A stretch of DNA of 64,000 nt from an uncultured Roseobacter sp. (lineage in GTDB: Bacteria; Pseudomonadota; Alphaproteobacteria; Rhodobacterales; Rhodobacteraceae). The stretch is taken from assembly GCF_947493125.1 (NCBI RefSeq), contig NZ_CANLQB010000001.1, positions 372,001 to 436,000 on the forward strand, written 5' to 3'. The position numbers were made by a program, and so were the translations under genes. The notes under the pieces are model-generated. The model searched no databases, was not told where the DNA came from, and saw nothing but the letters and a program-made list of their open reading frames with translations. This document shows positions 1 through 64,000 of the stretch, in pieces; position 1 is the stretch's first letter; each line of letters opens with the position of its first letter.

Positions 1-21
1 TATATCGTGTATCGAAGACAT
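1..21 (-). CDS. 5' end of a leftward gene cut by the window edge
   Basis: Read leftward, a strong ribosome binding site (AAAGGAGG, minus strand, about 29-36) sits six bases before an ATG at 21. The visible codons are MSSIHDI before the window ends. Nothing can be said about function. The call rests only on the ideal Shine-Dalgarno sequence and spacing, and on the absence of another gene between here and the EF-hand gene. Confidence 0.45.
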
Positions 22-284
22 CTCAGCCTCCTTTCCATGAGAACCGTGACCAGCATCGCAGGTCTATATGGGGGCGCCAGACGGGGGCTTTTTGCCGATT
101 GGCCTGCGTCGGCCTTTTTCGGCGAGCAGCCGCCACCGGCCCATGTCCCAATCGGCGGGGATTGGCGCGATTGGCCCGTGCTGCGCTGCAACAGGGACGA
201 AAGCGGGCTTTGGTGCATCTACCCTTGTGAGGCGCAGAGCAGCGCCTTGGACACTTACGTTCAAACTTAAATGGGAGTACCCAA
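22..284. promoter_or_regulatory. divergent intergenic region
   Basis: A 263-base gap between the leftward partial gene and the EF-hand gene, so it should hold promoters in both directions. It contains a proline/glycine-rich shadow reading frame and short direct repeats of GATTGGC around 98-175. I found no convincing promoter hexamers or operator. Confidence 0.3.
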
Positions 285-521
285 ATGAAACTGATCACCA
301 AAACCACAGTCGCAGCCATTGCCCTGATGTCCGCTTCGGCGGCCTTCGCTCAACTGGCAGCGGATGCGAATGGCGATGGCGTTCTGACAATCGATGAGGT
401 TCAGGCAGCATACCCGGACATCACCGCCGAGTCCTTCAGCACGATGGACCTGAACGCGGACGGCGCGCTGGATGAAGCCGAAGTGCAATCCGCACAGGAA
501 GCTGGCCTGATGCCGGCCTAA
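285..521 (+). CDS. secreted EF-hand calcium-binding protein
   Basis: A 78-residue protein. The first 22 or so residues form a signal peptide ending in an AFA-Q type cleavage site, so the mature protein is periplasmic or exported. Two EF-hand loops are visible: DANGDGVLTIDE (about 27-38) and DLNADGALDEAE (about 56-67). Each has acidic residues at loop positions 1, 3 and 5 and Glu at 12, as needed for calcium. The start follows a GGGAG ribosome site. Single-domain EF-hand proteins like this are common in roseobacters; buffering or calcium sensing is only inferred. A terminator follows. Confidence 0.85.
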   Translation: MKLITKTTVAAIALMSASAAFAQLAADANGDGVLTIDEVQAAYPDITAESFSTMDLNADGALDEAEVQSAQEAGLMPA

Positions 522-579
522 CAGCCAGCCGGCCTGAGCAGAGCCGGATTATATTTTAGTCACAGGCGCTCAGGCTGCG

Positions 580-612
580 GATGCCCGGTTTCTCCCCCAA
601 GAGCCGGGCATC
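580..612. terminator. bidirectional hairpin terminator
   Basis: Nine-base perfect stem, GATGCCCGG (580-588) with CCGGGCATC (604-612), 15-base loop, followed by CTCTTATT. It lies between the convergent EF-hand and MttB-family genes and could serve both. Confidence 0.7.
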
Positions 613-633
613 CTCTTATTCAGCGGCACCCTC

Positions 634-2172
634 TTACGCCGGCAGATGAATCCTGAACCGGGCCCGGATCGCGGCATCAGTTGCGGGGTCAAGCCGCGCC
701 GCCGCCCGCTGCCCGAGGATTTCATGTTTGCGCGCTGTGGCCTTCGCCACCAGGTCGGGCTTGCCCCGTTCGTCCCACTCCTTGGGCGAGGTCCGGTCCC
801 CGAACGCCGGATAGACGTGGTCTTGCTGCATGCGCCCCAGCGTCTGCTCGGTGCCCAGATAGTGCCCGGGGCCCCCCAGACACACCTCGCGGATCTGGTC
901 GACCGCCAGCGTCTCTTCCGTCACCTCGATGCCGCGCACGCAACGCAGCGCCTGGCCGATGAGATCGTCGCCCAGGATCAGCGACTCGTGACAAAACCCC
1001 AGAAGCGAGGCATGCATGCCCGCCGCCTCATAGACCATGTTGAGCCCCGCAAGCCCCGCCATCACGTTGGAGCACATCTGCTCCCAGCCCGCCTGCATGT
1101 CGGGCAGCTTTGCATCCGCAATGCCTGCAGCGGCCCCACCGGGCAGGTCGTAGTATTTGTGCATCTGCGCGCAGCCCGCCGTCAGCAAGGCCTGCTCGCC
1201 CGACCCGCCCGTCATGGCGCCCGTCCGCAGGTCCAACCCGAAGGGCCAGGTGCCGAACACCGCCGGATGCCCGGGCTGCACGGCGTTGACATAGACCAGC
1301 CCGGCGAGGCACTCCGCCACCGCCTGCACGATGGCTCCGGCGACCGTGGAGGGGGCCGTCGCGCCCGCCATGCCCGCCGAGAGCAGCAGCACCGGCATCC
1401 CGCCGCAGATACAGGCCTCCATCACCTCGCAGGATTCCGTGGCGAATTTCATCGGCGGGACGACAAAGCAATTGGTGTTGCTGACAAAGGGCCGCGCGCG
1501 CCAGGCCTGTTCACCTCCCGCGATCATGTGCAAAAGCTCCAGCCCCTGCGCGACAAAGCTCGGATCGGTGAAGGAGGTGCCGATATGCTTGGTGGTGCCC
1601 GCGCAGCAGGCGTAGATGGAGTTGAGATCCATCTCCAGATTGTCAGCGATGTCACGGCACACCATCGGGCGCTGCAGGAAGTGGATGTTGTCGAGCGTGT
1701 CGGCAATCCGCGCGGCGTCATGCAGGTCCTGCACGCCGCATTCGCGATAGCTGCGCCCGTCCACCTCGACCAGATGCACGGCGGCCCCGGCGGTGCCATA
1801 GTGCACCCGCGCTCCGGAGAGCTCCATATCATGCGCCGGGTCGCGCCCCATCAGGGTGACGGTGCGGTTGGCGCGGGCGATGGTGTCCTCCACCAGGGCC
1901 CGGGGAAAGCGGATGCGTCCGTCTTCGCCCCGGACGGCCCCCGCGCCGGTCAGATACGCGATGCCGGAGGCCGGGGCATCGGCCAGGCCGATCTCCTCCA
2001 GCGCCAGCAAGGCAGCGCCATGGATGTTGTCCATATCGATTGCGGTCAGGGGCCGGTAGGTCCCGCCGGACATGCCCGGGCGGATCGGGCGGAGATGGGC
2101 GGCGAGCGGGGCTGCGCGCGCGGCGCGCCGGGCCGAGCGGCCCCCGCTGCGGGTTTGTGTGCGATGTGTCAT
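634..2172 (-). CDS. MttB-family (trimethylamine methyltransferase-like) protein
   Basis: A 512-residue protein of the MttB superfamily, recognised from the full-length family pattern: a basic N-terminus, the LLALEEIGLADAP region near 55, and a Gly-rich C-terminal TIM-barrel section (CLGGPGHYLGTEQTL). The frame has no internal amber codon, so it is a non-pyrrolysine member. Characterised non-pyrrolysine relatives demethylate betaine-type quaternary amines onto a corrinoid protein. No corrinoid protein, MtbA-like or reactivase gene is adjacent, so the substrate is unknown. The arginine-rich first 40 residues are a typical family feature. Start is the ATG at 2172. Confidence 0.85.
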   Translation of the reverse strand: MTHRTQTRSGGRSARRAARAAPLAAHLRPIRPGMSGGTYRPLTAIDMDNIHGAALLALEEIGLADAPASGIAYLTGAGAVRGEDGRIRFPRALVEDTIARANRTVTLMGRDPAHDMELSGARVHYGTAGAAVHLVEVDGRSYRECGVQDLHDAARIADTLDNIHFLQRPMVCRDIADNLEMDLNSIYACCAGTTKHIGTSFTDPSFVAQGLELLHMIAGGEQAWRARPFVSNTNCFVVPPMKFATESCEVMEACICGGMPVLLLSAGMAGATAPSTVAGAIVQAVAECLAGLVYVNAVQPGHPAVFGTWPFGLDLRTGAMTGGSGEQALLTAGCAQMHKYYDLPGGAAAGIADAKLPDMQAGWEQMCSNVMAGLAGLNMVYEAAGMHASLLGFCHESLILGDDLIGQALRCVRGIEVTEETLAVDQIREVCLGGPGHYLGTEQTLGRMQQDHVYPAFGDRTSPKEWDERGKPDLVAKATARKHEILGQRAAARLDPATDAAIRARFRIHLPA

Positions 2173-2573
2173 GGGGTCGTCCTGAAAGAAAAGGGGAGGG
2201 ATTGGATTTATCCCGCCAAAGGGCGACCCCGCGCCGCACGGCCGCGCTCGGCACCGATGGTGCGCACGATCAGTGTGATCTTGCTCAGATCGTCCTGCAT
2301 GGGCGGTTCTGTCTCCTCCTGCGCCCAGCCTGCCGTCTGTCGCTCAGACCGGTCAAGCGCGTTTGCGACCCGGTGTCGTTTTCCGCCCTTTTGCATGTGG
2401 CACAGGAACGCAGCGAAGACCCGCCGACAAATCAGGCCGACGCAGCGCGGTTTGAGCCTATTTCCGCCACCTCACTTTTGATTGATCGGCTGCCTATTGA
2501 ACCAAATGGCGCCATCCACAGTTATGCCCATGAGGATGGCGCAAAACGCCATCCGGGATCCCAAAATAAGGAC
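2173..2573. other. 400-base gap with a doubtful 62-codon leftward frame
   Basis: The gap holds the divergent control regions of the MttB-family gene and the outer-membrane gene. A leftward frame at 2208-2396 could encode MQKGGKRHRVANALDR and on, with an internal ATG preceded, about 14 bases away, by AGGAGG. It ends 36 bases before the methyltransferase. I do not recognise it and would not call it a gene without conservation. The 2500-2560 segment holds paired stems described separately. Confidence 0.3.
2510..2554 (+). promoter_or_regulatory. leader with two alternative hairpins
   Basis: CGCCATCC occurs at 2510-2517 and again at 2547-2554, and its complement GGATGGCG lies between them at 2534-2541. 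The middle element can pair with either flank, but not both. The second hairpin (five-base loop CAAAA) ends 13 bases before the AAGGA ribosome site (2568-2572) of the outer-membrane gene. Mutually exclusive pairing in a 5' leader is compatible with translational or attenuation control. Confidence 0.45.
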
Positions 2574-2579
2574 ATGACA

Positions 2580-3185
2580 ATGAAGACTTTTTTGAGTGCA
2601 GCAGCCGCGATCGCCGCGACCACCCTTATGACGGCACCCGCTCTCGCCGGCTCGTTGGATGAGCCCGTGGTCGAGCCCGTGACAACCGCCCCGCCGCCCG
2701 CTCCGGTCTATACCGGCGGGAACTGGACAGGCTTCTACGCCGGTGCGCAGGTCGGCAATCTGGATGTCGACGGTGAAAACGGTCTCGCCGGTGTCGGTGG
2801 AGATGACACCACTTACGGTCTGCATGCCGGTTATAATTATGACTTCGGCACATGGGTCGTGGGCGGCGAGCTTGACTATGACGACGCCAGTGTCGATCTC
2901 GATCCGGGCGACGCCTCCGTCGATTCCGTGTGGCGCGCAAAGCTCCGCGGCGGTTATGACTTCGGCCGCACATTGGTCTACGCCACCGCAGGCTGGGCCG
3001 ATCTGGACACCTCTGTGGGCAGCGACACAGGCGAATTCTACGGTCTGGGCGTGTCCTACAAGGCAACGGAACAGTTCATCGTGTCCGGTGAATATCTGAT
3101 GCACGACTTCTCCGACATTGGTGGCGCGGCTGGCGTGGACGCCGAAGCCGACACCTTCACCATCCGGGCATCCTGGCAGTTCTGA
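2580..3185 (+). CDS. outer-membrane beta-barrel protein (OmpA/opacity-like)
   Basis: A 201-residue protein with a signal peptide (MKTFLSAAAAIAATTLM and on, cleaved after ALA-G), a proline-rich linker (about 30-45), then alternating strands beginning NWTGFYAGAQVG. It ends in an aromatic residue (SWQF), the usual signature for BAM-dependent insertion. Length and strand pattern fit the eight-stranded barrel family of small porin-like proteins. Start 2580 is preferred over 2574 because AAGGA (2568-2572) is then seven bases upstream. Function beyond outer-membrane location is unknown. Confidence 0.85.
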   Translation: MKTFLSAAAAIAATTLMTAPALAGSLDEPVVEPVTTAPPPAPVYTGGNWTGFYAGAQVGNLDVDGENGLAGVGGDDTTYGLHAGYNYDFGTWVVGGELDYDDASVDLDPGDASVDSVWRAKLRGGYDFGRTLVYATAGWADLDTSVGSDTGEFYGLGVSYKATEQFIVSGEYLMHDFSDIGGAAGVDAEADTFTIRASWQF

Positions 3186-3215
3186 TTTAACTGCCTCCTC
3201 CTCCCCCCGGATCGG

Positions 3216-3245
3216 GACCCGGCACCGCTCCCAAGGTGCCGGGTC
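3216..3245. terminator. bidirectional hairpin terminator
   Basis: Eleven-base perfect stem: 3216-3226 (GACCCGGCACC) pairs with 3235-3245, with an eight-base loop. It separates the convergent barrel and aminotransferase genes. No long T-tract is present. Confidence 0.65.
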
Positions 3246-3256
3246 TTACCAGGCCA

Positions 3257-4429
3257 TCACGCGGCGCGCCGCTCCGCATGGGCGCAGAGCGTCTCAAGTG
3301 CGCGGGCAAAAGCCGCGTCCTCAACCGTCATCGCCACCCGTATGTGCCCCGCCGCAGATGCGCCAAAGCTTTCGCCCGGCATGACGGCGATGTGGTGCGC
3401 CTCCAGCAGATCGTAGGCGAAGGCCTCACCGGTCATGCCCGTCGCGCGCACATCCAGCATCAGATACATCGCCCCCTGCGCCGGGATCAGCCCGACGGTG
3501 TTCTGCCGTGACAGCAGGTCCTGTGCCAGCGCCCGGCGGCGCCGGAAGGGGGCTGCGATCTGCGCCTCAAAATCCGCGCCCTGCTGCAGCGCAAAGACGC
3601 TGGCATCCTGAATGTAGCCGGGCACGCCATAGGTCGTATGCGTGGCCAGGGTGATCAGATTGGCAATGGTCTCCTCGGGCCCTACGATCCAGCCACAGCG
3701 CGAGCCGGTCATCGCATGCGACTTCGACATCGACCCCACAACCAGCGTGCGCTCCGCCATGCCCGGCAGGGCGCGCGGTGACAGGTGGCGCCCCTCCCAG
3801 ACCTGCGTGTCATAGACCTCGTCCGAGATCAGCCACAGATCATCCTCCCGGCAAATCTCCGCAATCGCCTCCAGCGTCGCGTCGGCATAGACGACACCGG
3901 TGGGATTGTTTGGCGTGTTGATCAGCAGTGATGCCGCATCTCGCGAATAGGCGCGTATGGCCTCTGCGCGCGGCTGAAACGCATCCTCCGCCCGCGTCCG
4001 GATCGCCTGCGGCACAGCGCCCGCACCGCGCAGCGTGCCGGGGTAGGTGGCGTAGTAGGGGTCGATGTAGAGCGCCCTGTCGCCGGGGTCACAGGCCGCC
4101 ATATGCGCCGCAAACAGCCCCGCTTGCCCGCCAGGTGTGATCACCACATTGTCGCGCGTCGTGGGCACGCCCGTGCGCGCCTGCACCCGCGCTGCTACCG
4201 TGTCGCGCAAGGAGACGGTGCCGGGTACCGCGGCATAGCCGGTGTGCCCGCGCATGGCCGCGCTGTGCATCTCTTGCAGGATGGGGGCCGCGGTGCGGAT
4301 GTCATGCTCGCCGATGGTCAGCTCGGTCACGTCGACGCCATCGGCGATCATCCGGCGCGCTTTCAGGAACACGTCCCACCCGTCCGAGCCACCCCCCGTC
4401 AGCCCCCTGATCCGCTGTGATCGTTGCAT
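3257..4429 (-). CDS. PLP-dependent class I/II aminotransferase
   Basis: About 390 residues, typical for fold-type I aminotransferases. Visible motifs are the NNPTG substrate/PLP segment (INTPNNPTGVVY), the SDEVYD motif that holds the PLP pyridine, and SMSKSHAMTGSRCGW with the Schiff-base lysine. The late RVAM segment supplies the carboxylate-binding arginine. Start at 4429 has GGAGG five bases upstream; an alternative ATG at 4441 adds four residues. It looks like the aspartate/aromatic aminotransferase group, but the substrate cannot be fixed from sequence. It stands alone, convergent with the barrel gene. Confidence 0.85.
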   Translation of the reverse strand: MQRSQRIRGLTGGGSDGWDVFLKARRMIADGVDVTELTIGEHDIRTAAPILQEMHSAAMRGHTGYAAVPGTVSLRDTVAARVQARTGVPTTRDNVVITPGGQAGLFAAHMAACDPGDRALYIDPYYATYPGTLRGAGAVPQAIRTRAEDAFQPRAEAIRAYSRDAASLLINTPNNPTGVVYADATLEAIAEICREDDLWLISDEVYDTQVWEGRHLSPRALPGMAERTLVVGSMSKSHAMTGSRCGWIVGPEETIANLITLATHTTYGVPGYIQDASVFALQQGADFEAQIAAPFRRRRALAQDLLSRQNTVGLIPAQGAMYLMLDVRATGMTGEAFAYDLLEAHHIAVMPGESFGASAAGHIRVAMTVEDAAFARALETLCAHAERRAA

Positions 4430-4652
4430 CGCCGCCTCCATCTACCTTGCCGGGCAGGGGCGCAGAGGCCCCGCGATTCGTCAATCGGCCTTGACCGCTG
4501 CCGCTGCTCCGGGCTAGGGAAGCGCATGACCCAACGCACGCTCATCTGCTGCATTATTATTTGCTGATCGCACACCGCGGGCAGTTTTAGGTCGTTTCCA
4601 ACCCCTTCCAAGATTGCTAAGCCCGCGCCATACCCGCGCAAGGACGCCTGTC

Positions 4653-6119
4653 ATGACGACACTCAAGCTCTACAACACCAGGACCCGGACGAAGGTCGAT
4701 TTTGCGCCGATCGACCCAGAGAATGTGCGCATGTATGTCTGCGGTCCGACGGTCTATGACCGGGCGCATTTGGGTAATGCGCGACCCGTGATCGTCTTCG
4801 ACGTGCTCTATCGGCTGCTGCGCCATGTCTATGGGCAGGACCACGTCACCTACGTGCGCAACTTTACGGATGTGGAGGATAAGATCAACGCCCGCGCTGC
4901 CGAGACGGGGCGGGCCATCGGTGACATCACCGAGGAGACCATCGGCTGGTATCTCGAGGATATGGCCGCCGTCGGCGCGCTCGAGCCGACCGCCATGCCG
5001 CGTGCGACGCAGTACATTGATCATATGGTTGAGATGATCAACGGGCTGATCGCCAAGGGCCATGCCTATGAGGCCGAGGGCCACGTGCTCTTCGCTGTGG
5101 ACAGCTATGCCGAGTACGGCGCACTATCCGGTCGGTCTGTCGATGACATGATCGCCGGTGCCCGCGTCGAAGTGGCCCCCTACAAGCGCAATCCGATGGA
5201 TTTCGTGCTCTGGAAGCCGTCCGACGCAGACACCCCCGGATGGGACAGCCCCTGGGGCCGCGGCCGCCCGGGCTGGCACATCGAATGCTCCGCCATGGCG
5301 CACGACCTGCTGGGCGAGCGTTTCGACATCCACGGCGGCGGCATTGATCTGCAGTTCCCGCATCACGAGAACGAGATCGCCCAGTCCAAATGCGCGGGCC
5401 ATGATTTCGCGAACATCTGGATGCACAACGAGATGCTGCAGGTCGAGGGCAAGAAGATGTCCAAGTCCTTGGGCAATTTCTTCACCGTGCGCGATTTGCT
5501 GGACCAAGGCGTGCCAGGCGAGGTGATCCGCTTCGTGATGCTGTCCACGCACTATCGCAAGCCGATGGACTGGACCGAGAAGAAGCGGGAGGAGGCCGTT
5601 AACACGCTACGGCAGTGGGCAGAGCTCGCGGAGGAAAACAGCGACCCGCCTGCTGACGATGTTGTGGAAGCGCTTTCCGATGACCTGATGACCCGCGAAG
5701 CCATACGACTTTTGCAGGAAATGGCGGACGACGACAGGCGGCGCGAACTGTATAGCTCCGCCAAGCTTGTGGGCTTTGATCTGGCGGAAATTGCCAAGCG
5801 CCCATGGGCGAAGCTTTTTTCAGTTGAGATTGAAGACGGCGGTTTCTTGCAAGAAGGCATCGACTACCAACCCACGGTTGGAGTCGTTGGTTGGGGAGAG
5901 ATTGATGAGAGCCTTAAAGAAGCTTCCTTTTCTTTGGTCCACCGTTGGCTCAGCTATCGCAGAGAGAAAAATTGGGCTTCCGCTGATGCTCTGAAAACCG
6001 CGGCTTTGGGGGAGGGTGTTGAACTACGAGCCACTAAAACCAAAGCCGGAGTCAACTCAGGATTAGCGACTTTGATGAAAGACACAATTGACCCTCTGAA
6101 GCTGGAAGCTTTGCGATGA
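4653..6119 (+). CDS. cysS: cysteinyl-tRNA synthetase
   Basis: 488 residues; charges tRNA-Cys in the cytosol. The N-terminal CGPTVYD zinc-binding Cys, the HLGNAR form of HIGH, zinc ligands in HIECSAMA and FPHHENE, and [11 protein letters not shown] (KMSKS) are all present. Start at 4653 has AAGGA nine bases upstream; an upstream in-frame ATG at 4614 is less likely. From about 5640 the DNA is clearly lower in GC, and residues from about 330 on diverge from the usual alphaproteobacterial C-terminus, with a longer anticodon-binding region. The catalytic part is complete, so it should be active. Confidence 0.93.
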
Positions 6120-6336
6120 CAATTACATCTCGTGTCAAGGCCAGCTCCCGAGCCGCGGGGGGCGTGAAGCGCCCTCCCGCGGGCAGGGTCGGGCGCTGTC
6201 CGGGCTTGCAGCCCGGACTAACGAATGAGTGGCCAGCCTGCTTCGCTGATCACCCGCGCACCGGTGGCCCAAGGCCCACCGTACCTGCCAGCCGACAGGT
6301 TCGGCGGGCTTTAGGCCGCCGCTGGGGAAGACCGAC
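6120..6336. repeat. intergenic block of three GC-rich hairpins (REP-like)
   Basis: Three inverted repeats are packed into 217 bases: one around 6155-6181 (GCGGG arms around a TGAA centre); a perfect nine-base stem with a three-base loop at 6198-6218; and CGGCGG/CCGCCG around 6302-6322. A further near-palindrome of GGTGGCC type lies near 6263-6281. None is followed by a T-tract. The pattern resembles dispersed extragenic palindromes more than a simple terminator. Confidence 0.4.
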
Positions 6337-7959
6337 GTGACCCGCGAGCGTCTCACTCTCTACGACACCACGCTGCGCGACGGTCAGCAGACCCAGGGCG
6401 TGCAGTTCTCCACCGAGGAGAAACGCGCCATCGCCGAGGCGCTCGACGCGCTCGGCGTCGACTACATCGAAGGCGGATGGCCCGGCGCCAACCCGACCGA
6501 CAGCGCTTTTTTCGAGGCCGCGCCTAAGACACGCGCGACGATGACCGCTTTCGGCATGACGAAGCGCGCGGGGATCTCCGCGGAAAATGACGACGTGCTC
6601 GCCGCCGTCCTCAACGCAGGCACCCGGGCCGTTTGCCTCGTCGGCAAGACCCACGACTTCCACGTGCGCGCGGCCTTGGGCATCTCCGAACAGGAGAACA
6701 CCGAGAACATCGCCCGCTCCATCGCCCATCTCACATCCCGGGGGCGCGAAGCGCTCTTCGACGCGGAACACTTCTTCGACGGCTATTGCGCCAACCCCGT
6801 CTACGCGCTGGAGGCGGTCAAGGCCGCCTATGAGACAGGCGCCCGCTGGGTGGTGCTCTGCGACACAAACGGCGGCACGCTGCCCGCAGACATCCGCCGC
6901 ATCACATCGGATGTCATCGCTGCCGGCATCCCTGGCACGCACCTCGGCATCCACACCCACAACGACACCGAAAACGCGGTGGCCTGCACACTGGCCGCCG
7001 TCGACGCGGGCGCGCGGCAGATCCAGGGCACGCTCAATGGCTTGGGCGAGCGCTGCGGCAACGCCAACCTCACCGCGCTCATCCCGATCCTGCTGCTGAA
7101 AGAGCCCTACGCCAGCCGCTTCGAAATCGGCGTCACCCGCGACGCACTGAAAGGCCTCACCCGCATCAGCCGGATGCTGGATGAAATCCTCAACCGCGTG
7201 CCCTTCCGGCAAGCGGCCTTTGTGGGCTCCTCGGCCTTCGCCCATAAGGCCGGGCTGCACGCCTCCGCGATCCTGAAGGACCCCACGACCTACGAGCACA
7301 TCGACCCTGCGGATGTGGGCAACAGCCGCATCATCCCCATGTCGAACCAGGCGGGCCAGTCGAACCTGCGCAAACGCCTCGGGGATGCGGGTATCACCGT
7401 CAAGAAAGGTGATCCCGCGCTCGGCCTGATCCTCGACCGGATCAAGGCGCGCGAAGCAGAAGGCTACTCCTACGACACCGCGCAGGCCAGTTTCGAACTG
7501 CTCGCGCGCGACACGCTCGGCCAGATGCCGGAGTTCTTCGAGGTCAAGCGCTACCGCGTCACGGTCGAGCGCCGCAAAAACAAATACGACAAGATGATCA
7601 GCCTCTCCGAGGCCGTCGTCGTCGTGAAAATCGACGGCGGCAAAAAACTCTCCGTCAGCGAGTCCATGGATGAGCTGGGCTCCGACCGCGGCCCGGTCAA
7701 TGCGCTGGCGAAAGCGCTGGCCAAGGACCTGGGACCCTATCAGGAGATCATAGACGACATGCGCCTCGTTGACTTCAAGGTGCGTATCACGCAAGGCGGC
7801 ACCGAGGCGATCACGCGCGTCATCATCGACAGCGAAGACGGGCAGGGGCGGCGCTGGTCCACCGTCGGTGTCTCGCCCAACATAGTTGATGCCTCCTTCG
7901 AGGCGCTGCTCGACGCGATCCGCTGGAAAATCCTGCGCGACAGGACCAACCGGTCATGA
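6337..7959 (+). CDS. cimA: (R)-citramalate synthase
   Basis: 540 residues with a GTG start. It condenses pyruvate and acetyl-CoA in the threonine-independent route to isoleucine. The N-terminal LYDTTLRDGQQTQGV motif and the HTHNDTENAVA metal-binding motif mark the DRE-TIM aldolase family. The GLGERCGNANL segment and a C-terminal LeuA-type regulatory domain (from about 410) place it with the long CimA/2-isopropylmalate synthase-like group. The length fits CimA type 2. The stop overlaps the next gene's ATG by four bases, so the two are probably co-translated. Confidence 0.9.
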   Translation: MTRERLTLYDTTLRDGQQTQGVQFSTEEKRAIAEALDALGVDYIEGGWPGANPTDSAFFEAAPKTRATMTAFGMTKRAGISAENDDVLAAVLNAGTRAVCLVGKTHDFHVRAALGISEQENTENIARSIAHLTSRGREALFDAEHFFDGYCANPVYALEAVKAAYETGARWVVLCDTNGGTLPADIRRITSDVIAAGIPGTHLGIHTHNDTENAVACTLAAVDAGARQIQGTLNGLGERCGNANLTALIPILLLKEPYASRFEIGVTRDALKGLTRISRMLDEILNRVPFRQAAFVGSSAFAHKAGLHASAILKDPTTYEHIDPADVGNSRIIPMSNQAGQSNLRKRLGDAGITVKKGDPALGLILDRIKAREAEGYSYDTAQASFELLARDTLGQMPEFFEVKRYRVTVERRKNKYDKMISLSEAVVVVKIDGGKKLSVSESMDELGSDRGPVNALAKALAKDLGPYQEIIDDMRLVDFKVRITQGGTEAITRVIIDSEDGQGRRWSTVGVSPNIVDASFEALLDAIRWKILRDRTNRS

Positions 7960-8687
7960 GCGACGCCTATCGGGACGCCTTCTTCACCCTGCATTGCGAT
8001 CTGCCGCGCGAGGGTCCGGGCGAACCGGCGGATGTGACCTGGGCCGCCCACCTTGCAGGAACGCCAAAGACTGCGCGCCTCTGCGACGCCGCCTGCGGAC
8101 CGGGCGCGGACATCGCCGCCCTGCGCGCCAGCGCGCCCGATGGCCATGTCACCGCGCTCGACAAATATCCCCATTTCATCGAACAAGCGCGCGCGCTGCA
8201 CGGGCAAGACCCGGCAGTGACGCTGAGCAACGGCGATATGGCCCAGATCACCGGCCCCTTCGATCTGATCTGGTGCGCCGGTGCGCTCTACTTCCTCGGG
8301 ATCACGGAAGGTTTGACAACCTGGCGCATCGCTTTGGCGCCGAGCGGCGTTGTCGCCTTCTCCGAGCCGTGCTGGTTCACCGAGGACCGCCCGCAGGCCG
8401 CCGCTGATCTCTGGAATGACGAATACCCGGCCATGACCGACGCGGCGGGAATCGACGCTCAGGTCCGTGCCGCGGGCTACCGCACGCTGGGCACCCGCAA
8501 ACTCTCGGCCACAGCCTGGGAAAACTACTACGGCCCCCTCGACCAGCGGGTCGCAAAACTCTCCCCCGGCGACAGCCCCGAAATGCAGCAGGTCCTCGCC
8601 GAAGCGCGCCGCGAAGTGGACATTTGGCGCGCGCATCAGGACAGCTTTGGCTATCTGCTGAGCGTCGTGCAACCGGATGACGTTTGA
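7956..8687 (+). CDS. class I SAM-dependent methyltransferase
   Basis: 243 residues. Motif I (CDAACGPGADIAAL, about 48-61) and the acidic strand-2 end (ALDKY) bind S-adenosylmethionine. Motif post-I DLIWCAGALYF follows. The fold is a single Rossmann-type domain. It starts inside the end of cimA (ATGA overlap) and overlaps the next gene by 11 bases, giving a tight three-gene transcript. The substrate cannot be predicted; its neighbour is a squalene/phytoene-synthase-like gene, but no pathway is evident. Confidence 0.8.
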   Translation: MSDAYRDAFFTLHCDLPREGPGEPADVTWAAHLAGTPKTARLCDAACGPGADIAALRASAPDGHVTALDKYPHFIEQARALHGQDPAVTLSNGDMAQITGPFDLIWCAGALYFLGITEGLTTWRIALAPSGVVAFSEPCWFTEDRPQAAADLWNDEYPAMTDAAGIDAQVRAAGYRTLGTRKLSATAWENYYGPLDQRVAKLSPGDSPEMQQVLAEARREVDIWRAHQDSFGYLLSVVQPDDV

Positions 8688-9447
8688 CGCGGACCTCAAC
8701 GCCTGCGCTGCCCTGGTGCAACAGGGCGACGCCGACCGCTTTGCCGCCACCATGGCGAGCCCCGTCGCCGCCCGCCGCATCCTTTTTCCGCTCTACGCCT
8801 TCAACGTCGAAGTCTCTCGGGCGCCCTGGGTCACCAAGGAGCCGATGATCGCCGAGATGCGCCTGCAATGGTGGCGCGACGCGCTCGAAGAAATCTCAGA
8901 GGGCCGCACCCCGCGTCGGCACGAGGTGGTCACGCCGCTGTCGGACGTGCTGACGCCCGATCAGGCGCGCGCGCTTGACGGGCTGGTCGACGCGCGCCGC
9001 TGGGACATCGGATCGGACCCCTTCGAGGATGAGGCAGAGATGTGGCGCTATCTCGATGCCACCACGGGTACGCTCCTCTGGACCGCGGCACAGGCCCTGG
9101 GGGCCGCACCTGCGGAGGAAGTGGCGCTCCGAAAGACCACCCGTGCGGTGGCCCTGGCCAACTGGATGTGCGCCCTGCCAGAGCTTGAGGCGCGCGGCAA
9201 ACGCCCGATGTATGACGGCCGTCCCGAGAAGCTGGCGCAGCTGGCACGGGCGGCCCTCGCCGACCTCACCGCGCAGCGCGCGCTCGGCAAAGCGTCCCGG
9301 CTGGTCTTGCTGAGCGGCTGGCGCGCCCGCGGCATCCTGAAGGCCATCGCGCGGCAGCCGCAGCGCGTGGCCCGGGGGGATCTGGTGACACCACAGCTTG
9401 CGCGCAGCCTCACGCTCATCCGCGCGCGGTTGACCGGCCGTATCTAG
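8677..9447 (+). CDS. squalene/phytoene synthase-family protein
   Basis: 256 residues of the trans-prenyl head-to-head synthase fold. The RRILFPLYAFNVEVSR start and the MRLQWWRDALEE segment are characteristic. The usual first DxxxD motif is not evident, and FEDEAEMWRYLDATTGTLL corresponds to the second region, as in the NDUFAF6-like branch. That branch has poorly conserved catalytic aspartates and is linked to respiratory complex I assembly in eukaryotes. No carotenoid genes are nearby, so a carotenoid role is unlikely. Confidence 0.75.
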   Translation: MTFDADLNACAALVQQGDADRFAATMASPVAARRILFPLYAFNVEVSRAPWVTKEPMIAEMRLQWWRDALEEISEGRTPRRHEVVTPLSDVLTPDQARALDGLVDARRWDIGSDPFEDEAEMWRYLDATTGTLLWTAAQALGAAPAEEVALRKTTRAVALANWMCALPELEARGKRPMYDGRPEKLAQLARAALADLTAQRALGKASRLVLLSGWRARGILKAIARQPQRVARGDLVTPQLARSLTLIRARLTGRI

Positions 9448-9459
9448 CGGCCTGGTGGG

Positions 9460-10683
9460 TCAGACCGTTTGCGGCTTGGGCCGCATCACCAGCCAGATCA
9501 GCGCACAGCCAGCCAGCACGAGGAACGGGATCATCGCGATATTCACCGCGGCCCAGCCTTCCTCAGGGGTACCGCCCGAACAGTTCATCAGCCCGCCAGA
9601 GGACAGCGAGGCCAGTGTCACGCCGCCGAAGACCAGCAGGTCGTTCACGCCCTGTATCCGCCCGCGCTCATGCGGCGCATGCGCGCCGGCCAGCATCGTG
9701 GTCGCTCCGATGAAGCCAAAGTTCCAGCCGAGCCCAAGCAGGATGAGTGCCACGAAGAAATGTCCAAGCTCCACGCCCGAGAGCGCCACGGCCCCTGCGG
9801 CCCCGAGGATCAGCAGCCCCAGCCCCATGATCCGCTCAACCCCGAAACGCACGATCAGATGTCCAGTGAAGAAGGAGGGCGCGAACATCGCCAGCACGTG
9901 GCCCGTGACCACATTGGACGCATCCGCCACCGCAAAGCCGCAGCCCACGACGGCCAGCGGTGTCGAGGTCATCACCAGGTTCATCAGCGCGTAGGACACC
10001 ATCGCGCAGATGACGGCAACGGCGATGCGCGGTGTCTTCAACAGCTCCATCACAGACCGCCCGTGCGGCGAGTCTTCGGTGGGTTTCGGCGGCTTGGGGA
10101 TGTCGAGGAAGGCAAAGAGCAGCATGCCCAGCACGTTGAGCGCCATGGCCGCCATATAGACCGGGAAGAACCGCATGACGGTCGCATCGGGGTTCGCGCT
10201 GGTGAGATAGCCCACCAGTTGCGGGCCGATGATGGCCGAGAGCAGCCCACCCGCCATCACATAGGAAATCGCCTTGGGCCGGAAGCTGTCCGAGGCGGTG
10301 TCGGCGGCGGCAAAACGGAAAAACCCCTGAGATGACATATAGATACCGGTCAGGTAACTGCCCACAAGGAAGATCCAGAAGTTCGACAGCGTCAGCGCAT
10401 AGGCACAGATCGCAGCCCCAACAAGCCCGCCGAGCGCGCCGACGACAAACCCCGCGCGCCGCCCATAACGCTGCATCAGACCGGAGAGCCAGGGGGCTGT
10501 TGTCATCGACCCAAAGACGATCATCGAGATCGGCAGCGTGGCCAGGCAGGCATTCACCGCCATCTGCTGTCCCGCCAGCCCGCCGATCACGAAAATCATG
10601 GTGATCTGGCTGCCCAGAAAGGCCTGCGCCATCACGAGCACCATCACATTGCGCTTGGCGCGGCTGTCGTCGACTGCGGTCAT
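9460..10683 (-). CDS. MFS transporter
   Basis: About 407 residues with twelve hydrophobic segments, typical of the major facilitator superfamily. Visible features include GSQITMIFVIGGLAGQQ near the N-terminus, an RYGRRAGF loop 2-3 motif, and the RFGVERIMG equivalent in the second half. Start at 10683 is chosen because upstream in-frame sequence is basic and non-hydrophobic and runs into the divergent cobK promoter. It is most like sugar or drug efflux permeases; the substrate is unknown. It is convergent with the preceding gene, with only 12 bases between them. Confidence 0.85.
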   Translation of the reverse strand: MTAVDDSRAKRNVMVLVMAQAFLGSQITMIFVIGGLAGQQMAVNACLATLPISMIVFGSMTTAPWLSGLMQRYGRRAGFVVGALGGLVGAAICAYALTLSNFWIFLVGSYLTGIYMSSQGFFRFAAADTASDSFRPKAISYVMAGGLLSAIIGPQLVGYLTSANPDATVMRFFPVYMAAMALNVLGMLLFAFLDIPKPPKPTEDSPHGRSVMELLKTPRIAVAVICAMVSYALMNLVMTSTPLAVVGCGFAVADASNVVTGHVLAMFAPSFFTGHLIVRFGVERIMGLGLLILGAAGAVALSGVELGHFFVALILLGLGWNFGFIGATTMLAGAHAPHERGRIQGVNDLLVFGGVTLASLSSGGLMNCSGGTPEEGWAAVNIAMIPFLVLAGCALIWLVMRPKPQTV

Positions 10684-10758
10684 GCGCCTTGCGTAGTCCC
10701 CTTGCAACGTCGGGGCAAGCCCTCTTGCCTCGCCCGTCTTGTGGCCTAGAGTCGCGAC

Positions 10759-11502
10759 ATGACAGGCAGTGGGACGATCCTGGTGATGGCGGGCGCGCGC
10801 GAGGCGCATGGAATTGTGGTCCGGCTGCGGGAACGCGGCCGTGACGTGATCGCCAGCCTACCAGAGCCCGAACGCTCCTTCGACCCTCTGCCGGTCCCCA
10901 CGCGGGTGGGGCCGTTTGCGCATCAGATGGACCTGAACGACTGGATGGTGGCGCAAAAAGTGACCTCCGTGATCGACGCGAGCCACGCTTTCGATGCCGA
11001 GCTCTCCTGCATGGCCGCGATGATCTGCGGCGCGCGGGACCTGCGCTATCTGCGGGTGCTGCGCCCGCCCTGGCGGGCCTCGCGACTCGACACCTGGAAC
11101 AGCTACCGCAGCGTCAAACGCGCGGCGCAAGACATCCCGCCCGGTGCGCGCGTCTTCAGCAACACCGGCCGCGCCACACTGGACGAGTTCAAGGGCTTTC
11201 GCGGCCGGGTGCTCTTCCTGCGCCAGACGCAACCACAGACGGAACCGCCGCCGTTCAAATTCGTAACCTATGTGGAAGGCACACCGCCGTTTTCGCAGGG
11301 CGATGAGGAGATGCTCTTCCGCGAGCTGCGCATCTCCCGGCTGATTTGCCGCAACGTCGGCGGCAGTGCCAGCATATCAAAGTTGCTCGCCGCCCGCCGC
11401 CTCGGCCTGCCCGTGGCGATGATCGAACGCCCGGCACCGCCCCCGGCCTCGACGGTGGTTGAAACCGTGAGCGAAGCGCTGGCCTGGGAAGCCAACGCAT
11501 GA
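10759..11502 (+). CDS. cobK: precorrin-6A/cobalt-precorrin-6A reductase
   Basis: 247 residues. CobK/CbiJ reduces precorrin-6A with NADPH during corrin ring synthesis. Features are the N-terminal ILVMAGAREAHGIVVRL nucleotide-binding turn, the VIDASHAFDAELS motif, the YLRVLRPPW segment and the late CRNVGGSASISKLLAARRLGLPV region. It begins a cobK-glycosylase-esterase run with four-base overlaps. No other cobalamin genes are present here, and the 75-base upstream gap is too short for a cobalamin riboswitch. Confidence 0.88.
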   Translation: MTGSGTILVMAGAREAHGIVVRLRERGRDVIASLPEPERSFDPLPVPTRVGPFAHQMDLNDWMVAQKVTSVIDASHAFDAELSCMAAMICGARDLRYLRVLRPPWRASRLDTWNSYRSVKRAAQDIPPGARVFSNTGRATLDEFKGFRGRVLFLRQTQPQTEPPPFKFVTYVEGTPPFSQGDEEMLFRELRISRLICRNVGGSASISKLLAARRLGLPVAMIERPAPPPASTVVETVSEALAWEANA

Positions 11503-12131
11503 GCGTGGGGCGGATCGTCGAGACCGATGCGGATGTGGCCGAAGGGGCCGCCTGGCTCGCCGCCCGCGACCCGCGGCTTGCCACGGCCCTCGCCGCCTGC
11601 GGCCCGCTGCCGCTGCGCTGCAAGCCCGATGGTTTCGCCGAACTGCTCAGCGCCATCGTGAGCCAGCAGGTCAGCGTGGCCTCCGCCCGCGCGCTCTGGG
11701 CCAACCTCGAGGCGGCAGGTGTCACCACGCCGGAAACCGTCCTCCGCCACAGCCAGGACGACCTTCGCACCCTGGGCCTCAGCCGCCAGAAGGCCCGCTA
11801 TGCCCATGCGCTGGCCGACGCGGGCATCGACTATGACGCACTCCGCCAGGCCCCTGACGCGGAGGTCATCAAGACCCTCACGGCGGTCACCGGCATCGGC
11901 GTCTGGACCGCCGAGATCTATGCCATGTTTTCCCTGGGCCGCGCCGACGTCTTCGCGCCGGGCGATCTGGCCCTGCAGGAAGCCGCAAAGGCGATCTATG
12001 ACCTGCCCGAGCGCCCCACCGAACGCGCATTGCGGGCCATGGCCGAAGACTGGTCGCCCTGGCGCGCGGTTGCGGCACGCCTCTTCTTTACCTACTACCG
12101 GCACATCAAACAGAGGGACGGCATCATATGA
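11499..12131 (+). CDS. DNA-3-methyladenine glycosylase II family (HhH-GPD)
   Basis: 210 residues; base-excision repair of alkylated bases. The helix-hairpin-helix is at LTAVTGIGVWTAEIYAMF (about 128-145), followed by FAPGDLAL, whose Asp is the catalytic residue of AlkA-type enzymes. No iron-sulfur cysteine cluster is present, which separates it from MutY/Nth. The early GFAELLSAIVSQQVSVASA segment is typical of AlkA. It overlaps cobK by four bases (ATGA) and the esterase by four bases, implying one transcript of functionally unrelated genes. Confidence 0.88.
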   Translation: MSVGRIVETDADVAEGAAWLAARDPRLATALAACGPLPLRCKPDGFAELLSAIVSQQVSVASARALWANLEAAGVTTPETVLRHSQDDLRTLGLSRQKARYAHALADAGIDYDALRQAPDAEVIKTLTAVTGIGVWTAEIYAMFSLGRADVFAPGDLALQEAAKAIYDLPERPTERALRAMAEDWSPWRAVAARLFFTYYRHIKQRDGII

Positions 12132-12793
12132 CACGGGTACTCAACGCAGGCCGCCGCGCGCCGGTCTCAGGCGACACGCGCTCGGTCGTGGTCTTCCTGC
12201 ATGGCTATGGCGCCAATGGGGCCGACCTTCTGGGCCTCGCCGAGCCGCTGGCCGAACACCTGCCCGACACGCTTTTTGTCGCCCCAGATGCGCCCGAAGC
12301 ATGCGCCGGGGCGCCGATGGGCTTCCAGTGGTTCCCGATCCCCTGGATCGACGGCTCGTCCGAAGAGGAATCCGAGCGCTCGATGATGCAGGCGGTCGAT
12401 GACCTCAACGCCTTTCTCGACGCGCTCATGGTCGATGAAGACGTGCTGCCCGAACAGGTGGTGCTCTTCGGCTTCAGCCAGGGCACCATGATGGCGCTGC
12501 ATGTGGCCCCGCGCCGCGAGGATGCGGTGGCAGGCATCGTCGCCTTCTCAGGCCGGTTGCTCAGCCCCGAAACCCTCGCTGATGAGGTGGTCGTGCGCCC
12601 ACCGGTCCTGCTGGTGCATGGCGACGCGGATGATGTGGTCCCCCCACAATCGCTGCCGCAAGCCGCTGAAGCGCTGCAGGAGGCGGGCTGGCAGGACGTC
12701 TATGCCCACATCATGAAAGGCACGGGCCACGGCATCGCGCCCGACGGTCTCTCCGTCGCACTGGCCTTCATGCGGGACAAACTTGGGCTCTGA
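12128..12793 (+). CDS. phospholipase/carboxylesterase-family alpha/beta hydrolase
   Basis: 221 residues. VVFLHGYGANGADLLGLA provides the oxyanion hole, GFSQGTMMAL the nucleophile elbow (Ser about 118), HGDADDVVPP the Asp, and KGTGHGIAPDG the His. This matches the Abhydrolase_2 group (cytosolic carboxylesterase/lysophospholipase type). No signal peptide is present. It is the last gene of the cobK run, starting with ATGA overlapping the glycosylase stop. Confidence 0.85.
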   Translation: MTRVLNAGRRAPVSGDTRSVVVFLHGYGANGADLLGLAEPLAEHLPDTLFVAPDAPEACAGAPMGFQWFPIPWIDGSSEEESERSMMQAVDDLNAFLDALMVDEDVLPEQVVLFGFSQGTMMALHVAPRREDAVAGIVAFSGRLLSPETLADEVVVRPPVLLVHGDADDVVPPQSLPQAAEALQEAGWQDVYAHIMKGTGHGIAPDGLSVALAFMRDKLGL

Positions 12794-12853
12794 CACCGGC
12801 TCTGCGCGGCAAATCTAAACACTTCATTAGCATCCTTCGGTCAAGCTCTGCGC

Positions 12854-13945
12854 GTGCCTAAAGCTGAGACAGATATCCTCGATCTCGTGGAGCATCCGGT
12901 GTTCGTCCTTGAACCCGATGCGAGCGGTGTTCCGCGCTACGCGGCCTTCAACGCCTACGCCTGCAAGATCCTGGGCCGCCCCTGCGAGGATATCCTGGGC
13001 CGCACCGCGGCCGAGCTCTACCCGGGCCCGCTGGGCGAAAGCGTCTTTGCCAACCACTGCGAGGCGATGCGCTCGGGCGAGGTCATGGCCTATGAGACCC
13101 GCCTGCCGATCTGGGGCGAGGCCCGGCTTGTGCGCACCACGCTGCGCGCCGTCTGCGACGACAGCGGCGCGGTGCTGCGTCTCGTCGGCTCCTCTGTCGC
13201 CGTCTCGGGCGGGCAGGACGCGCGCGAGGCGCAGGAGGCGATCACCGCCCAGACCCATGAGATGCAGAACTACATCGAACTGGCCGCTCATGATCTGCGC
13301 GCGCCGATGCGGAACGTCACGTACATCGCCGAGATGCTCCGCGAGGACTTCGAGGATCTCGGCGACGGCAAGCTCGAACTGATCGACCTGCTGGAGGATA
13401 TCGGCACCAAGGCCAGTGGGCTGATCAGCGATGTGCTGGCCCATGCCGAGGCGTCGTCGCTGGTGCACGATACGGTGCGCTTCGACTTCGCAGAGCTGGC
13501 GAGCGATGTGATCAGCGTGCTCGACCCGATGGGGCGAACCTCGCTCACCTTGGAGGCCGGCATCGTGGAAGGCGACCGCGCGGCCACCCAGATCATCCTG
13601 CGCAACCTCATCGACAACGCAATGAAACACTGCGCCAGCGGCCCCAACATCGCGACGCAGCTCACGCTCGACATCCGGGTAACTGACAGTGGAGACGGGT
13701 TCTTCCAAATTGTCCTGTCGGACAATGGAACCGGCTTCAGCGATCCGGCTCTGCTCTTTCTGGACAGCGGCCAGTTGCGGGTCGACAGCGGCTTTGGCCT
13801 GCTCGGCGTCCGGCGGCTCATCCATGCGCGGGGCGGGTCCATCAAGGCTGCGAACGCGCCTGAGGGCCGTGGTGCCGTGGTGACGATTACCTTGCCCGGC
13901 TCGCTCACCGAAGACATCACCGGCGAAGCCTCCGGCGCGGCCTGA
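12854..13945 (+). CDS. PAS-domain sensor histidine kinase
   Basis: 363 residues with a GTG start. An N-terminal PAS domain (about 5-115) begins ILDLVEHPVFVLEPD. The dimerisation/phosphoacceptor helix has ELAAHDLRAPMRN (His near 143). The ATPase domain has NLIDNAMKHC (N box), LSDNGTGFSD (G1) and SGFGLLGVRRLI (G2). No membrane segment is visible, so it is a cytosolic sensor. No response regulator is adjacent; the regulator to the right is an unrelated AraC type on the other strand. The signal is unknown. Confidence 0.85.
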   Translation: MPKAETDILDLVEHPVFVLEPDASGVPRYAAFNAYACKILGRPCEDILGRTAAELYPGPLGESVFANHCEAMRSGEVMAYETRLPIWGEARLVRTTLRAVCDDSGAVLRLVGSSVAVSGGQDAREAQEAITAQTHEMQNYIELAAHDLRAPMRNVTYIAEMLREDFEDLGDGKLELIDLLEDIGTKASGLISDVLAHAEASSLVHDTVRFDFAELASDVISVLDPMGRTSLTLEAGIVEGDRAATQIILRNLIDNAMKHCASGPNIATQLTLDIRVTDSGDGFFQIVLSDNGTGFSDPALLFLDSGQLRVDSGFGLLGVRRLIHARGGSIKAANAPEGRGAVVTITLPGSLTEDITGEASGAA

Positions 13946-13983
13946 CGGGGGGTGGCCGACAGGTCACCGGCCCCGCAGCTGGG

Positions 13984-14991
13984 CTAAGTCCGCTGCGCTT
14001 TGCGATAGGCACCCGGGCTCTGGCCCGTGACCCGGTTGAACTCGGTGTAGAAATTCGAGCGGGTCAGGAACCCGGCGGCCTCGCCGACGGCTCCCACCGC
14101 ATCACCGGTCTCGCGCAGCAGGCGCGCCGCCTCGGCCACGCGAAACCCATTGATGAACTGCGAGACATTCTTGTCCCGGCTGCGGTTGATGGCCTCTGAC
14201 AACGCCCGGTCTGTGACACCCAAGCGTCGCGCGAGCCGTGTCAGAGACAGTTGCGGATCGACAAAGAGGCGGCTTTCCTCAAGATAGGCCTCGGCTCGTT
14301 CCGTCAGCGCTGCGTCCTCGCTCCGCGCGGCGCCGGAGGGCGGCGGGCTGGTGGACCTGCGCAGGCTGATGACAGTCGCCGCAGCCAGCATGGCAATGAG
14401 CAGCAGGCTGGCGAACGACAGCAGGCGACCGACATTCGCGCCGTCATTGCGCGCAAAATCCAGAGCGATCAGCGTGTCCATCACCAGCGTGAGCCCCAGA
14501 AGCCCGGCGCCCATCAGCATCATGCGCCGCATGAACCCCACATGCGCCAGCCCCAGTTGCGACAGCCGGTCCGGCCCGCCGCGCCAGAGCCGCAGCAGCA
14601 AAAGCGCATAGATCGCGTAGCTGGCCCCGATCATCGCATCAAGCGCCACCCGAATGGGCGGCAGCGCGGCGACAATCGCCGTCAGCACCGCCGCCGCGCC
14701 GAGGTGCAGCAGGCTTGCGGGCTGCAGCCGCGCGGCCCGGTCCGACAGCGCCATATAGCCCAGATAGAGCAGTGGCCCGATCCAGAACGGCAAGAGCCTC
14801 TGGATGACCAGAACACCCTCCACCTCATAGGCAAAGCGCAGCGCCACCAGCAGCGTCTCGACCATGATCAACGCTGCGAGCAACGCAAGGAAGGTTTTTG
14901 CCGCTCCGGGCAGCCAGGCCCGCGTCAGCACCAGCGCGCCGAAGATCGCCGACAGACCGGTCAGAAACAGGGGCAGGGGCACGGAGATCAT
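13984..14991 (-). CDS. membrane-anchored AraC-family transcriptional regulator
   Basis: 335 residues. The first 210 or so contain about seven hydrophobic segments. The last 100 form an AraC-type double helix-turn-helix: SLTRLARRLGVTDRALSEAIN is the first HTH and FYTEFNRVTGQSPGAYRK the conserved end. This layout belongs to regulators with an integral-membrane sensory part. It is divergent from a secreted hydrolase, and a perfect 26-base palindrome lies between them, suggesting that it controls that gene and itself. Confidence 0.85.
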   Translation of the reverse strand: MISVPLPLFLTGLSAIFGALVLTRAWLPGAAKTFLALLAALIMVETLLVALRFAYEVEGVLVIQRLLPFWIGPLLYLGYMALSDRAARLQPASLLHLGAAAVLTAIVAALPPIRVALDAMIGASYAIYALLLLRLWRGGPDRLSQLGLAHVGFMRRMMLMGAGLLGLTLVMDTLIALDFARNDGANVGRLLSFASLLLIAMLAAATVISLRRSTSPPPSGAARSEDAALTERAEAYLEESRLFVDPQLSLTRLARRLGVTDRALSEAINRSRDKNVSQFINGFRVAEAARLLRETGDAVGAVGEAAGFLTRSNFYTEFNRVTGQSPGAYRKAQRT

Positions 14992-15000
14992 GCCGAAAGC

Positions 15001-15046
15001 TGTCCTCGATTGCGTGTCCTCTGTCCTGAAAGCCGTTTCAGGACAG
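15001..15046. promoter_or_regulatory. palindromic operator between AraC-type regulator and hydrolase
   Basis: The arm CTGTCCTGAAA (15021-15031) is perfectly complementary to 15036-15046 around GCCG. TGTCCT is also repeated directly at 15001 and 15015 as well as in the arm at 15022. Perfect symmetry plus direct half-sites in a divergent promoter fits a regulator binding site. A transcription terminator is less likely because the site lies upstream of both genes. Confidence 0.6.
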
Positions 15047-15119
15047 CCAAGGCATTGCCCGAAAACGAGACTTTGCTCAAGTCGGGATCATCGCAACCAC
15101 CAAGTCTACGAGGTCCTAC

Positions 15120-16175
15120 ATGAATACCAATCTTCACCAACTCTGCCTGTCCGCCTTGCTCGCCATCGGCTTTGCCCTGCCGGGGGAGGCGTCGGATTTC
15201 GCGCCCGCCGTGGCCGAATTCAAAGCCGCATACCCCGATATGGACCGCAAGATGCAAGGCCGCGTCTGGTACCCCTCCCATGCGGAGGGGCCCGAGGACC
15301 TGCTGCGCGGCAGCGCGGTCTGGCGCGACGTCTCGGGCCATCTCGACGCCGGGATCGCGCCAGGGCTCTTCCCCGTCGTCCTGATCAGCCACGGGATGTA
15401 CGGCAACACCATGAACCAGGCGTGGCTCGCCAAACGGCTGGCCGCCGAAGGGGTCATCGTGATCCAGCCCAACCACCCCGGTACCACCAGCTTTGACCGC
15501 GACCCCGACCACGCGCGTCAACTCTGGCTGCGCGCCACTGACCTCAGCATTGCGCTCGATGAAGCGCTGACGGACCCGCGGTTTGCCGATCACATCGACC
15601 CCACGCGCGTTGCTGCCGCGGGCCACTCGCTGGGCGGCTACACCGTGATGGCTGCGGCGGGGGCGCGCCATGACGTGGCACATTACGCCGCGGGCTGTGC
15701 TAAGTCACCAACGCGCACCGATTGCGAAGTCATCGACATGTGGAAGGTGGGCGCCGACCCCGCCGATCATGACGCGCTGCAGAGTGACCGATCTGACCCG
15801 CGCATCCGGACCGTGATCCCGATGGACCTCGGCGGCGCGCAGACCTTTGCGCCCGAAAGCCTCGCCGAGATCGACATGCCCGTGCTGGTGCTCGGCGCGG
15901 GCCGCGGCGACATGCTGGACCAGGACGTTGAATCCCGCGCGCTTGCCGCCGCGCTCCCCGCCGATCTGGTCACCCATATCGAAGTCGTGGACGCGGGCCA
16001 TTTCGACTACATGGGCATTTGCACCGATGAGGGCTATGCCGTGCTCAAACGCGAGGCGCCGGGCGACGAAATCGTCTGCATCAAAGCCCATGACGAGCGC
16101 ATGGCCCAACACGATCACATCTTTGAGTTGATCATGGACCACCTTCGCGCAACCGACGTGATCCCCCAGGGCTAA
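15120..16175 (+). CDS. secreted alpha/beta hydrolase (PAF-acetylhydrolase/dienelactone hydrolase-like)
   Basis: 351 residues with a signal peptide ending LPGEAS, so periplasmic or exported. FPVVLISHGMYGNTMNQAWLAKRLA provides the oxyanion region. AAAGHSLGGYTVMAAAG is the GxSxG nucleophile elbow (Ser about 169). The Asp is in the MPVLVLGAGRGDML region, and AGHFDYM supplies the His. The fold matches predicted dienelactone-hydrolase-like proteins. The divergent AraC-type regulator suggests inducible expression. A strong hairpin follows. Confidence 0.82.
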   Translation: MNTNLHQLCLSALLAIGFALPGEASDFAPAVAEFKAAYPDMDRKMQGRVWYPSHAEGPEDLLRGSAVWRDVSGHLDAGIAPGLFPVVLISHGMYGNTMNQAWLAKRLAAEGVIVIQPNHPGTTSFDRDPDHARQLWLRATDLSIALDEALTDPRFADHIDPTRVAAAGHSLGGYTVMAAAGARHDVAHYAAGCAKSPTRTDCEVIDMWKVGADPADHDALQSDRSDPRIRTVIPMDLGGAQTFAPESLAEIDMPVLVLGAGRGDMLDQDVESRALAAALPADLVTHIEVVDAGHFDYMGICTDEGYAVLKREAPGDEIVCIKAHDERMAQHDHIFELIMDHLRATDVIPQG

Positions 16176-16184
16176 ACCACAGCG

Positions 16185-16206
16185 CTGGCCCGGCACACCG
16201 GGCCAG
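16185..16206 (+). terminator. hairpin after the secreted hydrolase gene
   Basis: Perfect nine-base stem: CTGGCCCGG (16185-16193) with CCGGGCCAG (16198-16206) around a CACA loop, starting about ten bases after the stop codon. There is no T-tract, so termination may be incomplete. Confidence 0.55.
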
Positions 16207-16212
16207 ACGCCT

Positions 16213-16221
16213 TGTGGATAA
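16213..16221 (-). other. perfect DnaA-box 9-mer
   Basis: TGTGGATAA on the plus strand is the complement of TTATCCACA. It is a single copy, upstream of the HNH gene promoter. A lone box may be chance or a minor DnaA target. Confidence 0.35.
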
Positions 16222-16285
16222 CTGTCATCGAGACGTCACGGAATCATCTTAACGGTTCTGCGACATCTTGTGGTCATACTGGGGC

Positions 16286-16313
16286 TTGCCAGCTTATGGC
16301 CACGATATATAGT
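16286..16313 (+). promoter_or_regulatory. candidate sigma-70 promoter of the HNH gene
   Basis: TTGCCA (16286-16291), a 16-base spacer, then TATAGT (16308-16313). Transcription would begin near 16320 and give a leader of about 70 bases before the ATG at 16389. Confidence 0.4.
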
Positions 16314-16388
16314 CATAAAAAGACTCGCGCGCTGGTGGCGCGGCAGGCGCGAAAGAGAGAGGCAAATCGGCAAGGGGTGTGCCCGACC

Positions 16389-16973
16389 ATGGACGGCGAT
16401 TTCAGAACGGACTTCACGCGCAATCCCGCGAGCCTCAGGCACAGGCCCGCTCTGGTGCTGAACGCCGACTACCGGCCGCTGAGCTACTATCCGCTGTCGC
16501 TCTGGCCCTGGCAGGAGGCGGTCAAGGCGGCCTGGCTCGACAGGGTGGATATCGTTGCCGAGTATGACGACATCGTCCGAAGCCCCAGCACCGAGATCAG
16601 GATCCCATCGGTGGTCGTCCTGAAAGACTATGTCAAACCTCAAAAGCGCGTGGCCTTCACGCGCTTTAATTTATTTCTGAGGGACGAATTCCGCTGCCAG
16701 TACTGCGGCGCGCGGGGGGAATTGACCTTCGATCACGTGGTGCCGCGCTCGTCGGGTGGGGTGACCAGCTGGCAGAACGTGGTGGCCGCCTGCTCGCCCT
16801 GCAACCTGAAAAAGGGCTCCAAACCGCTGCACCGCACCGGGCTCTCGCTGCGCAAACCCCCGCGCCAGCCGGGCGCGGAAGAGCTGCGCAACATGGGCCG
16901 AAAGTTCCCGCCCAACCACCTGCATGAGAGCTGGATGGACTTCCTCTATTGGGATGCCGAATTGGAAGCCTGA
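16389..16973 (+). CDS. HNH endonuclease-family protein
   Basis: 194 residues. An N-terminal ALVLNADYRPLSYYPLSLWPW segment is followed by the HNH core: CQYCGARGELTFDHVVPRSSGG, then NVVAACSPCNLKKG. Two CxxC pairs bind structural zinc; DH and the later Asn form the beta-beta-alpha metal site. This small stand-alone HNH protein is widespread in alphaproteobacteria and has no clear defined role. The frame extends upstream to 16212, but ATG 16389 matches the family start and lies downstream of the candidate promoter. Confidence 0.85.
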   Translation: MDGDFRTDFTRNPASLRHRPALVLNADYRPLSYYPLSLWPWQEAVKAAWLDRVDIVAEYDDIVRSPSTEIRIPSVVVLKDYVKPQKRVAFTRFNLFLRDEFRCQYCGARGELTFDHVVPRSSGGVTSWQNVVAACSPCNLKKGSKPLHRTGLSLRKPPRQPGAEELRNMGRKFPPNHLHESWMDFLYWDAELEA

Positions 16974-17086
16974 CCCGCCCCCGGCCCGCCCATACCTCCC
17001 GTAATCGTTGAAATTCCCACAAAGCTGTGCTAGCTACGCCGTGTGCCGCGCAATATTCGTGCGGCATGACCACCATTTTTGAAGTT

Positions 17087-17096
17087 ATTTTAAAAT
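17087..17096. promoter_or_regulatory. AT-rich palindrome upstream of the peroxidase
   Basis: ATTTTAAAAT lies within an unusually AT-rich 40 bases just before the ribosome site, flanked by TTGAA and TTCAA. This contrasts with the GC-rich surroundings. It could be a promoter element or regulator site; no known consensus is matched. Confidence 0.3.
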
Positions 17097-17118
17097 TGTT
17101 ATTTCAAGGAGATGCATT

Positions 17119-18606
17119 GTGTCAGGTAGGCATCATGGGCTGTCTCGGCTCGACCAACTCAATAAAATCTGTCTGCAAGGTGGGGGGCCATCGAAGCCCT
17201 TTGCGCAAACCCTGGGTCGGCTCATGCCGCCCAATCCGGTGCAGATCAAGAACATCACCCATGCCGATGTGATCCATGCGCTGGATGACCTGTCGCAGAC
17301 CATGCGGGCGACTGACAACGAGGATGGCCACGCCGACGCGGGGATGACCTTCCTGGGGCAGTTCGTCGATCATGACATCACGCTGGATGCGACCTCGGCA
17401 CTTGGCACGCGGATCGACCCTGCGACCATCCCGAACGTGCGCACGCCGAGCTTGGATCTCGACTGTGTCTACGGCGCCGGTCCGGAGGCCTCGCCGCATC
17501 TCTACGGCGCCGGCGCGCAGGACCATATGCTGATGTTCGGTCGCCACGAGAACCCGCTGGATCTTGCGCGCACCTGCGCCGGCAAAGCGCTGATCGGCGA
17601 TCCGCGCAACGATGAGAATGTGATCGTGGCCCAGGTGCAGGGCCTCTTCATCGAGCTGCACAACATCCTGATGAGCAAGCGGGTCGAAGACGGCGACGAG
17701 GCCAAGGACATCAAGGCCTGCGCCCACGACGGCATTGCCAAGCACGTCTGGCACGACCATGTGGCGCCGAAGCTTGCAAACTTCGAAGAGGTGCGCCGCT
17801 TTATCCGGCTGCATTACCAGTGGATCGTCTGGAACGAGCTGCTGCCGGCCTTTGTCGATCAGGCCTGCCTCGATCACGCGCTGCATCACCATCTCTTTGG
17901 CTGGGACGCGCCCGTGATGCCGGTTGAGTTTACCGGCGCCTGCTATCGCTTCGGCCACGCGACGACGCAGTTCGCCTACGCGATGCAGGAGTCCAAGACG
18001 GCGGTGGGCCTCTTCGACACCGTGGGCTTCGGCAAGCGCCCCCCGACGAACAATATGGACATGCACATGTTCTTCGGGATGACCGGAAAGGCCGCGGCTC
18101 AGAAGGCGCGTCCGGTCGGGCCGAAACTGGGCGAGCCTCTCTTCATGCTGCCTTTTGTAAACAGCACCATTGATCTGGCCGAGATCGAACACACGCTAAC
18201 GGTGGACCAGTCGCGCAACCTCGCGCTGCGCAACATGGTGCGCGACCGCTATACCTATCAACTGGCCAGCGGCCAGCAGGCGGCGGCGCGCCTCGGCATC
18301 GACAAGCACGTGCATGTGCCCGATGCGCTGAAGGCCAAGGGCATCACCAAGACCCCCCTGTGGTTTTATGCGCTGCAAGAGGCGCAGGAGCACGGCGGCG
18401 GCAAGCTGACCGGTGTCGGCGGCACGATCGTGGCCGCAGTCTTTGCGAACCTGCTGAAGCGGGATTCCACCACCTACCTGCACATCCCGCACTTCAAGCC
18501 GTGGGGCGGTTTCGGCGGGCAGCCGAGCTGTATGGCCGGCATCGCGGCTTACGTCGAGAAGCATCGCGGCCACATCAAGGATCCCAAATCTCTGATGTGT
18601 GGCTGA
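17119..18606 (+). CDS. animal-type haem peroxidase
   Basis: 495 residues of the animal haem peroxidase (peroxidase-cyclooxygenase) superfamily. The distal site is FLGQFVDHDITLD, with the catalytic His and calcium-binding Asp. Next comes LIGDPRNDENVIVAQVQGLFIELHN, corresponding to the conserved RxNE segment. The proximal His is likely in CYRFGHATTQFAY. GTG start at 17119 has AAGGAG eight bases upstream. No signal peptide and no RTX repeats are visible, so export is unclear. Likely activities are peroxide-driven oxidation of halides or phenols. It stands alone with an AT-rich promoter. Confidence 0.88.
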   Translation: MSGRHHGLSRLDQLNKICLQGGGPSKPFAQTLGRLMPPNPVQIKNITHADVIHALDDLSQTMRATDNEDGHADAGMTFLGQFVDHDITLDATSALGTRIDPATIPNVRTPSLDLDCVYGAGPEASPHLYGAGAQDHMLMFGRHENPLDLARTCAGKALIGDPRNDENVIVAQVQGLFIELHNILMSKRVEDGDEAKDIKACAHDGIAKHVWHDHVAPKLANFEEVRRFIRLHYQWIVWNELLPAFVDQACLDHALHHHLFGWDAPVMPVEFTGACYRFGHATTQFAYAMQESKTAVGLFDTVGFGKRPPTNNMDMHMFFGMTGKAAAQKARPVGPKLGEPLFMLPFVNSTIDLAEIEHTLTVDQSRNLALRNMVRDRYTYQLASGQQAAARLGIDKHVHVPDALKAKGITKTPLWFYALQEAQEHGGGKLTGVGGTIVAAVFANLLKRDSTTYLHIPHFKPWGGFGGQPSCMAGIAAYVEKHRGHIKDPKSLMCG

Positions 18607-18617
18607 GGCCACCGCCA

Positions 18618-18643
18618 GCCCGGCGCGCAGATGCGCGCCGGGC
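18618..18643 (+). terminator. strong hairpin after the peroxidase gene
   Basis: Perfect eleven-base GC stem (GCCCGGCGCGC at 18618-18628 with 18633-18643) and an AGAT tetraloop, starting 12 bases after the stop. No T-run follows. Confidence 0.6.
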
Positions 18644-18948
18644 CGATCAGTGGCGGCGCCCCGCGGCACCCGTCCGGCGGTTTGCAATCGTGGTTAATGG
18701 CGTCTGAACCACCGAGCGGGAGATCAGCGCGCCCGTTAACTTTCTGAAGCAACGTACGGTTGTGTCACCATATCTTAAGACTTGGCGTCTCGCCCTGCCG
18801 AAGTGATGAAAATCGGTCCAGACACCGACGTAATACCGACGCTACACCGACGTAATACCGACGTTGCACCGACGCCGGATCTTGGTGGGTGCCAATGGCT
18901 GTAGGTGAACCTATTGTCGGGCCTTCGGGTCCGCCTGTCCGGCGAGGG
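18644..18948. other. 305-base gap between convergent genes
   Basis: This gap lies between the 3' ends of the peroxidase and xthA genes, so no promoter is needed, yet it is long. It contains a TTAA-rich stretch (18690-18780, including TTAA-N7-TGAAC, one base off a CtrA-type box) and the 11-bp repeat array at 18824-18878. I see no coding frame or tRNA. Confidence 0.5.
18824..18878. repeat. five-copy 11-bp tandem array, unit ACCGACG+4
   Basis: Units start at 18824, 18835, 18846, 18857 and 18868. Each has an invariant ACCGACG followed by four bases (TAAT, CTAC, TAAT, TTGC, CCGG). The spacing is close to one helical turn, so all copies face the same side of the DNA. A sister array lies at 47537-47588 in the opposite orientation. 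Confidence 0.85.
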
Positions 18949-19731
18949 CTATGCCGCCAACTCCACCCAGACCGGCACATGATCTGAGGGTTTGTCGCGC
19001 CCGCGAACATCCTTGTCGATCACGCAGTCCTGCAGCAGGTCGGCCGACTGCGGGCAGAGCAGCAGGTGATCGATCCGGATGCCGAGATTGCGATTCCAGG
19101 CGCCCGCCTGATAGTCCCAAAAGCTGTAGTGCCCGGCGCCTTGCGTGCGTGCGCGGAAGGCATCGGTCAGCCCAAGGTTGACGAGTTGCCGGAAGGCCGT
19201 ACGGCTTTCGAGCCGGAAGAGCGCATCGTCCCGCCAGCTGTCCGGATTGGCCGCGTCTTCCGCCTGAGGGATGATATTATAGTCCCCCGCCATCAAAAAC
19301 GGGGTTTCTTCGGCCAAAAGCGCCTCCGCACGGGCCTGTAATCGGGCCATCCACGCCAGCTTGTAGTCGTACTTGGGGCCCGGTGTCGGATTCCCATTGG
19401 GCAAATAGAGCCCGCAGATGCGAAGCGCGTGATGGTCCCCCACTACGGTGGCCTCGATGTAGCGCGCCTGATCATCCGCGTCGTCGCCGGGCAGACCCCG
19501 GGTGACATCCTCCAGCGGCAGCTTGGACAGAATCGCCACGCCGTTGAAGCTCTTTTGCCCATGCGTCTCGACGTTGTAGCCGCGCTCTTCGAAAAGCTCG
19601 GAGGGGAAGGCCTCATCCACCGACTTGATCTCCTGCAGCACCACAACATCGGGCTGCGCCTCGTCCAGCCACTCGGGCAGGGCCGCGATCCGCGCCTTGA
19701 TTCCGTTGATGTTGAACGTCGCAATTTTCAT
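18949..19731 (-). CDS. xthA: exodeoxyribonuclease III
   Basis: 260 residues; AP endonuclease/3'-5' exonuclease in base-excision repair. MKIATFNINGIKAR, VVVLQEIKSVD (metal-binding Glu), GLYLPNGNP with the catalytic Tyr, MAGDYNIIP (Asp/Asn pair) and the terminal SDHVPVWVEL (catalytic Asp-His) are all present. ATG 19731 is chosen because the family begins with MKIATFN; the open frame runs a further nine codons upstream. It is transcribed away from the control region at 19732-20079. Confidence 0.93.
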   Translation of the reverse strand: MKIATFNINGIKARIAALPEWLDEAQPDVVVLQEIKSVDEAFPSELFEERGYNVETHGQKSFNGVAILSKLPLEDVTRGLPGDDADDQARYIEATVVGDHHALRICGLYLPNGNPTPGPKYDYKLAWMARLQARAEALLAEETPFLMAGDYNIIPQAEDAANPDSWRDDALFRLESRTAFRQLVNLGLTDAFRARTQGAGHYSFWDYQAGAWNRNLGIRIDHLLLCPQSADLLQDCVIDKDVRGRDKPSDHVPVWVELAA

Positions 19732-19805
19732 CCGGTCCATCCCCCAGTCTGCGCCCAAGCTATCGCGCAGCGCCCGCCCCAGAGCAAGAGGCTATCCTGG
19801 GTAGA

Positions 19806-19826
19806 TCACTCGTTAGAGGCGAGTGA
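19806..19826. promoter_or_regulatory. inverted repeat in the xthA/peptide control region
   Basis: TCACTCG (19806-19812) and CGAGTGA (19820-19826) are perfect complements around seven bases. Possible operator nearer to xthA. Confidence 0.35.
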
Positions 19827-19888
19827 GAGCAAGTGATTCTTGTTAAGAGTTAATCCAGATTGGCCCAAAACCGTTAATATCCCCAAAG

Positions 19889-19905
19889 TTATCCACTGTG
19901 GATAA
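19889..19905. other. two back-to-back DnaA boxes
   Basis: TTATCCACT (plus strand, 19889-19897, one mismatch to TTATCCACA) overlaps by one base a perfect box on the minus strand (TGTGGATAA, 19897-19905). A run of nine A bases follows immediately. Confidence 0.6.
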
Positions 19906-19972
19906 AAAAAAATTAACCAATTTCTCCCCTGCAACTTTCAAGCATCTATCGCGCCCTAGAGGCAGACCCTGC

Positions 19973-19981
19973 TGTGGATAA
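19973..19981 (-). other. third DnaA box
   Basis: TGTGGATAA is a perfect complement of the 9-mer TTATCCACA. It lies eight bases before the CtrA-type box. Confidence 0.55.
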
Positions 19982-19988
19982 CCAAGTG

Positions 19989-20004
19989 TTAACACATTCT
20001 TAAC
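19989..20004 (+). promoter_or_regulatory. CtrA-type binding box
   Basis: TTAA (19989-19992), seven bases, then TTAAC (20000-20004) match the alphaproteobacterial CtrA consensus TTAA-N7-TTAAC exactly. It is centred about 83 bases before the start codon of the repeat-peptide gene, a position suited to activation of its promoter. Confidence 0.6.
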
Positions 20005-20079
20005 GCGAAAAAATCTTGGAAACTCGCCTTAAACGAGCAAGCGTTGCGAGGCGAAAACTTCATTTGAAAGGGATATGCA

Positions 20080-20361
20080 ATGAAGACCAACGCTTTACTG
20101 AAAACATCCACCATTGAAGAGACCTTTGACTGTGAAACAGACCTGCACTGCGGGAAGGGGACAGATCTGTTTACGACCAGCATGGGGCCGGCAGGATCCG
20201 ACATGATGAGCGGAGAGGCAACCGGCCTGTTCACGACCTCAATGTGCCCGTCGGTCGATACGCTCTCGGGCGCGGAAACTGGCCAGTTCACCACCAGCAT
20301 GGTGCAGGGCCGCGATGCGCTCTCCGGCGATGCCACCGGTCTTTTCACGACCTCCATGTAA
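20080..20361 (+). CDS. 93-residue peptide with four FTTSM repeats; candidate multi-core precursor
   Basis: An unrecognised small protein. A leader of about 27 residues (MKTNALLKTSTIEETFDCET and on, with Cys18 and Cys24) is followed by four repeats ending in FTTSM at 31-35, 51-55, 70-74 and 89-93. The consensus is SG-x-x-TGLFTTSM, with a linker containing Asp. The last repeat ends exactly at the stop codon. The repeats differ at synonymous positions, which suggests selection on the peptide rather than recent DNA duplication. GAAAGGGA precedes the ATG by six bases. There is no signal peptide. A modified-peptide precursor is one reading; an array of binding motifs for the next gene's protein is another. 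Confidence 0.85.
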   Translation: MKTNALLKTSTIEETFDCETDLHCGKGTDLFTTSMGPAGSDMMSGEATGLFTTSMCPSVDTLSGAETGQFTTSMVQGRDALSGDATGLFTTSM

Positions 20362-20370
20362 CTCTAGCCT

Positions 20371-20399
20371 TGGTCCGGGAGCCTTTGGGTGCCGGACCA
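20371..20399 (+). terminator. hairpin between the peptide gene and its partner
   Basis: TGGTCCGG (20371-20378) pairs perfectly with CCGGACCA (20392-20399) around a 13-base loop, ten bases after the peptide stop codon. Without a T-run it is more likely a partial terminator or mRNA 3'-end protector, setting a higher level for the peptide than for the downstream gene. Confidence 0.5.
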
Positions 20400-20442
20400 G
20401 ACGCCATGCGCGGCAACCCTGCAGGACAAAGGAAGAACCCCC

Positions 20443-21492
20443 ATGTCTAACGTCGTCTCTCTGGGGTTGCCGCGCAGACCAACTCTGGCACAACGCCAAG
20501 CGCTTCTGATCGGAAACTTCGCCCGCAATCGTCGTCAGCCAGATGACGTTTTCTGGCTGAAGGAGAACGCCGAAGTACTGAATGTGCTGGCGTCGAGTGG
20601 CGCGATGCTGTCAGACAATGCGTTTGAACCGTATCGGCGGATCTACGATGGGTTGGAAGAACGGCTGCATTTTTTTCCGCAGTACTACCGCTTCTTGCTG
20701 TCGATATGCCTTGATCTCGAAGATCTGGGGATCGGCCAGAGCAGGGGCACGGCGCTGTGCAACTGGGTGGCGAAGAACGGTCTTGTCGAGGCCGAATTGT
20801 CGGATTTGCAACGGGCCGAAGCCCAACGGTTGCTCGGCCGCCGGGGTGCCGCGGTAGAGGACCCGCACCTCCAGACCCGGCTGCACAAATTCATCGACCG
20901 CTCGGAGACCTTCGCCCTACCAAACAAAAAGGCGGCCTATGAGCTGACTCATATCATCTTCTATCTGTCGGACTACGGCGTGAAAGATCCGGGCCTCAAT
21001 GAGGCCACCATAGTGAGCCTCGAGTTCGCAGGGCTTCTGGCCTATCTCGATCAGGATGTTGATCTTCTCGCCGAAACCTGTGTCGCCATGCGTTTTGCCG
21101 GCAAACGCCCGAGCGCAATTTGGGAAGACTGGATTGCTGGCCAGATGCGCGGCTTCACGCTGAGCGACCGGGTGGCCGGCACCTCAGATGCCTATCACGA
21201 ATATCTTGTTACCAGCTGGTGGGCGCTTTTTGCAGACCGCCCCAGTTTCCCGGGTGTGCCGTCACAATCAGGGCTGCACATCTTGCGTCACACCACCCGT
21301 CGCAGCCCGTTGCGGGCAATGTCGGAATGTATGTTTCACCTTGGCCCCGCGCGCAGCAGCGACTGGAGTGAGATGCGACAAGCGATGTCCGACGCCATAG
21401 GAGTGGATGGTGAGGATATCCTCAGTGAAGCCGAGCAATCCTCTGATCGGTTCGATGCCTTCTTCGAAGGATTCTCTCGCGCAGATGTATAA
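20443..21492 (+). CDS. unrecognised 349-residue protein paired with the repeat peptide
   Basis: I cannot place this protein in a functional family. It appears mainly helical and cytosolic, with no signal peptide or membrane segment. Conspicuous segments are FWLKENAEVLNVL (37-49), AYELTHIIFYLSDYG (165-179), with a Glu/Thr/His and aromatic pattern, and YHEYLVTSWWALF (251-263). An acidic tail follows. No ATP-grasp, radical-SAM (CxxxCxxC), LanM or YcaO motif is visible. Start 20443 follows AAAGGAA by nine bases. It lies 81 bases after the peptide gene on the same strand, so the two are probably one transcript and functionally linked. Confidence 0.8.
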   Translation: MSNVVSLGLPRRPTLAQRQALLIGNFARNRRQPDDVFWLKENAEVLNVLASSGAMLSDNAFEPYRRIYDGLEERLHFFPQYYRFLLSICLDLEDLGIGQSRGTALCNWVAKNGLVEAELSDLQRAEAQRLLGRRGAAVEDPHLQTRLHKFIDRSETFALPNKKAAYELTHIIFYLSDYGVKDPGLNEATIVSLEFAGLLAYLDQDVDLLAETCVAMRFAGKRPSAIWEDWIAGQMRGFTLSDRVAGTSDAYHEYLVTSWWALFADRPSFPGVPSQSGLHILRHTTRRSPLRAMSECMFHLGPARSSDWSEMRQAMSDAIGVDGEDILSEAEQSSDRFDAFFEGFSRADV

Positions 21493-21524
21493 GTGAAAAC
21501 AGTCCTGTAGGAGGCGATCTTCAT

Positions 21525-21848
21525 CTACATGGAGAAAGACGTTCCACAGCCACAGGAGCTTGACGCATTGGGGTTGTCGATGATGAAGCGCGCCCCGATC
21601 AACTCTTCGCTGAAGTCGATGGTCGCGCCACCTAGAAACGGCAATGAGACCGCATCGACGACCACCTTCTGTCCGGCGCCCTCGAGGATCAGGTCATCGT
21701 CGCGGGGCTCATCCAGTACGATTTCATAGTGAAACCCCGAGCAGCCTCCGCCTTCGACCGCGACACGCAGGGCCTTGCCTTCGGTGGCCGCGCCGATCTC
21801 GGCGAGCCGGTCGAACGCGCGGGATGTGACTTTCGGCGGGAGTTGCAT
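21525..21848 (-). CDS. erpA: iron-sulfur cluster insertion protein (A-type carrier)
   Basis: 107 residues of the HesB/IscA/ErpA family. The three conserved cysteines are in EGGGCSGFHYE and in NPNASSSCGCGTSF at the C-terminus. It delivers Fe-S clusters to apo-proteins. Start at 21848 (MQLPPKVTSRAFDR) matches the usual family N-terminus; an upstream ATG at 21878 would add ten residues. It is convergent with the partner gene and divergent from dgt, with 79 bases between the start codons. Confidence 0.9.
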   Translation of the reverse strand: MQLPPKVTSRAFDRLAEIGAATEGKALRVAVEGGGCSGFHYEIVLDEPRDDDLILEGAGQKVVVDAVSLPFLGGATIDFSEELIGARFIIDNPNASSSCGCGTSFSM

Positions 21849-21927
21849 CAGCGGCCTCCGGGACACGGTTTCATTCAACTATGGACTGCAATATAGAAAC
21901 TCCCAGGACAGGCGACAAGGACCAGCC

Positions 21928-23070
21928 ATGATGGCGATTTACGCCTCTGATCCGGCACAGGCCAGGGGACGGCGGGTGCCGGAGGAGGAAAGCACCTTCC
22001 GGTCGTGTTTTCAGCGTGACCGGGACCGGATCATCCACGCCAGCGCCTTTCGCAGGCTCAAGCACAAGACGCAGGTCTTTATTGAACACGAAGGCGACTA
22101 CTATCGCACCCGTCTGACCCACTCGATCGAGGTGGCGCAGGTGGCACGCACGATCTCTGGCGCGCTGGGATTGAACGCGGAACTGACCGAGGCGGTCGCC
22201 CTGGCGCATGATCTCGGCCACACGCCCTTTGGACATACGGGCGAGGACGCGCTTTCCGCCCTGATGGCGCCCTACGGTGGCTTCGATCACAACGCGCAAG
22301 CGATCCGTATCGTGACCCATCTGGAGCGCCACTATGCGGATTTCGACGGGCTGAATCTCACATGGGAGACGCTGGAGGGGCTGGCCAAGCACAACGGCCC
22401 GGTGACGGGAGAGATCCCTTGGGCCCTAAAGACTTGCAATGATCAGCTTGATCTGGAACTGCATACCTTTGCCAGTGCCGAGGCGCAGGTGGCGGCGATT
22501 TCGGATGACGTTGCCTACAATCACCACGATCTGCATGATGGGCTGCGGGCGGAACTGTTTTCGACCGACGAATTGGCCGAGCTGCCGATCCTGGACCGGT
22601 GCTTTGGCGCGGTCGACGACTTCTATCCCGGGCTGAACTACTATCGCCGGCGGCACGAGGCGCTCCGCCGGTTCTTTGGCATTCTGGTGGAAGATGTCAT
22701 CGGCTTTGCCCAGACCCGGCTTGCTCAGATTCAGCCGCAATCGGTGGATGAAGTTCGCGCGGCGGGGCAGACGATCATCCGCTTCTCCGATCCGGTCTTT
22801 GCCGATCTGAAGGTGATCCGTGCGTTTCTGTTTGACCGAATGTATCGCGCGCCCAGCGTCGTGGAGATGCGGGCGCGGGTCACCCGTGTGGTGGAAGAGC
22901 TTTTTCCCTATTTCATGACACACACCGATCAGTTGCCAAAGCAATGGCGCAAGGACGTGGAGGAAGCGGGGAGCGAGGTGGCGCTTGCGCGGATTGTCTC
23001 GGACTATATCGCCGGGATGACCGACCGCTTCGCACTGCAGGAGCATGAGCGGCTGATCGGCGCCGCCTAG
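21928..23070 (+). CDS. dgt: deoxyguanosinetriphosphate triphosphohydrolase-like protein
   Basis: 380 residues of the HD-domain dNTPase family. Metal ligands are seen in [18 protein letters not shown] (His), [15 protein letters not shown] (His-Asp) and [11 protein letters not shown] (Asp). Type-2 dGTPase-like proteins remove triphosphate from dNTPs, limiting dNTP pools. Start at 21928 (or the adjacent ATG at 21931) follows AAGGA by six bases. It precedes argS by 68 bases on the same strand. Confidence 0.92.
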
Positions 23071-23138
23071 GTGTCCCCGCGGTTGACCCGCAGCCAATGC
23101 GTGATACACCGCGCCAGTATTTGCCGAAGGACGCTGTC

Positions 23139-24881
23139 ATGAACCTCTTTGCCGATATCCGCGGGCTTGTTCTGGACTGTCTGCAGGCCATGGTGGCTGG
23201 CGGGCAGCTGCCCGATGGTCTGTCCCTTACCAATGTCACGGTTGAGCCCCCGCGCGATGCGGCCCACGGTGATATGGCGACCAATGCGGCCATGGTCCTC
23301 GCGAAGCCGGCGGGCCAGAAGCCGCGCGACATTGCCGAAGCGCTGGCCGAACGGCTGATCAACGATGACCGGATCATCAGCGCCGAGGTGGCGGGGCCCG
23401 GGTTTCTGAACCTGCGGCTGGCGCCCTCGGTCTGGCACGGCATCGTCGCGGGGGTTCTGGCAGAGGGGCCCGATTTCGGCCGGGCCACGCTGGGTCAGGG
23501 CAAGCGGATCAACGTGGAATACGTCTCCGCCAACCCCACCGGGCCACTGCACGTGGGCCACACGCGGGGTGCGGTTTTTGGGGATGCGCTGGCCTCGCTG
23601 CTGGAGTTCGCGGGTTATGATGTCACCCGCGAGTACTACATCAACGATGGTGGCGCGCAGGTGGATGTGCTCGCGCGGTCGGTCTACCTGCGGTATCTCG
23701 AAGCGCATGGTCAAGAGGTGGCCTTCCCCGATGGCACCTATCCGGGTGACTATCTGATCGCGGTGGGCGCGGCGCTGAAGGACAAGGTCGGCGATGCGTA
23801 TGTCGACAAGGGCGAGCAATTCTGGCTGACCGAGGTGCGCGAGTTCGCGACGGATGCAATGATGGATCTCATTCGCGCCGATCTCAAAGCGCTCGGGGTC
23901 GAGATGGATGTCTTCTACTCGGAGAAATCGCTCTACGGGACCGGCCGGATCGAAGCAGCCATCGACGATCTGCGCAACAAGGGTCTGATCTACGAAGGTG
24001 TGTTGGAGCCCCCCAAGGGCAAGACGCCCGAGGACTGGGAGCCGCGCGAGCAGACGCTCTTCAAATCCACCGAGCATGGCGACGATGTGGATCGGCCCGT
24101 CAAGAAGTCGGACGGCTCCTGGACCTATTTCGCACCCGACATCGCCTATCATTATGACAAGGTGCAACGCGGCTTCGATGCGCTGATCGACGTCTTTGGT
24201 GCGGACCATGGCGGCTATGTCAAGCGCATGAAAGCGGCCGTCTCGGCGCTGAGCGAGGGCGCAATACCGCTTGACATCAAGCTTTGCCAGCTCGTGAAGC
24301 TCTTCAAAAACGGCGAGCCCTTCAAGATGTCCAAGCGGGCGGGGACCTTTGTGACCCTGCGCGACGTGGTGGATCAGGTGGGGCCGGATGTGACGCGGTT
24401 CGTGATGCTCACGCGCAAGAACGACGCGATGCTCGATTTCGACTTCGACAAGGTTATGGAGCAGAGCCGCGAGAACCCGGTGTTCTACGTGCAGTACGCC
24501 CATGCGCGTGTGGCCTCGGTACTGCGTAAGGCCACCGACGCCGGGGTCGCTGTTGATGATGCCGCGCTGCAGGCCGCCGATTTCGGCTTGCTGGATCACC
24601 AGGCGGAACTGGGGCTCGCGGCTAAGCTGGCGGAATGGCCAAGGCTCGTCGAGGCTGCGGCGCAGAGCAACGAGCCGCACCGGGTTGCCTTCTATCTCTA
24701 TGAACTCGCGGGCACCTTCCACGCGCTCTGGAACAAGGGCAACGACGTGCCCTCCCTGCGCTTCGTGCAGGATGACCCAAAAGTCACAGCGGCGAAAATC
24801 GCCCTCGCGCGGGCCACCAGCGTTGTAATTGCAGCTGGTCTTGGTATTCTCGGCGTCACACCGGCGCAGGAAATGCGGTAA
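23139..24881 (+). CDS. argS: arginyl-tRNA synthetase
   Basis: 580 residues of class I synthetase. An N-terminal Add-1 domain is followed by [20 protein letters not shown] (HIGH as HVGH), the [11 protein letters not shown] segment, [14 protein letters not shown], and a C-terminal DALR anticodon-binding domain ending at the usual Met-Arg (MR). Start at 23139 has GAAGG nine bases upstream. It heads a run with the SPOR protein, nagZ and scpAB. Confidence 0.95.
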
Positions 24882-24959
24882 CAAATCGCGACCTCCGCCA
24901 GGGCAGGCAAACGACTAAGAGACCGGCGGGGCATGCATCCTGTCGGCAGCGAGGCGATA

Positions 24960-25970
24960 ATGGCGGATATCGAATTCTCCCATGGCATGGGGGCGTACGG
25001 GCGTGAGCCTGCGCCGGATCGGGCGGAGGACGCCGCACCTCACTCCTGGGTCATGATGACAAATGTCGCAGGCGCTGTGGTGTCTCTGGCGCTGATCGCG
25101 GGCATCGGTGTCTGGGGTTACAAGCTGATGGTGCGCGATGTCTCCGGCATCCCGGTGGTCCGCGCCGCCGAGGGCGAGATGCGGGTCCGGCCGGATGACC
25201 CCGGCGGGCAATTGGCGCGTCATCAGGGACTTGCTGTCAATGCGGTTGCTGCGGAAGGCTCTGCCGCAGGGCCGGTGGATCAGGTGACACTGGCGCCGCG
25301 CGACACCGAGTTGACTGAGGAAGACCAGCCCATCACGGCTGAGGTCGTCGAACCGGTGCGACAACCCGAACCCCTGGCCCCCGCCGCTGAGACACTGGCG
25401 CCAACGGAGACCATCGCCGGCGGTTCAAAGCGCATTCCGGCGCGGCAAGAGACGTCAGTGGCGGAAAACCTGCGAAGCGGCGCGATTGACGCTGTTGTGG
25501 CCGAACTCACAGCGGGCAGCACACCGATGGTTATATCGGACGCGGAGGAGACAGCGCTGTCCGCCGATCAAGACGTGGCGGCGACGGAGGCTCGCAGCCC
25601 TGCTGCGAGTTTCTCAGTCAAGCGCCCGCGGCTACGGCCCGGCGGCGGTGCCCGGTTGCAGCCCGCGGCCTTTGTCTCAAGCGCGCCTACGGCTGAAGTC
25701 GACGCGGCTGCCATTCCCTCCGGCACGCGTCTGGCACAGCTGGGCGCCTTCGACACGGCTGATGTCGCCCGCAGCGAGTGGGCCCGGTTGGAAAGCCGCT
25801 TTGGCGAGTATATGGCCGACAAATCCCGCGTGGTGCAGCGCGCGGACTCAGGCGGGCGTATTTTTTACCGCCTGCGGGCCATGGGGTTTATTGACCTTGC
25901 CGATGCAAGACGCTTCTGCTCGGCGTTCAAGGCAGAAGGCGTCGACTGTATCCCCGTGGCGGCAAAGTGA
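24960..25970 (+). CDS. SPOR-domain membrane protein
   Basis: 336 residues. It has a short cytosolic start, one membrane helix (about 38-58), a long Pro/Ala/Glu-rich periplasmic linker, and a C-terminal SPOR domain from about 257 (GTRLAQLGAFDTADVA to DCIPVAAK). SPOR domains bind denuded septal peptidoglycan, so a division-site role is likely. Start at 24960 is supported by GAGG. Its position between argS and nagZ is the usual alphaproteobacterial order. The end overlaps the nagZ GTG by four bases. Confidence 0.88.
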   Translation: MADIEFSHGMGAYGREPAPDRAEDAAPHSWVMMTNVAGAVVSLALIAGIGVWGYKLMVRDVSGIPVVRAAEGEMRVRPDDPGGQLARHQGLAVNAVAAEGSAAGPVDQVTLAPRDTELTEEDQPITAEVVEPVRQPEPLAPAAETLAPTETIAGGSKRIPARQETSVAENLRSGAIDAVVAELTAGSTPMVISDAEETALSADQDVAATEARSPAASFSVKRPRLRPGGGARLQPAAFVSSAPTAEVDAAAIPSGTRLAQLGAFDTADVARSEWARLESRFGEYMADKSRVVQRADSGGRIFYRLRAMGFIDLADARRFCSAFKAEGVDCIPVAAK

Positions 25971-26965
25971 GCCGGTTTGGCGCAACCATCCTCGATGCGG
26001 ATGGGCTGACGCTGGCCGCGGAAGAAGTTGCGTTTTTCAAGGATGCGAACCCCTTTGGCTTCATTCTCTTTGCCCGGAACATCGACACGCCTGATCAGGT
26101 GCGCCGCCTCTGTGATCAGATGCGGGACGCGGTCGAACGCGAGGCGCCGATCACCATCGACCAGGAGGGCGGGCGTGTACAGCGGCTGCGCGGTCCGACG
26201 TGGACGGAGTGGTCGCCGCCGCTCGACTTTGTGACTGCCGCAGGGGATCAGGCTGAGCAGGCGATGTATCTGCGCTACCGGCTCATTTCTGCGGAACTGC
26301 GCGATCTGGGGATCGACAGCAACTGCGCACCCATGGTGGATCTTGCGGGCCCTGCAACGCATGACTTCCTGCGCAACCGCTGCTACGGGGCGAGCCCGGA
26401 TGCCGTGGCGCGTCTTGGACGCGCCACGGCATCCGGGCTCCTCGCAGGAGGCGTACTGCCGGTGCTCAAACACATACCGGGGCATGGTCGCGCCACGCTC
26501 GACAGCCATTTCGGCCTGCCACGGATCGACGCAGATGCGGCCACCCTGATGGCCGAGGATTTCGCCCCCTTCAAGACGCTGGCCGACCTGCCCATGGGGA
26601 TGACGGCCCATCTCGTCTATGATGCCTTCGACACGCAGCCGGCAACGCTCTCACCGAAAATCATGAAGGTCATCCGCGACGACATCGGCTTCGACAACCT
26701 GATCATGACTGACGACGCCAGCATGAAGGCGCTGAGTGGCACCATCGAAGAGATCACCACCGGAGCGCTCGCCGCGGGTTGTGATGTGGTCCTGCACTGT
26801 AACGCGCCGCTGGATCAGCGCAAACGCGTGGCCGAGGCCGCTGGCGAGATGACTGACGCCGCACAGGCCCGCGCGGAGCGGGCGCTGAGCTTCCGCAAAC
26901 CGCCCGACGATATTGACATTGACGCCGCGCGCGCGCAGCTTGAGGCGCTGGTACGCGGGGCGTGA
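25967..26965 (+). CDS. nagZ: beta-N-acetylhexosaminidase
   Basis: 332 residues of glycoside hydrolase family 3. It releases GlcNAc from muropeptides in cytosolic cell-wall recycling. ITIDQEGGRVQRL, KHIPGHGRATLDSHFGLP (with the NagZ loop His/Asp pair) and the nucleophile segment LIMTDDASMKAL are present. GTG start overlaps the SPOR stop. A 23-base perfect inverted repeat lies inside the coding sequence at 26392-26440 without breaking the frame. Recycling partner anmK is at 42 kb. Confidence 0.93.
   Translation: MSRFGATILDADGLTLAAEEVAFFKDANPFGFILFARNIDTPDQVRRLCDQMRDAVEREAPITIDQEGGRVQRLRGPTWTEWSPPLDFVTAAGDQAEQAMYLRYRLISAELRDLGIDSNCAPMVDLAGPATHDFLRNRCYGASPDAVARLGRATASGLLAGGVLPVLKHIPGHGRATLDSHFGLPRIDADAATLMAEDFAPFKTLADLPMGMTAHLVYDAFDTQPATLSPKIMKVIRDDIGFDNLIMTDDASMKALSGTIEEITTGALAAGCDVVLHCNAPLDQRKRVAEAAGEMTDAAQARAERALSFRKPPDDIDIDAARAQLEALVRGA
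26392..26440. repeat. 23-bp perfect inverted repeat inside nagZ
   Basis: The left arm 26392-26414 (GAGCCCGGATGCCGTGGCGC and three more bases) is exactly complementary to 26418-26440 with only a TTG loop. The encoded SPDAVARLGRATASGL fits the surrounding protein. Confidence 0.9.
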
Positions 26966-26979
26966 GATTGTTGTGAGGC

Positions 26980-27771
26980 ATGGCTGAGACACCCTTTGAG
27001 GAAGACACGATATCAGTGACGGAGCGGCTGGCCGCCGAAGCGCTGATCATCGATGTCGATGGCTTCGAAGGCCCGCTCGATTTGCTGCTCACTCTCAGCC
27101 GAACGCAAAAGGTCGATCTGCGGAAGATCTCGGTGCTGGCGCTGGCGCGGCAATATCTCGCCTTTGTCGACCGCGCCAAGGCGCTGCGGCTGGAACTGGC
27201 CGCCGACTATCTGGTCATGGCGGCCTGGCTGGCCTTCCTGAAGTCCCGTCTGCTGCTGCCACCTGACCCGACCGAAGAAGGACCTTCGGGCGAGGAACTG
27301 GCCGCGCATCTCGCCTTCCAGCTCGAACGCCTGCAGGCGATGCGCGATGCCGCCGCGCGGCTCATGGGGCGTGACCGACTGGGCCGTGATTTCTTCGCGC
27401 GTGGCCAGACCCACGAGGTCACCCGCACGCGCAAGATCGAATACACCGCCACGCTGCTCGACCTCATGCAGGGCTATGCCCGCATTCGCACCCGCGACGA
27501 GTTCCGTCCCTTCGTCATGGACCGGGATTCGGTGTTCACCATGGAACAAGCACTCGACCGGATGCGCGGGCTGATCGGCTTTGCGGGGGATTGGACGGAT
27601 ATCTCCAGCTACCTGCCGGAAGGCTGGGAAATGGACCCGGTGCGGCGCCGCTCGGCCACCGCGGCGACCTTTGCGGCCTCGCTTGAGCTTGTTAAGGAGG
27701 GCCATCTGGAAATCCGGCAGTCCGAGACATTCGCGCCGATCCAGCTGCGGAAAAAGGACACGCCCTCGTGA
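26980..27771 (+). CDS. scpA: segregation and condensation protein A
   Basis: 263 residues; the kleisin subunit of the SMC-ScpAB condensin. FEGPLDLLLTLSRTQKVDLRKISV is the diagnostic N-terminal segment that contacts the SMC neck. A middle linker and a C-terminal winged-helix region (about 190-255) complete the kleisin layout. It follows nagZ by 14 bases and overlaps scpB by four. Confidence 0.92.
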   Translation: MAETPFEEDTISVTERLAAEALIIDVDGFEGPLDLLLTLSRTQKVDLRKISVLALARQYLAFVDRAKALRLELAADYLVMAAWLAFLKSRLLLPPDPTEEGPSGEELAAHLAFQLERLQAMRDAAARLMGRDRLGRDFFARGQTHEVTRTRKIEYTATLLDLMQGYARIRTRDEFRPFVMDRDSVFTMEQALDRMRGLIGFAGDWTDISSYLPEGWEMDPVRRRSATAATFAASLELVKEGHLEIRQSETFAPIQLRKKDTPS

Positions 27772-28427
27772 GTGACGATCAAGCGCCGGAACCCGAAGAG
27801 AGCCTCTTCGAGGCCCCCCCCATGGGCGAGCAGGAACGGATGGTCGAGGCGATCCTCTTTGCCACTGCCGAACCGATCTCGCTACGGGACCTGGCGGCGC
27901 GCATGCCCCACGGGTCCGACCCTGCCGAGGCGCTGGTGCATCTGCGCAAACGGTACGAGGGCCGGGGGGTAAACCTGTGCAAGATCGGGGATGCCTGGGC
28001 CATGCGGACAGCGACTGATCTGGGGTTCCTGATGCAGCGCGAAACGGTCGAGACCCGCAAGCTCAGCCGCGCCGCAATCGAAACGCTGGCGATCATCGCC
28101 TATCACCAGCCGGTCACGCGCGCCGAGATCGAGGAGATCCGCGGCGTATCGGTCAGCCGCGGCACCGTAGACCAGTTGCTAGAGATGGAATGGATCCGCT
28201 TTGGCCGTCGCAAGATGACGCCGGGACGGCCCGTGACCTTCGTGGTCACGCAAGGGTTCCTCGATCATTTCGGGTTGGAGAACGCGCGCGATCTGCCAGG
28301 CCTGAAAGAGCTGCGCGCAGCAGGCCTTCTTGAAAACCGCCCACCGCCCGGCGCGGGGCTGCCCGGTCCGGACGAGGAGCCGGAGGAAGAGAGCACCGAA
28401 GGACAAAGCGAGCTTTTCGAGGATTGA
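27768..28427 (+). CDS. scpB: segregation and condensation protein B
   Basis: 219 residues with a GTG start overlapping the scpA stop. Two winged-helix domains are visible: MVEAILFATAEPISLRDLA, and ETLAIIAYHQPVTRAEIEEIRGVSVSRGTVDQLLE, the latter being the signature of the family. It dimerises and binds ScpA in the condensin complex. The acidic C-terminal tail is typical. Confidence 0.92.
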   Translation: MSDDQAPEPEESLFEAPPMGEQERMVEAILFATAEPISLRDLAARMPHGSDPAEALVHLRKRYEGRGVNLCKIGDAWAMRTATDLGFLMQRETVETRKLSRAAIETLAIIAYHQPVTRAEIEEIRGVSVSRGTVDQLLEMEWIRFGRRKMTPGRPVTFVVTQGFLDHFGLENARDLPGLKELRAAGLLENRPPPGAGLPGPDEEPEEESTEGQSELFED

Positions 28428-28500
28428 GAGCATCTCGTCCTGAAAAATGCCGCATTCCGCGCTATATTGCTGATCAAGCAACGCGCAAGAAGGTAAAGCA

Positions 28501-28689
28501 ATGGACCGACTGATCAATATGATCCTGCGCCAGATCACTCGGCGGCTGGTCAACAAGGGCATAGATGCCGGTTTCAAGAAGGCGGCGTCGATGAACAAGA
28601 AGCGCGGCGAGACGTCCGAGCAATCGCTGCAGAGCAAGCAGCAGATCAAACAGGCCGCGAAAATGATGCGCCGGACGACCCGGATGTAG
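28501..28689 (+). CDS. conserved small basic protein after scpB
   Basis: 62 residues, strongly basic, with an amphipathic helical start (MDRLINMILRQITRRLVNKG) and a Lys/Gln-rich second half. It has a good ribosome site (AAGAAGG). In many alphaproteobacteria tatA follows scpB; this is not TatA because there is no hydrophobic helix. No function is known to me. Confidence 0.7.
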   Translation: MDRLINMILRQITRRLVNKGIDAGFKKAASMNKKRGETSEQSLQSKQQIKQAAKMMRRTTRM

Positions 28690-28695
28690 CCGGGA

Positions 28696-29772
28696 CTACA
28701 CCGCCCGGAAGTGTTTGGAGAGTTTCAGGCCTTGGCCCTGATAGTTCGAGGCGATGCCCGCGCCATAGAGCTGTGTCGGCACTTCGGCCATCCGCTCGTA
28801 GATCAGACGGCCCACAACCTGCCCATGCTCCAGCACGAAGGGCGCCTCGTGGCATCGCACCTCCAGCACCCCGCGTGACCCCGCACCGCCCGCCGCGTCA
28901 TGGCCGAACCCCGGGTCGAAGAAGCCTGCGTAATGCACGCGGAACTCGCCGACCATGGCGAGAAATGGTGCCATCTCGGCGGCATACTCCGGGGGGATTG
29001 TGACAGCCTCACGGCTCACGAGGATGTAGAACGCCCCCGGATCCAGGATGATCTGCCCGGTGTCGCTGTGCACCTCTTCCCAGTAGGCGCGCGGGTCATA
29101 GTGATTGATGAGGTCGAGATCGATCACGCCGGTGTGCGGTTTCGCGCGATAGCCGACCAGCGTTGTGTCCGGCAGGCGCAGATCCACCGAAAAGCCCAAG
29201 CCGTCGTCGATCACGGGTTCGCCATCGACCAGCGGCGTCTCAGCGTGCAGGTCGCGCAGGGCGTCATCATCCAGAACCGCCTCGCCGTCACCAAAGCGGA
29301 TCTGGTTGAGCCGCATTCCCGGGCGCACGAGCACGGAGAACGACCGCGGGCAGATCTCGGCATAGAGCGGCCCGCAATAGCCCGGTGCGATCCGGTCGAA
29401 CTCAGTGCCGCCATCGGTGATGGTGCGGGTCAGCAGATCCAACCGCCCGGTCGAGCTCTTGGCATTCGCGACCGCCTGCACGCTGTCGGGCAGGGCGAGC
29501 GACTCCATCAGAGGCACGACGTAAACACAGCCTTTCTCGAGCACCGCTCCATTGGAGAGGTCCACCCGGTGCATCTCGAATTCTTTCAGGCGATCAAGCA
29601 CACGCTCGCCCTGACCGGCGAGGAAAGACGCGCGCACCCGGTAAGCCGTTGTGCCCAAACGCAGATCGAGGCTGGCCGGTTGGATCTGAGCGGCGCTGAT
29701 CTCGCGCGTCGCGGCGATCTGGCTGTCCGCGATCATCTGGCTGATCATTTGATTGGGCAGCACGCCGGTCAT
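28696..29772 (-). CDS. dcd: 2'-deoxycytidine 5'-triphosphate deaminase (double-domain form)
   Basis: 358 residues, about twice the length of the E. coli enzyme. It converts dCTP to dUTP for thymidylate synthesis. Two dUTPase-like folds are apparent: the first contains IQPASLDLRLG and ANAKSSTGRLDLLTRTITDGG; the second contains EFRVHYAGFFDPGFGHDAAGGAGSR, with the substrate-binding motif near the C-terminus. The duplicated layout is usual for alphaproteobacteria. It is convergent with the small protein gene, only six bases away. Confidence 0.88.
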   Translation of the reverse strand: MTGVLPNQMISQMIADSQIAATREISAAQIQPASLDLRLGTTAYRVRASFLAGQGERVLDRLKEFEMHRVDLSNGAVLEKGCVYVVPLMESLALPDSVQAVANAKSSTGRLDLLTRTITDGGTEFDRIAPGYCGPLYAEICPRSFSVLVRPGMRLNQIRFGDGEAVLDDDALRDLHAETPLVDGEPVIDDGLGFSVDLRLPDTTLVGYRAKPHTGVIDLDLINHYDPRAYWEEVHSDTGQIILDPGAFYILVSREAVTIPPEYAAEMAPFLAMVGEFRVHYAGFFDPGFGHDAAGGAGSRGVLEVRCHEAPFVLEHGQVVGRLIYERMAEVPTQLYGAGIASNYQGQGLKLSKHFRAV

Positions 29773-29834
29773 CAGATGGCTCCTTCAAACACAAAGGCCC
29801 GCGCCGGGGGCACGGGCATGTGTCATATGTCGGA

Positions 29835-29911
29835 TGGTCGGGCTAGCAGGACTCGAACCTGCGACCTTCCGTCCCCCAGACGGACGCGCTACCAGGCTGC
29901 GCCATAGCCCG
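29835..29911 (-). tRNA. tRNA-Pro (anticodon GGG)
   Basis: A 77-base cloverleaf on the minus strand with CGGGCTA/TAGCCCG acceptor pairing, discriminator A and an encoded CCA. The anticodon loop is CTGGGGG, giving anticodon GGG. The T-arm GCAGG-TTCGAAT-CCTGC is complete. Confidence 0.95.
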
Positions 29912-29967
29912 ACATGAGGGGCTACATACCCGATCTGGAGGCCGAGGCAAGAGCGAATTGGCATCCG

Positions 29968-31341
29968 TCAGTCTTTGGAAGCGTCTTTGCTGGCGTTGGC
30001 CAGACTGGCCCGTAACCGGATCAATTGCGCCAGCAGAGGCTTGACTGCTTCGCGCTGATTCTCGTTCAGCGCCTTGGCCGACACGACGATGGACAGGGCC
30101 GCCGGCGCTGCGGGCATATCTTCCTCGACCGGCAGCGGGTCAATCTCGATCACCCTGGGCTTGGGATCTTCGGGAGACGCCACCGGTTCGAGAGCCGACA
30201 GATCCGCGGCGTCTTCAACCGTCCCGTCCTCCTGCGCCGCCTCCTCCGCCTCAGGGGCGTCGGTTGCCGCGGGTTCCGTGAATGGACGTCGGATGAAACT
30301 GGGCAGCGCGCTCTCCGCTGCAGGGACATCCTGTGCTTCATCGTCGTCCGAGGCCTCCATGGGCTCGGGCAATTGATCGCCGCTCTCGGCAGGCGACGGT
30401 TCGGGCTCCGGCGTTTCGTCTGTGCTCTCGGCCAGCGTCGGCTTAGGCTCCGGGCTTGGGTTTTCGATCTCCGATAGATCACCTGCGGGCTCTGGCTCCG
30501 CTGGGTCTTCCGCGGCATCTGGTGGTGCCAGATCTTCGGCGTCCGCCGTGGGGGCGTCTGCGGCGTCCAAGGCCGCGTCCTTTTCGAAGTCATCTGAGGG
30601 CGTCGACGGGGCGGCATCGGCAGGTGCTGCGGCGTCCGGCTCCGTTTCTGAGGGCTCCGAAGCCTCCGGCTCGGCGGCCCCGCTGCGCTCTGCCTCCACC
30701 GTTTCGGTGCCGACGTCCGGTTCCGCTGATTCATCATCCGTTGGGACATCAACGGGAGCAGATTGAGCGACCGGCTCCTCCGCCGTCACCTCGGGCGCGT
30801 CTGTCTCTTCCGATACGGCTGCGTCTGGTGTCGCGCTCTCCGGCATGTCGAGCGCCAACTGCGGTTCAGGTTCGTCGGAGATGGGCTCTCCGCTCTCGTC
30901 TTCAGGGGCGCTGTCATCTGGTGCCTCCGTCGGCTCTTCAGCGGGCGGCTCGGGAGCGGGGGCCTCCGGCGTCTGGTGGGCCGCAATGTCCTCCTCGGGC
31001 GGCACGGGCGCGGGCTTCTCCTCGGCCTCGGTCACATCGCTTTCAATCACTGCCATGGTGAGGTCGTCGAGTGGCTGCGACTGATCCGCCACATAGCTGA
31101 CACCGTGCTCGCGCAGAAGCTTTTGCACGCCTTTGATGGTCAGCCCGTCCTCGTGCAGTAACTTCTTGATTCCCCCCAACAAAAGCATGTCGGCGGGCCG
31201 ATAATACCGACGCCCGCCCGCCCGTTTGATCGGCTTCACCTGGCTGAACTTGCTTTCCCAGAAGCGCAGCACATGCGCCTGCACACCCAACCAGTCAGCG
31301 ACCTCGGAGATCGTGCGGAAAGCGTCTGGGGATTTTGCCAT
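29968..31341 (-). CDS. MerR-type regulator with a long acidic tail
   Basis: 457 residues. Residues 8-75 form a MerR-like winged helix: [25 protein letters not shown], then [33 protein letters not shown]. The rest, about 350 residues, is a low-complexity Glu/Pro/Ala/Asp region, probably disordered, ending in a short helical segment. It has no metal-binding cysteines. It lies four bases after ihfA, an arrangement typical of roseobacters. Target genes are unknown. Confidence 0.88.
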
Positions 31342-31345
31342 CAGA

Positions 31346-31648
31346 TCAGGACTTGTTCCCGTCGGCCACGCGGTCTTTCATGAGATGCGAGGGGCGGAAT
31401 GTCAGCACCCGGCGCGGGTTGATCGGCACCTCTTCCCCGGTCTTCGGATTGCGTCCGATGCGGGCCGATTTGTCCCGGACCGAGAATGTGCCAAATGATG
31501 AGATCTTGACCTGCTCGCCGCGCACCAGCGCGTCCGAGAGATGCTCCAGCACCGATTCAACAAGCTGCGCGCTCTCGTTGCGGGACAGACCCACCTCCCG
31601 AAACACCGCCTCGCTTAAGTCCATGCGCGTCAATGTCTTTTCGGCCAT
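31346..31648 (-). CDS. ihfA: integration host factor alpha subunit
   Basis: 100 residues of the HU/IHF fold. [26 protein letters not shown] is the dimerisation helix pair and [25 protein letters not shown] the strand region leading to the DNA-bending arm, with [11 protein letters not shown] at the arm's end. Start at 31648 follows AAGGGG; a GTG/ATG two codons upstream is possible. It is in the fabH-ihfA-merR direction. Confidence 0.92.
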
Positions 31649-31747
31649 CACCATCCCCCTTCAGATTTTTCTCAAGCATAGGGGACAGGGATTTTCAGAG
31701 TCAATATCAATGACTTGGCCGACAGCGTTTGAGCAGGAATTTCCGCG

Positions 31748-32719
31748 CTACCACCGCAGGACAACGGCGCCCCAGGCCAAACCACCGCCGATCGCTTCTG
31801 TCACGATCAGATCGCCGGGCTTGATCTGCCCCCGCGCGCGGCCCACGGAGAGCGCCAAAGGAATCGATGCCGCCGATGTATTGCCGTGGTCCTGCACCGT
31901 CACAATCACGTTCTCCATCGGCAGCCCGAGCTTCTTGGCAGTGCCTTGAATGATGCGGATGTTGGCCTGGTGCGGCACGATCCAGTCCACCTCCTCGGGC
32001 GCCACCCCCGCGCGCTCCATTGCCTTGGTCGCCGTGGAGGCGAGCTTTTCGACCGCGTGGCGGAAGACCTGGTTGCCCTGCATGCGCAGATACCCCGTGG
32101 TGCCGGTGGAGACCCCACCGTCCACATAGAGCAGGTCCTTGTGTCGTCCGTCGGAGTTCAGATCCGTCGACAGGATACCGCGGTCGTCGGGCGTACCAGC
32201 GCCTTCCTGCGCTTCGAGCACCAATGCGCCGGCACCGTCGCCAAACAGCACGCAGGTCGAGCGATCCGTCCAGTCCATGATGCGGCTGAAGGTCTCCGCG
32301 CCGATCACGAGCACGCGCCTGGCCTGACCTGAGACAATCAGCGCATTGGCGTTGCTCAACGCATAAATGAACCCCGCACAGACGGCTTGCACGTCAAAGG
32401 CAAAGCCACCTTCCATCCCCAGGTCTGCCTGCACCATGGTCGCGGCGGAGGGGAAGGTCAGATCGGCGGTCGAGGTGGCGAGCACGATGGCGTCTATGTC
32501 GGACGCGTCGAGCCCTGCGTCCTTCAATGCCGCGCGCGCTGCCGCCGTGGCCATGGCCGAGGTCGTCTCCCCTTCGGCTGCGAAATGGCGCCGCTCAATG
32601 CCGGAGCGCGCGCGAATCCACTCGTCATTTGTGTCGAGTGTCGCCTCGAATTCCGAATTCGGGACCACGCGTTCCGGCAGGTAATGGCCGACACCTTTGA
32701 CAACCGCGCGCAGGGTCAT
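31748..32719 (-). CDS. fabH: 3-oxoacyl-ACP synthase III
   Basis: 323 residues; starts fatty acid synthesis by condensing acetyl-CoA with malonyl-ACP. The catalytic triad is visible as Cys in VQAVCAGFIYAL, His in VPHQANIRII and Asn in GNTSAASIPLAL. The start overlaps the plsX stop by four bases. The order rpmF-plsX-fabH is conserved in many bacteria. Confidence 0.95.
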   Translation of the reverse strand: MTLRAVVKGVGHYLPERVVPNSEFEATLDTNDEWIRARSGIERRHFAAEGETTSAMATAAARAALKDAGLDASDIDAIVLATSTADLTFPSAATMVQADLGMEGGFAFDVQAVCAGFIYALSNANALIVSGQARRVLVIGAETFSRIMDWTDRSTCVLFGDGAGALVLEAQEGAGTPDDRGILSTDLNSDGRHKDLLYVDGGVSTGTTGYLRMQGNQVFRHAVEKLASTATKAMERAGVAPEEVDWIVPHQANIRIIQGTAKKLGLPMENVIVTVQDHGNTSAASIPLALSVGRARGQIKPGDLIVTEAIGGGLAWGAVVLRW

Positions 32720-33789
32720 GAGGCACTCTCCTCGGCGGGCAGGCCCGCGACACGCGCCGCGAGCTTGTCCGTGAATTTGATGTCGGCAAGCTGCGCTGCC
32801 AGTTTGATCGCCGCCGAGACCCCGGTGGCATCCGCGGACCCGTGTGATTTTACAACGGTGCCGTTCAGCCCGAGGAAGACGCCGCCGTTGACGCGTCGTG
32901 GGTCGATCTTCTTCTTCAGCCGCCGGAGCGACGTATAGGCGAGCACGGAGGCCAGACGGGAGAGGGGCGAGAACTTGAAGGCCTCGCGCAGCCGATCGCC
33001 GATCAGGCTGGCGGTGCCTTCGCCCGTCTTGATTGCGACGTTCCCGGTGAAGCCATCGGTCACGATGACATCGCAGATATCGCCCGAAATGTCGCCACCT
33101 TCGACGAAGCCCACAAACTCGAACCCGGCAAGATCGCGCTGATCGCGAATCAACTCGTAGGCTTCTTTCAGCTCAGTGCGGCCCTTGTGCTCCTCAGTGC
33201 CCACATTCAACAGCCCGACCCGTGGGCGCGGCAAGTCGAGACCATTGCGCGCATAAGACATGCCCATCAGTGCATAGCGCAGCAAGTCATCCGCATCGGC
33301 TTTCACGTCGGCTCCGACGTCGAGCATCACATTAAAGCCTTGCGGGTTCGACGACGGATAAAGCACGGCAATCGCGGGCCGGTTCACGCCCGGCAGCTTG
33401 CGCAGACGGATCATCGACAAGGCCATCAGCGCGCCGGTGTTGCCGCAGGACACCGCGACCGTGGCCGTGCCATCCCGCACCGCTTCGATCGCGGACCACA
33501 TGGAGGTTTCCTTGCCGTTGCGTACAATCTGGCTGGGCTTGTCATCCATGGTGACGACGCCTGTCGCATCGCGGATTTCCACACGGCCCGACAACGCCCG
33601 CTTGCGTGCGACAAGGCCGGACAGCTCAGCTTCCGGCCCATGTAGAATAAACTGGATTTCGGGGTTCTTCCGGGCAGACACGTCGCAGCCCGCAATCACG
33701 GCAGCGGGGCCTTCATCCCCACCCATCGCATCTACGGAAATGGTGATGCGTCGTGCCTTTGCGGATGCCTGATCGGTCTGCGCCGTCAT
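32716..33789 (-). CDS. plsX: phosphate acyltransferase
   Basis: 357 residues; makes acyl-phosphate from acyl-ACP for phospholipid synthesis. SVDAMGGDEGPAAVIAGC at the start, AVSCGNTGALMAL, NVGTEEHKG and ICDVIVTDGFTGNVAIKTGEG are family motifs. It is translated before fabH with a four-base overlap. Confidence 0.95.
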   Translation of the reverse strand: MTAQTDQASAKARRITISVDAMGGDEGPAAVIAGCDVSARKNPEIQFILHGPEAELSGLVARKRALSGRVEIRDATGVVTMDDKPSQIVRNGKETSMWSAIEAVRDGTATVAVSCGNTGALMALSMIRLRKLPGVNRPAIAVLYPSSNPQGFNVMLDVGADVKADADDLLRYALMGMSYARNGLDLPRPRVGLLNVGTEEHKGRTELKEAYELIRDQRDLAGFEFVGFVEGGDISGDICDVIVTDGFTGNVAIKTGEGTASLIGDRLREAFKFSPLSRLASVLAYTSLRRLKKKIDPRRVNGGVFLGLNGTVVKSHGSADATGVSAAIKLAAQLADIKFTDKLAARVAGLPAEESAS

Positions 33790-33837
33790 GGTGCGACTGC
33801 CCCCAAACCTTCTGCCCTTATTGTTTAGGGGACAGGT

Positions 33838-34044
33838 TTAGGCTGCGTCGTCTTCCAGATCAATCTCTTCTGTGAGCGCCACCACTTCCTTGTCGTCATA
33901 ATGGCCACAGGCGGCACAGACATGATGCGGGCGCTTCAGCTCGCCACAGTTGGTGCATTCGTTCGGGTTTGCGGCAACCAGAGAATCATGCGCGCGACGG
34001 TTGTTGCGGCGCGATTTGGAGACTTTGTTCTGTTGAACAGCCAT
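33838..34044 (-). CDS. rpmF: 50S ribosomal protein L32
   Basis: 68 residues. [20 protein letters not shown] is the conserved basic start. CTNCGELK and [10 protein letters not shown] give the two CxxC zinc pairs. The acidic tail after the zinc ribbon is usual in alphaproteobacteria. It leads the rpmF-plsX-fabH-ihfA-merR transcript. Confidence 0.95.
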
Positions 34045-34222
34045 TGTCTTGGGCCTTTTGTCGTTCGGGGCCGGGCGCGCCGGAGTGCGCGGGGCCGGGT
34101 TTCTATTCCTGTCCCATCTGTCGGGTGTGACGTGCGTTTAGGCGCAAGCCCAGCACTTGTCCAACCCTATTTGGGTGAGCGGCGCAAAATACTGCGATTG
34201 CCGCGCGGTGCAAGCGGTTTTT

Positions 34223-34987
34223 TCACTGTGTTTGCACCGTATCGGCCAGCCGTTCGGCCATATGCGCCGTGATGAAATCTGCGAAGAGCTGCGGGTCCTC
34301 CCCAGCCCAACCGTGACCCAGCCCCGGCGCGACAGCCGACACACTGCCCGGGAAGCGGTTCCGGAACTCTGACAGGCCTTCGCGGATCAACGGATGTTCG
34401 CGCCCCCCTGCCACAAATGCGAGCCGCGTTTGCGGGATGGCAGGATCTGACGGGCAGGTGAAATCCACAACGTCATTGGTGGCCCTGCGAAACGCGGAGG
34501 CTCGCGTTTGACGGGCGGCTTTGACGAAGCCCTCCACATCCGCCCGCGCGCCCATCATCCGCGCTGTGCGCCTTGCAACGAACGGCATTGGCGCCAAGGG
34601 CGCCATGACCGCAGACATCAGTTTCATCAGGCCGCGCTTCGGCATCCCGCCGGGATGTATCCCGCTCAACAGCGCGGAGCGGCAAAGGTCAGGGTGGCGC
34701 AGGCAGAGGTGCAGGCCGACGTAGGAGCCAAGCGACAGGCCCACGAGATGGATGTCCTGACCATCGGCCTCGGCCGTGATCGCGGCTGCAACCTGATCGG
34801 CGCTGTCTTCCAAGGATCGCCACGGCACATTGCGGCTCTGGCCATGACCGGGCAGATCGACCAGCAGACTGCGACAGTCCGGCAGCGCCGCGGCCACATC
34901 GTGCCACATCCAGCTGCTGATCCCCACGGCGTGCAGAAAGGCGACAACCGGGGCACCCTCCGGGCCGCTGAGAGTGGCGTGGAGCAT
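34223..34987 (-). CDS. alpha/beta hydrolase
   Basis: 254 residues. VVAFLHAVGISSWMW is the oxyanion segment, HLVGLSLGSYVGLHL the nucleophile elbow (Ser about 88), and GLGHGWAGEDP supplies the His. It resembles the 3-oxoadipate enol-lactonase/haloperoxidase group, but no pathway genes are adjacent. It sits between yceD and rpmF on the same strand; those two are direct neighbours in many bacteria. Confidence 0.8.
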   Translation of the reverse strand: MLHATLSGPEGAPVVAFLHAVGISSWMWHDVAAALPDCRSLLVDLPGHGQSRNVPWRSLEDSADQVAAAITAEADGQDIHLVGLSLGSYVGLHLCLRHPDLCRSALLSGIHPGGMPKRGLMKLMSAVMAPLAPMPFVARRTARMMGARADVEGFVKAARQTRASAFRRATNDVVDFTCPSDPAIPQTRLAFVAGGREHPLIREGLSEFRNRFPGSVSAVAPGLGHGWAGEDPQLFADFITAHMAERLADTVQTQ

Positions 34988-34992
34988 GAGCT

Positions 34993-35550
34993 TCAGTCTT
35001 TCGACGATTTTGTCATCTGCGCCTTTAGATCAGCAAGGCCTGCGAAGGGTTTCGCATCGTCATCGCGCATCGGGGTCACGCCCGGCTCGGCAAAGACCTG
35101 TTCGCCGAGATCCGCCTCCTCGCTGCGCGGATAGAGCGGCAACGCCAGCACCAGCGCTTCGGTCATCACCGCGTGCGGCTCGATCCAACGGCCCAGCGGT
35201 TCTGTGCTGTCGTCTTCGGGCATTTCAATCTCGGGCGCAGTGACATGGTCATAGTCCGCGAGGTAGTGGCGTTCCACCGGCGTTTCGATGCGCGTTGTGA
35301 CCGGCTCCAGCGTGATGCCACAGGGCTGCACTACCGTGGCGCCGAGGTGGCCGGTCAGGGTCCAATCCGTGCCGTCGGCTGCAGCAACCTCGCCTGCGAA
35401 GGAGAGCTTGCGCAGCCCCAGCAGCTCCAATTCTGTCGCAAGGGTACGCAGGGCTTCGGCATCCGGCCGCAGCGCAAAGGCCGTGGGGCTGTTCTGGTTC
35501 AATTCCGCAACGCGCAAGGCGCCGGGCGAGGGGGAGGGCTGCTGGGCCAT
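34993..35550 (-). CDS. yceD: YceD/DUF177-family protein
   Basis: 185 residues. The family is linked to 23S rRNA accumulation and normally precedes rpmF, as here. Residues 30-110 carry the GLRKLSFAGEVAAADGTDW and VQPCGITLEPVTTRIETPV pattern, with the usual Cys. The C-terminal KPFAGLADLKAQM segment is the family's conserved end. Start at 35550 is chosen for family length; the open frame extends much further upstream. Confidence 0.85.
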   Translation of the reverse strand: MAQQPSPSPGALRVAELNQNSPTAFALRPDAEALRTLATELELLGLRKLSFAGEVAAADGTDWTLTGHLGATVVQPCGITLEPVTTRIETPVERHYLADYDHVTAPEIEMPEDDSTEPLGRWIEPHAVMTEALVLALPLYPRSEEADLGEQVFAEPGVTPMRDDDAKPFAGLADLKAQMTKSSKD

Positions 35551-35637
35551 GTCGAACTTTCGTTTCTTGAACCATGGGCAGTGCATGGTGTAAGCGAGAT
35601 AAAAGCCGCAGTGCATAAGAGCAAGAGGGCAGGTGGA

Positions 35638-36120
35638 ATGGGTATCGGAGTTGCGGTGAGAAGGATGCTGCCGCGCGGATTGCGCAGAGCAGCGCTGATT
35701 GGGTCTTGTGCGGTCGTCATGGCCTGCAGCCCGATCTACAGAGATCACGGCTATATTCCGCCCCCTGAAGATCTGGAGCAGATCGTCGTGGGCATTGATA
35801 CCCGCGACAGCGTTGAGGAAACGCTGGGCGCCGCTGCGTCTGGCTCCGTGCTTGGCGATGACGCGATGTATTTCGTCCGCAGCCGCATCCGCACCGTCGC
35901 CATGCTGAAACCCCAGGTGATTGATCGCCAGGTGCTGGCGATCAGCTTCAACGAGTCGGGTGTCGTCACAAACCTGGAAACATTCGGTCTGGAGCGCGGA
36001 CAGGTGGTGCCGCTGACCCGGCGCGTGACCAGCTCCGGTGTGCGTGATACCACTTTCCTGCGGCAGCTCTTGGGCAATATCGGTCGCTTCACACCCGGAG
36101 GTGCGGACATCGACAACTAG
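35638..36120 (+). CDS. bamE: BamE/SmpA-OmlA-family outer-membrane lipoprotein
   Basis: About 160 residues. The lipoprotein signal ends in CAVVMACSP with the lipid-accepting Cys. YRDHGYIPPPEDLEQIVVGIDTRDSVEETLG is the conserved BamE start, and VARSRIRTVA-like strands follow. BamE supports the outer-membrane protein assembly complex. It is divergent from yceD, as in many alphaproteobacteria. Start is either 35638 or 35665; the second would shorten the signal sequence by nine residues. Confidence 0.85.
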   Translation: MGIGVAVRRMLPRGLRRAALIGSCAVVMACSPIYRDHGYIPPPEDLEQIVVGIDTRDSVEETLGAAASGSVLGDDAMYFVRSRIRTVAMLKPQVIDRQVLAISFNESGVVTNLETFGLERGQVVPLTRRVTSSGVRDTTFLRQLLGNIGRFTPGGADIDN

Positions 36121-36191
36121 CGGTGTCACGTGACCGTCAGAAAAGCCGTGATAGAAGTGGTGCGGAGATGAGGCGCGCGCGGGAGGTTGCG

Positions 36192-36917
36192 ATGATCTCG
36201 ATGCAGAAAGGTCGCTACACGGCGCGCACCGCGGGCTCGCCCGAGGATGTCAAAGCCGCTCAGAAACTCCGCGCCCGCTGCTTTGGCTTGCCGGTCAGCC
36301 ATGATGCCGATGCCTTCGATGACCGCTGCACACATATCCTGGTCGAGGACGAGGCCACCAAGGTGCTGGTGTGCACCTTCCGGATGCAGGAACTGACCGG
36401 GGCCGAACTGTCTGCCAGCTATGCGGCGCAATACTATGAGCTTTCGGCGCTGGAATCCTTCGAGGGCCGGATGGTCGAGATGGGCCGGTTCTGCATTGAC
36501 CCCGATCTGAGGGATCCTGACATCCTGCGCGTCGCCTGGGCCGCGATGACGGCCTATGTGGACGCGCATGACGTCGAGATGCTCTTTGGCTGCTCATCCT
36601 TCGCAGGGACGGAGACGAGAGAGTATCTCGACGCCTTTGCCATGCTCAAGGCGCGGCATCTCGCACCGACCCGCTGGCTGCCGCGGGTCAAGGCGCCCGA
36701 TGTGTTCCGCTTTGCTGCGCGGCTGCGGCGCACGCCCGATCTGAAAAAGGCGATGGCCCACATGCCGCCGCTTCTGCGAACCTACCTGATGATGGGCGGC
36801 TGGGTCAGCGACCACGCCGTGGTGGATCGCCAGATGAACACCCTGCATGTCTTCACCGGCGTCGAGATCAATGCGATACCCGCTGCGCGAAAACGCCTGT
36901 TGCGCGCGCTGGCGTAA
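36192..36917 (+). CDS. olsB: ornithine acyl-ACP N-acyltransferase (OlsB-like)
   Basis: About 241 residues of the acyltransferase group related to AHL synthases and GNAT folds. OlsB makes lyso-ornithine lipid from ornithine and 3-hydroxyacyl-ACP. AQKLRARCFGLP, DRCTHILVEDE, VCTFRMQELTGAEL and the EMGRFCIDPDLRDPDILRVAW core match OlsB. Start at 36192 has GGGAGG five bases upstream; the frame is open from 36123. The partner acyltransferase olsA, often next to it, is absent here. Confidence 0.82.
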   Translation: MISMQKGRYTARTAGSPEDVKAAQKLRARCFGLPVSHDADAFDDRCTHILVEDEATKVLVCTFRMQELTGAELSASYAAQYYELSALESFEGRMVEMGRFCIDPDLRDPDILRVAWAAMTAYVDAHDVEMLFGCSSFAGTETREYLDAFAMLKARHLAPTRWLPRVKAPDVFRFAARLRRTPDLKKAMAHMPPLLRTYLMMGGWVSDHAVVDRQMNTLHVFTGVEINAIPAARKRLLRALA

Positions 36918-36998
36918 GATCAGGTCGGCACCGAGATTATCCGGCGCACCGCACGGGCATCCGTTGACCTTCGGACCGGCACGCCTTAGCTGGCGCTC

Positions 36999-38807
36999 AT
37001 GGCCCGTATTCCCTTGCTGCAGCTCAATGATATCTCGCTGACCTTCGGCGGCGACCCGGTGTTCGATGATCTCAGCCTCGTGATCCAACCCGGGGATCGC
37101 GTGGCCCTTGTGGGGCGCAATGGATCGGGCAAATCGACGCTGATGAAGGTGATCGCGGGGCTCGTCGAGCCCGACCGCGGCGAAGTGGTGCCAGGGCCGG
37201 GTGTTTCTGTGGGCTATATGGAGCAGGATCCGCACTTGTCGGGATTTGCCACACTGGGTGACTTTGCCGCCCACGGGCTGGAGCCGTCGGAGATGTATCT
37301 GGTGGAACGTGCGGGCGAGGGTCTGAAATTCGATCCCGCGCGCCCGGTCGAGACAGCCAGCGGCGGGGAGCGCCGCCGGGCCGCACTTGCCCGGCTGATG
37401 GCTGGCAGCCCGGACCTGATGCTGCTCGACGAGCCCACGAACCATCTCGATATCGAGGCCATCGCCTGGCTGGAGGATGAGCTCAAGCAGAGCCGCAAGG
37501 GTTATGTGATCATCAGCCACGACCGCGCGTTTCTGCGCGCCCTGACCCGCGCGACGCTCTGGGTCGACCGCGGTGTCGTGCGGCGGCAGGAGAAGGGGTT
37601 CGAGGCGTTCGAGACCTGGCGCGACACGGTCTGGGAGGAAGAAGACCTCCAGCGCCACAAGCTCAACCGCAAGATCAAGGCAGAGGCCCGCTGGGCCGTC
37701 GAGGGCATCTCGGCCCGGCGCAAACGCAATCAGGGCCGCGTGCGCGCCTTACAGGATCTGCGCGCCGAACACGCTGCGCAGATCAAGCGGCAGGGCACGG
37801 CGGCCATGGCGCTCGATGCCGGGCCAAAATCCGGACGCAAGGTGATCGAGGCTGAAGGGATCTCGAAATCGTTCGGCGACACCACTATCCTGCGCTCCTT
37901 CTCGCTGACCGTGCAACGCGGCGACCGGATTGCGCTGGTCGGTCCCAATGGGGTCGGGAAGACCACCTTGCTCAACATGCTGATCGGTCGGGAGAGGCCG
38001 GACAGCGGCTCCGTGAGGCTGGGCACCAACCTTGAGCTGGCGCTCTTCGATCAGGCGCGCGCACAACTCGACCCGGATACGAGCCTGTGGGACAGCCTCA
38101 CCGGCGATCCGGACATGCGGGTCTCAGGCAAGGCGGATCAGGTCATGGTGCGCGGCGCGCCCAAACATGTGGTCGGCTACCTCAAGGAGTTCCTTTTTGA
38201 CGAGGCGCAGGCCCGCGCGCCGGTCCGCGCGCTCTCCGGGGGAGAGAAGGCGCGGTTGTTGCTGGCGCGTATCATGGCCCGGCCCAGCAACCTGCTGGTG
38301 CTCGATGAGCCGACGAACGATCTTGATGTGGAAACCCTCGATCTTCTGCAGGAACTGCTGGGAACCTATGACGGCACCGTGCTGCTCGTCAGTCACGATC
38401 GCGACTTCCTCGACCGTGTGGCGGCGACGACCATCGCGATGGGAGGCGATGGCCGCGCAACAATTTATGCCGGAGGATGGAGCGACTACCTGCGCCAGCG
38501 CAAGCAGGCCGACGTGCCGGGAGTCGTGGCGAAGCCGAAATCCCAGCCGCCCTCGGGCAAGCCGAAAGCCGCACCGAAAGCCGGGCTCAGCTTTACCGAG
38601 AAGCATCGTCTCGAGGCGCTGCCGAGCGAGATTGAGCGGCTGGAAGCGGAGATTGGCAAGCTGGAAGAGCTGTTAAGTGATGCCACGCTGTTCACCGAGA
38701 ACCCGGTGAAATTCGAGAAAGCCAGCGTCGCCCTGGTGGAACGGCGGAAGAAACTCGCAGCGGCCGAGGACGAATGGCTGACGCTGGAAGAAAAGGCCGC
38801 CTCCTAG
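36999..38807 (+). CDS. uup: ABC-F family ATPase (Uup-like)
   Basis: 602 residues with two ABC ATPase domains and no membrane segments. Walker A: GRNGSGKST (about 38) and GPNGVGKTT (about 316). Signatures: TASGGERRR and LSGGEKAR. Walker B: LMLLDEPTNHLD and LLVLDEPTNDLD. The inter-domain linker is rich in Arg/Lys helices, and a C-terminal coiled coil (from about 535) resembles the DNA-binding tail of Uup. ABC-F proteins act at ribosomes or branched DNA. The stop overlaps the convergent SDR gene by four bases. Confidence 0.9.
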   Translation: MARIPLLQLNDISLTFGGDPVFDDLSLVIQPGDRVALVGRNGSGKSTLMKVIAGLVEPDRGEVVPGPGVSVGYMEQDPHLSGFATLGDFAAHGLEPSEMYLVERAGEGLKFDPARPVETASGGERRRAALARLMAGSPDLMLLDEPTNHLDIEAIAWLEDELKQSRKGYVIISHDRAFLRALTRATLWVDRGVVRRQEKGFEAFETWRDTVWEEEDLQRHKLNRKIKAEARWAVEGISARRKRNQGRVRALQDLRAEHAAQIKRQGTAAMALDAGPKSGRKVIEAEGISKSFGDTTILRSFSLTVQRGDRIALVGPNGVGKTTLLNMLIGRERPDSGSVRLGTNLELALFDQARAQLDPDTSLWDSLTGDPDMRVSGKADQVMVRGAPKHVVGYLKEFLFDEAQARAPVRALSGGEKARLLLARIMARPSNLLVLDEPTNDLDVETLDLLQELLGTYDGTVLLVSHDRDFLDRVAATTIAMGGDGRATIYAGGWSDYLRQRKQADVPGVVAKPKSQPPSGKPKAAPKAGLSFTEKHRLEALPSEIERLEAEIGKLEELLSDATLFTENPVKFEKASVALVERRKKLAAAEDEWLTLEEKAAS

Positions 38808-39559
38808 CGCATCCGCAAGGCGCCGTCGATGCGGATGACCTCGCCATTGAGATAGCCGCACCTCACGATGAAGCCCGCGAGCCGCCCGAACTCCGCCGGA
38901 TCGCCAAGGCGTGGCGGGCACGGCACATCGGCGGCAAGCCCCGCTTGCACCTCTTCGCCCAAGCCTGCCAGCATCGGCGTCATGAAGATGCCGGGTGCGA
39001 TTGCCATCACGCGGATGCCAAGCTTCGCAAGATCGCGGGCCATGGGAAGGCTCAACCCCACAACTCCGCCCTTTGAAGCCGCGTAGGCCGTCTGGCCCTT
39101 CTGGCCGTCGAAGGCGGCGATGGAGGCCGTATTGATGATCACGCCGCGCGCGCCATCGGTGTCCGGCGCGTTCTCTTGCATCGCTTCGGCGGCCAACCGG
39201 GCCACGTTGAACGTACCAATAAGATTGATGTCGATCGTGCGCTGAAAGAGTTGCAGGGGGTGCGGGCCCTCGCGCCCGACGGTCTTCGCGGCATCGGCGA
39301 TGCCTGCGCAATTCACCGCAACGGTGATGCGGCCCATCTCTGTCTTCGCGTATTCAATGGCGGACCGGACCGAGCTCTCCTGCGTGACATCGGTCTCCGC
39401 AAAATGGCCGCCGATCTCCGAGGCGACCTGAGGTCCCCGCGTCGTGTCCCGGTCGAGCACTGTGACCGCAGCACCTTGTTCTGCGAAATGTCGGGCCGTC
39501 GCCTCGCCAAGGCCCGAAGCGCCGCCGGTGATCACCGCGGTTGCGTCTTTGAGGTCCAT
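38804..39559 (-). CDS. short-chain dehydrogenase (3-hydroxyacyl-CoA dehydrogenase type)
   Basis: 251 residues of the classical SDR family. [15 protein letters not shown] binds NAD, VLDRD selects NAD over NADP, NCAGIAD is the structural motif, and S-17-YAASKGG holds the catalytic Ser/Tyr/Lys. The sequence resembles type II 3-hydroxyacyl-CoA dehydrogenase (HSD17B10-like) involved in fatty acid or branched-chain oxidation. A palindromic operator lies just upstream, so expression is probably controlled by a TetR-like regulator elsewhere. Confidence 0.85.
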
Positions 39560-39572
39560 TGCACACTCCCTG

Positions 39573-39592
39573 ATCTGAACGCTTGTTCAGAT
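39573..39592. promoter_or_regulatory. TetR-type palindromic operator upstream of the SDR gene
   Basis: ATCTGAAC (39573-39580) and GTTCAGAT (39585-39592) are perfect complements around GCTT, 14 bases before the SDR start codon. Length and symmetry suit a TetR-family dimer site. Confidence 0.55.
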
Positions 39593-39614
39593 AATCATGC
39601 GCGCAGACTTCTGT

Positions 39615-40499
39615 CTAGCCAAGCCCCATCATCCGTCGGTCAATCACCGCGATGGGGCGGGCCAGCGATGTCAGGGGCGGCCACCAGAGCCAGGTGCCGC
39701 CCAGCTTCCGGGGCTGCGCGCCGGTGCCCAGTTTGAACCGTGCAAGCCCGGGCGCGTCTTCCGTGTCGATGGTGCCCAGGTCCAGAGATTGCATGCCTTT
39801 CGATTTGGCCCAGAGTATCACCGACCACATCAGCAGCGTATGCGCCGACATCAGGCGCCCCGAGGCGCGCGTGTGGCCAATGTGATAGGTGGCAGTGCTG
39901 CCGTGGCGCAGGATCAACATCGCGGCCACCGGCGTCTTGCCTTGATGTGCCATGAAGAGCTTGGCCTGCCCCGGATTGGCGCGCGCATAGGCGAGGGTCA
40001 GCGGAATGGGCCAGCTGCGGTACCCGCGCGCCGCCTGCTGCACCAGATCGGCCTGCAACAGCCAGTGGCCAGGATCATCCGGCATGTTCTGTCGGGTGAC
40101 CCGCAGGCCTTGTGACTGCCCATGGCGTAACCGGTTGCGCCACTTCTGATGCAGCCCCGCCATCAGAGTGTCGGTGTTCGGGCTCAGATCAAGGGTTGCG
40201 ATGGTGGCCGGGCTGATCAGGGGCAGCGCGCCAATCTCCTGCAAGGGCAGGGGGCAGTCCGGCGAGAGGAGGCGCGGCCCCTTCACGGGGACGACACCCG
40301 CCAGAGCGCCCAGACCGGCCGCGCTCGTCACCCGAGGCCGGGTGATCATGCTCACGGGCAGTGGCCCGAACCGCCGCCGCAGGACCAGCGTCCCGTCCGG
40401 CAATTTCAAGGGTGGCGCGCCGAGCGCCTCCAGCGCGCGTGCGAAACTGGGGCTCTGCTGCAGGGCGCCGGGGGTGTCGGCGAGGGTGGCATCAAACAT
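39615..40499 (-). CDS. FemAB/GNAT-like acyltransferase-family protein
   Basis: 294 residues. The C-terminal half has LMAGLHQKWRNRLRHGQSQGL, then AAMLILRHGSTATYHIGHT and GMQSLDLGTIDTEDAPGLARFKLGTGAQPRKLGGTWLWW. That pattern (MHQKWRN..., YxxG, FKxxFG-like) belongs to the FemAB-like/BioF2-like GNAT domain. Members attach amino acids or acyl groups to cell-wall or polysaccharide precursors. The substrate is unknown. No signal peptide. Confidence 0.75.
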   Translation of the reverse strand: MFDATLADTPGALQQSPSFARALEALGAPPLKLPDGTLVLRRRFGPLPVSMITRPRVTSAAGLGALAGVVPVKGPRLLSPDCPLPLQEIGALPLISPATIATLDLSPNTDTLMAGLHQKWRNRLRHGQSQGLRVTRQNMPDDPGHWLLQADLVQQAARGYRSWPIPLTLAYARANPGQAKLFMAHQGKTPVAAMLILRHGSTATYHIGHTRASGRLMSAHTLLMWSVILWAKSKGMQSLDLGTIDTEDAPGLARFKLGTGAQPRKLGGTWLWWPPLTSLARPIAVIDRRMMGLG

Positions 40500-40507
40500 G
40501 CATGCAG

Positions 40508-40539
40508 TTAACCCATCCGAAACCTAAATCGGGGTTAAT
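40508..40539. promoter_or_regulatory. TTAACCC/GGGTTAA inverted pair between divergent genes
   Basis: TTAACCC at about 40508-40514 and GGGTTAA at about 40532-40538, 17 bases apart, flank the short control region of the FemAB-like and small membrane protein genes. Possible operator. Confidence 0.3.
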
Positions 40540-40545
40540 TGCAGT

Positions 40546-40677
40546 ATGAAAAAGTCTGCCAAGAGCATTGCTGCCCCCGCTCCACGTCTCACCAAGACAG
40601 CCGCAACCCTGATCGCCATCGGGATGTCGATCCCGGTCTTTGCGATCCTGACACTGATCGAGTGGCTCTGGTTCTAG
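40546..40677 (+). CDS. 43-residue single-helix membrane protein
   Basis: The frame encodes a basic, Ala/Pro-rich start ([17 protein letters not shown]) and one hydrophobic helix ([20 protein letters not shown]), ending LWF. This layout suits an inner-membrane microprotein with a cytosolic N-terminus. The stop TAG at 40675-40677 shares the CTAG tetramer with the stop of convergent tyrS. No strong ribosome site is seen. Function unknown. Confidence 0.6.
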
Positions 40678-41924
40678 CCCAGTTGCACCAGCGCGTGGCG
40701 CTTCTTGCCCGCGCTCAGCTTGATCGGGCTTGAAAGCGCGCCTGCGTCGATCATGAGGCCTGCGTTGGTCAGCGGCTGGTCATCCATCCGCGCGCCATTC
40801 TCGGCAATCAGCCGCTTGGCCTCCTTGCCCGAGCCCGCAAGGCCCGAGCGCACGATCAACTGCACGATGGAGATGCCGTCGCCAAGATCATCCGCGCTCA
40901 GCGTGAGCGTCGGCAGATCGTCTCCCACGCCACCTTTCTCAAAGACCTCGCGGGCCGTCGCTTCCGCGGCCATCGCTGCTTCGGCCCCATGCAACAGCTT
41001 GGTCACCTCATTTGCCAGCCGGATCTTGGCTTCGTTGATCTCGGATCCCTGCAGCGCGCCGAGCCTGTCACACTCATCGACAGGCAATTCGCTGTAAAGC
41101 TTCAGGAACCGCCCCACATCCGAATCGGTGGTGTTGCGCCAGAACTGCCAGAACTCGTAGGGCGACAGCATATCTGCGTTCAGCCAGACCGCACCCGACT
41201 GTGACTTACCCATTTTCTTGCCGTCCGATGTGGTCAGCAGGGGCGAGGTCAGCCCGTAAACCTCGCCATCGATCACGCGACGCGTCAGGTCGATCCCATT
41301 CACGATGTTGCCCCATTGATCCGAGCCGCCCATCTGGAGGATACAGCCATACCGGCGGTGCAGTTCCAGGAAGTCATAGGCCTGCAGGATCATGTAGTTG
41401 AACTCGAGAAACGACAGCGATTGTTCGCGGTCCAGCCGCGATTTCACGCTCTCGAACGACAGCATTCGATTGATCGAGAAATGCCGCCCGATGTCGCGCA
41501 GGAAGTCGAGATAGTTGAGATCGTCCAGCCACTCCGCGTTGTTGATCATCATCGCATCCGACGGTCCGTCACCATAGGTGAGGTAAGCTGAAAAGACGCG
41601 CTTGATCCCGGCGATATTGTCCTCGATGGCCTCCGGGCTCAGCAGCGGGCGTTCGTCGGCCCGAAACGACGGGTCACCCACCTTGGTGGTGCCGCCGCCC
41701 ATGAGCGTGATCGGCTTGTTTCCCGTTTTCTGCAGCCAGCGCAGCATCATGATCTGGATGAGCGAGCCTACATGCAGGGACTTGGCCGTCGCATCGAACC
41801 CTATATAGCCGGGCTGGCAGCCCGCCATCAGCGCCTCGTCCAGCCCCTGATAATCGGTGCAATCGGCGAGGAACCCGCGTTCCATCATCACGGTCACGAA
41901 ATCGGACTTGGGGTGGTAGGTCAT
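40674..41924 (-). CDS. tyrS: tyrosyl-tRNA synthetase
   Basis: 416 residues of class I synthetase. [14 protein letters not shown] is the HIGH-region variant, [16 protein letters not shown] binds tyrosine, KKMGKSQSG is the KMSKS loop, and the C-terminal S4-like RNA-binding domain ends the protein. Start at 41924 ([17 protein letters not shown]) matches the bacterial family; the long frame upstream is antisense to anmK and not coding. Confidence 0.95.
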
Positions 41925-41988
41925 CGTGCTTGCTCTCGGCTGAAATTCCGCACACTCTATAGGCGCAGAGCAGACAAAGGAAAAGGCT

Positions 41989-43113
41989 TTGAAAAGGGCC
42001 ATTCGGAAAAGCGGCGACCTGACCGCTCTGGGTGCGATGAGCGGCACCTCGCTCGACGGTGTGGACGCCGCGGTCGTTCTGACGGACGGGCACTGGATTA
42101 CCGACTTCGGACCGACGCAATATCGACGATACACCGACGCCGAACAGACGGTGCTGCGGGCCGCTCTAGGCCAATGGTCAGGACCGGACGTGGATGCCGC
42201 CGCCGCCGTCGTCGACCAGGCCCATCTGACTTTGCTGGCGTCCTTTGAGGGCATCGATCTCGTTGGGTTTCACGGCCAGACGCTGGCCCATGCGCCACGG
42301 GACCGCGGTACGCTGCAGGTGGGGAATGGTGCGGTGCTCGCCTACGCGCTCGATCGCCCTGTGGTCTGGGATTTTCGGACAGCGGACATCGAACTCGGCG
42401 GTGAGGGTGCGCCGCTTGCGCCCTTCTTCCATTTCGCCTGCGCCAAATACATCGGAGCCACCGAACCGCTGGCGTTCCTGAACCTCGGCGGGGTTGGCAA
42501 CCTGACCTACGTGGACCCTTCCTTCGATCGCCCCGAGCAACGCGGCGCGCTGCTGGCTTTCGACACCGGCCCGGCGAACGCGCCAGTCAACGATCTCATG
42601 CAGAGCCGGCTTGGCCAACCCTTTGATGCCGACGGTGAAACAGCCCGCTCCGGAACCGTCCAAGAGGGCGCGCTTGAGCGCTTTCTGGCAGAGCCCTACT
42701 TTTCTCGGATGCCTCCGAAGTCGCTGGACAGAAATGATTTTTCGAAGATGGTGGAGCTTGTCAGCGCGTTGAGTGATGCCGATGCCGCCGCGACGCTGAC
42801 GGCCTTCTGCGCAGCGGGCGTCGCGGAAGGCATGCAGCACTGTCCGGCACCGCCTGCCCGCGTCCTGGTGACAGGCGGTGGGCGACACAACCCGGTGCTC
42901 ATGCAGATGCTCAGCGTATCACTGGACTGCGCTGTCGGGCCCGTGGAGGACGTGGGCCTCGATGGAGATATGCTCGAAGCCCAGGCCTTTGCCTTTCTGG
43001 CGGTTCGGGTCGCGCGTGGACTGCCGACATCCTGTCCCGGAACGACGGGCGTGCGCGCGGCGGTGGGGGGTGGCACGGTGAGTTGGCCCGACGCGACCGA
43101 CATCGCCGTCTAG
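41989..43113 (+). CDS. anmK: anhydro-N-acetylmuramic acid kinase
   Basis: 374 residues; phosphorylates 1,6-anhydroMurNAc in cell-wall recycling. [16 protein letters not shown] is the phosphate-binding start, [12 protein letters not shown] follows, and [26 protein letters not shown] and [15 protein letters not shown] are kinase-fold motifs. A TTG start at 41989 with AAAGGA upstream is the only way to keep the conserved N-terminus. A degenerate copy of the ACCGACG repeat lies within codons near 42111-42139. It overlaps the convergent cupin gene by four bases. Confidence 0.92.
42111..42139. repeat. three 11-bp-spaced ACCGACG-like units inside anmK
   Basis: ACCGACG at 42111 and 42133 with ATCGACG at 42122. 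Over 29 bases it differs from the intergenic array at 18824 by three bases. The 11-base period is out of phase with codons, so protein constraint does not explain it. Confidence 0.55.
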
Positions 43114-43529
43114 CGCTGCGGGATGTCGAAGTCAGGAGGCGCCAGAGTGAAGCCTTCAAACTGAAATCCGGGGGAGACCGTGCAACTTACCAGCGTGTAG
43201 TCGCCGGTGCTGCGCGCGGCCTGCCAGTGATCCTTGGGCACGATCAGCTGTGGCGCGCCTTGGGTCAGGTCGGGCGTGAGCAGATGGTCGCTTGCGGGGC
43301 CCGCGTCGGACTCGCTGATGGAGAGGATCAGGGGCGCGCCCGCGTGGTACAGCCAGATCTCGGTCGCATCGACCCGGTGCCAATGGCTGCGCTCACCTTG
43401 GGCGAGAAGAAAGTAGATGCAGGTGCCGTGAGGCCGGCCTTCGCTTTCGTCACCCCAGGTCTGCCGGTAGTGGCCGCCCTCCGGATGCGGCGCAAGTCCG
43501 AGCCGCGCGATGATCTCTTGTGCTGTCAT
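43110..43529 (-). CDS. cupin-domain protein (DUF985/Cupin_5)
   Basis: 139 residues. [11 protein letters not shown] is the first conserved motif, then [33 protein letters not shown], which holds the cupin metal ligands (His-x-His, Glu), and [19 protein letters not shown] near the end. The family is small and cytosolic, with no defined reaction. It is convergent with anmK (four-base overlap) and divergent from the FAD oxidoreductase. Confidence 0.85.
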
Positions 43530-43575
43530 GGCGACAGGCTAATCTGGCGGCCAAGAGGGGCCAAGGGGCATTCGC

Positions 43576-44655
43576 ATGAAGATCATCGTGATCGGAGCCG
43601 GGATCATCGGCGCGTTGACGGCCTATCGCCTTGCCGAAGCGGGCACCGAGGTCACCGTGATCGAGGCGGGGCAACCGGCAAATGCGGCATCCGGTGCCTC
43701 TTTCGGCTGGATCAATGCGAGCTTTTATCTCAATGAAGATCACTTTCGCCTCCGCTGCGCGGCGCTCGAGGCGCATCGCCGGATCCAGCATGATCTTGGC
43801 ACGACGGCGACGGTCTGGTCCGGGTGTCTGTGCTGGGAAAACGAAGGTGCGGCTTTCGAGGCGCAGCGCGCCAGCTTGCAGCGGCTTGGCTATGCGGTCC
43901 GGGTGGTTGACCGGTCCGAGTTTGCACGACTGGAGCCCGCGGTGGTGCCGCCCGAACGGGCGTTGCTGTTTGAAGACGAAGGTGCCGTCGATCTGGTCCG
44001 GCTTGCCACCGATGCGCTTGATGCTGCCGCCGCCTGCGGGGCGCGGCTGATATCCGGCATTGAAGCCCTTGATATTCAAGACGTCTCCGGGCGTGTGGCC
44101 GGTGTTGAAACACCGCTGGGCGTGATCCTCGCAGACCATGTGGTGGTGGCAGCGGGTGTGGCCACCCAGGCGCTCGTCCGCTCCGTTGGTGTGCCGTTGC
44201 CGATGCTGCACCGGCCCGCGCTGATCCTTCGGTCCGAACCGATCGAACCGGTTCTGGCGCATGTTCTGGTGAGTCCCGGGCAGGAGCTGCGCCAGATGCC
44301 GGACGGGCAGCTGTTGGTGCCGACGGTGGCCAACCATCAGAGCGATGACAGCGCGCAAGTCAGCTCGCGTCCGGACCGGTTGGCAGATCGCGCGATGTCC
44401 CGGGTCTCGGCTTTGCTGGATCGGCCTTTGAGCTGGCACGAGGCAACCCTCGCGGCGCGACCGATGCCCGAGGATGGATTGCCAGTGATCGGAGCCGGCG
44501 GGCCGAGGGGGCTCTATATTTGCACGATGCACTCAGGTGCGACGCTTGCGCCGCTCGTTGCGGAATTGGCTGCTGCGGAGGTCATGGGCGCCGCCTTGAC
44601 CAATGCGCAATCGGCGCTGCTGGCACCCTATCGGCCTCAGCGATTTACAGCTTGA
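43576..44655 (+). CDS. FAD-dependent oxidoreductase (DAO family)
   Basis: 359 residues. IIVIGAGIIGALTAYRLAEAGTEVTVIEAG is the FAD-binding Rossmann motif. A substrate-binding domain follows, and RPMPEDGLPVIGAGGPRGLYICTMHSGATLAPL is the conserved C-terminal FAD segment of D-amino-acid oxidase/glycine oxidase-like proteins. It likely oxidises an amino acid or secondary amine; the substrate is unknown. It overlaps the convergent GNAT gene by 11 bases. Confidence 0.85.
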   Translation: MKIIVIGAGIIGALTAYRLAEAGTEVTVIEAGQPANAASGASFGWINASFYLNEDHFRLRCAALEAHRRIQHDLGTTATVWSGCLCWENEGAAFEAQRASLQRLGYAVRVVDRSEFARLEPAVVPPERALLFEDEGAVDLVRLATDALDAAAACGARLISGIEALDIQDVSGRVAGVETPLGVILADHVVVAAGVATQALVRSVGVPLPMLHRPALILRSEPIEPVLAHVLVSPGQELRQMPDGQLLVPTVANHQSDDSAQVSSRPDRLADRAMSRVSALLDRPLSWHEATLAARPMPEDGLPVIGAGGPRGLYICTMHSGATLAPLVAELAAAEVMGAALTNAQSALLAPYRPQRFTA

Positions 44656-45156
44656 GTTCGTAAAACACCAGCTTGTCGGCGGTGCCGGGCGGCAGTTCGG
44701 CGTATGGGCCGCGGGCCTGAAATCCGAGCCGCTCATAGAGCCGCTGGGCGCCCGTGAACGCGGTCGAGGTGTCCAACAGGACCCGATCATACCCATCCGC
44801 CCGGGCCTGATCGACAAGAGCCTGGGACAGCGCTTGCCCGGCGCCGCTGCCACGAGCCTCGGCGCGGACGAAAACTCGTTTGATCTCCGCATCTTGGTCG
44901 TTCAGCGGATGGGTCATGCCGCACCCCACGGGGCGCCCGTCGAGCTCCGCCAGCAGGATGATGCCGCGGGGGCGGGCGTGTTTCTCCGCCAGCTCTTGCA
45001 TCAGAGCCGTATAGCCCGCCTCGGGATAGAAGGTTTCCATCAACGGGCGCAGCTCGGGGCTGAACCCCGTCAGGTAGGCGCGATAGTCCCAGCACAGCCC
45101 GCGCACCGCCTCCAGATCCGCAGCCGTCGTCGCGGCCCGAATGCGCACCCCCGTCA

Positions 45157-45157
<1 letters not shown>
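44645..45157 (-). CDS. GNAT-family N-acetyltransferase
   Basis: 170 residues. The acetyl-CoA motif A is IKRVFVRAEARGSGAGQALSQALVDQARADG, with the R/Q-x-x-G-x-G/A pattern, followed by LDTSTAFTGAQRLYERLGFQARGPY (motif B). The acceptor is unknown. Its ATG overlaps the last base of the eno stop codon, so it is probably translated from the eno mRNA. Confidence 0.85.
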
Positions 45158-46469
<1,312 letters not shown>

Positions 46470-46493
46470 CGGCAGGGGCGCCCATGAAAACCC

Positions 46494-47366
46494 TCAGGCG
46501 GCGCTGGCGCGAACATTCCGCTCGCGCCAGAGCGTGTAGAGGCCGGAGGTGACGATGATCGCCGCGCCCCACAGTGTCAGCGCGTCAGGGCGTTCGCCGA
46601 AGATCAGCATGCCGATCAGGAGGGCGAAGAGGATGCGTGAGTAGCGGAAGGGAGTGACGAAACTCACCTCGCCGATGCGCATGGCCGTGACGATCAGATA
46701 GTAGGCGACGATTCCGATCAGAAGGGCAATTACAAAGTAAATCCAAAGGGTTGGAGACAGGGCGACAAGCGGCCTGTCATTGACCCACATCAGGATGGCG
46801 GACGCCGGGATCAGCACGAGAAAGGCCAGGAAGCTGAGCTGGAGGGAGGAGGTTTCCTGTGGAACGCGGCGGGTGGCGAGATCACGCAGGCCGAGCCCCA
46901 CAACCCCCTGGAGTGCGAAGAGCGAGAGCCAGCTGAAGCCTTCAAGCCCCGGGCGGATGATCAGAAGCACGCCAAAAAAGCCGACCAGAATGGCCATCCA
47001 GCGCCGCCATCCCACCTGTTCCTGCAGAAAGAGCGCGGCGCCCAGGGTCACGAAAAGCGGTGTGGCCTGCAGGATCGCAGAGGCGGTCGAGAGCGGGATC
47101 AGCGCGATGGCCGTGACGAAGCCGAGGGTGCCGATCAGCTCGCCCAGAGACCGGACCGCGATGGCCGGGGTCAGCATGCTGCGGGAAAACAGAGGCTGCC
47201 GTTGCAGCCCCAGCAGGGCGCCGACACTCACCGCGCTGCCGAGCCCCAGCATGCCGACGATTTGCCCGACGGGCAGCGCCGTGGCCATGAATTTGATCAG
47301 CATATCCTCGATTGCAAAGGCCAGCATGGCAAGCACCATGAAGGTCGCGCCGCGCAGATTGTCCAT
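46494..47366 (-). CDS. EamA/DMT-family permease
   Basis: 290 residues with ten hydrophobic helices in two EamA repeats (from about 5 and about 150). RGATFMVLAMLAFAIEDMLIKFMA starts the first repeat, and PFRYSRILFALLIGMLIFGERPD is typical of the second. These carriers move small metabolites or amino acids; the substrate is unknown. Same strand as eno, with 62 bases between. Confidence 0.85.
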   Translation of the reverse strand: MDNLRGATFMVLAMLAFAIEDMLIKFMATALPVGQIVGMLGLGSAVSVGALLGLQRQPLFSRSMLTPAIAVRSLGELIGTLGFVTAIALIPLSTASAILQATPLFVTLGAALFLQEQVGWRRWMAILVGFFGVLLIIRPGLEGFSWLSLFALQGVVGLGLRDLATRRVPQETSSLQLSFLAFLVLIPASAILMWVNDRPLVALSPTLWIYFVIALLIGIVAYYLIVTAMRIGEVSFVTPFRYSRILFALLIGMLIFGERPDALTLWGAAIIVTSGLYTLWRERNVRASAA

Positions 47367-47652
47367 CGGGTGTCCTTCCTGGGCCTGGCGGCGTCATTTC
47401 AGAAAGCGGTGGCCCGGTCAATTGCACGTCGGATGCGGAGTGAGGGTTAACGAAGCGCGCGCGCAACGGCGCGGTGCCCTGATGCGGCAGGGCGGCGGGT
47501 TTGGGCTGTTAACGCTGTGTTTTCTGGACAAACCCATGTCGGTATCACGTCGGTGTTGCGTCGGTATCACGTCGGTGCGCGCGTCGGTCTTGGCCGGGTA
47601 AACAGGGCGGACGCGGCCAAATGTGAAGAGATCCTGACAGGCCCGCGCGGCG
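47367..47652. other. 286-base gap containing the second 11-bp array
   Basis: Lies between the 5' end of the EamA permease gene and the 3' end of the small leftward gene. It should contain the permease promoter. TTAA motifs occur near 47447 and 47508, and the CGTCGGT array is at 47537-47588. No other coding frame is convincing. Confidence 0.5.
47537..47588. repeat. second 11-bp array (CGTCGGT units)
   Basis: CGTCGGT-type units start at 47537 (TGTCGGT), 47548, 47559, 47570 and 47582. The spacing is 11, 11, 11 and 12 bases. Read on the minus strand it closely matches the 18824 array, including the four-base fillers. Confidence 0.85.
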
Positions 47653-47823
47653 CTAGTCCGGTTTCACCCGGGCGGGGCAGAAGGGCAGGTCCGCGCGTTC
47701 GCGTTCGGACATGCGGGCGATGTCCGGATGCGCAAGGGGGTCGCGATCAAAGCTGGCCCCCCGGGACGCGGCGCGCAGGGCCGCCCAGGCCTGTCGCAGG
47801 CGGCGTGAGAGTGTGTGTGTCAT
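47653..47823 (-). CDS. 56-residue small protein next to the LysR gene (DUF1127-like)
   Basis: The frame starts MTHTLSRRLRQAWAALRAAS and ends DLPFCPARVKPD; a middle HPDIARMSERERADL segment is a likely helix. The basic amphipathic start recalls DUF1127-type small proteins, but the match is loose. It is divergent from the LysR gene with 70 bases between start codons, a common regulator-target arrangement. Confidence 0.6.
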   Translation of the reverse strand: MTHTLSRRLRQAWAALRAASRGASFDRDPLAHPDIARMSERERADLPFCPARVKPD

Positions 47824-47893
47824 GACGGCAGTGTCGCGCAGGCGCGTGCCATTTGGAATCGACTTCGGGACAGCCTCCGTTTAGTTTTTCTAA

Positions 47894-48823
47894 ATGCAAA
47901 ACCTGAATGCGATTCCTCTTTCAGCGCTCAGAACCATCGAGGTGATTGCGCGCACCGGCAGCCTGCGGGCGGCGGCGGAGGAGTTGGGGGTGACGCCCGG
48001 AGCCCTGAGCCAGCGTCTGGCCAAGGCGGAGGCCGCGTTGGGGCAGGTGCTGTTCACGCGCAGCTCGACCGGGCTGCAGCCCACCGATCTTTGTGCGCAG
48101 ATGGCGCCACGGCTGACCGCGGCGCTGGCGGAGCTGTCGTCGGTGGTGTCGGACGTAGAGGCGCGAGGCCGGAACACCCTGACCGTGACCGTTGCGCCGA
48201 TCTTTGCAAGCCGTTGGCTGATATGGAGAATAAAGAGGTTCAATGATCTCTATCCGGAGGTCAGCCTGCGGGTGCTTCCGGCGGTGAATGTGGTCGATCT
48301 GGACCGCTCGGAGGTGGATGTGGGGATCCGCGTGGGGGACGACCCGGCGCTGGGTGTGGGCGCCACCAAGCTTCTGGACCAGCGGGTGTTTCCGGTGTGC
48401 GCGCCCGAGATCGCGCGGCAGATCACAACGCTGGATGATCTGTTCCGCTGGCCGGTCATCCGCGAGACCGAAGCGCTCTATGGCTGGCAGGACTGGCTGG
48501 CGGCGGTCGGCGCCGCGGGGCGGGTGCTGCCACCGGGCCCGACCTATGCGGATGCCTCGCTGTGTTTAGATGCCGCAATGACGGGGCAGGGTATTTTCAT
48601 GGCCTGGGAAAGCCTGGCGAGCGACGCGCTGGCGCGCGGGCAGATCAGCGCGCCGATGGATGTGCGGGCAAAGACGCGGGCGGCGTATTGGTTTGCGGTG
48701 CGCAACCACTCGCGCCGGAACCCAAGCGTGTGGCATTTCAAGCGGTGGCTCGAGACAGAACTTGGCTGTGCGGTGCAGAGCTGGACGGCGCAGCACGGGG
48801 CAGATGCGGCGCCCGCGTCCTGA
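47894..48823 (+). CDS. LysR-family transcriptional regulator
   Basis: 309 residues. The N-terminal helix-turn-helix is IPLSALRTIEVIARTGSLRAAAEELGVTPGALSQRLAKAEAALG. The substrate-binding half begins about residue 92 (LTVTVAPIFASRWLIWRI) and contains SEVDVGIRVGDDP, as in GcvA-like LysR proteins. The divergent 56-residue gene is the likely target. The inducer is unknown. Confidence 0.9.
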   Translation: MQNLNAIPLSALRTIEVIARTGSLRAAAEELGVTPGALSQRLAKAEAALGQVLFTRSSTGLQPTDLCAQMAPRLTAALAELSSVVSDVEARGRNTLTVTVAPIFASRWLIWRIKRFNDLYPEVSLRVLPAVNVVDLDRSEVDVGIRVGDDPALGVGATKLLDQRVFPVCAPEIARQITTLDDLFRWPVIRETEALYGWQDWLAAVGAAGRVLPPGPTYADASLCLDAAMTGQGIFMAWESLASDALARGQISAPMDVRAKTRAAYWFAVRNHSRRNPSVWHFKRWLETELGCAVQSWTAQHGADAAPAS

Positions 48824-48868
48824 GCGATGCCCTGGGTAATACCTGTCCGGTTGCGGCGGCCGGAGGCG

Positions 48869-51043
48869 CTACCCCGCCGTGGCGCCGGGGCTCTCGGCGA
48901 AGCGCTTGAGGTAGGCTTCGGCGGACATGGGTCTGGCGAAGTGGTAGCCCTGCTGCAGCGGGCAGCCAAGCGCCACGAGGCGATCGGAGATCTGCTGTGT
49001 TTCGACCCCTTCGGCCAGCACGTCGATGTCGAGTGCTGTGCTGATCTGCACGATGCTGTGCACGATGCGGTCATAGGCCGGATTGTCGAGCATGGGGATC
49101 ACGATTTCCTTGGCGATCTTGAGCCGCGAGGGCTGCAGCGCCATCAGGCTGACGATTGAGGTGTGACCGGTGCCGAAATCGTCGATTTCGATCTCGACCC
49201 CGGCGCTGCGCAGCGCGTCGAGCTGCCAGAGCACCACGTCGTCCGGTGCATCGAAGAGCGCGGTTTCCAGCAGTTCCAGCACGATCTGCGTGTCGCTGCT
49301 CTTGGCGAGCGCGATGATGCTGTGGACATAGTCGCGTTCGAGCAGGTTTTCGCGGGGGGTGTTCAGCGAGAGGCGCGGCACCGGCACACCGGCCTGTGCG
49401 GCGGCGGCCATGAACGCCGTGACACCGTCGAGCACGATCCGGTCGATCATCGGCAGGAAACCGTTTGCGGCGGCGGTTTTGAGGAACGCATCGGGTGAGG
49501 CGATCACACCATTGTCGCGGCGCCAGCGGACCAGGGCCTCGACCCCCACAAGCGCGCCGCTTCGGGCGTCGAACTGCGGCTGGAAGAACGGCTCGAACGC
49601 TTCGGTCTCGATGGCGCGCAGCAGGTTTTGCGCCTGCAGCCGGGTCTTGCGGATGGTGTCGCGGATGTCGTCGGTCGACACCACGGTGCGGTTGCGCCCG
49701 CGCCGCTTGGCCTCGTAGAGCGCCTCATCCGCGGCGGAGATCAGCTGGTCCAGGGTCGGGTCGGCTTGGGCCGCCCCGGGGGGGCTCGAGGCCAGGCCGA
49801 TGCTGGCGGTGATCCGGTCCGCGATGGTCGAACGGGGGTGTTCGATTTTGCTGGCCCGCAGGGTGTTGTGCACCTTGGCGGCCTGCTCGAGCGCGGTATC
49901 GGTGTCGGTGTCGCGCAGCAGGGCCACGAATTCCTCGCCGCCGTAGCGGGCGACGATGGCGTTGGTGCCGACAAGCGTGTCGTGGAAGATCCGGGCGACC
50001 TTGGACAGGCAGCGGTCCCCGTCCTGATGGCCGTAGTAGTCGTTGTAGGCCTTGAAGTAGTCCACATCGAGCAGCATCACCGAGACATGCTGGCCTGCGG
50101 CGCGCGCCTCTGCGAAGGCGGCGGCGGCCTGTTTGTCGAAAAACCCGCGGTTGTTGAGGCCGGTGAGCGCGTCGCGTTCGGCCAGCTCCTTGAGGCGCTG
50201 GTTGGCCTGCTTGAGCTCGGCGTTCTGCTTTTCCACGGCCTGGGACAGGTTTTCCGATTTCTGGCTGAGCTCGCTGTTGGACTTGACGGCGGCGAGGTGG
50301 GATTGTTCGACCCTTTGCAACTCCCCCACTGCGGTGTCGGCGAGGTCCTGGAGGCGCTGGCCGAGCAGGGCCAGTTCGGTGTCCTTCAGCAGGGCGGGCG
50401 GCTGGGGCACGGCAAGCGCGCCGCTGCCGGGCGACCAGCGCCCGATGAGGTCGGACAGGTTGACGATGTGGCGTGCCAGAGCGGTGTAGATGATGGCGAT
50501 CAGCAGCACGCCCAGGGCCACGTTCTTGATGGTGGCCAGCAGAAAGTAGGAGACCAGCCGGTTGACGAAGGCCGGGGCCACCACGGCGCGGTCCACGGTG
50601 ATCGAGATCGACCCGATGATCTCGTTTCGGCCGGTTTCGGGCGGCGTGTAGAGCGGGCGTTCGATGACCACGGGATCGGCGTAGCTGAGCGCGCCGAGAT
50701 TGGGCAGGGTCGGGTCGAGCTGCCGCGTCATGTCGATCATCACGGTGCCTTCGTTGAGGATGGTGACGGAGGCGATGGCCCTCTGGGTGAAGAGGCCGGA
50801 GGCGACCTGTTCGGCGGCGGGGCGGTAGAAATTATAGGCGGCGGAGGCGGCGGAGGGCGCGACGCTGGCGAGGAATTCCTCGGCGGAGTACTGCACCGCG
50901 TCCTTTTCCTGACGCAAGTCGGTGATGACCTGCATCGCGCCGAAGATCATCCCCAGTACGAGGGCCAGCAGCAGCGTGACCTTGGCCAGAACGCGGCTGA
51001 GCGGCCGCCGGGGCCGGGTCGGGATGTCCGGGAAGGCCGCCAC
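48869..51043 (-). CDS. membrane GGDEF-EAL c-di-GMP protein
   Basis: 724 residues. TM1 is at about 21-41, followed by a periplasmic sensor segment to about 162 and TM2 at about 166-190. A coiled coil spans about 245-288. The GGDEF domain starts at DALTGLNNRGFF with an intact GGEEF at 368-372. The EAL domain has EALVRW at 502-507, IDDFGTGHTS and AEGVETQQ. No RxxD inhibitory site precedes GGEEF. Both cyclase and phosphodiesterase residues look largely intact. It follows a periplasmic binding-protein gene by 12 bases, which suggests that protein senses ligand for it. Confidence 0.92.
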   Translation of the reverse strand: MAAFPDIPTRPRRPLSRVLAKVTLLLALVLGMIFGAMQVITDLRQEKDAVQYSAEEFLASVAPSAASAAYNFYRPAAEQVASGLFTQRAIASVTILNEGTVMIDMTRQLDPTLPNLGALSYADPVVIERPLYTPPETGRNEIIGSISITVDRAVVAPAFVNRLVSYFLLATIKNVALGVLLIAIIYTALARHIVNLSDLIGRWSPGSGALAVPQPPALLKDTELALLGQRLQDLADTAVGELQRVEQSHLAAVKSNSELSQKSENLSQAVEKQNAELKQANQRLKELAERDALTGLNNRGFFDKQAAAAFAEARAAGQHVSVMLLDVDYFKAYNDYYGHQDGDRCLSKVARIFHDTLVGTNAIVARYGGEEFVALLRDTDTDTALEQAAKVHNTLRASKIEHPRSTIADRITASIGLASSPPGAAQADPTLDQLISAADEALYEAKRRGRNRTVVSTDDIRDTIRKTRLQAQNLLRAIETEAFEPFFQPQFDARSGALVGVEALVRWRRDNGVIASPDAFLKTAAANGFLPMIDRIVLDGVTAFMAAAAQAGVPVPRLSLNTPRENLLERDYVHSIIALAKSSDTQIVLELLETALFDAPDDVVLWQLDALRSAGVEIEIDDFGTGHTSIVSLMALQPSRLKIAKEIVIPMLDNPAYDRIVHSIVQISTALDIDVLAEGVETQQISDRLVALGCPLQQGYHFARPMSAEAYLKRFAESPGATAG

Positions 51044-51055
51044 GGTCCGGGATCC

Positions 51056-51781
51056 TTACCGGCGCGCCAGCTCTGCGCGGTCCAGGGCGTTTTGCAGGGC
51101 CTCTGCGATGGCCTCGGCACCGTCCGTGTTGCGCGAGACCAGCAGATAGCCGGTGGAGACCATCAGCGGCTGTGGATGCGTGCGGATCTGCTGGCGTTCC
51201 GCGTCGCTGAAGAGCGTTGCAAGCAGGGCCTCACCGCTTTGCGAGGTCATCGGGAAGGCGTCGATGCGGCCGGCGAGCAGCTTGCGCATGTTGGCCTCGT
51301 CGCTTTGCGCCGTCTCCACGGTGATCTGCCCGCTGTCGGCCAGCTGCCAGAAGTCATCGGAATAGGTGTAGCCGGTGACGGCGCCGATGGTCACGCCCTG
51401 CAGGTCGGGCAGTTGCTCCCAGTCGGGCAGGGGCGCGTCGGCGCGGTGAAAGAGCAGGATCGGGTCCTGCATGACCGGGCCCACATGCCAGAAATCCTCT
51501 TCCCGCGCGGCCTGGTAGCCCCAGTAGGAGGAGGCGTGAAAGCGGCCCATGCGGGTCATTTCCAGGGCGCGCATCCAGGGCATGTAGTCGAACTCGGCCT
51601 CGAAACCCGCGGCCTCTGCGATGGCCTGCACGGTGCTGTTGACGGCGCCGCCGCCCGGGGCGCTGGAATCGGTGTAGGGCGCATATTCACCGGTGGCGAT
51701 GCGCAGCGTTTCAGCCTGGCCAGGGCGGCTGTCGGTGAGCAGCACGGCCAGGGCCGCCAGCACCAGAAGAACGAATTTCAT
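51056..51781 (-). CDS. periplasmic substrate-binding protein (SBP_bac_3-like)
   Basis: 241 residues with a signal peptide ending in GQAE. LRIATGEYAPYTDSSAPGGG is the usual start of amino-acid-type binding proteins, and IGAVTGYTYSDDFWQLADSGQ the hinge region. There are no ABC permease or ATPase genes nearby. Instead, the next gene in the same transcript is a GGDEF-EAL protein with a periplasmic domain. The likely role is a sensor, not transport. Confidence 0.85.
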   Translation of the reverse strand: MKFVLLVLAALAVLLTDSRPGQAETLRIATGEYAPYTDSSAPGGGAVNSTVQAIAEAAGFEAEFDYMPWMRALEMTRMGRFHASSYWGYQAAREEDFWHVGPVMQDPILLFHRADAPLPDWEQLPDLQGVTIGAVTGYTYSDDFWQLADSGQITVETAQSDEANMRKLLAGRIDAFPMTSQSGEALLATLFSDAERQQIRTHPQPLMVSTGYLLVSRNTDGAEAIAEALQNALDRAELARR

Positions 51782-51930
51782 GAGGGCATCCCCCGCGGTC
51801 TGAGAAAGGTCATAGTGAGCCTTGAGCAGACTACGTCAGCAGGTTTATGGCCGACTTAACGGCATTGCCGCGCGCTCAAGAAAATGCAGACAATCTGACG
51901 AAAACACCTGCGGGGTGCCCGATCCGCCGG

Positions 51931-52344
51931 TCAGCGCTTTTTCAGTGGCACCCCGTAGAGCTCCAGCCGGTGGCCGCGCAGCTCGTATCCCAGCTTCTCG
52001 GCGATCCGCTCCTGCAGCGCCTCGATCTCTTCGTCGACGAATTCGATGACCTCGCCTGAGGTGATGTCGATCAGGTGATCGTGGTGGTCGCGCTCGGCGT
52101 CCTCATAGCGCGCGCGCCCGTCGCCGAATTCCAGCTTGTCGAGGATGCCGGCCTCTTCGAAGAGCTTCACCGTGCGGTAGACTGTCGCCAGCGAAATGCC
52201 TGTGTCGATGGCGGAGGCGCGGGCATAGAGCTCTTCCACATCGGGGTGATCGGCGCTTTTCTCCAACGCCGTCGCGATCACGCGGCGCTGGCCGGTCATC
52301 CGCAGGCCCTTGGCCTCGCAGCGCTGAATGATGGTGCTGCTCAT
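51931..52344 (-). CDS. fur: Fur-family metal regulator (Fur/Mur type)
   Basis: 137 residues. The winged helix is GLRMTGQRRVIATALEKSADHPDVEELYARA and ISLATVYRTVKLFEEAGI; metal ligands are in YEDAERDHHDHLID and the Glu/His-rich C-terminal half. There is no CxxC zinc pair. In Rhodobacteraceae and rhizobia this type often responds to manganese (Mur); iron versus manganese cannot be decided here. Start at 52344 gives the family length. It is divergent from the helicase gene across about 350 bases. Confidence 0.88.
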   Translation of the reverse strand: MSSTIIQRCEAKGLRMTGQRRVIATALEKSADHPDVEELYARASAIDTGISLATVYRTVKLFEEAGILDKLEFGDGRARYEDAERDHHDHLIDITSGEVIEFVDEEIEALQERIAEKLGYELRGHRLELYGVPLKKR

Positions 52345-52696
52345 GGGGGTCCCTTGATCTTTGGGCGACAGGTTTAACGGCATTTGCACGCTGCTGCCAG
52401 CGACCTTTTTGCAGCTTTGCGGTTGACTTATGGCCCGGAAAGGCACACATGCTGCGCAAGCGAAGCCTGCTGCCGCGTGAGCAGTTCCGAGCGCGCCCGG
52501 GCAGAGACCCGTGGCCTCGCGTTCCATCCGACAGGCCCGCTGATGTTCCCAAAATCACGCGTGGGCGCAAATGCTGCGGACGGGCGGCTGCATGAGGCAG
52601 TGCCTGCGATCCTTGCGGCGTTCCACGACGGGGCCGGTGCGGCTCCGACACGAGATATCGCGCGCGTCCAGGGGGCGTGGCGCATGAAAGAGATGA
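52345..52696. other. 352-base gap between fur and the helicase gene
   Basis: Divergent control region. TTGACT at 52423 could be a -35 element for a rightward promoter, giving the helicase mRNA a leader of about 250 bases. Long leaders are common for cold-induced RNA helicases. A rightward frame in the gap (52384-52710) has no recognisable protein character and overlaps the helicase start. Confidence 0.35.
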
Positions 52697-54043
52697 ATGA
52701 GCGATTTTGACATGATGGGCCTGCCACAGAGCCTGGTGGCGCGGCTGACTGACATGGGTCTGACCGACCCGACCCCGATCCAGACGCAGGCGATCCCGCA
52801 TGCGCTGAACGGGCGCGACGTGATGGGGCTGGCGCAGACCGGCACCGGCAAGACGGCGGCCTTTGGCGTGCCGCTGGTCGCCCAGATGCTGGAACTGGAG
52901 GGGCGGCCAGCGCCGAAATCCGTGCGCGGGCTTGTGCTGGCGCCGACGCGGGAGCTGGCCACGCAGATCAGCGTGAACCTGCGGGCCTTTGCCGACAAGA
53001 CCAACCTGCGTGTGGCGATGGTGGTGGGCGGCCAGTCCATCAACCGCCAGATCGACCGGCTGGCGCGGGGCGTCGACCTGCTGGTGGCGACGCCGGGGCG
53101 CTTGCTCGACCTGATGGACCGGCGTGCGGTGCGGCTCGACGAGACGGTGTTCCTGGTGCTCGACGAGGCGGATCAGATGCTGGACATGGGCTTCATCCAC
53201 GATCTGCGCAAGATCGCGGCGGTGATCCCGACGGAGCGGCAGACCATGCTGTTTTCCGCGACCATGCCCAAGCAGATGAACGAGTTGGCGCAGAGTTACC
53301 TCAACAAGCCCATTCGCGTGGAAGTCTCGCCTCCGGGCAAGGCTGCGGACAAGGTGACCCAAGAGGTGCATTTCATCGCCAAGGCGGAAAAGGCCGGTCT
53401 GTTGATCGAGATGCTGGACAGGCATCGCGACGAGCGCGCCCTGGTCTTCGGGCGGACGAAACACGGCTCGGAAAAGCTGATGAAGACGCTGGTGAAGGCG
53501 GGCTATGCCGCGGGCTCCATCCATGGGAACAAAAGCCAGGGTCAGAGGGATCGGGCGATTGCCGCCTTCAAGTCCGGCGAGATCAAGGTGCTGGTGGCCA
53601 CGGATGTGGCGGCGCGCGGCCTCGATATCCCGGACGTGAAGCATGTCTATAACTACGATCTGCCGAATGTACCGGACAATTACGTGCACCGGATCGGGCG
53701 CACGGCCCGGGCGGGCAAAGACGGAGCCGCGATTGCCTTTTGCGCGCCGGATGAGATGGGTGAGCTGAAGGCCATTCAGAAGACCATGGGGGTTGCGATC
53801 CCGGTGGGATCGGGGCGTCCATGGGAGGCGATGGATCTGCCCTCGGACACCAAGCCGAAGGGCCGCGGGCGTGGCCGGGGCCGGGGGCGCGGCGCGGGTG
53901 CGGGCGCGGGCAAACCTGCCGAGGCGCACACGCACGGGGCCAAGCCCGGTGGCAACCGGCGCCGACGGCGGCGCGGCGGCAAGCCGGGTGGAGCACAAGG
54001 CGGCGCGCCGAAATCCTCGGGCGGCAGTCAGCACGTCGCCTGA
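52697..54043 (+). CDS. rhlE: DEAD-box RNA helicase (RhlE-like)
   Basis: 448 residues. Motifs: Q motif (TDPTPIQTQAIP), AQTGTGKTAAF (I), PTRELATQI (Ia), LVATPGRLLD (Ib), LDEADQMLDMGF (II, DEAD), FSATMP (III), LVATDVAARGLDIPDV (V), HRIGRTARAGKDG (VI). The C-terminal 65 residues are Gly/Arg/Lys-rich and basic, typical of RhlE-type RNA-binding tails. It unwinds short RNA duplexes in RNA decay or ribosome assembly. Confidence 0.93.
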   Translation: MSDFDMMGLPQSLVARLTDMGLTDPTPIQTQAIPHALNGRDVMGLAQTGTGKTAAFGVPLVAQMLELEGRPAPKSVRGLVLAPTRELATQISVNLRAFADKTNLRVAMVVGGQSINRQIDRLARGVDLLVATPGRLLDLMDRRAVRLDETVFLVLDEADQMLDMGFIHDLRKIAAVIPTERQTMLFSATMPKQMNELAQSYLNKPIRVEVSPPGKAADKVTQEVHFIAKAEKAGLLIEMLDRHRDERALVFGRTKHGSEKLMKTLVKAGYAAGSIHGNKSQGQRDRAIAAFKSGEIKVLVATDVAARGLDIPDVKHVYNYDLPNVPDNYVHRIGRTARAGKDGAAIAFCAPDEMGELKAIQKTMGVAIPVGSGRPWEAMDLPSDTKPKGRGRGRGRGRGAGAGAGKPAEAHTHGAKPGGNRRRRRRGGKPGGAQGGAPKSSGGSQHVA

Positions 54044-54120
54044 TACGGGCGGAGATCTGAGGATCCGATGGCGCGGGCCGGGGAATTGACATTCTCCGGC
54101 CCGACGCCCTTTGTGGCGCC

Positions 54121-55020
54121 ATGGAGCGGAAAACCCACATGGATGCCTTTGGGGCGGCGGCGCTGATCGCCTTCGCACTGCACCTGGCGTTCAATCAGGT
54201 GGTGATCAAGGTCACCAATGGTGGCTTCAACCCGGTCTTTGCGGCGGGGGTGCGCTCGGCCGGAGCGGTGATCGTTCTGATCCTCTGGATGCGGCTGCGG
54301 GCGATCAGCCTTAAGGTGCCGCGCGCGGCGATGCCTGCCGGCGTGCTGTCGGGCTGTCTCTTTGCGCTGGAGTTCACCTGTCTCTTCACAGCGCTGGATT
54401 TCACGACCGTGAGCCGCGCCTCGGTGATTTTCTATTCGATGCCGGTGTGGCTGGCGATCGCGAGCCATTTCCTGATCCCCTCGGATCGGCTGACGGGCGT
54501 GCGGGGGATCGGTCTGGTTCTGGCGATGGGAGGGGTGGCGTTGGCGCTGCTGGACCGCAGTGACAGCACCGCGAGCCTGACCGGTGATTTGCTGGCGCTG
54601 ACCTCGGCGGTCTGCTGGGCGGGGATTGCGCTTTGTGTGAAGATCACGCCGCTGAGCACCGTGCCGCCTGCGCAGCAGCTGATGTTCCAGGTGGTGGTCT
54701 CGGCGCCGCTTCTGCTGATTGCGTCGCTGGCCTTTGGCGATCTCATCCGCGATCTGCAACCCATTCACATCGCTGGGATGCTGTTCCAGATCATCGCCGT
54801 TGCGAGCCTCGGGTTTCTGGCGTGGTTCTGGCTGATGTCGATTTATCCGGCCTCCTCCGTCGCGTCCTTCAGTTTTCTCTCGCCGGTCTTTGCGGTGATC
54901 CTCGGCTGGCTGCTGCTGGGAGAGGATGTGAGCGCGAAGGTCTGGGTGGCGCTGGTGCTGGTGGCGGCGGGGATTTACCTGATCAACCGGCGGCCCCGGC
55001 GGCAGGTGGCGGCGTCTTGA
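54121..55020 (+). CDS. EamA/DMT-family permease
   Basis: Up to 299 residues with ten helices in two EamA repeats. AALIAFALHLAFNQVVIKVTNGG opens the first; SVASFSFLSPVFAVILGWLLLGEDVSAKVW closes the second, with the usual Pro and Glu. The start may be 54121 or 54139 (MDAFGAAAL), the latter having GGAG upstream. The substrate is unknown. The stop codon overlaps a GAGTATTTT-type repeat element. Confidence 0.85.
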   Translation: MERKTHMDAFGAAALIAFALHLAFNQVVIKVTNGGFNPVFAAGVRSAGAVIVLILWMRLRAISLKVPRAAMPAGVLSGCLFALEFTCLFTALDFTTVSRASVIFYSMPVWLAIASHFLIPSDRLTGVRGIGLVLAMGGVALALLDRSDSTASLTGDLLALTSAVCWAGIALCVKITPLSTVPPAQQLMFQVVVSAPLLLIASLAFGDLIRDLQPIHIAGMLFQIIAVASLGFLAWFWLMSIYPASSVASFSFLSPVFAVILGWLLLGEDVSAKVWVALVLVAAGIYLINRRPRRQVAAS

Positions 55021-55040
55021 GTATTTTTGGAAGAATGAAG
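55019..55040. repeat. GAGTATTTTTGG element
   Basis: The 22-base string from GAGTATTTTTGGAAG to ATGAAG begins at the stop codon of the permease gene. A second copy with 18 of 22 matches lies at 62066-62087. I recall similar strings often after genes in Rhodobacteraceae, but have not checked this. Confidence 0.5.
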
Positions 55041-55041
55041 T

Positions 55042-56454
55042 TCAGGTGCCGCAGAAGGTGGCCGGGACACGCTGCGCCGTGGTTGGTGGGCGCATGAGAT
55101 CGGTCTCCCCGGTTTGGAACGGATCAGCCAGCGCCTGCATGAGCCGGGTGAAAGGGGCGGTGTCGCCCGCGACCGCGGCCTGGATCATCTCTTCGATGCG
55201 GTGGTTGCGCGGGATGATGCGGGGCGAGGCGCTGCGCATGGTGGTTTGCGGGTCGTCTTCGCTGTCGCGGCGTGCGTGCCAGCGCGCGGCCCAGGTATCG
55301 AAGGCGTCGCGGTCCACGAACTGGTCGCGCGCGTCGCCGCGGGCGAGCGCATCGAAGGTATTGGTGAAGTCGGCCCCTTGCTCTTGCATCAGTGTCAGCA
55401 GGTCTTCGATGAGGGGCGTGTCGTCCGGCTGCGGGTCCGACAGGCCGAGCTTGGCACCAAAGCGCCGCAGCCAGGCGGCTTCGATCTGGGCGGGCATGGC
55501 GTGCACGATCTGCGTGGCCTCATCCACTGCCTTGGCGGGGTCGTCCAGCTGTTGCAGCAGGGAGGTGGCGAACTGCGCCATGTTCCAGACGATGATGCGC
55601 GGCTGGTTGGAGTAGGCGTAGCGGCCCATCTGGTCGATGGAGCTGAAGACCGTGTCGGCGTGGTAGTCGTCGATGAAGGCGCAGGGCCCATAGTCGATGG
55701 TCTCACCCGAGATGGTGCAGTTGTCGGTGTTCATCACACCGTGGATGAAGCCCACCGACATCCAGGCGGCGATCAGATCGGCCTGTTTCGCGCAGACCGC
55801 GCGCAGCAGACCCATCGCACCGTCCGCGTCCGGGTAGTGACGCGCGATGGCGTAATCGGTGAGCTGTTTGAGTTCGGCCTTCTGGCCGCGATGCGCGAAG
55901 ACCTGGAAGGTGCCGACGCGCAGATGGCTTTGCGCCACGCGGGTCAGCACGGCGCCGGGAAGGGCGGTTTCGCGCAGGACCTCTTCGCCGGTGAGAACCG
56001 CGGCGAGGGCGCGGGTGGTGGGGATGCCAAGCGCGTGCATGGCTTCGGAGACCACATATTCGCGCAGCACCGGGCCGAGCCAGGCGCGCCCGTCGCCCAT
56101 GCGGGAATAGGGCGTGGGGCCGGAGCCCTTGAGCTGGATATCCCGGCGGATGCCGTCGCGGCCCACGGTCTCGCCCAGCAGGATCGCGCGCCCGTCGCCC
56201 AGTTGCGGGTTGAAGCTGCCAAACTGGTGTCCGGCATAGAGCTGGGCCAGTGGCGCGGCGCCGTCGGGGACGGTTTGGCCCGAGAACACCGCGGCAAGCT
56301 CGGTCTCGGGCGCTTTCGGCAGGCGCAGAAGCTCGGCCAGCCCGTGGTTATAGGCGAAGAGCTGCGGCGCCTTCACGGGTGTCGGGTGCAGGCGTGTGTA
56401 GAAGCCTGGCGGCAGGGCGGCGTAGGTGTTCTCGAACGGGGCGGTGAAGCTCAT
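55042..56454 (-). CDS. selO: protein adenylyltransferase SelO (YdiU)
   Basis: 470 residues of the pseudokinase-fold SelO family, which transfers AMP to Ser/Thr/Tyr of target proteins under redox stress. [74 protein letters not shown] and [24 protein letters not shown] are hallmark motifs. The C-terminus FCGT puts Cys at the third-last position, where eukaryotic SelO has selenocysteine. Start 56454 gives the family N-terminus; the upstream frame is non-conserved. Confidence 0.93.
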
Positions 56455-56595
56455 GGACCTTACATAGGCGCGCGGCGGGCGGCGCGCCAGTGCTCGGAGC
56501 ACGCCGCGCCGAACGGGTGTCAAAACCGCTGTCTTCCGCCTTCGGCTCGCTCGCACCTTTGAACCGGTGGTGTGTCCGGTTGAGCGCGACAGGCT

Positions 56596-57045
56596 CTAGA
56601 ACCGGCGGGTCATCAGCATGTAGTCGGGCCGGGGCGCGAACCCTGCGCGGGTGTAGAGCTTGTGCAAGCTCTCGTCGCCGCGGTTCACTTCGAGGTGCAG
56701 CGCCTTCAGACCGGCCCCGGCCAGCGCGCGGGGCAGGCTTTGCAGGGTCTCGGAGGCGATGCCGCGCCCGCGCACGCCGGGGCGGATGTAAATCTCGTCG
56801 ATAAAGCCGTCGAGGCCGCCGAACTCCACCGACCAGCCGAAGGTCACAACCACATAGCCGATGGGCGCACGCGGCGGGCCGATCAGGTAGGCGGCGCCGT
56901 GGGGCGAGCCGTCGAGCAGCGGCATGAGACCGGCCCGGCGTGCCTCTTCGGAGAGGGCAATGCCGTGTTCGACATGAAAGGCCGCGACGAGCGCATCGAG
57001 CCGGTCGGCATGTTCCGGCTGTGCCAGGGTGAGGGCGGCGCTCAT
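56596..57045 (-). CDS. GNAT-family N-acetyltransferase
   Basis: 149 residues. DEIYIRPGVRGRGIASETLQSLPRALAG is acetyl-CoA motif A (RxxGxA/G). LHLEVNRGDESLHKLYTRAGFAPRPDYMLM is motif B with the conserved N-x-x-L-x-x-Y-x-x-x-GF pattern. The ATG overlaps the end of the nucleoside hydrolase gene by four bases, so both are one transcript. Target unknown. Confidence 0.85.
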   Translation of the reverse strand: MSAALTLAQPEHADRLDALVAAFHVEHGIALSEEARRAGLMPLLDGSPHGAAYLIGPPRAPIGYVVVTFGWSVEFGGLDGFIDEIYIRPGVRGRGIASETLQSLPRALAGAGLKALHLEVNRGDESLHKLYTRAGFAPRPDYMLMTRRF

Positions 57046-57983
57046 AGCCGGGCCAGCCGCTCGGTCAGAAGCGCAAAGAACCCGTCGGCGTCGATGTCCT
57101 GGATGAAGAGCGCATTGGCCGGGCGGTCGGTCACCCGCCACCAGTCGGCCACGGTCATGCCCATGGTCAGTTCCGATTGGGTTTCGATCTCCACATTGAT
57201 GTGGCGGCCCGCGAAGAGATCGGGGTTCAGCACATAGGCGGTCACGCAGGGGTCATGCAGGGGCGCGCCCTCGGAGCTGTACTTTTCCTTGTCGAAGCGT
57301 TCGAAAAAGTCGGTCATCTCGGCCACGGCGATGCCGACGGCGTTGCCGATGTTGCGGAAGGCCGCGTTGCGCGGGGCGGTCACCAGCGCCTTATGCGTGA
57401 CATCGAGCGACATCACGACAATAGGAATGCCAGATTTAAACACGATATCAGCTGCTTGCGGATCGACATAAATGTTGAATTCAGCTGTGGGCGTGATGTT
57501 GCCCACCTCGAAATAAGCGCCGCCCATGAGCACGATTTCCTGCACTGCGTCGGCAATCTCGGGCGCGCGCTGCAAGGCGGTTGCGATATTCGTGAGCGGG
57601 CCGAGCGGGCAGAGGGTGACGGATTTTGGCGCCGCGGCGCGCAGGGTTTCGATGATGTAGTCGACGGCGTGCTGGTCTTGCAGCGGCATCACCGGGTCGG
57701 GCAGCACCGGGCCGTTCAGCCCCGTCTCGCCATGCACGTGTTCGGCGGTGACCAGATCCCGGCCCATTGGGCGGTCACACCCGGCGTAGACCTTCACCTC
57801 GGGATGGCCTGCGAGCTCGCAGACGATGCGCGCGTTCTTGGACGTCAGCTCCAGCGGGACGTTGCCCGCGACGCAGGTGATGCCGAGCACCTCGATCTCG
57901 TCCGGACTGGCCAGCGCGAGGAGAATGGCGACCGCGTCGTCCTGACCGGGGTCGGTGTCGATGATGATCTTGCGGGGGGACAT
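57042..57983 (-). CDS. inosine-uridine-preferring nucleoside hydrolase
   Basis: 313 residues; splits ribonucleosides into base and ribose. IIIDTDPGQDDAVAILLAL is the calcium-binding signature (DxDxxxDD). LMGGAYFEVGNITPTAEFNIYVDPQAA contacts ribose, and PLHDPCVTAYVL holds the catalytic His/Asp. Specificity (RihA/B/C type) cannot be assigned. No transporter is adjacent. Confidence 0.9.
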   Translation of the reverse strand: MSPRKIIIDTDPGQDDAVAILLALASPDEIEVLGITCVAGNVPLELTSKNARIVCELAGHPEVKVYAGCDRPMGRDLVTAEHVHGETGLNGPVLPDPVMPLQDQHAVDYIIETLRAAAPKSVTLCPLGPLTNIATALQRAPEIADAVQEIVLMGGAYFEVGNITPTAEFNIYVDPQAADIVFKSGIPIVVMSLDVTHKALVTAPRNAAFRNIGNAVGIAVAEMTDFFERFDKEKYSSEGAPLHDPCVTAYVLNPDLFAGRHINVEIETQSELTMGMTVADWWRVTDRPANALFIQDIDADGFFALLTERLARL

Positions 57984-58067
57984 GAAAGCTCCGGAATTCT
58001 GAAGCGCGACCTTACAAGTCGCACAGAATTTGTCCAGATGGTCAGAAACCCGTGAGCGTGGGCCTGC

Positions 58068-58886
58068 TCAGGCGGAGGCGTGTTCCTCGGCCTTTATGGC
58101 GTCCCAGAGCGCGTCCATCTCCTCCAAGGTGCTGTCTGCAGGGGTTTTTCCCAGATCCGCCAGACGTGCCTCGACCTGTTCAAATCTCCGTGTGAACTTG
58201 GCGTTGGTGCGGCGCAGGGCGGCTTCGGGGTCGACGCCGAGGTGGCGCCCGAGGTTGGCCATGACGAAGAGCAGATCGCCGAATTCATCCTCGATGGCGT
58301 CGGGGCCGAGGGTGTCCTGCGCCTCGACCAGCTCGGCGGCCTCCTCGCGCAGCTTGTCGAGCACCTGGGTCGTCGAAGGCCAATCAAAGCCGACGCGGGC
58401 GGCGCGCTTTTGCAGTTTCACGGCGCGCAGGAGGGCAGGCAGACCGATGGCGACGCCGTCGAGCGCGCCTTTCTGGGCCTTTCCGGCACGTTCGGCGGCC
58501 TTGATCGCCTCCCAATCGGCGGTCTGCTGGTCGGCGGATTTCTCGCGGGACTCATCCCCGAACACATGCGGGTGGCGCGCGACCATCTTGTCGGAGATCG
58601 CCTGCACCACCGAGTGAAAGGTGAAATGCCCGGCCTCCTCGCCCATGGCGGTGTGGTAGACGGTTTGCAGCAGCAAATCGCCCAGCTCGTTCTCCAATTC
58701 CGCCCAATTGCCGCGCTGGATCGCGTCGGCAACCTCATAGGCTTCCTCGATGGTGTAGGGGGCGATGCTGTTGAAATCCTGTTCGATATCCCAGGGGCAG
58801 CCGGTGTCGGGGTCACGCAGGCGGCGCATGATTTCGAGCAATCGCTCTATTCCCGCATTCCGGTCGTGGATCAGGTCGTCCCCCAT
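58068..58886 (-). CDS. mazG: nucleoside triphosphate pyrophosphohydrolase
   Basis: 272 residues with two MazG domains. The first has CPWDIEQDFNSIAPYTIEEAYEVADAI, with ENELGDLLLQTVYH (ExxE...ExxD metal site); the second has LDKLREEAAELVEAQD and DEFGDLLFVMANL. It removes pyrophosphate from NTPs, limiting misincorporation or alarmone levels. Start 58886 fits the family; the long frame upstream is antisense to the amidohydrolase and not real. Confidence 0.93.
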   Translation of the reverse strand: MGDDLIHDRNAGIERLLEIMRRLRDPDTGCPWDIEQDFNSIAPYTIEEAYEVADAIQRGNWAELENELGDLLLQTVYHTAMGEEAGHFTFHSVVQAISDKMVARHPHVFGDESREKSADQQTADWEAIKAAERAGKAQKGALDGVAIGLPALLRAVKLQKRAARVGFDWPSTTQVLDKLREEAAELVEAQDTLGPDAIEDEFGDLLFVMANLGRHLGVDPEAALRRTNAKFTRRFEQVEARLADLGKTPADSTLEEMDALWDAIKAEEHASA

Positions 58887-58949
58887 TGCAGCGTGCCTCT
58901 CTGTCGTGTCACATGCACCTGACAAACAATCACCCGAGGAGTCCACCCC

Positions 58950-60116
58950 ATGCCCGTTGTAAACCGGATTGCCGATATGAGTGCGGATATGGCGGCGTGG
59001 CGGCAGCATCTGCACACCATCCCGGAGCTGGGGCTGGAGTGTCACAAGACGGCCGCTTTCGTGGCGGACCGGCTGCGCGAGTTCGGGGTCGACGAGCTGC
59101 ACGATGGGATTGCCAAGACGGGCATTGTCGCGATCATCGAGGGGCGCGGCGAGGGGCCGACAATAGGCTTGCGCGCGGATATGGACGGGCTGCCGATCAT
59201 CGAGGAGACGGGGGTGGCCTATGCCTCGACCCATGAGGGCCGAATGCATGCCTGTGGCCATGACGGGCATACGGCGATGCTGCTGGGGGCGGCGAAGTAT
59301 CTGGCGGAGACGCGGAATTTTGCAGGCCGCGTGGCGCTGATCTTCCAACCGGCAGAGGAGTTCGGCGGGGGTGGTGAGGTCATGGTGCAGGAGGGCGTCA
59401 TGGAGCGGTTCGATATCAGCCAAGTCTATGCGATCCACAACGCGCCGGGGAAGGTCTTTGGCAGTTTCAACACGCGCGCGGGCCCGATCATGGCGGCTGC
59501 GGATACATTCCACATTCGCATCACCGGGAAGGGCGGGCACGCGGCGCGGCCCCATGATACGGTGGACCCGGTGGTGGCGGCCTGTGCGCTGGTGCAGGCG
59601 CTGCAGACCATCGTGAGCCGCAACCGCAACCCGCTGGATCAGCTGGTGATCTCCGCGACGCAGATTCATACCGGCACGACGGACAATGTGATCCCGGAGA
59701 CGGCCTATATCAACGGCACGATCCGCACGTTCAGCAAGGAGGTGCAGGCGCTTGTGGTGAAGCGGATGCAGGAGATCGTGGATGGCCATGCGCTGAGCTT
59801 TGGGGTGACTGCGGAGCTCAAGATCGACTACGGCTATCCGCCGACGGTGAACCATGCCGATCAGGCGGCCTTTGCAGCGGAAGTGGCCGACGAGGTGGCC
59901 GGAGAAGCTGGGGTGAACCCCGACATCGACCCGGTGATGGGCGCGGAGGATTTCTCCTACATGCTGGAGGCCCGGCCTGGGGCGTATCTGATGCTGGGGC
60001 AGGGGGACAGTGCGGGCGTGCATCATCCGAAGTATAATTTCAACGATGAGATTGCGCCGATTGGGGCGTCGTTTTTTGCGCGGCTGGTGGAGCGCGCGCA
60101 GCCGGTGAGCGCCTGA
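58950..60116 (+). CDS. M20 family amidohydrolase (hippurate hydrolase-like)
   Basis: 388 residues. GLRADMDGLPI, HACGHDGHTAMLLGAAKYL (metal-binding His/Asp), FQPAEEFGGGGEVMV (catalytic and bridging Glu) and a central dimerisation domain (TFHIRITGKGGHAARPHDTVDP) are clear. DPVMGAEDFSYML supplies the late metal ligands. These enzymes remove N-acyl groups from amino acids. It is followed after three bases by two ureohydrolase genes, so it may act on an N-acylated guanidino compound. Confidence 0.9.
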   Translation: MPVVNRIADMSADMAAWRQHLHTIPELGLECHKTAAFVADRLREFGVDELHDGIAKTGIVAIIEGRGEGPTIGLRADMDGLPIIEETGVAYASTHEGRMHACGHDGHTAMLLGAAKYLAETRNFAGRVALIFQPAEEFGGGGEVMVQEGVMERFDISQVYAIHNAPGKVFGSFNTRAGPIMAAADTFHIRITGKGGHAARPHDTVDPVVAACALVQALQTIVSRNRNPLDQLVISATQIHTGTTDNVIPETAYINGTIRTFSKEVQALVVKRMQEIVDGHALSFGVTAELKIDYGYPPTVNHADQAAFAAEVADEVAGEAGVNPDIDPVMGAEDFSYMLEARPGAYLMLGQGDSAGVHHPKYNFNDEIAPIGASFFARLVERAQPVSA

Positions 60117-60119
60117 CCC

Positions 60120-61094
60120 GTGGCACTGGAAGACGCCAAGACCCAGATGGATCATGCGTTTACGCGCGAGGACCCGCGCGGGCCGAGCTTCGAGCTGACC
60201 TTCGGGGGGGCGGTCTCGTTTCTGCGGCGGCGCTATACCAAGGACCTGGCGGGCGTCGATATCGCTGTGACCGGTGTGCCCTTCGATCAGGCGGTGACCA
60301 ACCGCCCCGGCACCCGGCTGGGCCCCCGGGCGATCCGCGAAGCCTCGACGCTGCAGGCGCCCGATCCGCCCTATGGCTGGCCCTTCGACGTGTTGAGCGA
60401 GCGCGTGGTGGTGGATTACGGCGATCTGGCCTTCGACTATGCCAATATCCCGGCCTTCCCCGAGGCGCTGACCGCGCATATTCGCGGCATACTGGAGGCG
60501 GGGGCGGCGAGCATGGTGCTGGGCGGCGATCACTATATCAGCTTTCCGATCCTGAAGGCCTATGCGGAGCGGTTTGGGCCGATGAGCCTGCTGCAGTTCG
60601 ATGCGCATACGGACACCTGGGCGGATGATGATTTCGCGCGCGTGGACCACGGCACGATGTTCTACAAGGCGGTGAAGTCCGGCATCGTGGACCCGGCGAC
60701 TTCCGTTCAGGTGGGGATACGTACGACCAATGCGGAGACGCTGGGCGTGAACATCATCGACGCACCGGAGGTGCATGAGATCGGGCCCGCAGCGGTGGTC
60801 GAGAAGATCAAGGGCATCCTCGGGGATCGGCCCTGTTACCTGACCTTTGATATTGACGCGCTCGACCCGGCCTATGCGCCGGGCACGGGCACGCCGGTCT
60901 GGGGTGGGCTGACAAGCGCGCAGGCGGCGGCGATGCTGCGCGATCTGGCGGGGATCAACATTCGCGGCGGCGATGTGGTTGAGGTCTCGCCGCCCTTTGA
61001 TACAACCGGAGCGACAGCTATCGCGGGGGCGCATGTGGCGACGGACATTCTGTGTCTGCTTGGCTGGCGGATGCGCGAAGAAGGCAAGGCATGA
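60120..61094 (+). CDS. speB: agmatinase-family ureohydrolase, copy 1
   Basis: 324 residues with a GTG start. Mn-binding motifs are MVLGGDHYISFP, LLQFDAHTDTW and YLTFDIDALDPAYAPGTGTP. It cleaves urea from a guanidino substrate such as agmatine or guanidinobutyrate. It overlaps copy 2 by four bases (ATGA). Sequence differences between the copies are large enough that they likely differ in substrate. Confidence 0.88.
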   Translation: MALEDAKTQMDHAFTREDPRGPSFELTFGGAVSFLRRRYTKDLAGVDIAVTGVPFDQAVTNRPGTRLGPRAIREASTLQAPDPPYGWPFDVLSERVVVDYGDLAFDYANIPAFPEALTAHIRGILEAGAASMVLGGDHYISFPILKAYAERFGPMSLLQFDAHTDTWADDDFARVDHGTMFYKAVKSGIVDPATSVQVGIRTTNAETLGVNIIDAPEVHEIGPAAVVEKIKGILGDRPCYLTFDIDALDPAYAPGTGTPVWGGLTSAQAAAMLRDLAGINIRGGDVVEVSPPFDTTGATAIAGAHVATDILCLLGWRMREEGKA

Positions 61095-62044
61095 GCAGAC
61101 AGAAGAACCAACCGATCAGCGGCAATGACCTCGCGCGGTTTTCCGGGCCGGGCAGCTTTATGCGCCTGCCTTTTGTGAATGACCTCAAGGGGTTGGACGT
61201 GGCGGTGCTGGGCATTCCGATGGACATTGGCACCTCGTGGCGGTCGGGCACGCGGTTCGGGCCGAAGGAGGTGCGCAGCCAGAGCGCGATGATCCGGCCG
61301 TACCACATGGGCACCGGGGCCGCGCCCTTCGACAGCCTGCAGGTGGCGGATATCGGCGATCTGGCGATCAACACGTTTTCGCTCGCCGACAGTCTGCGGA
61401 TCATCCAGGAGAGCTATGAGGCGGTCCTGAACTACGATGCGATGCCGATGGCGATTGGCGGCGATCATGCGATCACGCTGCCGATCCTGCGGGCGATGCA
61501 CAAACGGTTCGGGCCCGTGGCGCTGGTGCATGTGGATGCGCATGCGGATGTGAATGACGAGATGTTCGGCGAGAAGGAGACCCATGGCACGGTGTTCCGG
61601 CGCGCCTATGAAGAGGGTCTGATCGTCCCTGAGAAGACCTATCAGATCGGGCTGCGCGGCACCGGCTATACCGCGTCGGATTTCACCGAGGCGCAGGGCT
61701 GGGGCTTTCAGCAGTTCCCGGCGCAGGAGTTGTGGCACCGGAGCCTGTCCACGCTCGGCGGCGAGGTGCGGCGGGATATCGGCCCGGATCAGGCCACCTA
61801 TGTGAGTTTCGACATCGACAGCCTGGACCCGGCCTTTGCGCCCGGCACCGGCACGCCGGAGATCGGCGGGCTGACCACGCCGCAGGCGATGGAACTCATC
61901 CGGGCGCTGAAGGGGCTCAATATCGTGGGCTGCGATCTGGTCGAGGTCTCGCCGCCTTATGATACGAGTGGCAACACCGCGCTGGTGGGGGCGAATATCC
62001 TCTTTGAGCTGTTGTGCGTCCTGCCGGGCGTTGCGTATCGGTGA
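61091..62044 (+). CDS. agmatinase-family ureohydrolase, copy 2
   Basis: 317 residues. Metal motifs are MAIGGDHAITLP, LVHVDAHADVND and YVSFDIDSLDPAFAPGTGTP. GIPMDIGTSWRSGTRFGPKEVRSQS is the conserved N-terminal segment. It is close to the agmatinase/guanidinobutyrase/proclavaminate amidinohydrolase group. The start ATG overlaps the stop of copy 1. The pair may form two catabolic steps or a heteromeric enzyme. Confidence 0.88.
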   Translation: MSRQKNQPISGNDLARFSGPGSFMRLPFVNDLKGLDVAVLGIPMDIGTSWRSGTRFGPKEVRSQSAMIRPYHMGTGAAPFDSLQVADIGDLAINTFSLADSLRIIQESYEAVLNYDAMPMAIGGDHAITLPILRAMHKRFGPVALVHVDAHADVNDEMFGEKETHGTVFRRAYEEGLIVPEKTYQIGLRGTGYTASDFTEAQGWGFQQFPAQELWHRSLSTLGGEVRRDIGPDQATYVSFDIDSLDPAFAPGTGTPEIGGLTTPQAMELIRALKGLNIVGCDLVEVSPPYDTSGNTALVGANILFELLCVLPGVAYR

Positions 62045-62065
62045 GGGTATGAACGCCTCCGGCGG

Positions 62066-62087
62066 GAGTATTTTCGGAAGGGTGAAA
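62066..62087. repeat. second GAGTATTTT element
   Basis: GAGTATTTTCGGAAGGGTGA and on, preceded by CCTCCGGCGG, which can form a four-base stem before the T-run. It sits between the ureohydrolase stop and the DUF1499 start and may act as a small terminator. Confidence 0.45.
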
Positions 62088-62090
62088 CGC

Positions 62091-62486
62091 ATGGTGCTTT
62101 GGGCTCTGATCGGGGTGATCGTTGCGGCGATGGCCTATGTGCGGCTGGCGCCCATTGATCCGGCGCGCTGGCATCAGCCGGTGGAGCGGGGGGAGACCTC
62201 CGATCTGGCAGGCGGTGCGGTGCGGGTGATCCCGGCGGAGGAGGGGACCCTGCAGGCCGTGGATCAGGTGATGCGGGCCCTGCCGCGCACGCAGGTGCTG
62301 GCGGGATCGGTTACGGAGGGGCATATCACCTATGTGACGCGCTCGGCGGTCTTCGGATTTCCGGATATGACGACGGTGGAGCTGCGGGATGGCGAGATCC
62401 GGATGTTTGCGCGGCTGCGGTTCGGAGCGTCAGATCTGGGCGTCAACCGCAAACGACTGGAAGGCGTGATCGCCGCCGTCCAGTGA
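62091..62486 (+). CDS. DUF1499-family membrane-anchored protein
   Basis: 131 residues from the ATG at 62091, which has GGAAGG about ten bases upstream; an ATG at 62049 would add 14 residues read from the repeat element. One N-terminal hydrophobic helix (VLWALIGVIVAAMAYV) is followed by a domain ending VGFPDMTTVEL-like, [17 protein letters not shown], the DUF1499 signature. Function unknown. Its 3' end overlaps the convergent gene by 57 bases. Confidence 0.8.
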   Translation: MVLWALIGVIVAAMAYVRLAPIDPARWHQPVERGETSDLAGGAVRVIPAEEGTLQAVDQVMRALPRTQVLAGSVTEGHITYVTRSAVFGFPDMTTVELRDGEIRMFARLRFGASDLGVNRKRLEGVIAAVQ

Positions 62487-62717
62487 CGACGACAGGCAGC
62501 CTTCTTGCACTTCGCGCCACATCGGGACATTCAGCGACATCTGACATTGGGCCATGAACATCCGCCCGTCCACTTGCAGGCAGATGGTCTGACCGAGTTC
62601 GATGCGGCCCCCGGATTTATCGGTACAGTAGCACTCGACCGTCTTGCCGCTGGGGCTGGTGACATCGGCGAGGCCGGGCAGGGCGGTGCAGATCAGAAGC
62701 AGGCTTAGTCGTTTCAT
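62430..62717 (-). CDS. small secreted cysteine-containing protein
   Basis: 95 residues with a short signal peptide ([17 protein letters not shown]). [39 protein letters not shown] carries four cysteines, likely forming disulfides in the periplasm. I recall similar roseobacter hypotheticals but cannot name a family. The last 18 or so residues come from DNA shared with DUF1499 on the other strand. Confidence 0.7.
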
Positions 62718-62779
62718 CGCGATACTTTAGCATGGCTGCGGGCCTTGACCAAAGCCTTTCAATATTGGACAGACGCAGA

Positions 62780-63850
62780 ATGATCCCTGTTCAGCAATTG
62801 CATCAAATTACAGCACGGTTCGAGTATCTGGAGGCCGCCATGGCGGCAGGCGATGCGTCGGCGGATATTGCGGCGCTGGCGAAGGAGTATTCCGACCTGC
62901 GGCCCGTGGTGGAACAGATCACGGCCTATCAGCGGCTGCTGAGCGATCTGGACGAGGCGCGGGAGATGCTGGCCGACCCGGATATGGCGGCGCTGGCCGA
63001 GGAGGAATTGCCGCGGCTGAAACAGGCGCTGCCCGAGGCGGAGGCGGCGCTGCAGCTGGCGCTGTTGCCGCGGGACAAGGCGGATGCGAAGCCGGCGATG
63101 CTGGAGATCCGGCCCGGGACGGGGGGCGATGAGGCGGCGCTCTTTGCCGGGGACCTGATGCGCATGTATCAGCGCTATGCCGAGGGCAAGGGGTGGACGT
63201 TTGACATCATCGAGCTGCAGGAGACCGAGCTGGGTGGGGTGAAGGAGATGGTGGCCCATATCAAGGGCCAGGACGTCTTTGCACGGCTGAAATTCGAAAG
63301 CGGGGTGCACCGGGTGCAGCGGGTGCCGAGCACCGAGAGCGGCGGGCGCATTCATACCTCGGCGGCGACGGTGGCGGTGCTGCCGGAAGCCGAGGATGTG
63401 GACATCCAGATTGACGCGAATGATCTGCGCATCGACACCATGCGCTCCTCCGGCGCGGGCGGGCAGCATGTGAACACCACCGACTCGGCGGTGCGGATCA
63501 CCCATTTGCCGACGGGCCTCGTGGTGACGAGTTCGGAGAAATCGCAGCACCGCAACCGTGAGATCGCGATGCAGGTGTTGAAGGCGCGGCTCTATGATCT
63601 GGAGCGCAGCCGGGTGGACAGTGAACGCTCGGCGGATCGGGCAGCGCAGGTGGGCTCGGGCGACCGGTCCGAGCGCATACGGACCTATAACTTCCCGCAG
63701 GGGCGGATGACGGATCATCGGATCAACCTCACGCTCTACCGCCTCGATGCGGTGATGCAGGGGGATTTGGATGAGATCGTGGACGCGCTGACCGCCGATG
63801 CGCAGGCGCGGCTGATGGCGGAGATGGGCCAGGAAGGGCTGGGCACGTGA
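62780..63850 (+). CDS. prfA: peptide chain release factor 1
   Basis: 356 residues; reads UAA and UAG stops. [24 protein letters not shown] contains the stop-recognition tripeptide as PST rather than the common PAT/PVT, and [24 protein letters not shown] contains the GGQ peptidyl-hydrolysis motif. Start at 62780 matches the family; ribosome binding signal is weak. It overlaps prmC by four bases (GTGA). Confidence 0.95.
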
Positions 63851-64000
63851 CCGCCGCCGAAGCGATGGTGGCCGCCATGGCGCGGCTGCGCGCGGCGGGT
63901 GTGCCCGACCCGGCGCGGGATGCGCGGGTGCTGCTCGCCCATGCGGCCAAGGTGGACGCAGCGCGGGTGACGCTGATCGCGCCGGAAGACATCGCGCCGG
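63847..64000 (+). CDS. prmC: release factor glutamine methyltransferase, 5' part
   Basis: The first 51 codons are visible before the window ends. GTG start overlaps prfA, the standard order, and [19 protein letters not shown] matches the N-terminal helical domain of PrmC/HemK. PrmC methylates the Gln of the GGQ motif in release factors. Confidence 0.88.

Follow-up and report, generated by a model that had tools for sequence, protein, structure and literature searches.

A small gene in the window, the whole 64-kb stretch of roseobacter DNA analysed here, encodes a peptide with four FTTSM cores, and the gene behind it encodes a protein of the Pfam family DUF6902. The two are likely to be a precursor and its modifying enzyme. 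Taken whole, the statement that they form a two-gene RiPP-type maturation system, in which a multi-core precursor is served by a modifying enzyme that is probably an epimerase, is held with moderate confidence. The pair occurs in many marine roseobacters, usually at one chromosomal place, and its core motif is species-specific and near-identical within the cell, which suggests a previously undescribed processed peptide.

The repeat peptide and its partner protein

The peptide gene (20080..20361, + strand, stop codon included) is an open reading frame (ORF) of 93 aa. A leader-like N-terminal segment occupies residues 1-30 (20080..20169, +) and is followed on the same strand by four FTTSM cores: core 1 at residues 31-35 (20170..20184; codons TTT ACG ACC AGC ATG), core 2 at residues 51-55 (20230..20244; TTC ACG ACC TCA ATG), core 3 at residues 70-74 (20287..20301; TTC ACC ACC AGC ATG), and core 4 at residues 89-93 (20344..20358; TTC ACG ACC TCC ATG), with the stop codon directly after it. 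The spacing between them is 20, 19, and 19 residues. The preliminary description had credited the 93-residue peptide with four copies of (T)GLFTTSM; four FTTSM copies are present and the last is flush with the stop codon, but the longer form GLFTTSM is limited to copies 2 and 4, copy 1 reading DLFTTSM and copy 3 GQFTTSM. Its remark that the DNA of the copies differs silently is borne out, as a mean of 0.46 of the degenerate core codons are silently different between copies. The array exceeds chance expectation, and a six-frame scan of the 64-kb window and of 400 kb of the same genome for ORFs with at least three G-anchored identical tails found the window peptide and no second such ORF.

Across an alignment of 12 peptides of the genus, the leader is less conserved than the cores. 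Neither the window peptide nor eight homologues match any Pfam or NCBIfam family above cut-off. The AF2 model of the window peptide has a mean pLDDT of 44, which suggests that the chain is probably disordered; cores 1 and 2 are rendered as short strands, with pLDDT mostly below 50.

The partner gene (20443..21492, +) begins 81 bp downstream on the same strand and encodes, as described earlier, 349 aa of what is here considered a putative core-modifying enzyme. The start used here is an ATG that relatives share; the mechanical ORF list instead begins the frame at a GTG, at 20389. The partner had been taken for a protein without recognisable motif or family, a view that has to be given up. It matches DUF6902 (PF21843) over model positions 1-351 of 351, with 471.5 bits against a cut-off of 27 (E 1.9e-141), and it also exceeds the cut-off of DUF6895 (PF21836), with 71.4 bits against 23.8 (E 1e-19); apart from these, Pfam returned only a sub-threshold DUF1510 match. 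DUF6902 is a Pfam family of unknown function and, judged by profile comparison, is homologous to DUF6895: hhalign of a profile of 55 DUF6902 proteins with one of nine DUF6895 proteins gave a probability of 97.9 and an E-value of 5.7e-13 over 215 columns. Apart from the start Met, seven residues are invariant in a joint alignment of 13 DUF6902 and DUF6895 sequences, namely Y166, H170, G179, D207, E211, Y251, and H252. The equivalents of these seven residues are invariant in the 9 DUF6895 proteins, and all except Y251 are invariant in the 55 DUF6902 proteins. The invariant His/Asp/Glu/His/Tyr set looks catalytic.

The AF2 model of the partner is confident (pLDDT 93, pTM 0.91) and nearly all helical. 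Foldseek found no match to it at E ≤0.001 in the PDB (best 0.034) or in a viral library; the weak, non-significant matches were TPR- or PPR-like. Sequence profiles of the partner gave no convincing PDB homologue, with one match at E 0.42 in one search and none in a second. Additionally, no family among the PADLOC anti-phage defence models matched the peptide or the partner at E 0.1.

Co-occurrence, distribution, and gene neighbourhood

A search of genome contigs confirmed 307 relatives, the best 80 of which were kept as loci. A repeat peptide lies just upstream on the same strand in all 80 (76 recognised by filter, and L048, L061, L070, and L024 identified separately), and likewise upstream of the 22 DUF6902 genes of the genus search. 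DUF6902 was present in 19/19 searched genomes of the genus; at the level of the order, 57 of 196 genomes have a match above cut-off, fragments counted, and at that of the class 3 of 240, all three from the family of the window; dgt, the control gene, was found in 196/196 genomes of the order. The plasmid collection held no DUF6902 match.

The order sample contained 139 genomes without a match above cut-off, and 50 of these, spread over genera, were read. At this chromosomal place, in the stretches upstream of dgt, the repeat detector found no ORF with at least three identical cores in any of the 50. As a control, with a threshold of three copies the detector recovered 74 of the 80 true peptides, and with a threshold of two it recovered 79, missing only L016, whose peptide is cut by a contig end. 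The co-occurrence that had been proposed as a check is therefore observed, and the arrangement by which a RiPP locus is recognised, a small precursor-like gene beside a putative modifying-enzyme gene with the two co-occurring, is seen in 80/80 loci, and the detector finds no such peptide at this place in any of the 50 partner-less genomes. The gap between xth and erpA is at most 210 bp in 19 of the 40 partner-less genomes with both genes in view. Moreover, the two genes have decayed together in G202 (L146), where the DUF6902 gene is broken into several pieces and an in-frame stop interrupts the peptide. A split DUF6902 gene was also seen in G078, over two contig ends (L147, L148); the core of its upstream peptide is STSSF after F or L.

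The surroundings of the pair are largely constant among the best 80 of the 307 relatives, with neighbour names (xth-, erpA-, dgt-, argS-, and SPOR-like) assigned by reading the sequences. An xth gene on the minus strand stands upstream in 75/80 loci, and erpA (-) and dgt (+) stand downstream in 74/80. All five of xth, erpA, dgt, argS, and SPOR are present in 42 of the 80 loci, and no locus has them in any other order. Gaps in this pattern are mostly contig ends; the contig continues yet xth is absent in L017, and erpA and dgt are absent from L019, L029, L033, and L050 although the contig continues. Reading of the recurrent housekeeping neighbours of these 80 loci recognised no protease, no transporter or exporter, and no cyclase, nor any lasso gene (leader peptidase, macrolactam cyclase). 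The large ORF at 17119-18606 of the window, haem-peroxidase-like by reading, is near xth in only 2/80 related loci.

Core sequences within and between species

The core set comprised 117 loci, which gave 116 peptides and 718 cores (L113 was left out, its flank being cut), or 108 non-redundant arrays. Cores were counted with a regular expression favouring F/Y-anchored tails in a loose residue class, together with identical tails without G, and the uniformity statistics were repeated on G-anchored cores alone (658 cores in 108 non-redundant arrays). The STSSF core of G078 falls outside both definitions and hence outside the core statistics. As anticipated, repeat number varies, from 2 to 15 cores per peptide among the 116. 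The unit is mostly 19-21 residues long, with 8-residue mini-units in some arrays, and follows the consensus G-[DE]-[AG]-[TV]-x-[ML]-F-x-x-x-x, with A-P often next in relatives. The last core is flush with the stop codon in 99/116 peptides.

The expectation that FTTSM itself would be conserved across homologues did not hold up. It is the core in most loci of the near genus only, being absent from G004 and largely from G016, and elsewhere FSSGS, FTSGS, FTSSL, FTTSC, FVSAS, FCSAS, FTCGA, FTSWS, and others take its place. The 116 peptides show 30 majority tails after F/Y, the commonest being SSGS (29) and TTSM (18), and on a quick tree of 102 enzymes the tail has changed no fewer than 33 times (of the 116 rows, 13 were left out for length or identity, and then L107, taken from the wrong strand).

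Within an array, the cores are very uniform. A single tail is found in 94 of the 116 arrays and two core types in the other 22. With G-anchored cores, 85 of 108 arrays are fully uniform, against a maximum of 4 in 1000 shuffles, and 1860 of 1995 within-array pairs (93%) have the same tail, compared with 11% of random between-genome pairs. This sameness extends to pairs whose preceding 15 residues are less than 50% identical, where 1303 of 1429 tails (91%) are still identical. Furthermore, the degenerate codons of identical cores differ in a fraction of 0.45 within genomes and 0.60 between them, with a median of 0.48 per genome. Recent tandem expansion is visible in some arrays, e.g. L014 and L073. 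A whole-array switch separates L013, with six FSSGS cores, from L015, with seven FTSGS cores, while their enzymes are 95% identical; the leaders are similar, several spacers are shared, and the cores all differ at one and the same residue. Since the last copy has ACT there and the other copies ACG, the switch is most simply explained by two or more separate events. Cores that stay uniform despite silent differences and despite changes between species are read as a sign of selection for sameness within the array.

Coevolution of enzyme and core was also considered. Among the 39 rows whose core has a small residue at position X2, 29 have F in enzyme column 255, compared with 4 of the 63 remaining rows. 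The best p-value was 0.0007 in 1260 tests, and 5 independent pairs gave a median p of 0.5; the association is non-significant after 1260 tests or by independent pairs, and is suggestive only.

Promoter and intergenic elements

Two perfect DnaA boxes precede the peptide gene, one at 19897..19905 and the second 76 bp downstream of the first at 19973..19981. Both are read on the minus strand as TTATCCACA; on the plus strand they read TGTGGATAA, at 19897 and 19973. PMC6699656 uses TTATCCACA as a DnaA motif for Rhodobacteraceae. The promoter set consisted of 73 upstream regions, namely the window and 72 loci, 8 of the 80 loci being left out for want of a usable xth anchor or start codon. At least one perfect box is present in 57/73 regions, where 0.26 were expected and at most 2 occurred in 50 Markov resamplings. 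A same-strand pair 76-77 bp apart is found in 29/73 and no perfect box in 16/73, and outside the boxes much of the upstream sequence is poorly conserved. No perfect box lies in the xth-erpA gap of any of the 40 partner-less genomes with both genes in view, in the G202 slot, or in the short slot of G078 with its split DUF6902. A third DnaA box, a single one, was noted at window position 16213.

Closer to the peptide gene stands TTAA-N7-TTAA (19989..20003, +), which we take to be a CtrA-type site. This motif occurs in 17/73 upstream regions, with 0.74 expected, and lies at -91 to -95 in the window and in the 13 loci titled Roseobacter. Transcription would probably answer to DnaA and, in this genus, to a CtrA-type regulator.

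A replication origin was considered as another reason for the DnaA boxes and judged unlikely. The GC skew over G000:C1 200001-600000 is positive on both sides; it dips at about 340-420 kb and is slightly negative at 370-390 kb, and the minimum of the cumulative skew within the window falls near the peptide/DUF6902 locus. The dnaA gene is on another contig than the window, and the box region is probably not the origin but lies, in all likelihood, far from it. Just outside the window, G000:C1:460001-480000 (L183) has a GC content of 0.515, against about 0.66 before it and about 0.6 after it, and is possibly a genomic island.

Between the two genes, a stem search of 79 loci and the window found a 9-bp hairpin at 20370..20400 (+). 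Stems of 9-14 bp occur in 5 of 6 genus regions inspected, and a stem of at least 8 bp in 30/80 regions. The longest intergenic stem averages 7.7, against 6.1 in shuffles, and the folding-energy z-score is below -2 in only 5/80. A possible hairpin attenuator between the genes, present in several genus loci, is not significant overall, and a role of the hairpin in setting the peptide:enzyme expression ratio is a weak possibility.

DUF6895 relatives and their loci

A DUF6895 protein is named as a lasso-peptide epimerase in the title of Shi et al. (ACS Catal. 2026), a work cited in PMC13352647. Ten DUF6895 loci were sampled, L143, L144, and L145 together with the plasmid loci L163-L169 (the sub-threshold L149-L151 stand outside the count), and they span Alphaproteobacteria, another part of the phylum, Bacillota, and Actinomycetota. 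In 7/10 the DUF6895 gene directly follows a small ORF, which is annotated in L163, L164, L165, and L166 and comes from the mechanical ORF list in L143, L144, and L145. For the others, L167 has a 62-aa ORF two genes further upstream, and no small upstream peptide ORF was identified in L168 and L169. By eye, several of the peptides share a leader that looks helical, and their cores read, for example, GPWYAY, GPWFVL, or AWDKYVL, with two cores in L144; these peptides are unlike the FxxSx repeats.

Some of these loci deserve separate mention. In L143 (5637-9888) the DUF6895 gene appears to belong to a biosynthetic cluster, together with two small precursor-like ORFs, an O-methyltransferase, a C70-type cysteine peptidase, and, by reading, an MFS-like transporter. 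The protein of L145, a locus from a different family of the same class, gives 6.2e-11 against DUF6895 and 8.4e-6 against DUF6902, the latter below cut-off. L165 and L166, on Streptomyces and Kitasatospora plasmids, encode longer DUF6895 proteins (577-584 aa); a type I polyketide synthase and a TIG-domain protein are encoded nearby, and each DUF6895 gene has a small annotated ORF upstream of it. Two adjacent DUF6895 genes form one run on a Streptomyces fungicidicus plasmid (L167, 4718-6600), with a cytochrome P450 gene upstream.

Proposed maturation and alternative readings

From this material we infer the following course of events. The small gene would yield an unstructured precursor with a leader of about 30 residues and then four spacer-core units. 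DUF6902 would bind this precursor and modify every FTTSM core. The likeliest modification would be an L to D inversion of one core residue by way of the invariant enzyme residues around H170, D207, E211, and H252, and is so judged because DUF6902 is homologous to DUF6895; as the DUF6902 chemistry, epimerisation is tentative, plausible rather than probable. Cellular proteases would subsequently free several copies of one short peptide per precursor. The core would stay constant within a species, since a single enzyme and/or a single receptor has to accept every copy, and would drift between species. Most likely, the peptide would serve as a signal or self-recognition peptide.

The probably disordered peptide, the C-terminal-flush core, and the DUF6895 homology fit a precursor with its enzyme. 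Counting against it are that no protease, exporter, or cyclase was recognised among the recurrent neighbours, whereas many RiPP clusters, though not all, contain such genes, that the peptides of DUF6895 loci are unlike the FxxSx repeats and three of their small ORFs come from a mechanical list, that the epimerase link goes back to one title, that Foldseek gave no solved relative which would back an active site, that coevolution is weak, and that 22/116 arrays have two core types. Of the multi-core model as first put forward, the co-occurrence has stood and kinship with DUF6895 has been added, while the conservation of FTTSM and the 'unrecognised' partner have fallen away. A more far-reaching version sees a vertically inherited, DnaA-regulated system of signalling or self-recognition in roseobacters, in which each disordered multi-core precursor would give several identical signals of the D-residue pentapeptide type, species-specific in sequence and changing across the array as a whole, and DUF6902 would be the founding member of a multi-core branch of the DUF6895 enzymes; this version is rather unlikely.

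The best surviving alternative regards the peptide as a docking scaffold, an unstructured hub on which each FTTSM would bind one DUF6902 molecule with no chemical change. A hub would be in keeping with the sameness and even spacing of the motifs in a chain that is probably disordered, with a partner that is nearly all helical and whose Foldseek matches, weak and non-significant, are TPR- or PPR-like, and with recurrent neighbours among which no protease or exporter was recognised. However, the partner is related to a family for which an epimerase is reported by title, its invariant His/Asp/Glu/His/Tyr set looks catalytic, and in 99/116 peptides no residue separates the last core from the stop. 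The scaffold is accordingly considered unlikely, and the pairing of DUF6895 genes with small peptides across phyla is the main reason for preferring precursor plus enzyme.

A structural repeat protein is improbable. It would form an amyloid- or coat-like assembly with the cores as strands, whose packing needs uniform cores, and DUF6902 would be its dedicated chaperone or maturation factor. Units of mostly 19-21 residues, uniform Thr/Ser-rich cores, and the AF2 strands at cores 1 and 2 (pLDDT mostly below 50) point that way, but by eye no secretion signal was recognised in the peptide, arrays go down to two or three cores, and the core often changes between species. Very improbable is a neutral origin, in which the pair would be housekeeping and unrelated to the motif and uniformity would come from repeat expansion and gene conversion in a fast-evolving small protein, as recent tandem expansion in L014 and L073 and the smaller synonymous difference within genomes than between them might suggest, because tails remain 91% identical where the preceding residues are less than 50% identical, identical cores differ at silent codons (median 0.48 per genome), and the copies of L013 and L015 appear to have been changed separately.

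Comparison with known systems

A search of the open-access literature found nothing in print on DUF6902, PF21843, PF21836, or the repeat peptide, nor on multi-core RiPPs of Rhodobacteraceae. A Sulfitobacter RiPP paper (PMC11278168) names the enzymes DUF692, P450, and S9 peptidase. Two kinds of system to which the pair can be compared are already known, namely multi-core RiPP precursors and, from a title, a DUF6895 epimerase. Like DUF6895 proteins, DUF6902 proteins share a homologous region of about 215 columns with seven invariant residues (13-sequence sample), and like 7/10 DUF6895 loci they have a small ORF immediately upstream. Unlike these loci, which mostly have a single Trp/aromatic core and varied settings, the DUF6902 loci have many uniform FxxSx cores and a largely conserved housekeeping neighbourhood. 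By reading, their recurrent neighbours include no recognised lasso gene, and the pair is not classed as a lasso-peptide pathway. PMC10406935 presents MslH as the peptide epimerase of MS-271; the likeness is that one enzyme epimerises a ribosomal precursor, which for DUF6902 would be the proposed case, and kinship is not claimed.

With the pairing, DUF6902, a family of unknown function, gains a testable substrate and chemistry. The 30 or more tails form a natural series for specificity studies, and core uniformity within the array, maintained through many between-species changes, is a clear example of intragenic sameness and calls for an explanation. The signalling reading, if true, would lie further from known kinds.

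Fungal alpha-factor-type pheromone precursors contain tandem identical copies. By analogy only, the roseobacter peptides resemble them in that copies are uniform within a species and different between species; unlike them, the peptide is bacterial, with no secretion signal seen and no receptor known. Multi-core RiPP precursors, such as those of cyanobactins and others, combine a leader and repeated cores with spacers in one small gene. The repeat peptide shares the leader, the repeated cores, and the spacers, with a candidate modifying enzyme adjacent. The DUF6902 loci differ from multi-core RiPPs in having no recognised protease, cyclase, or transporter, in usually holding one chromosomal position, and in carrying DnaA boxes in many promoters. 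Many RiPP clusters are mobile and patchily distributed, whereas the DUF6902 pair keeps much the same neighbourhood in numerous genera of a major family of marine bacteria.
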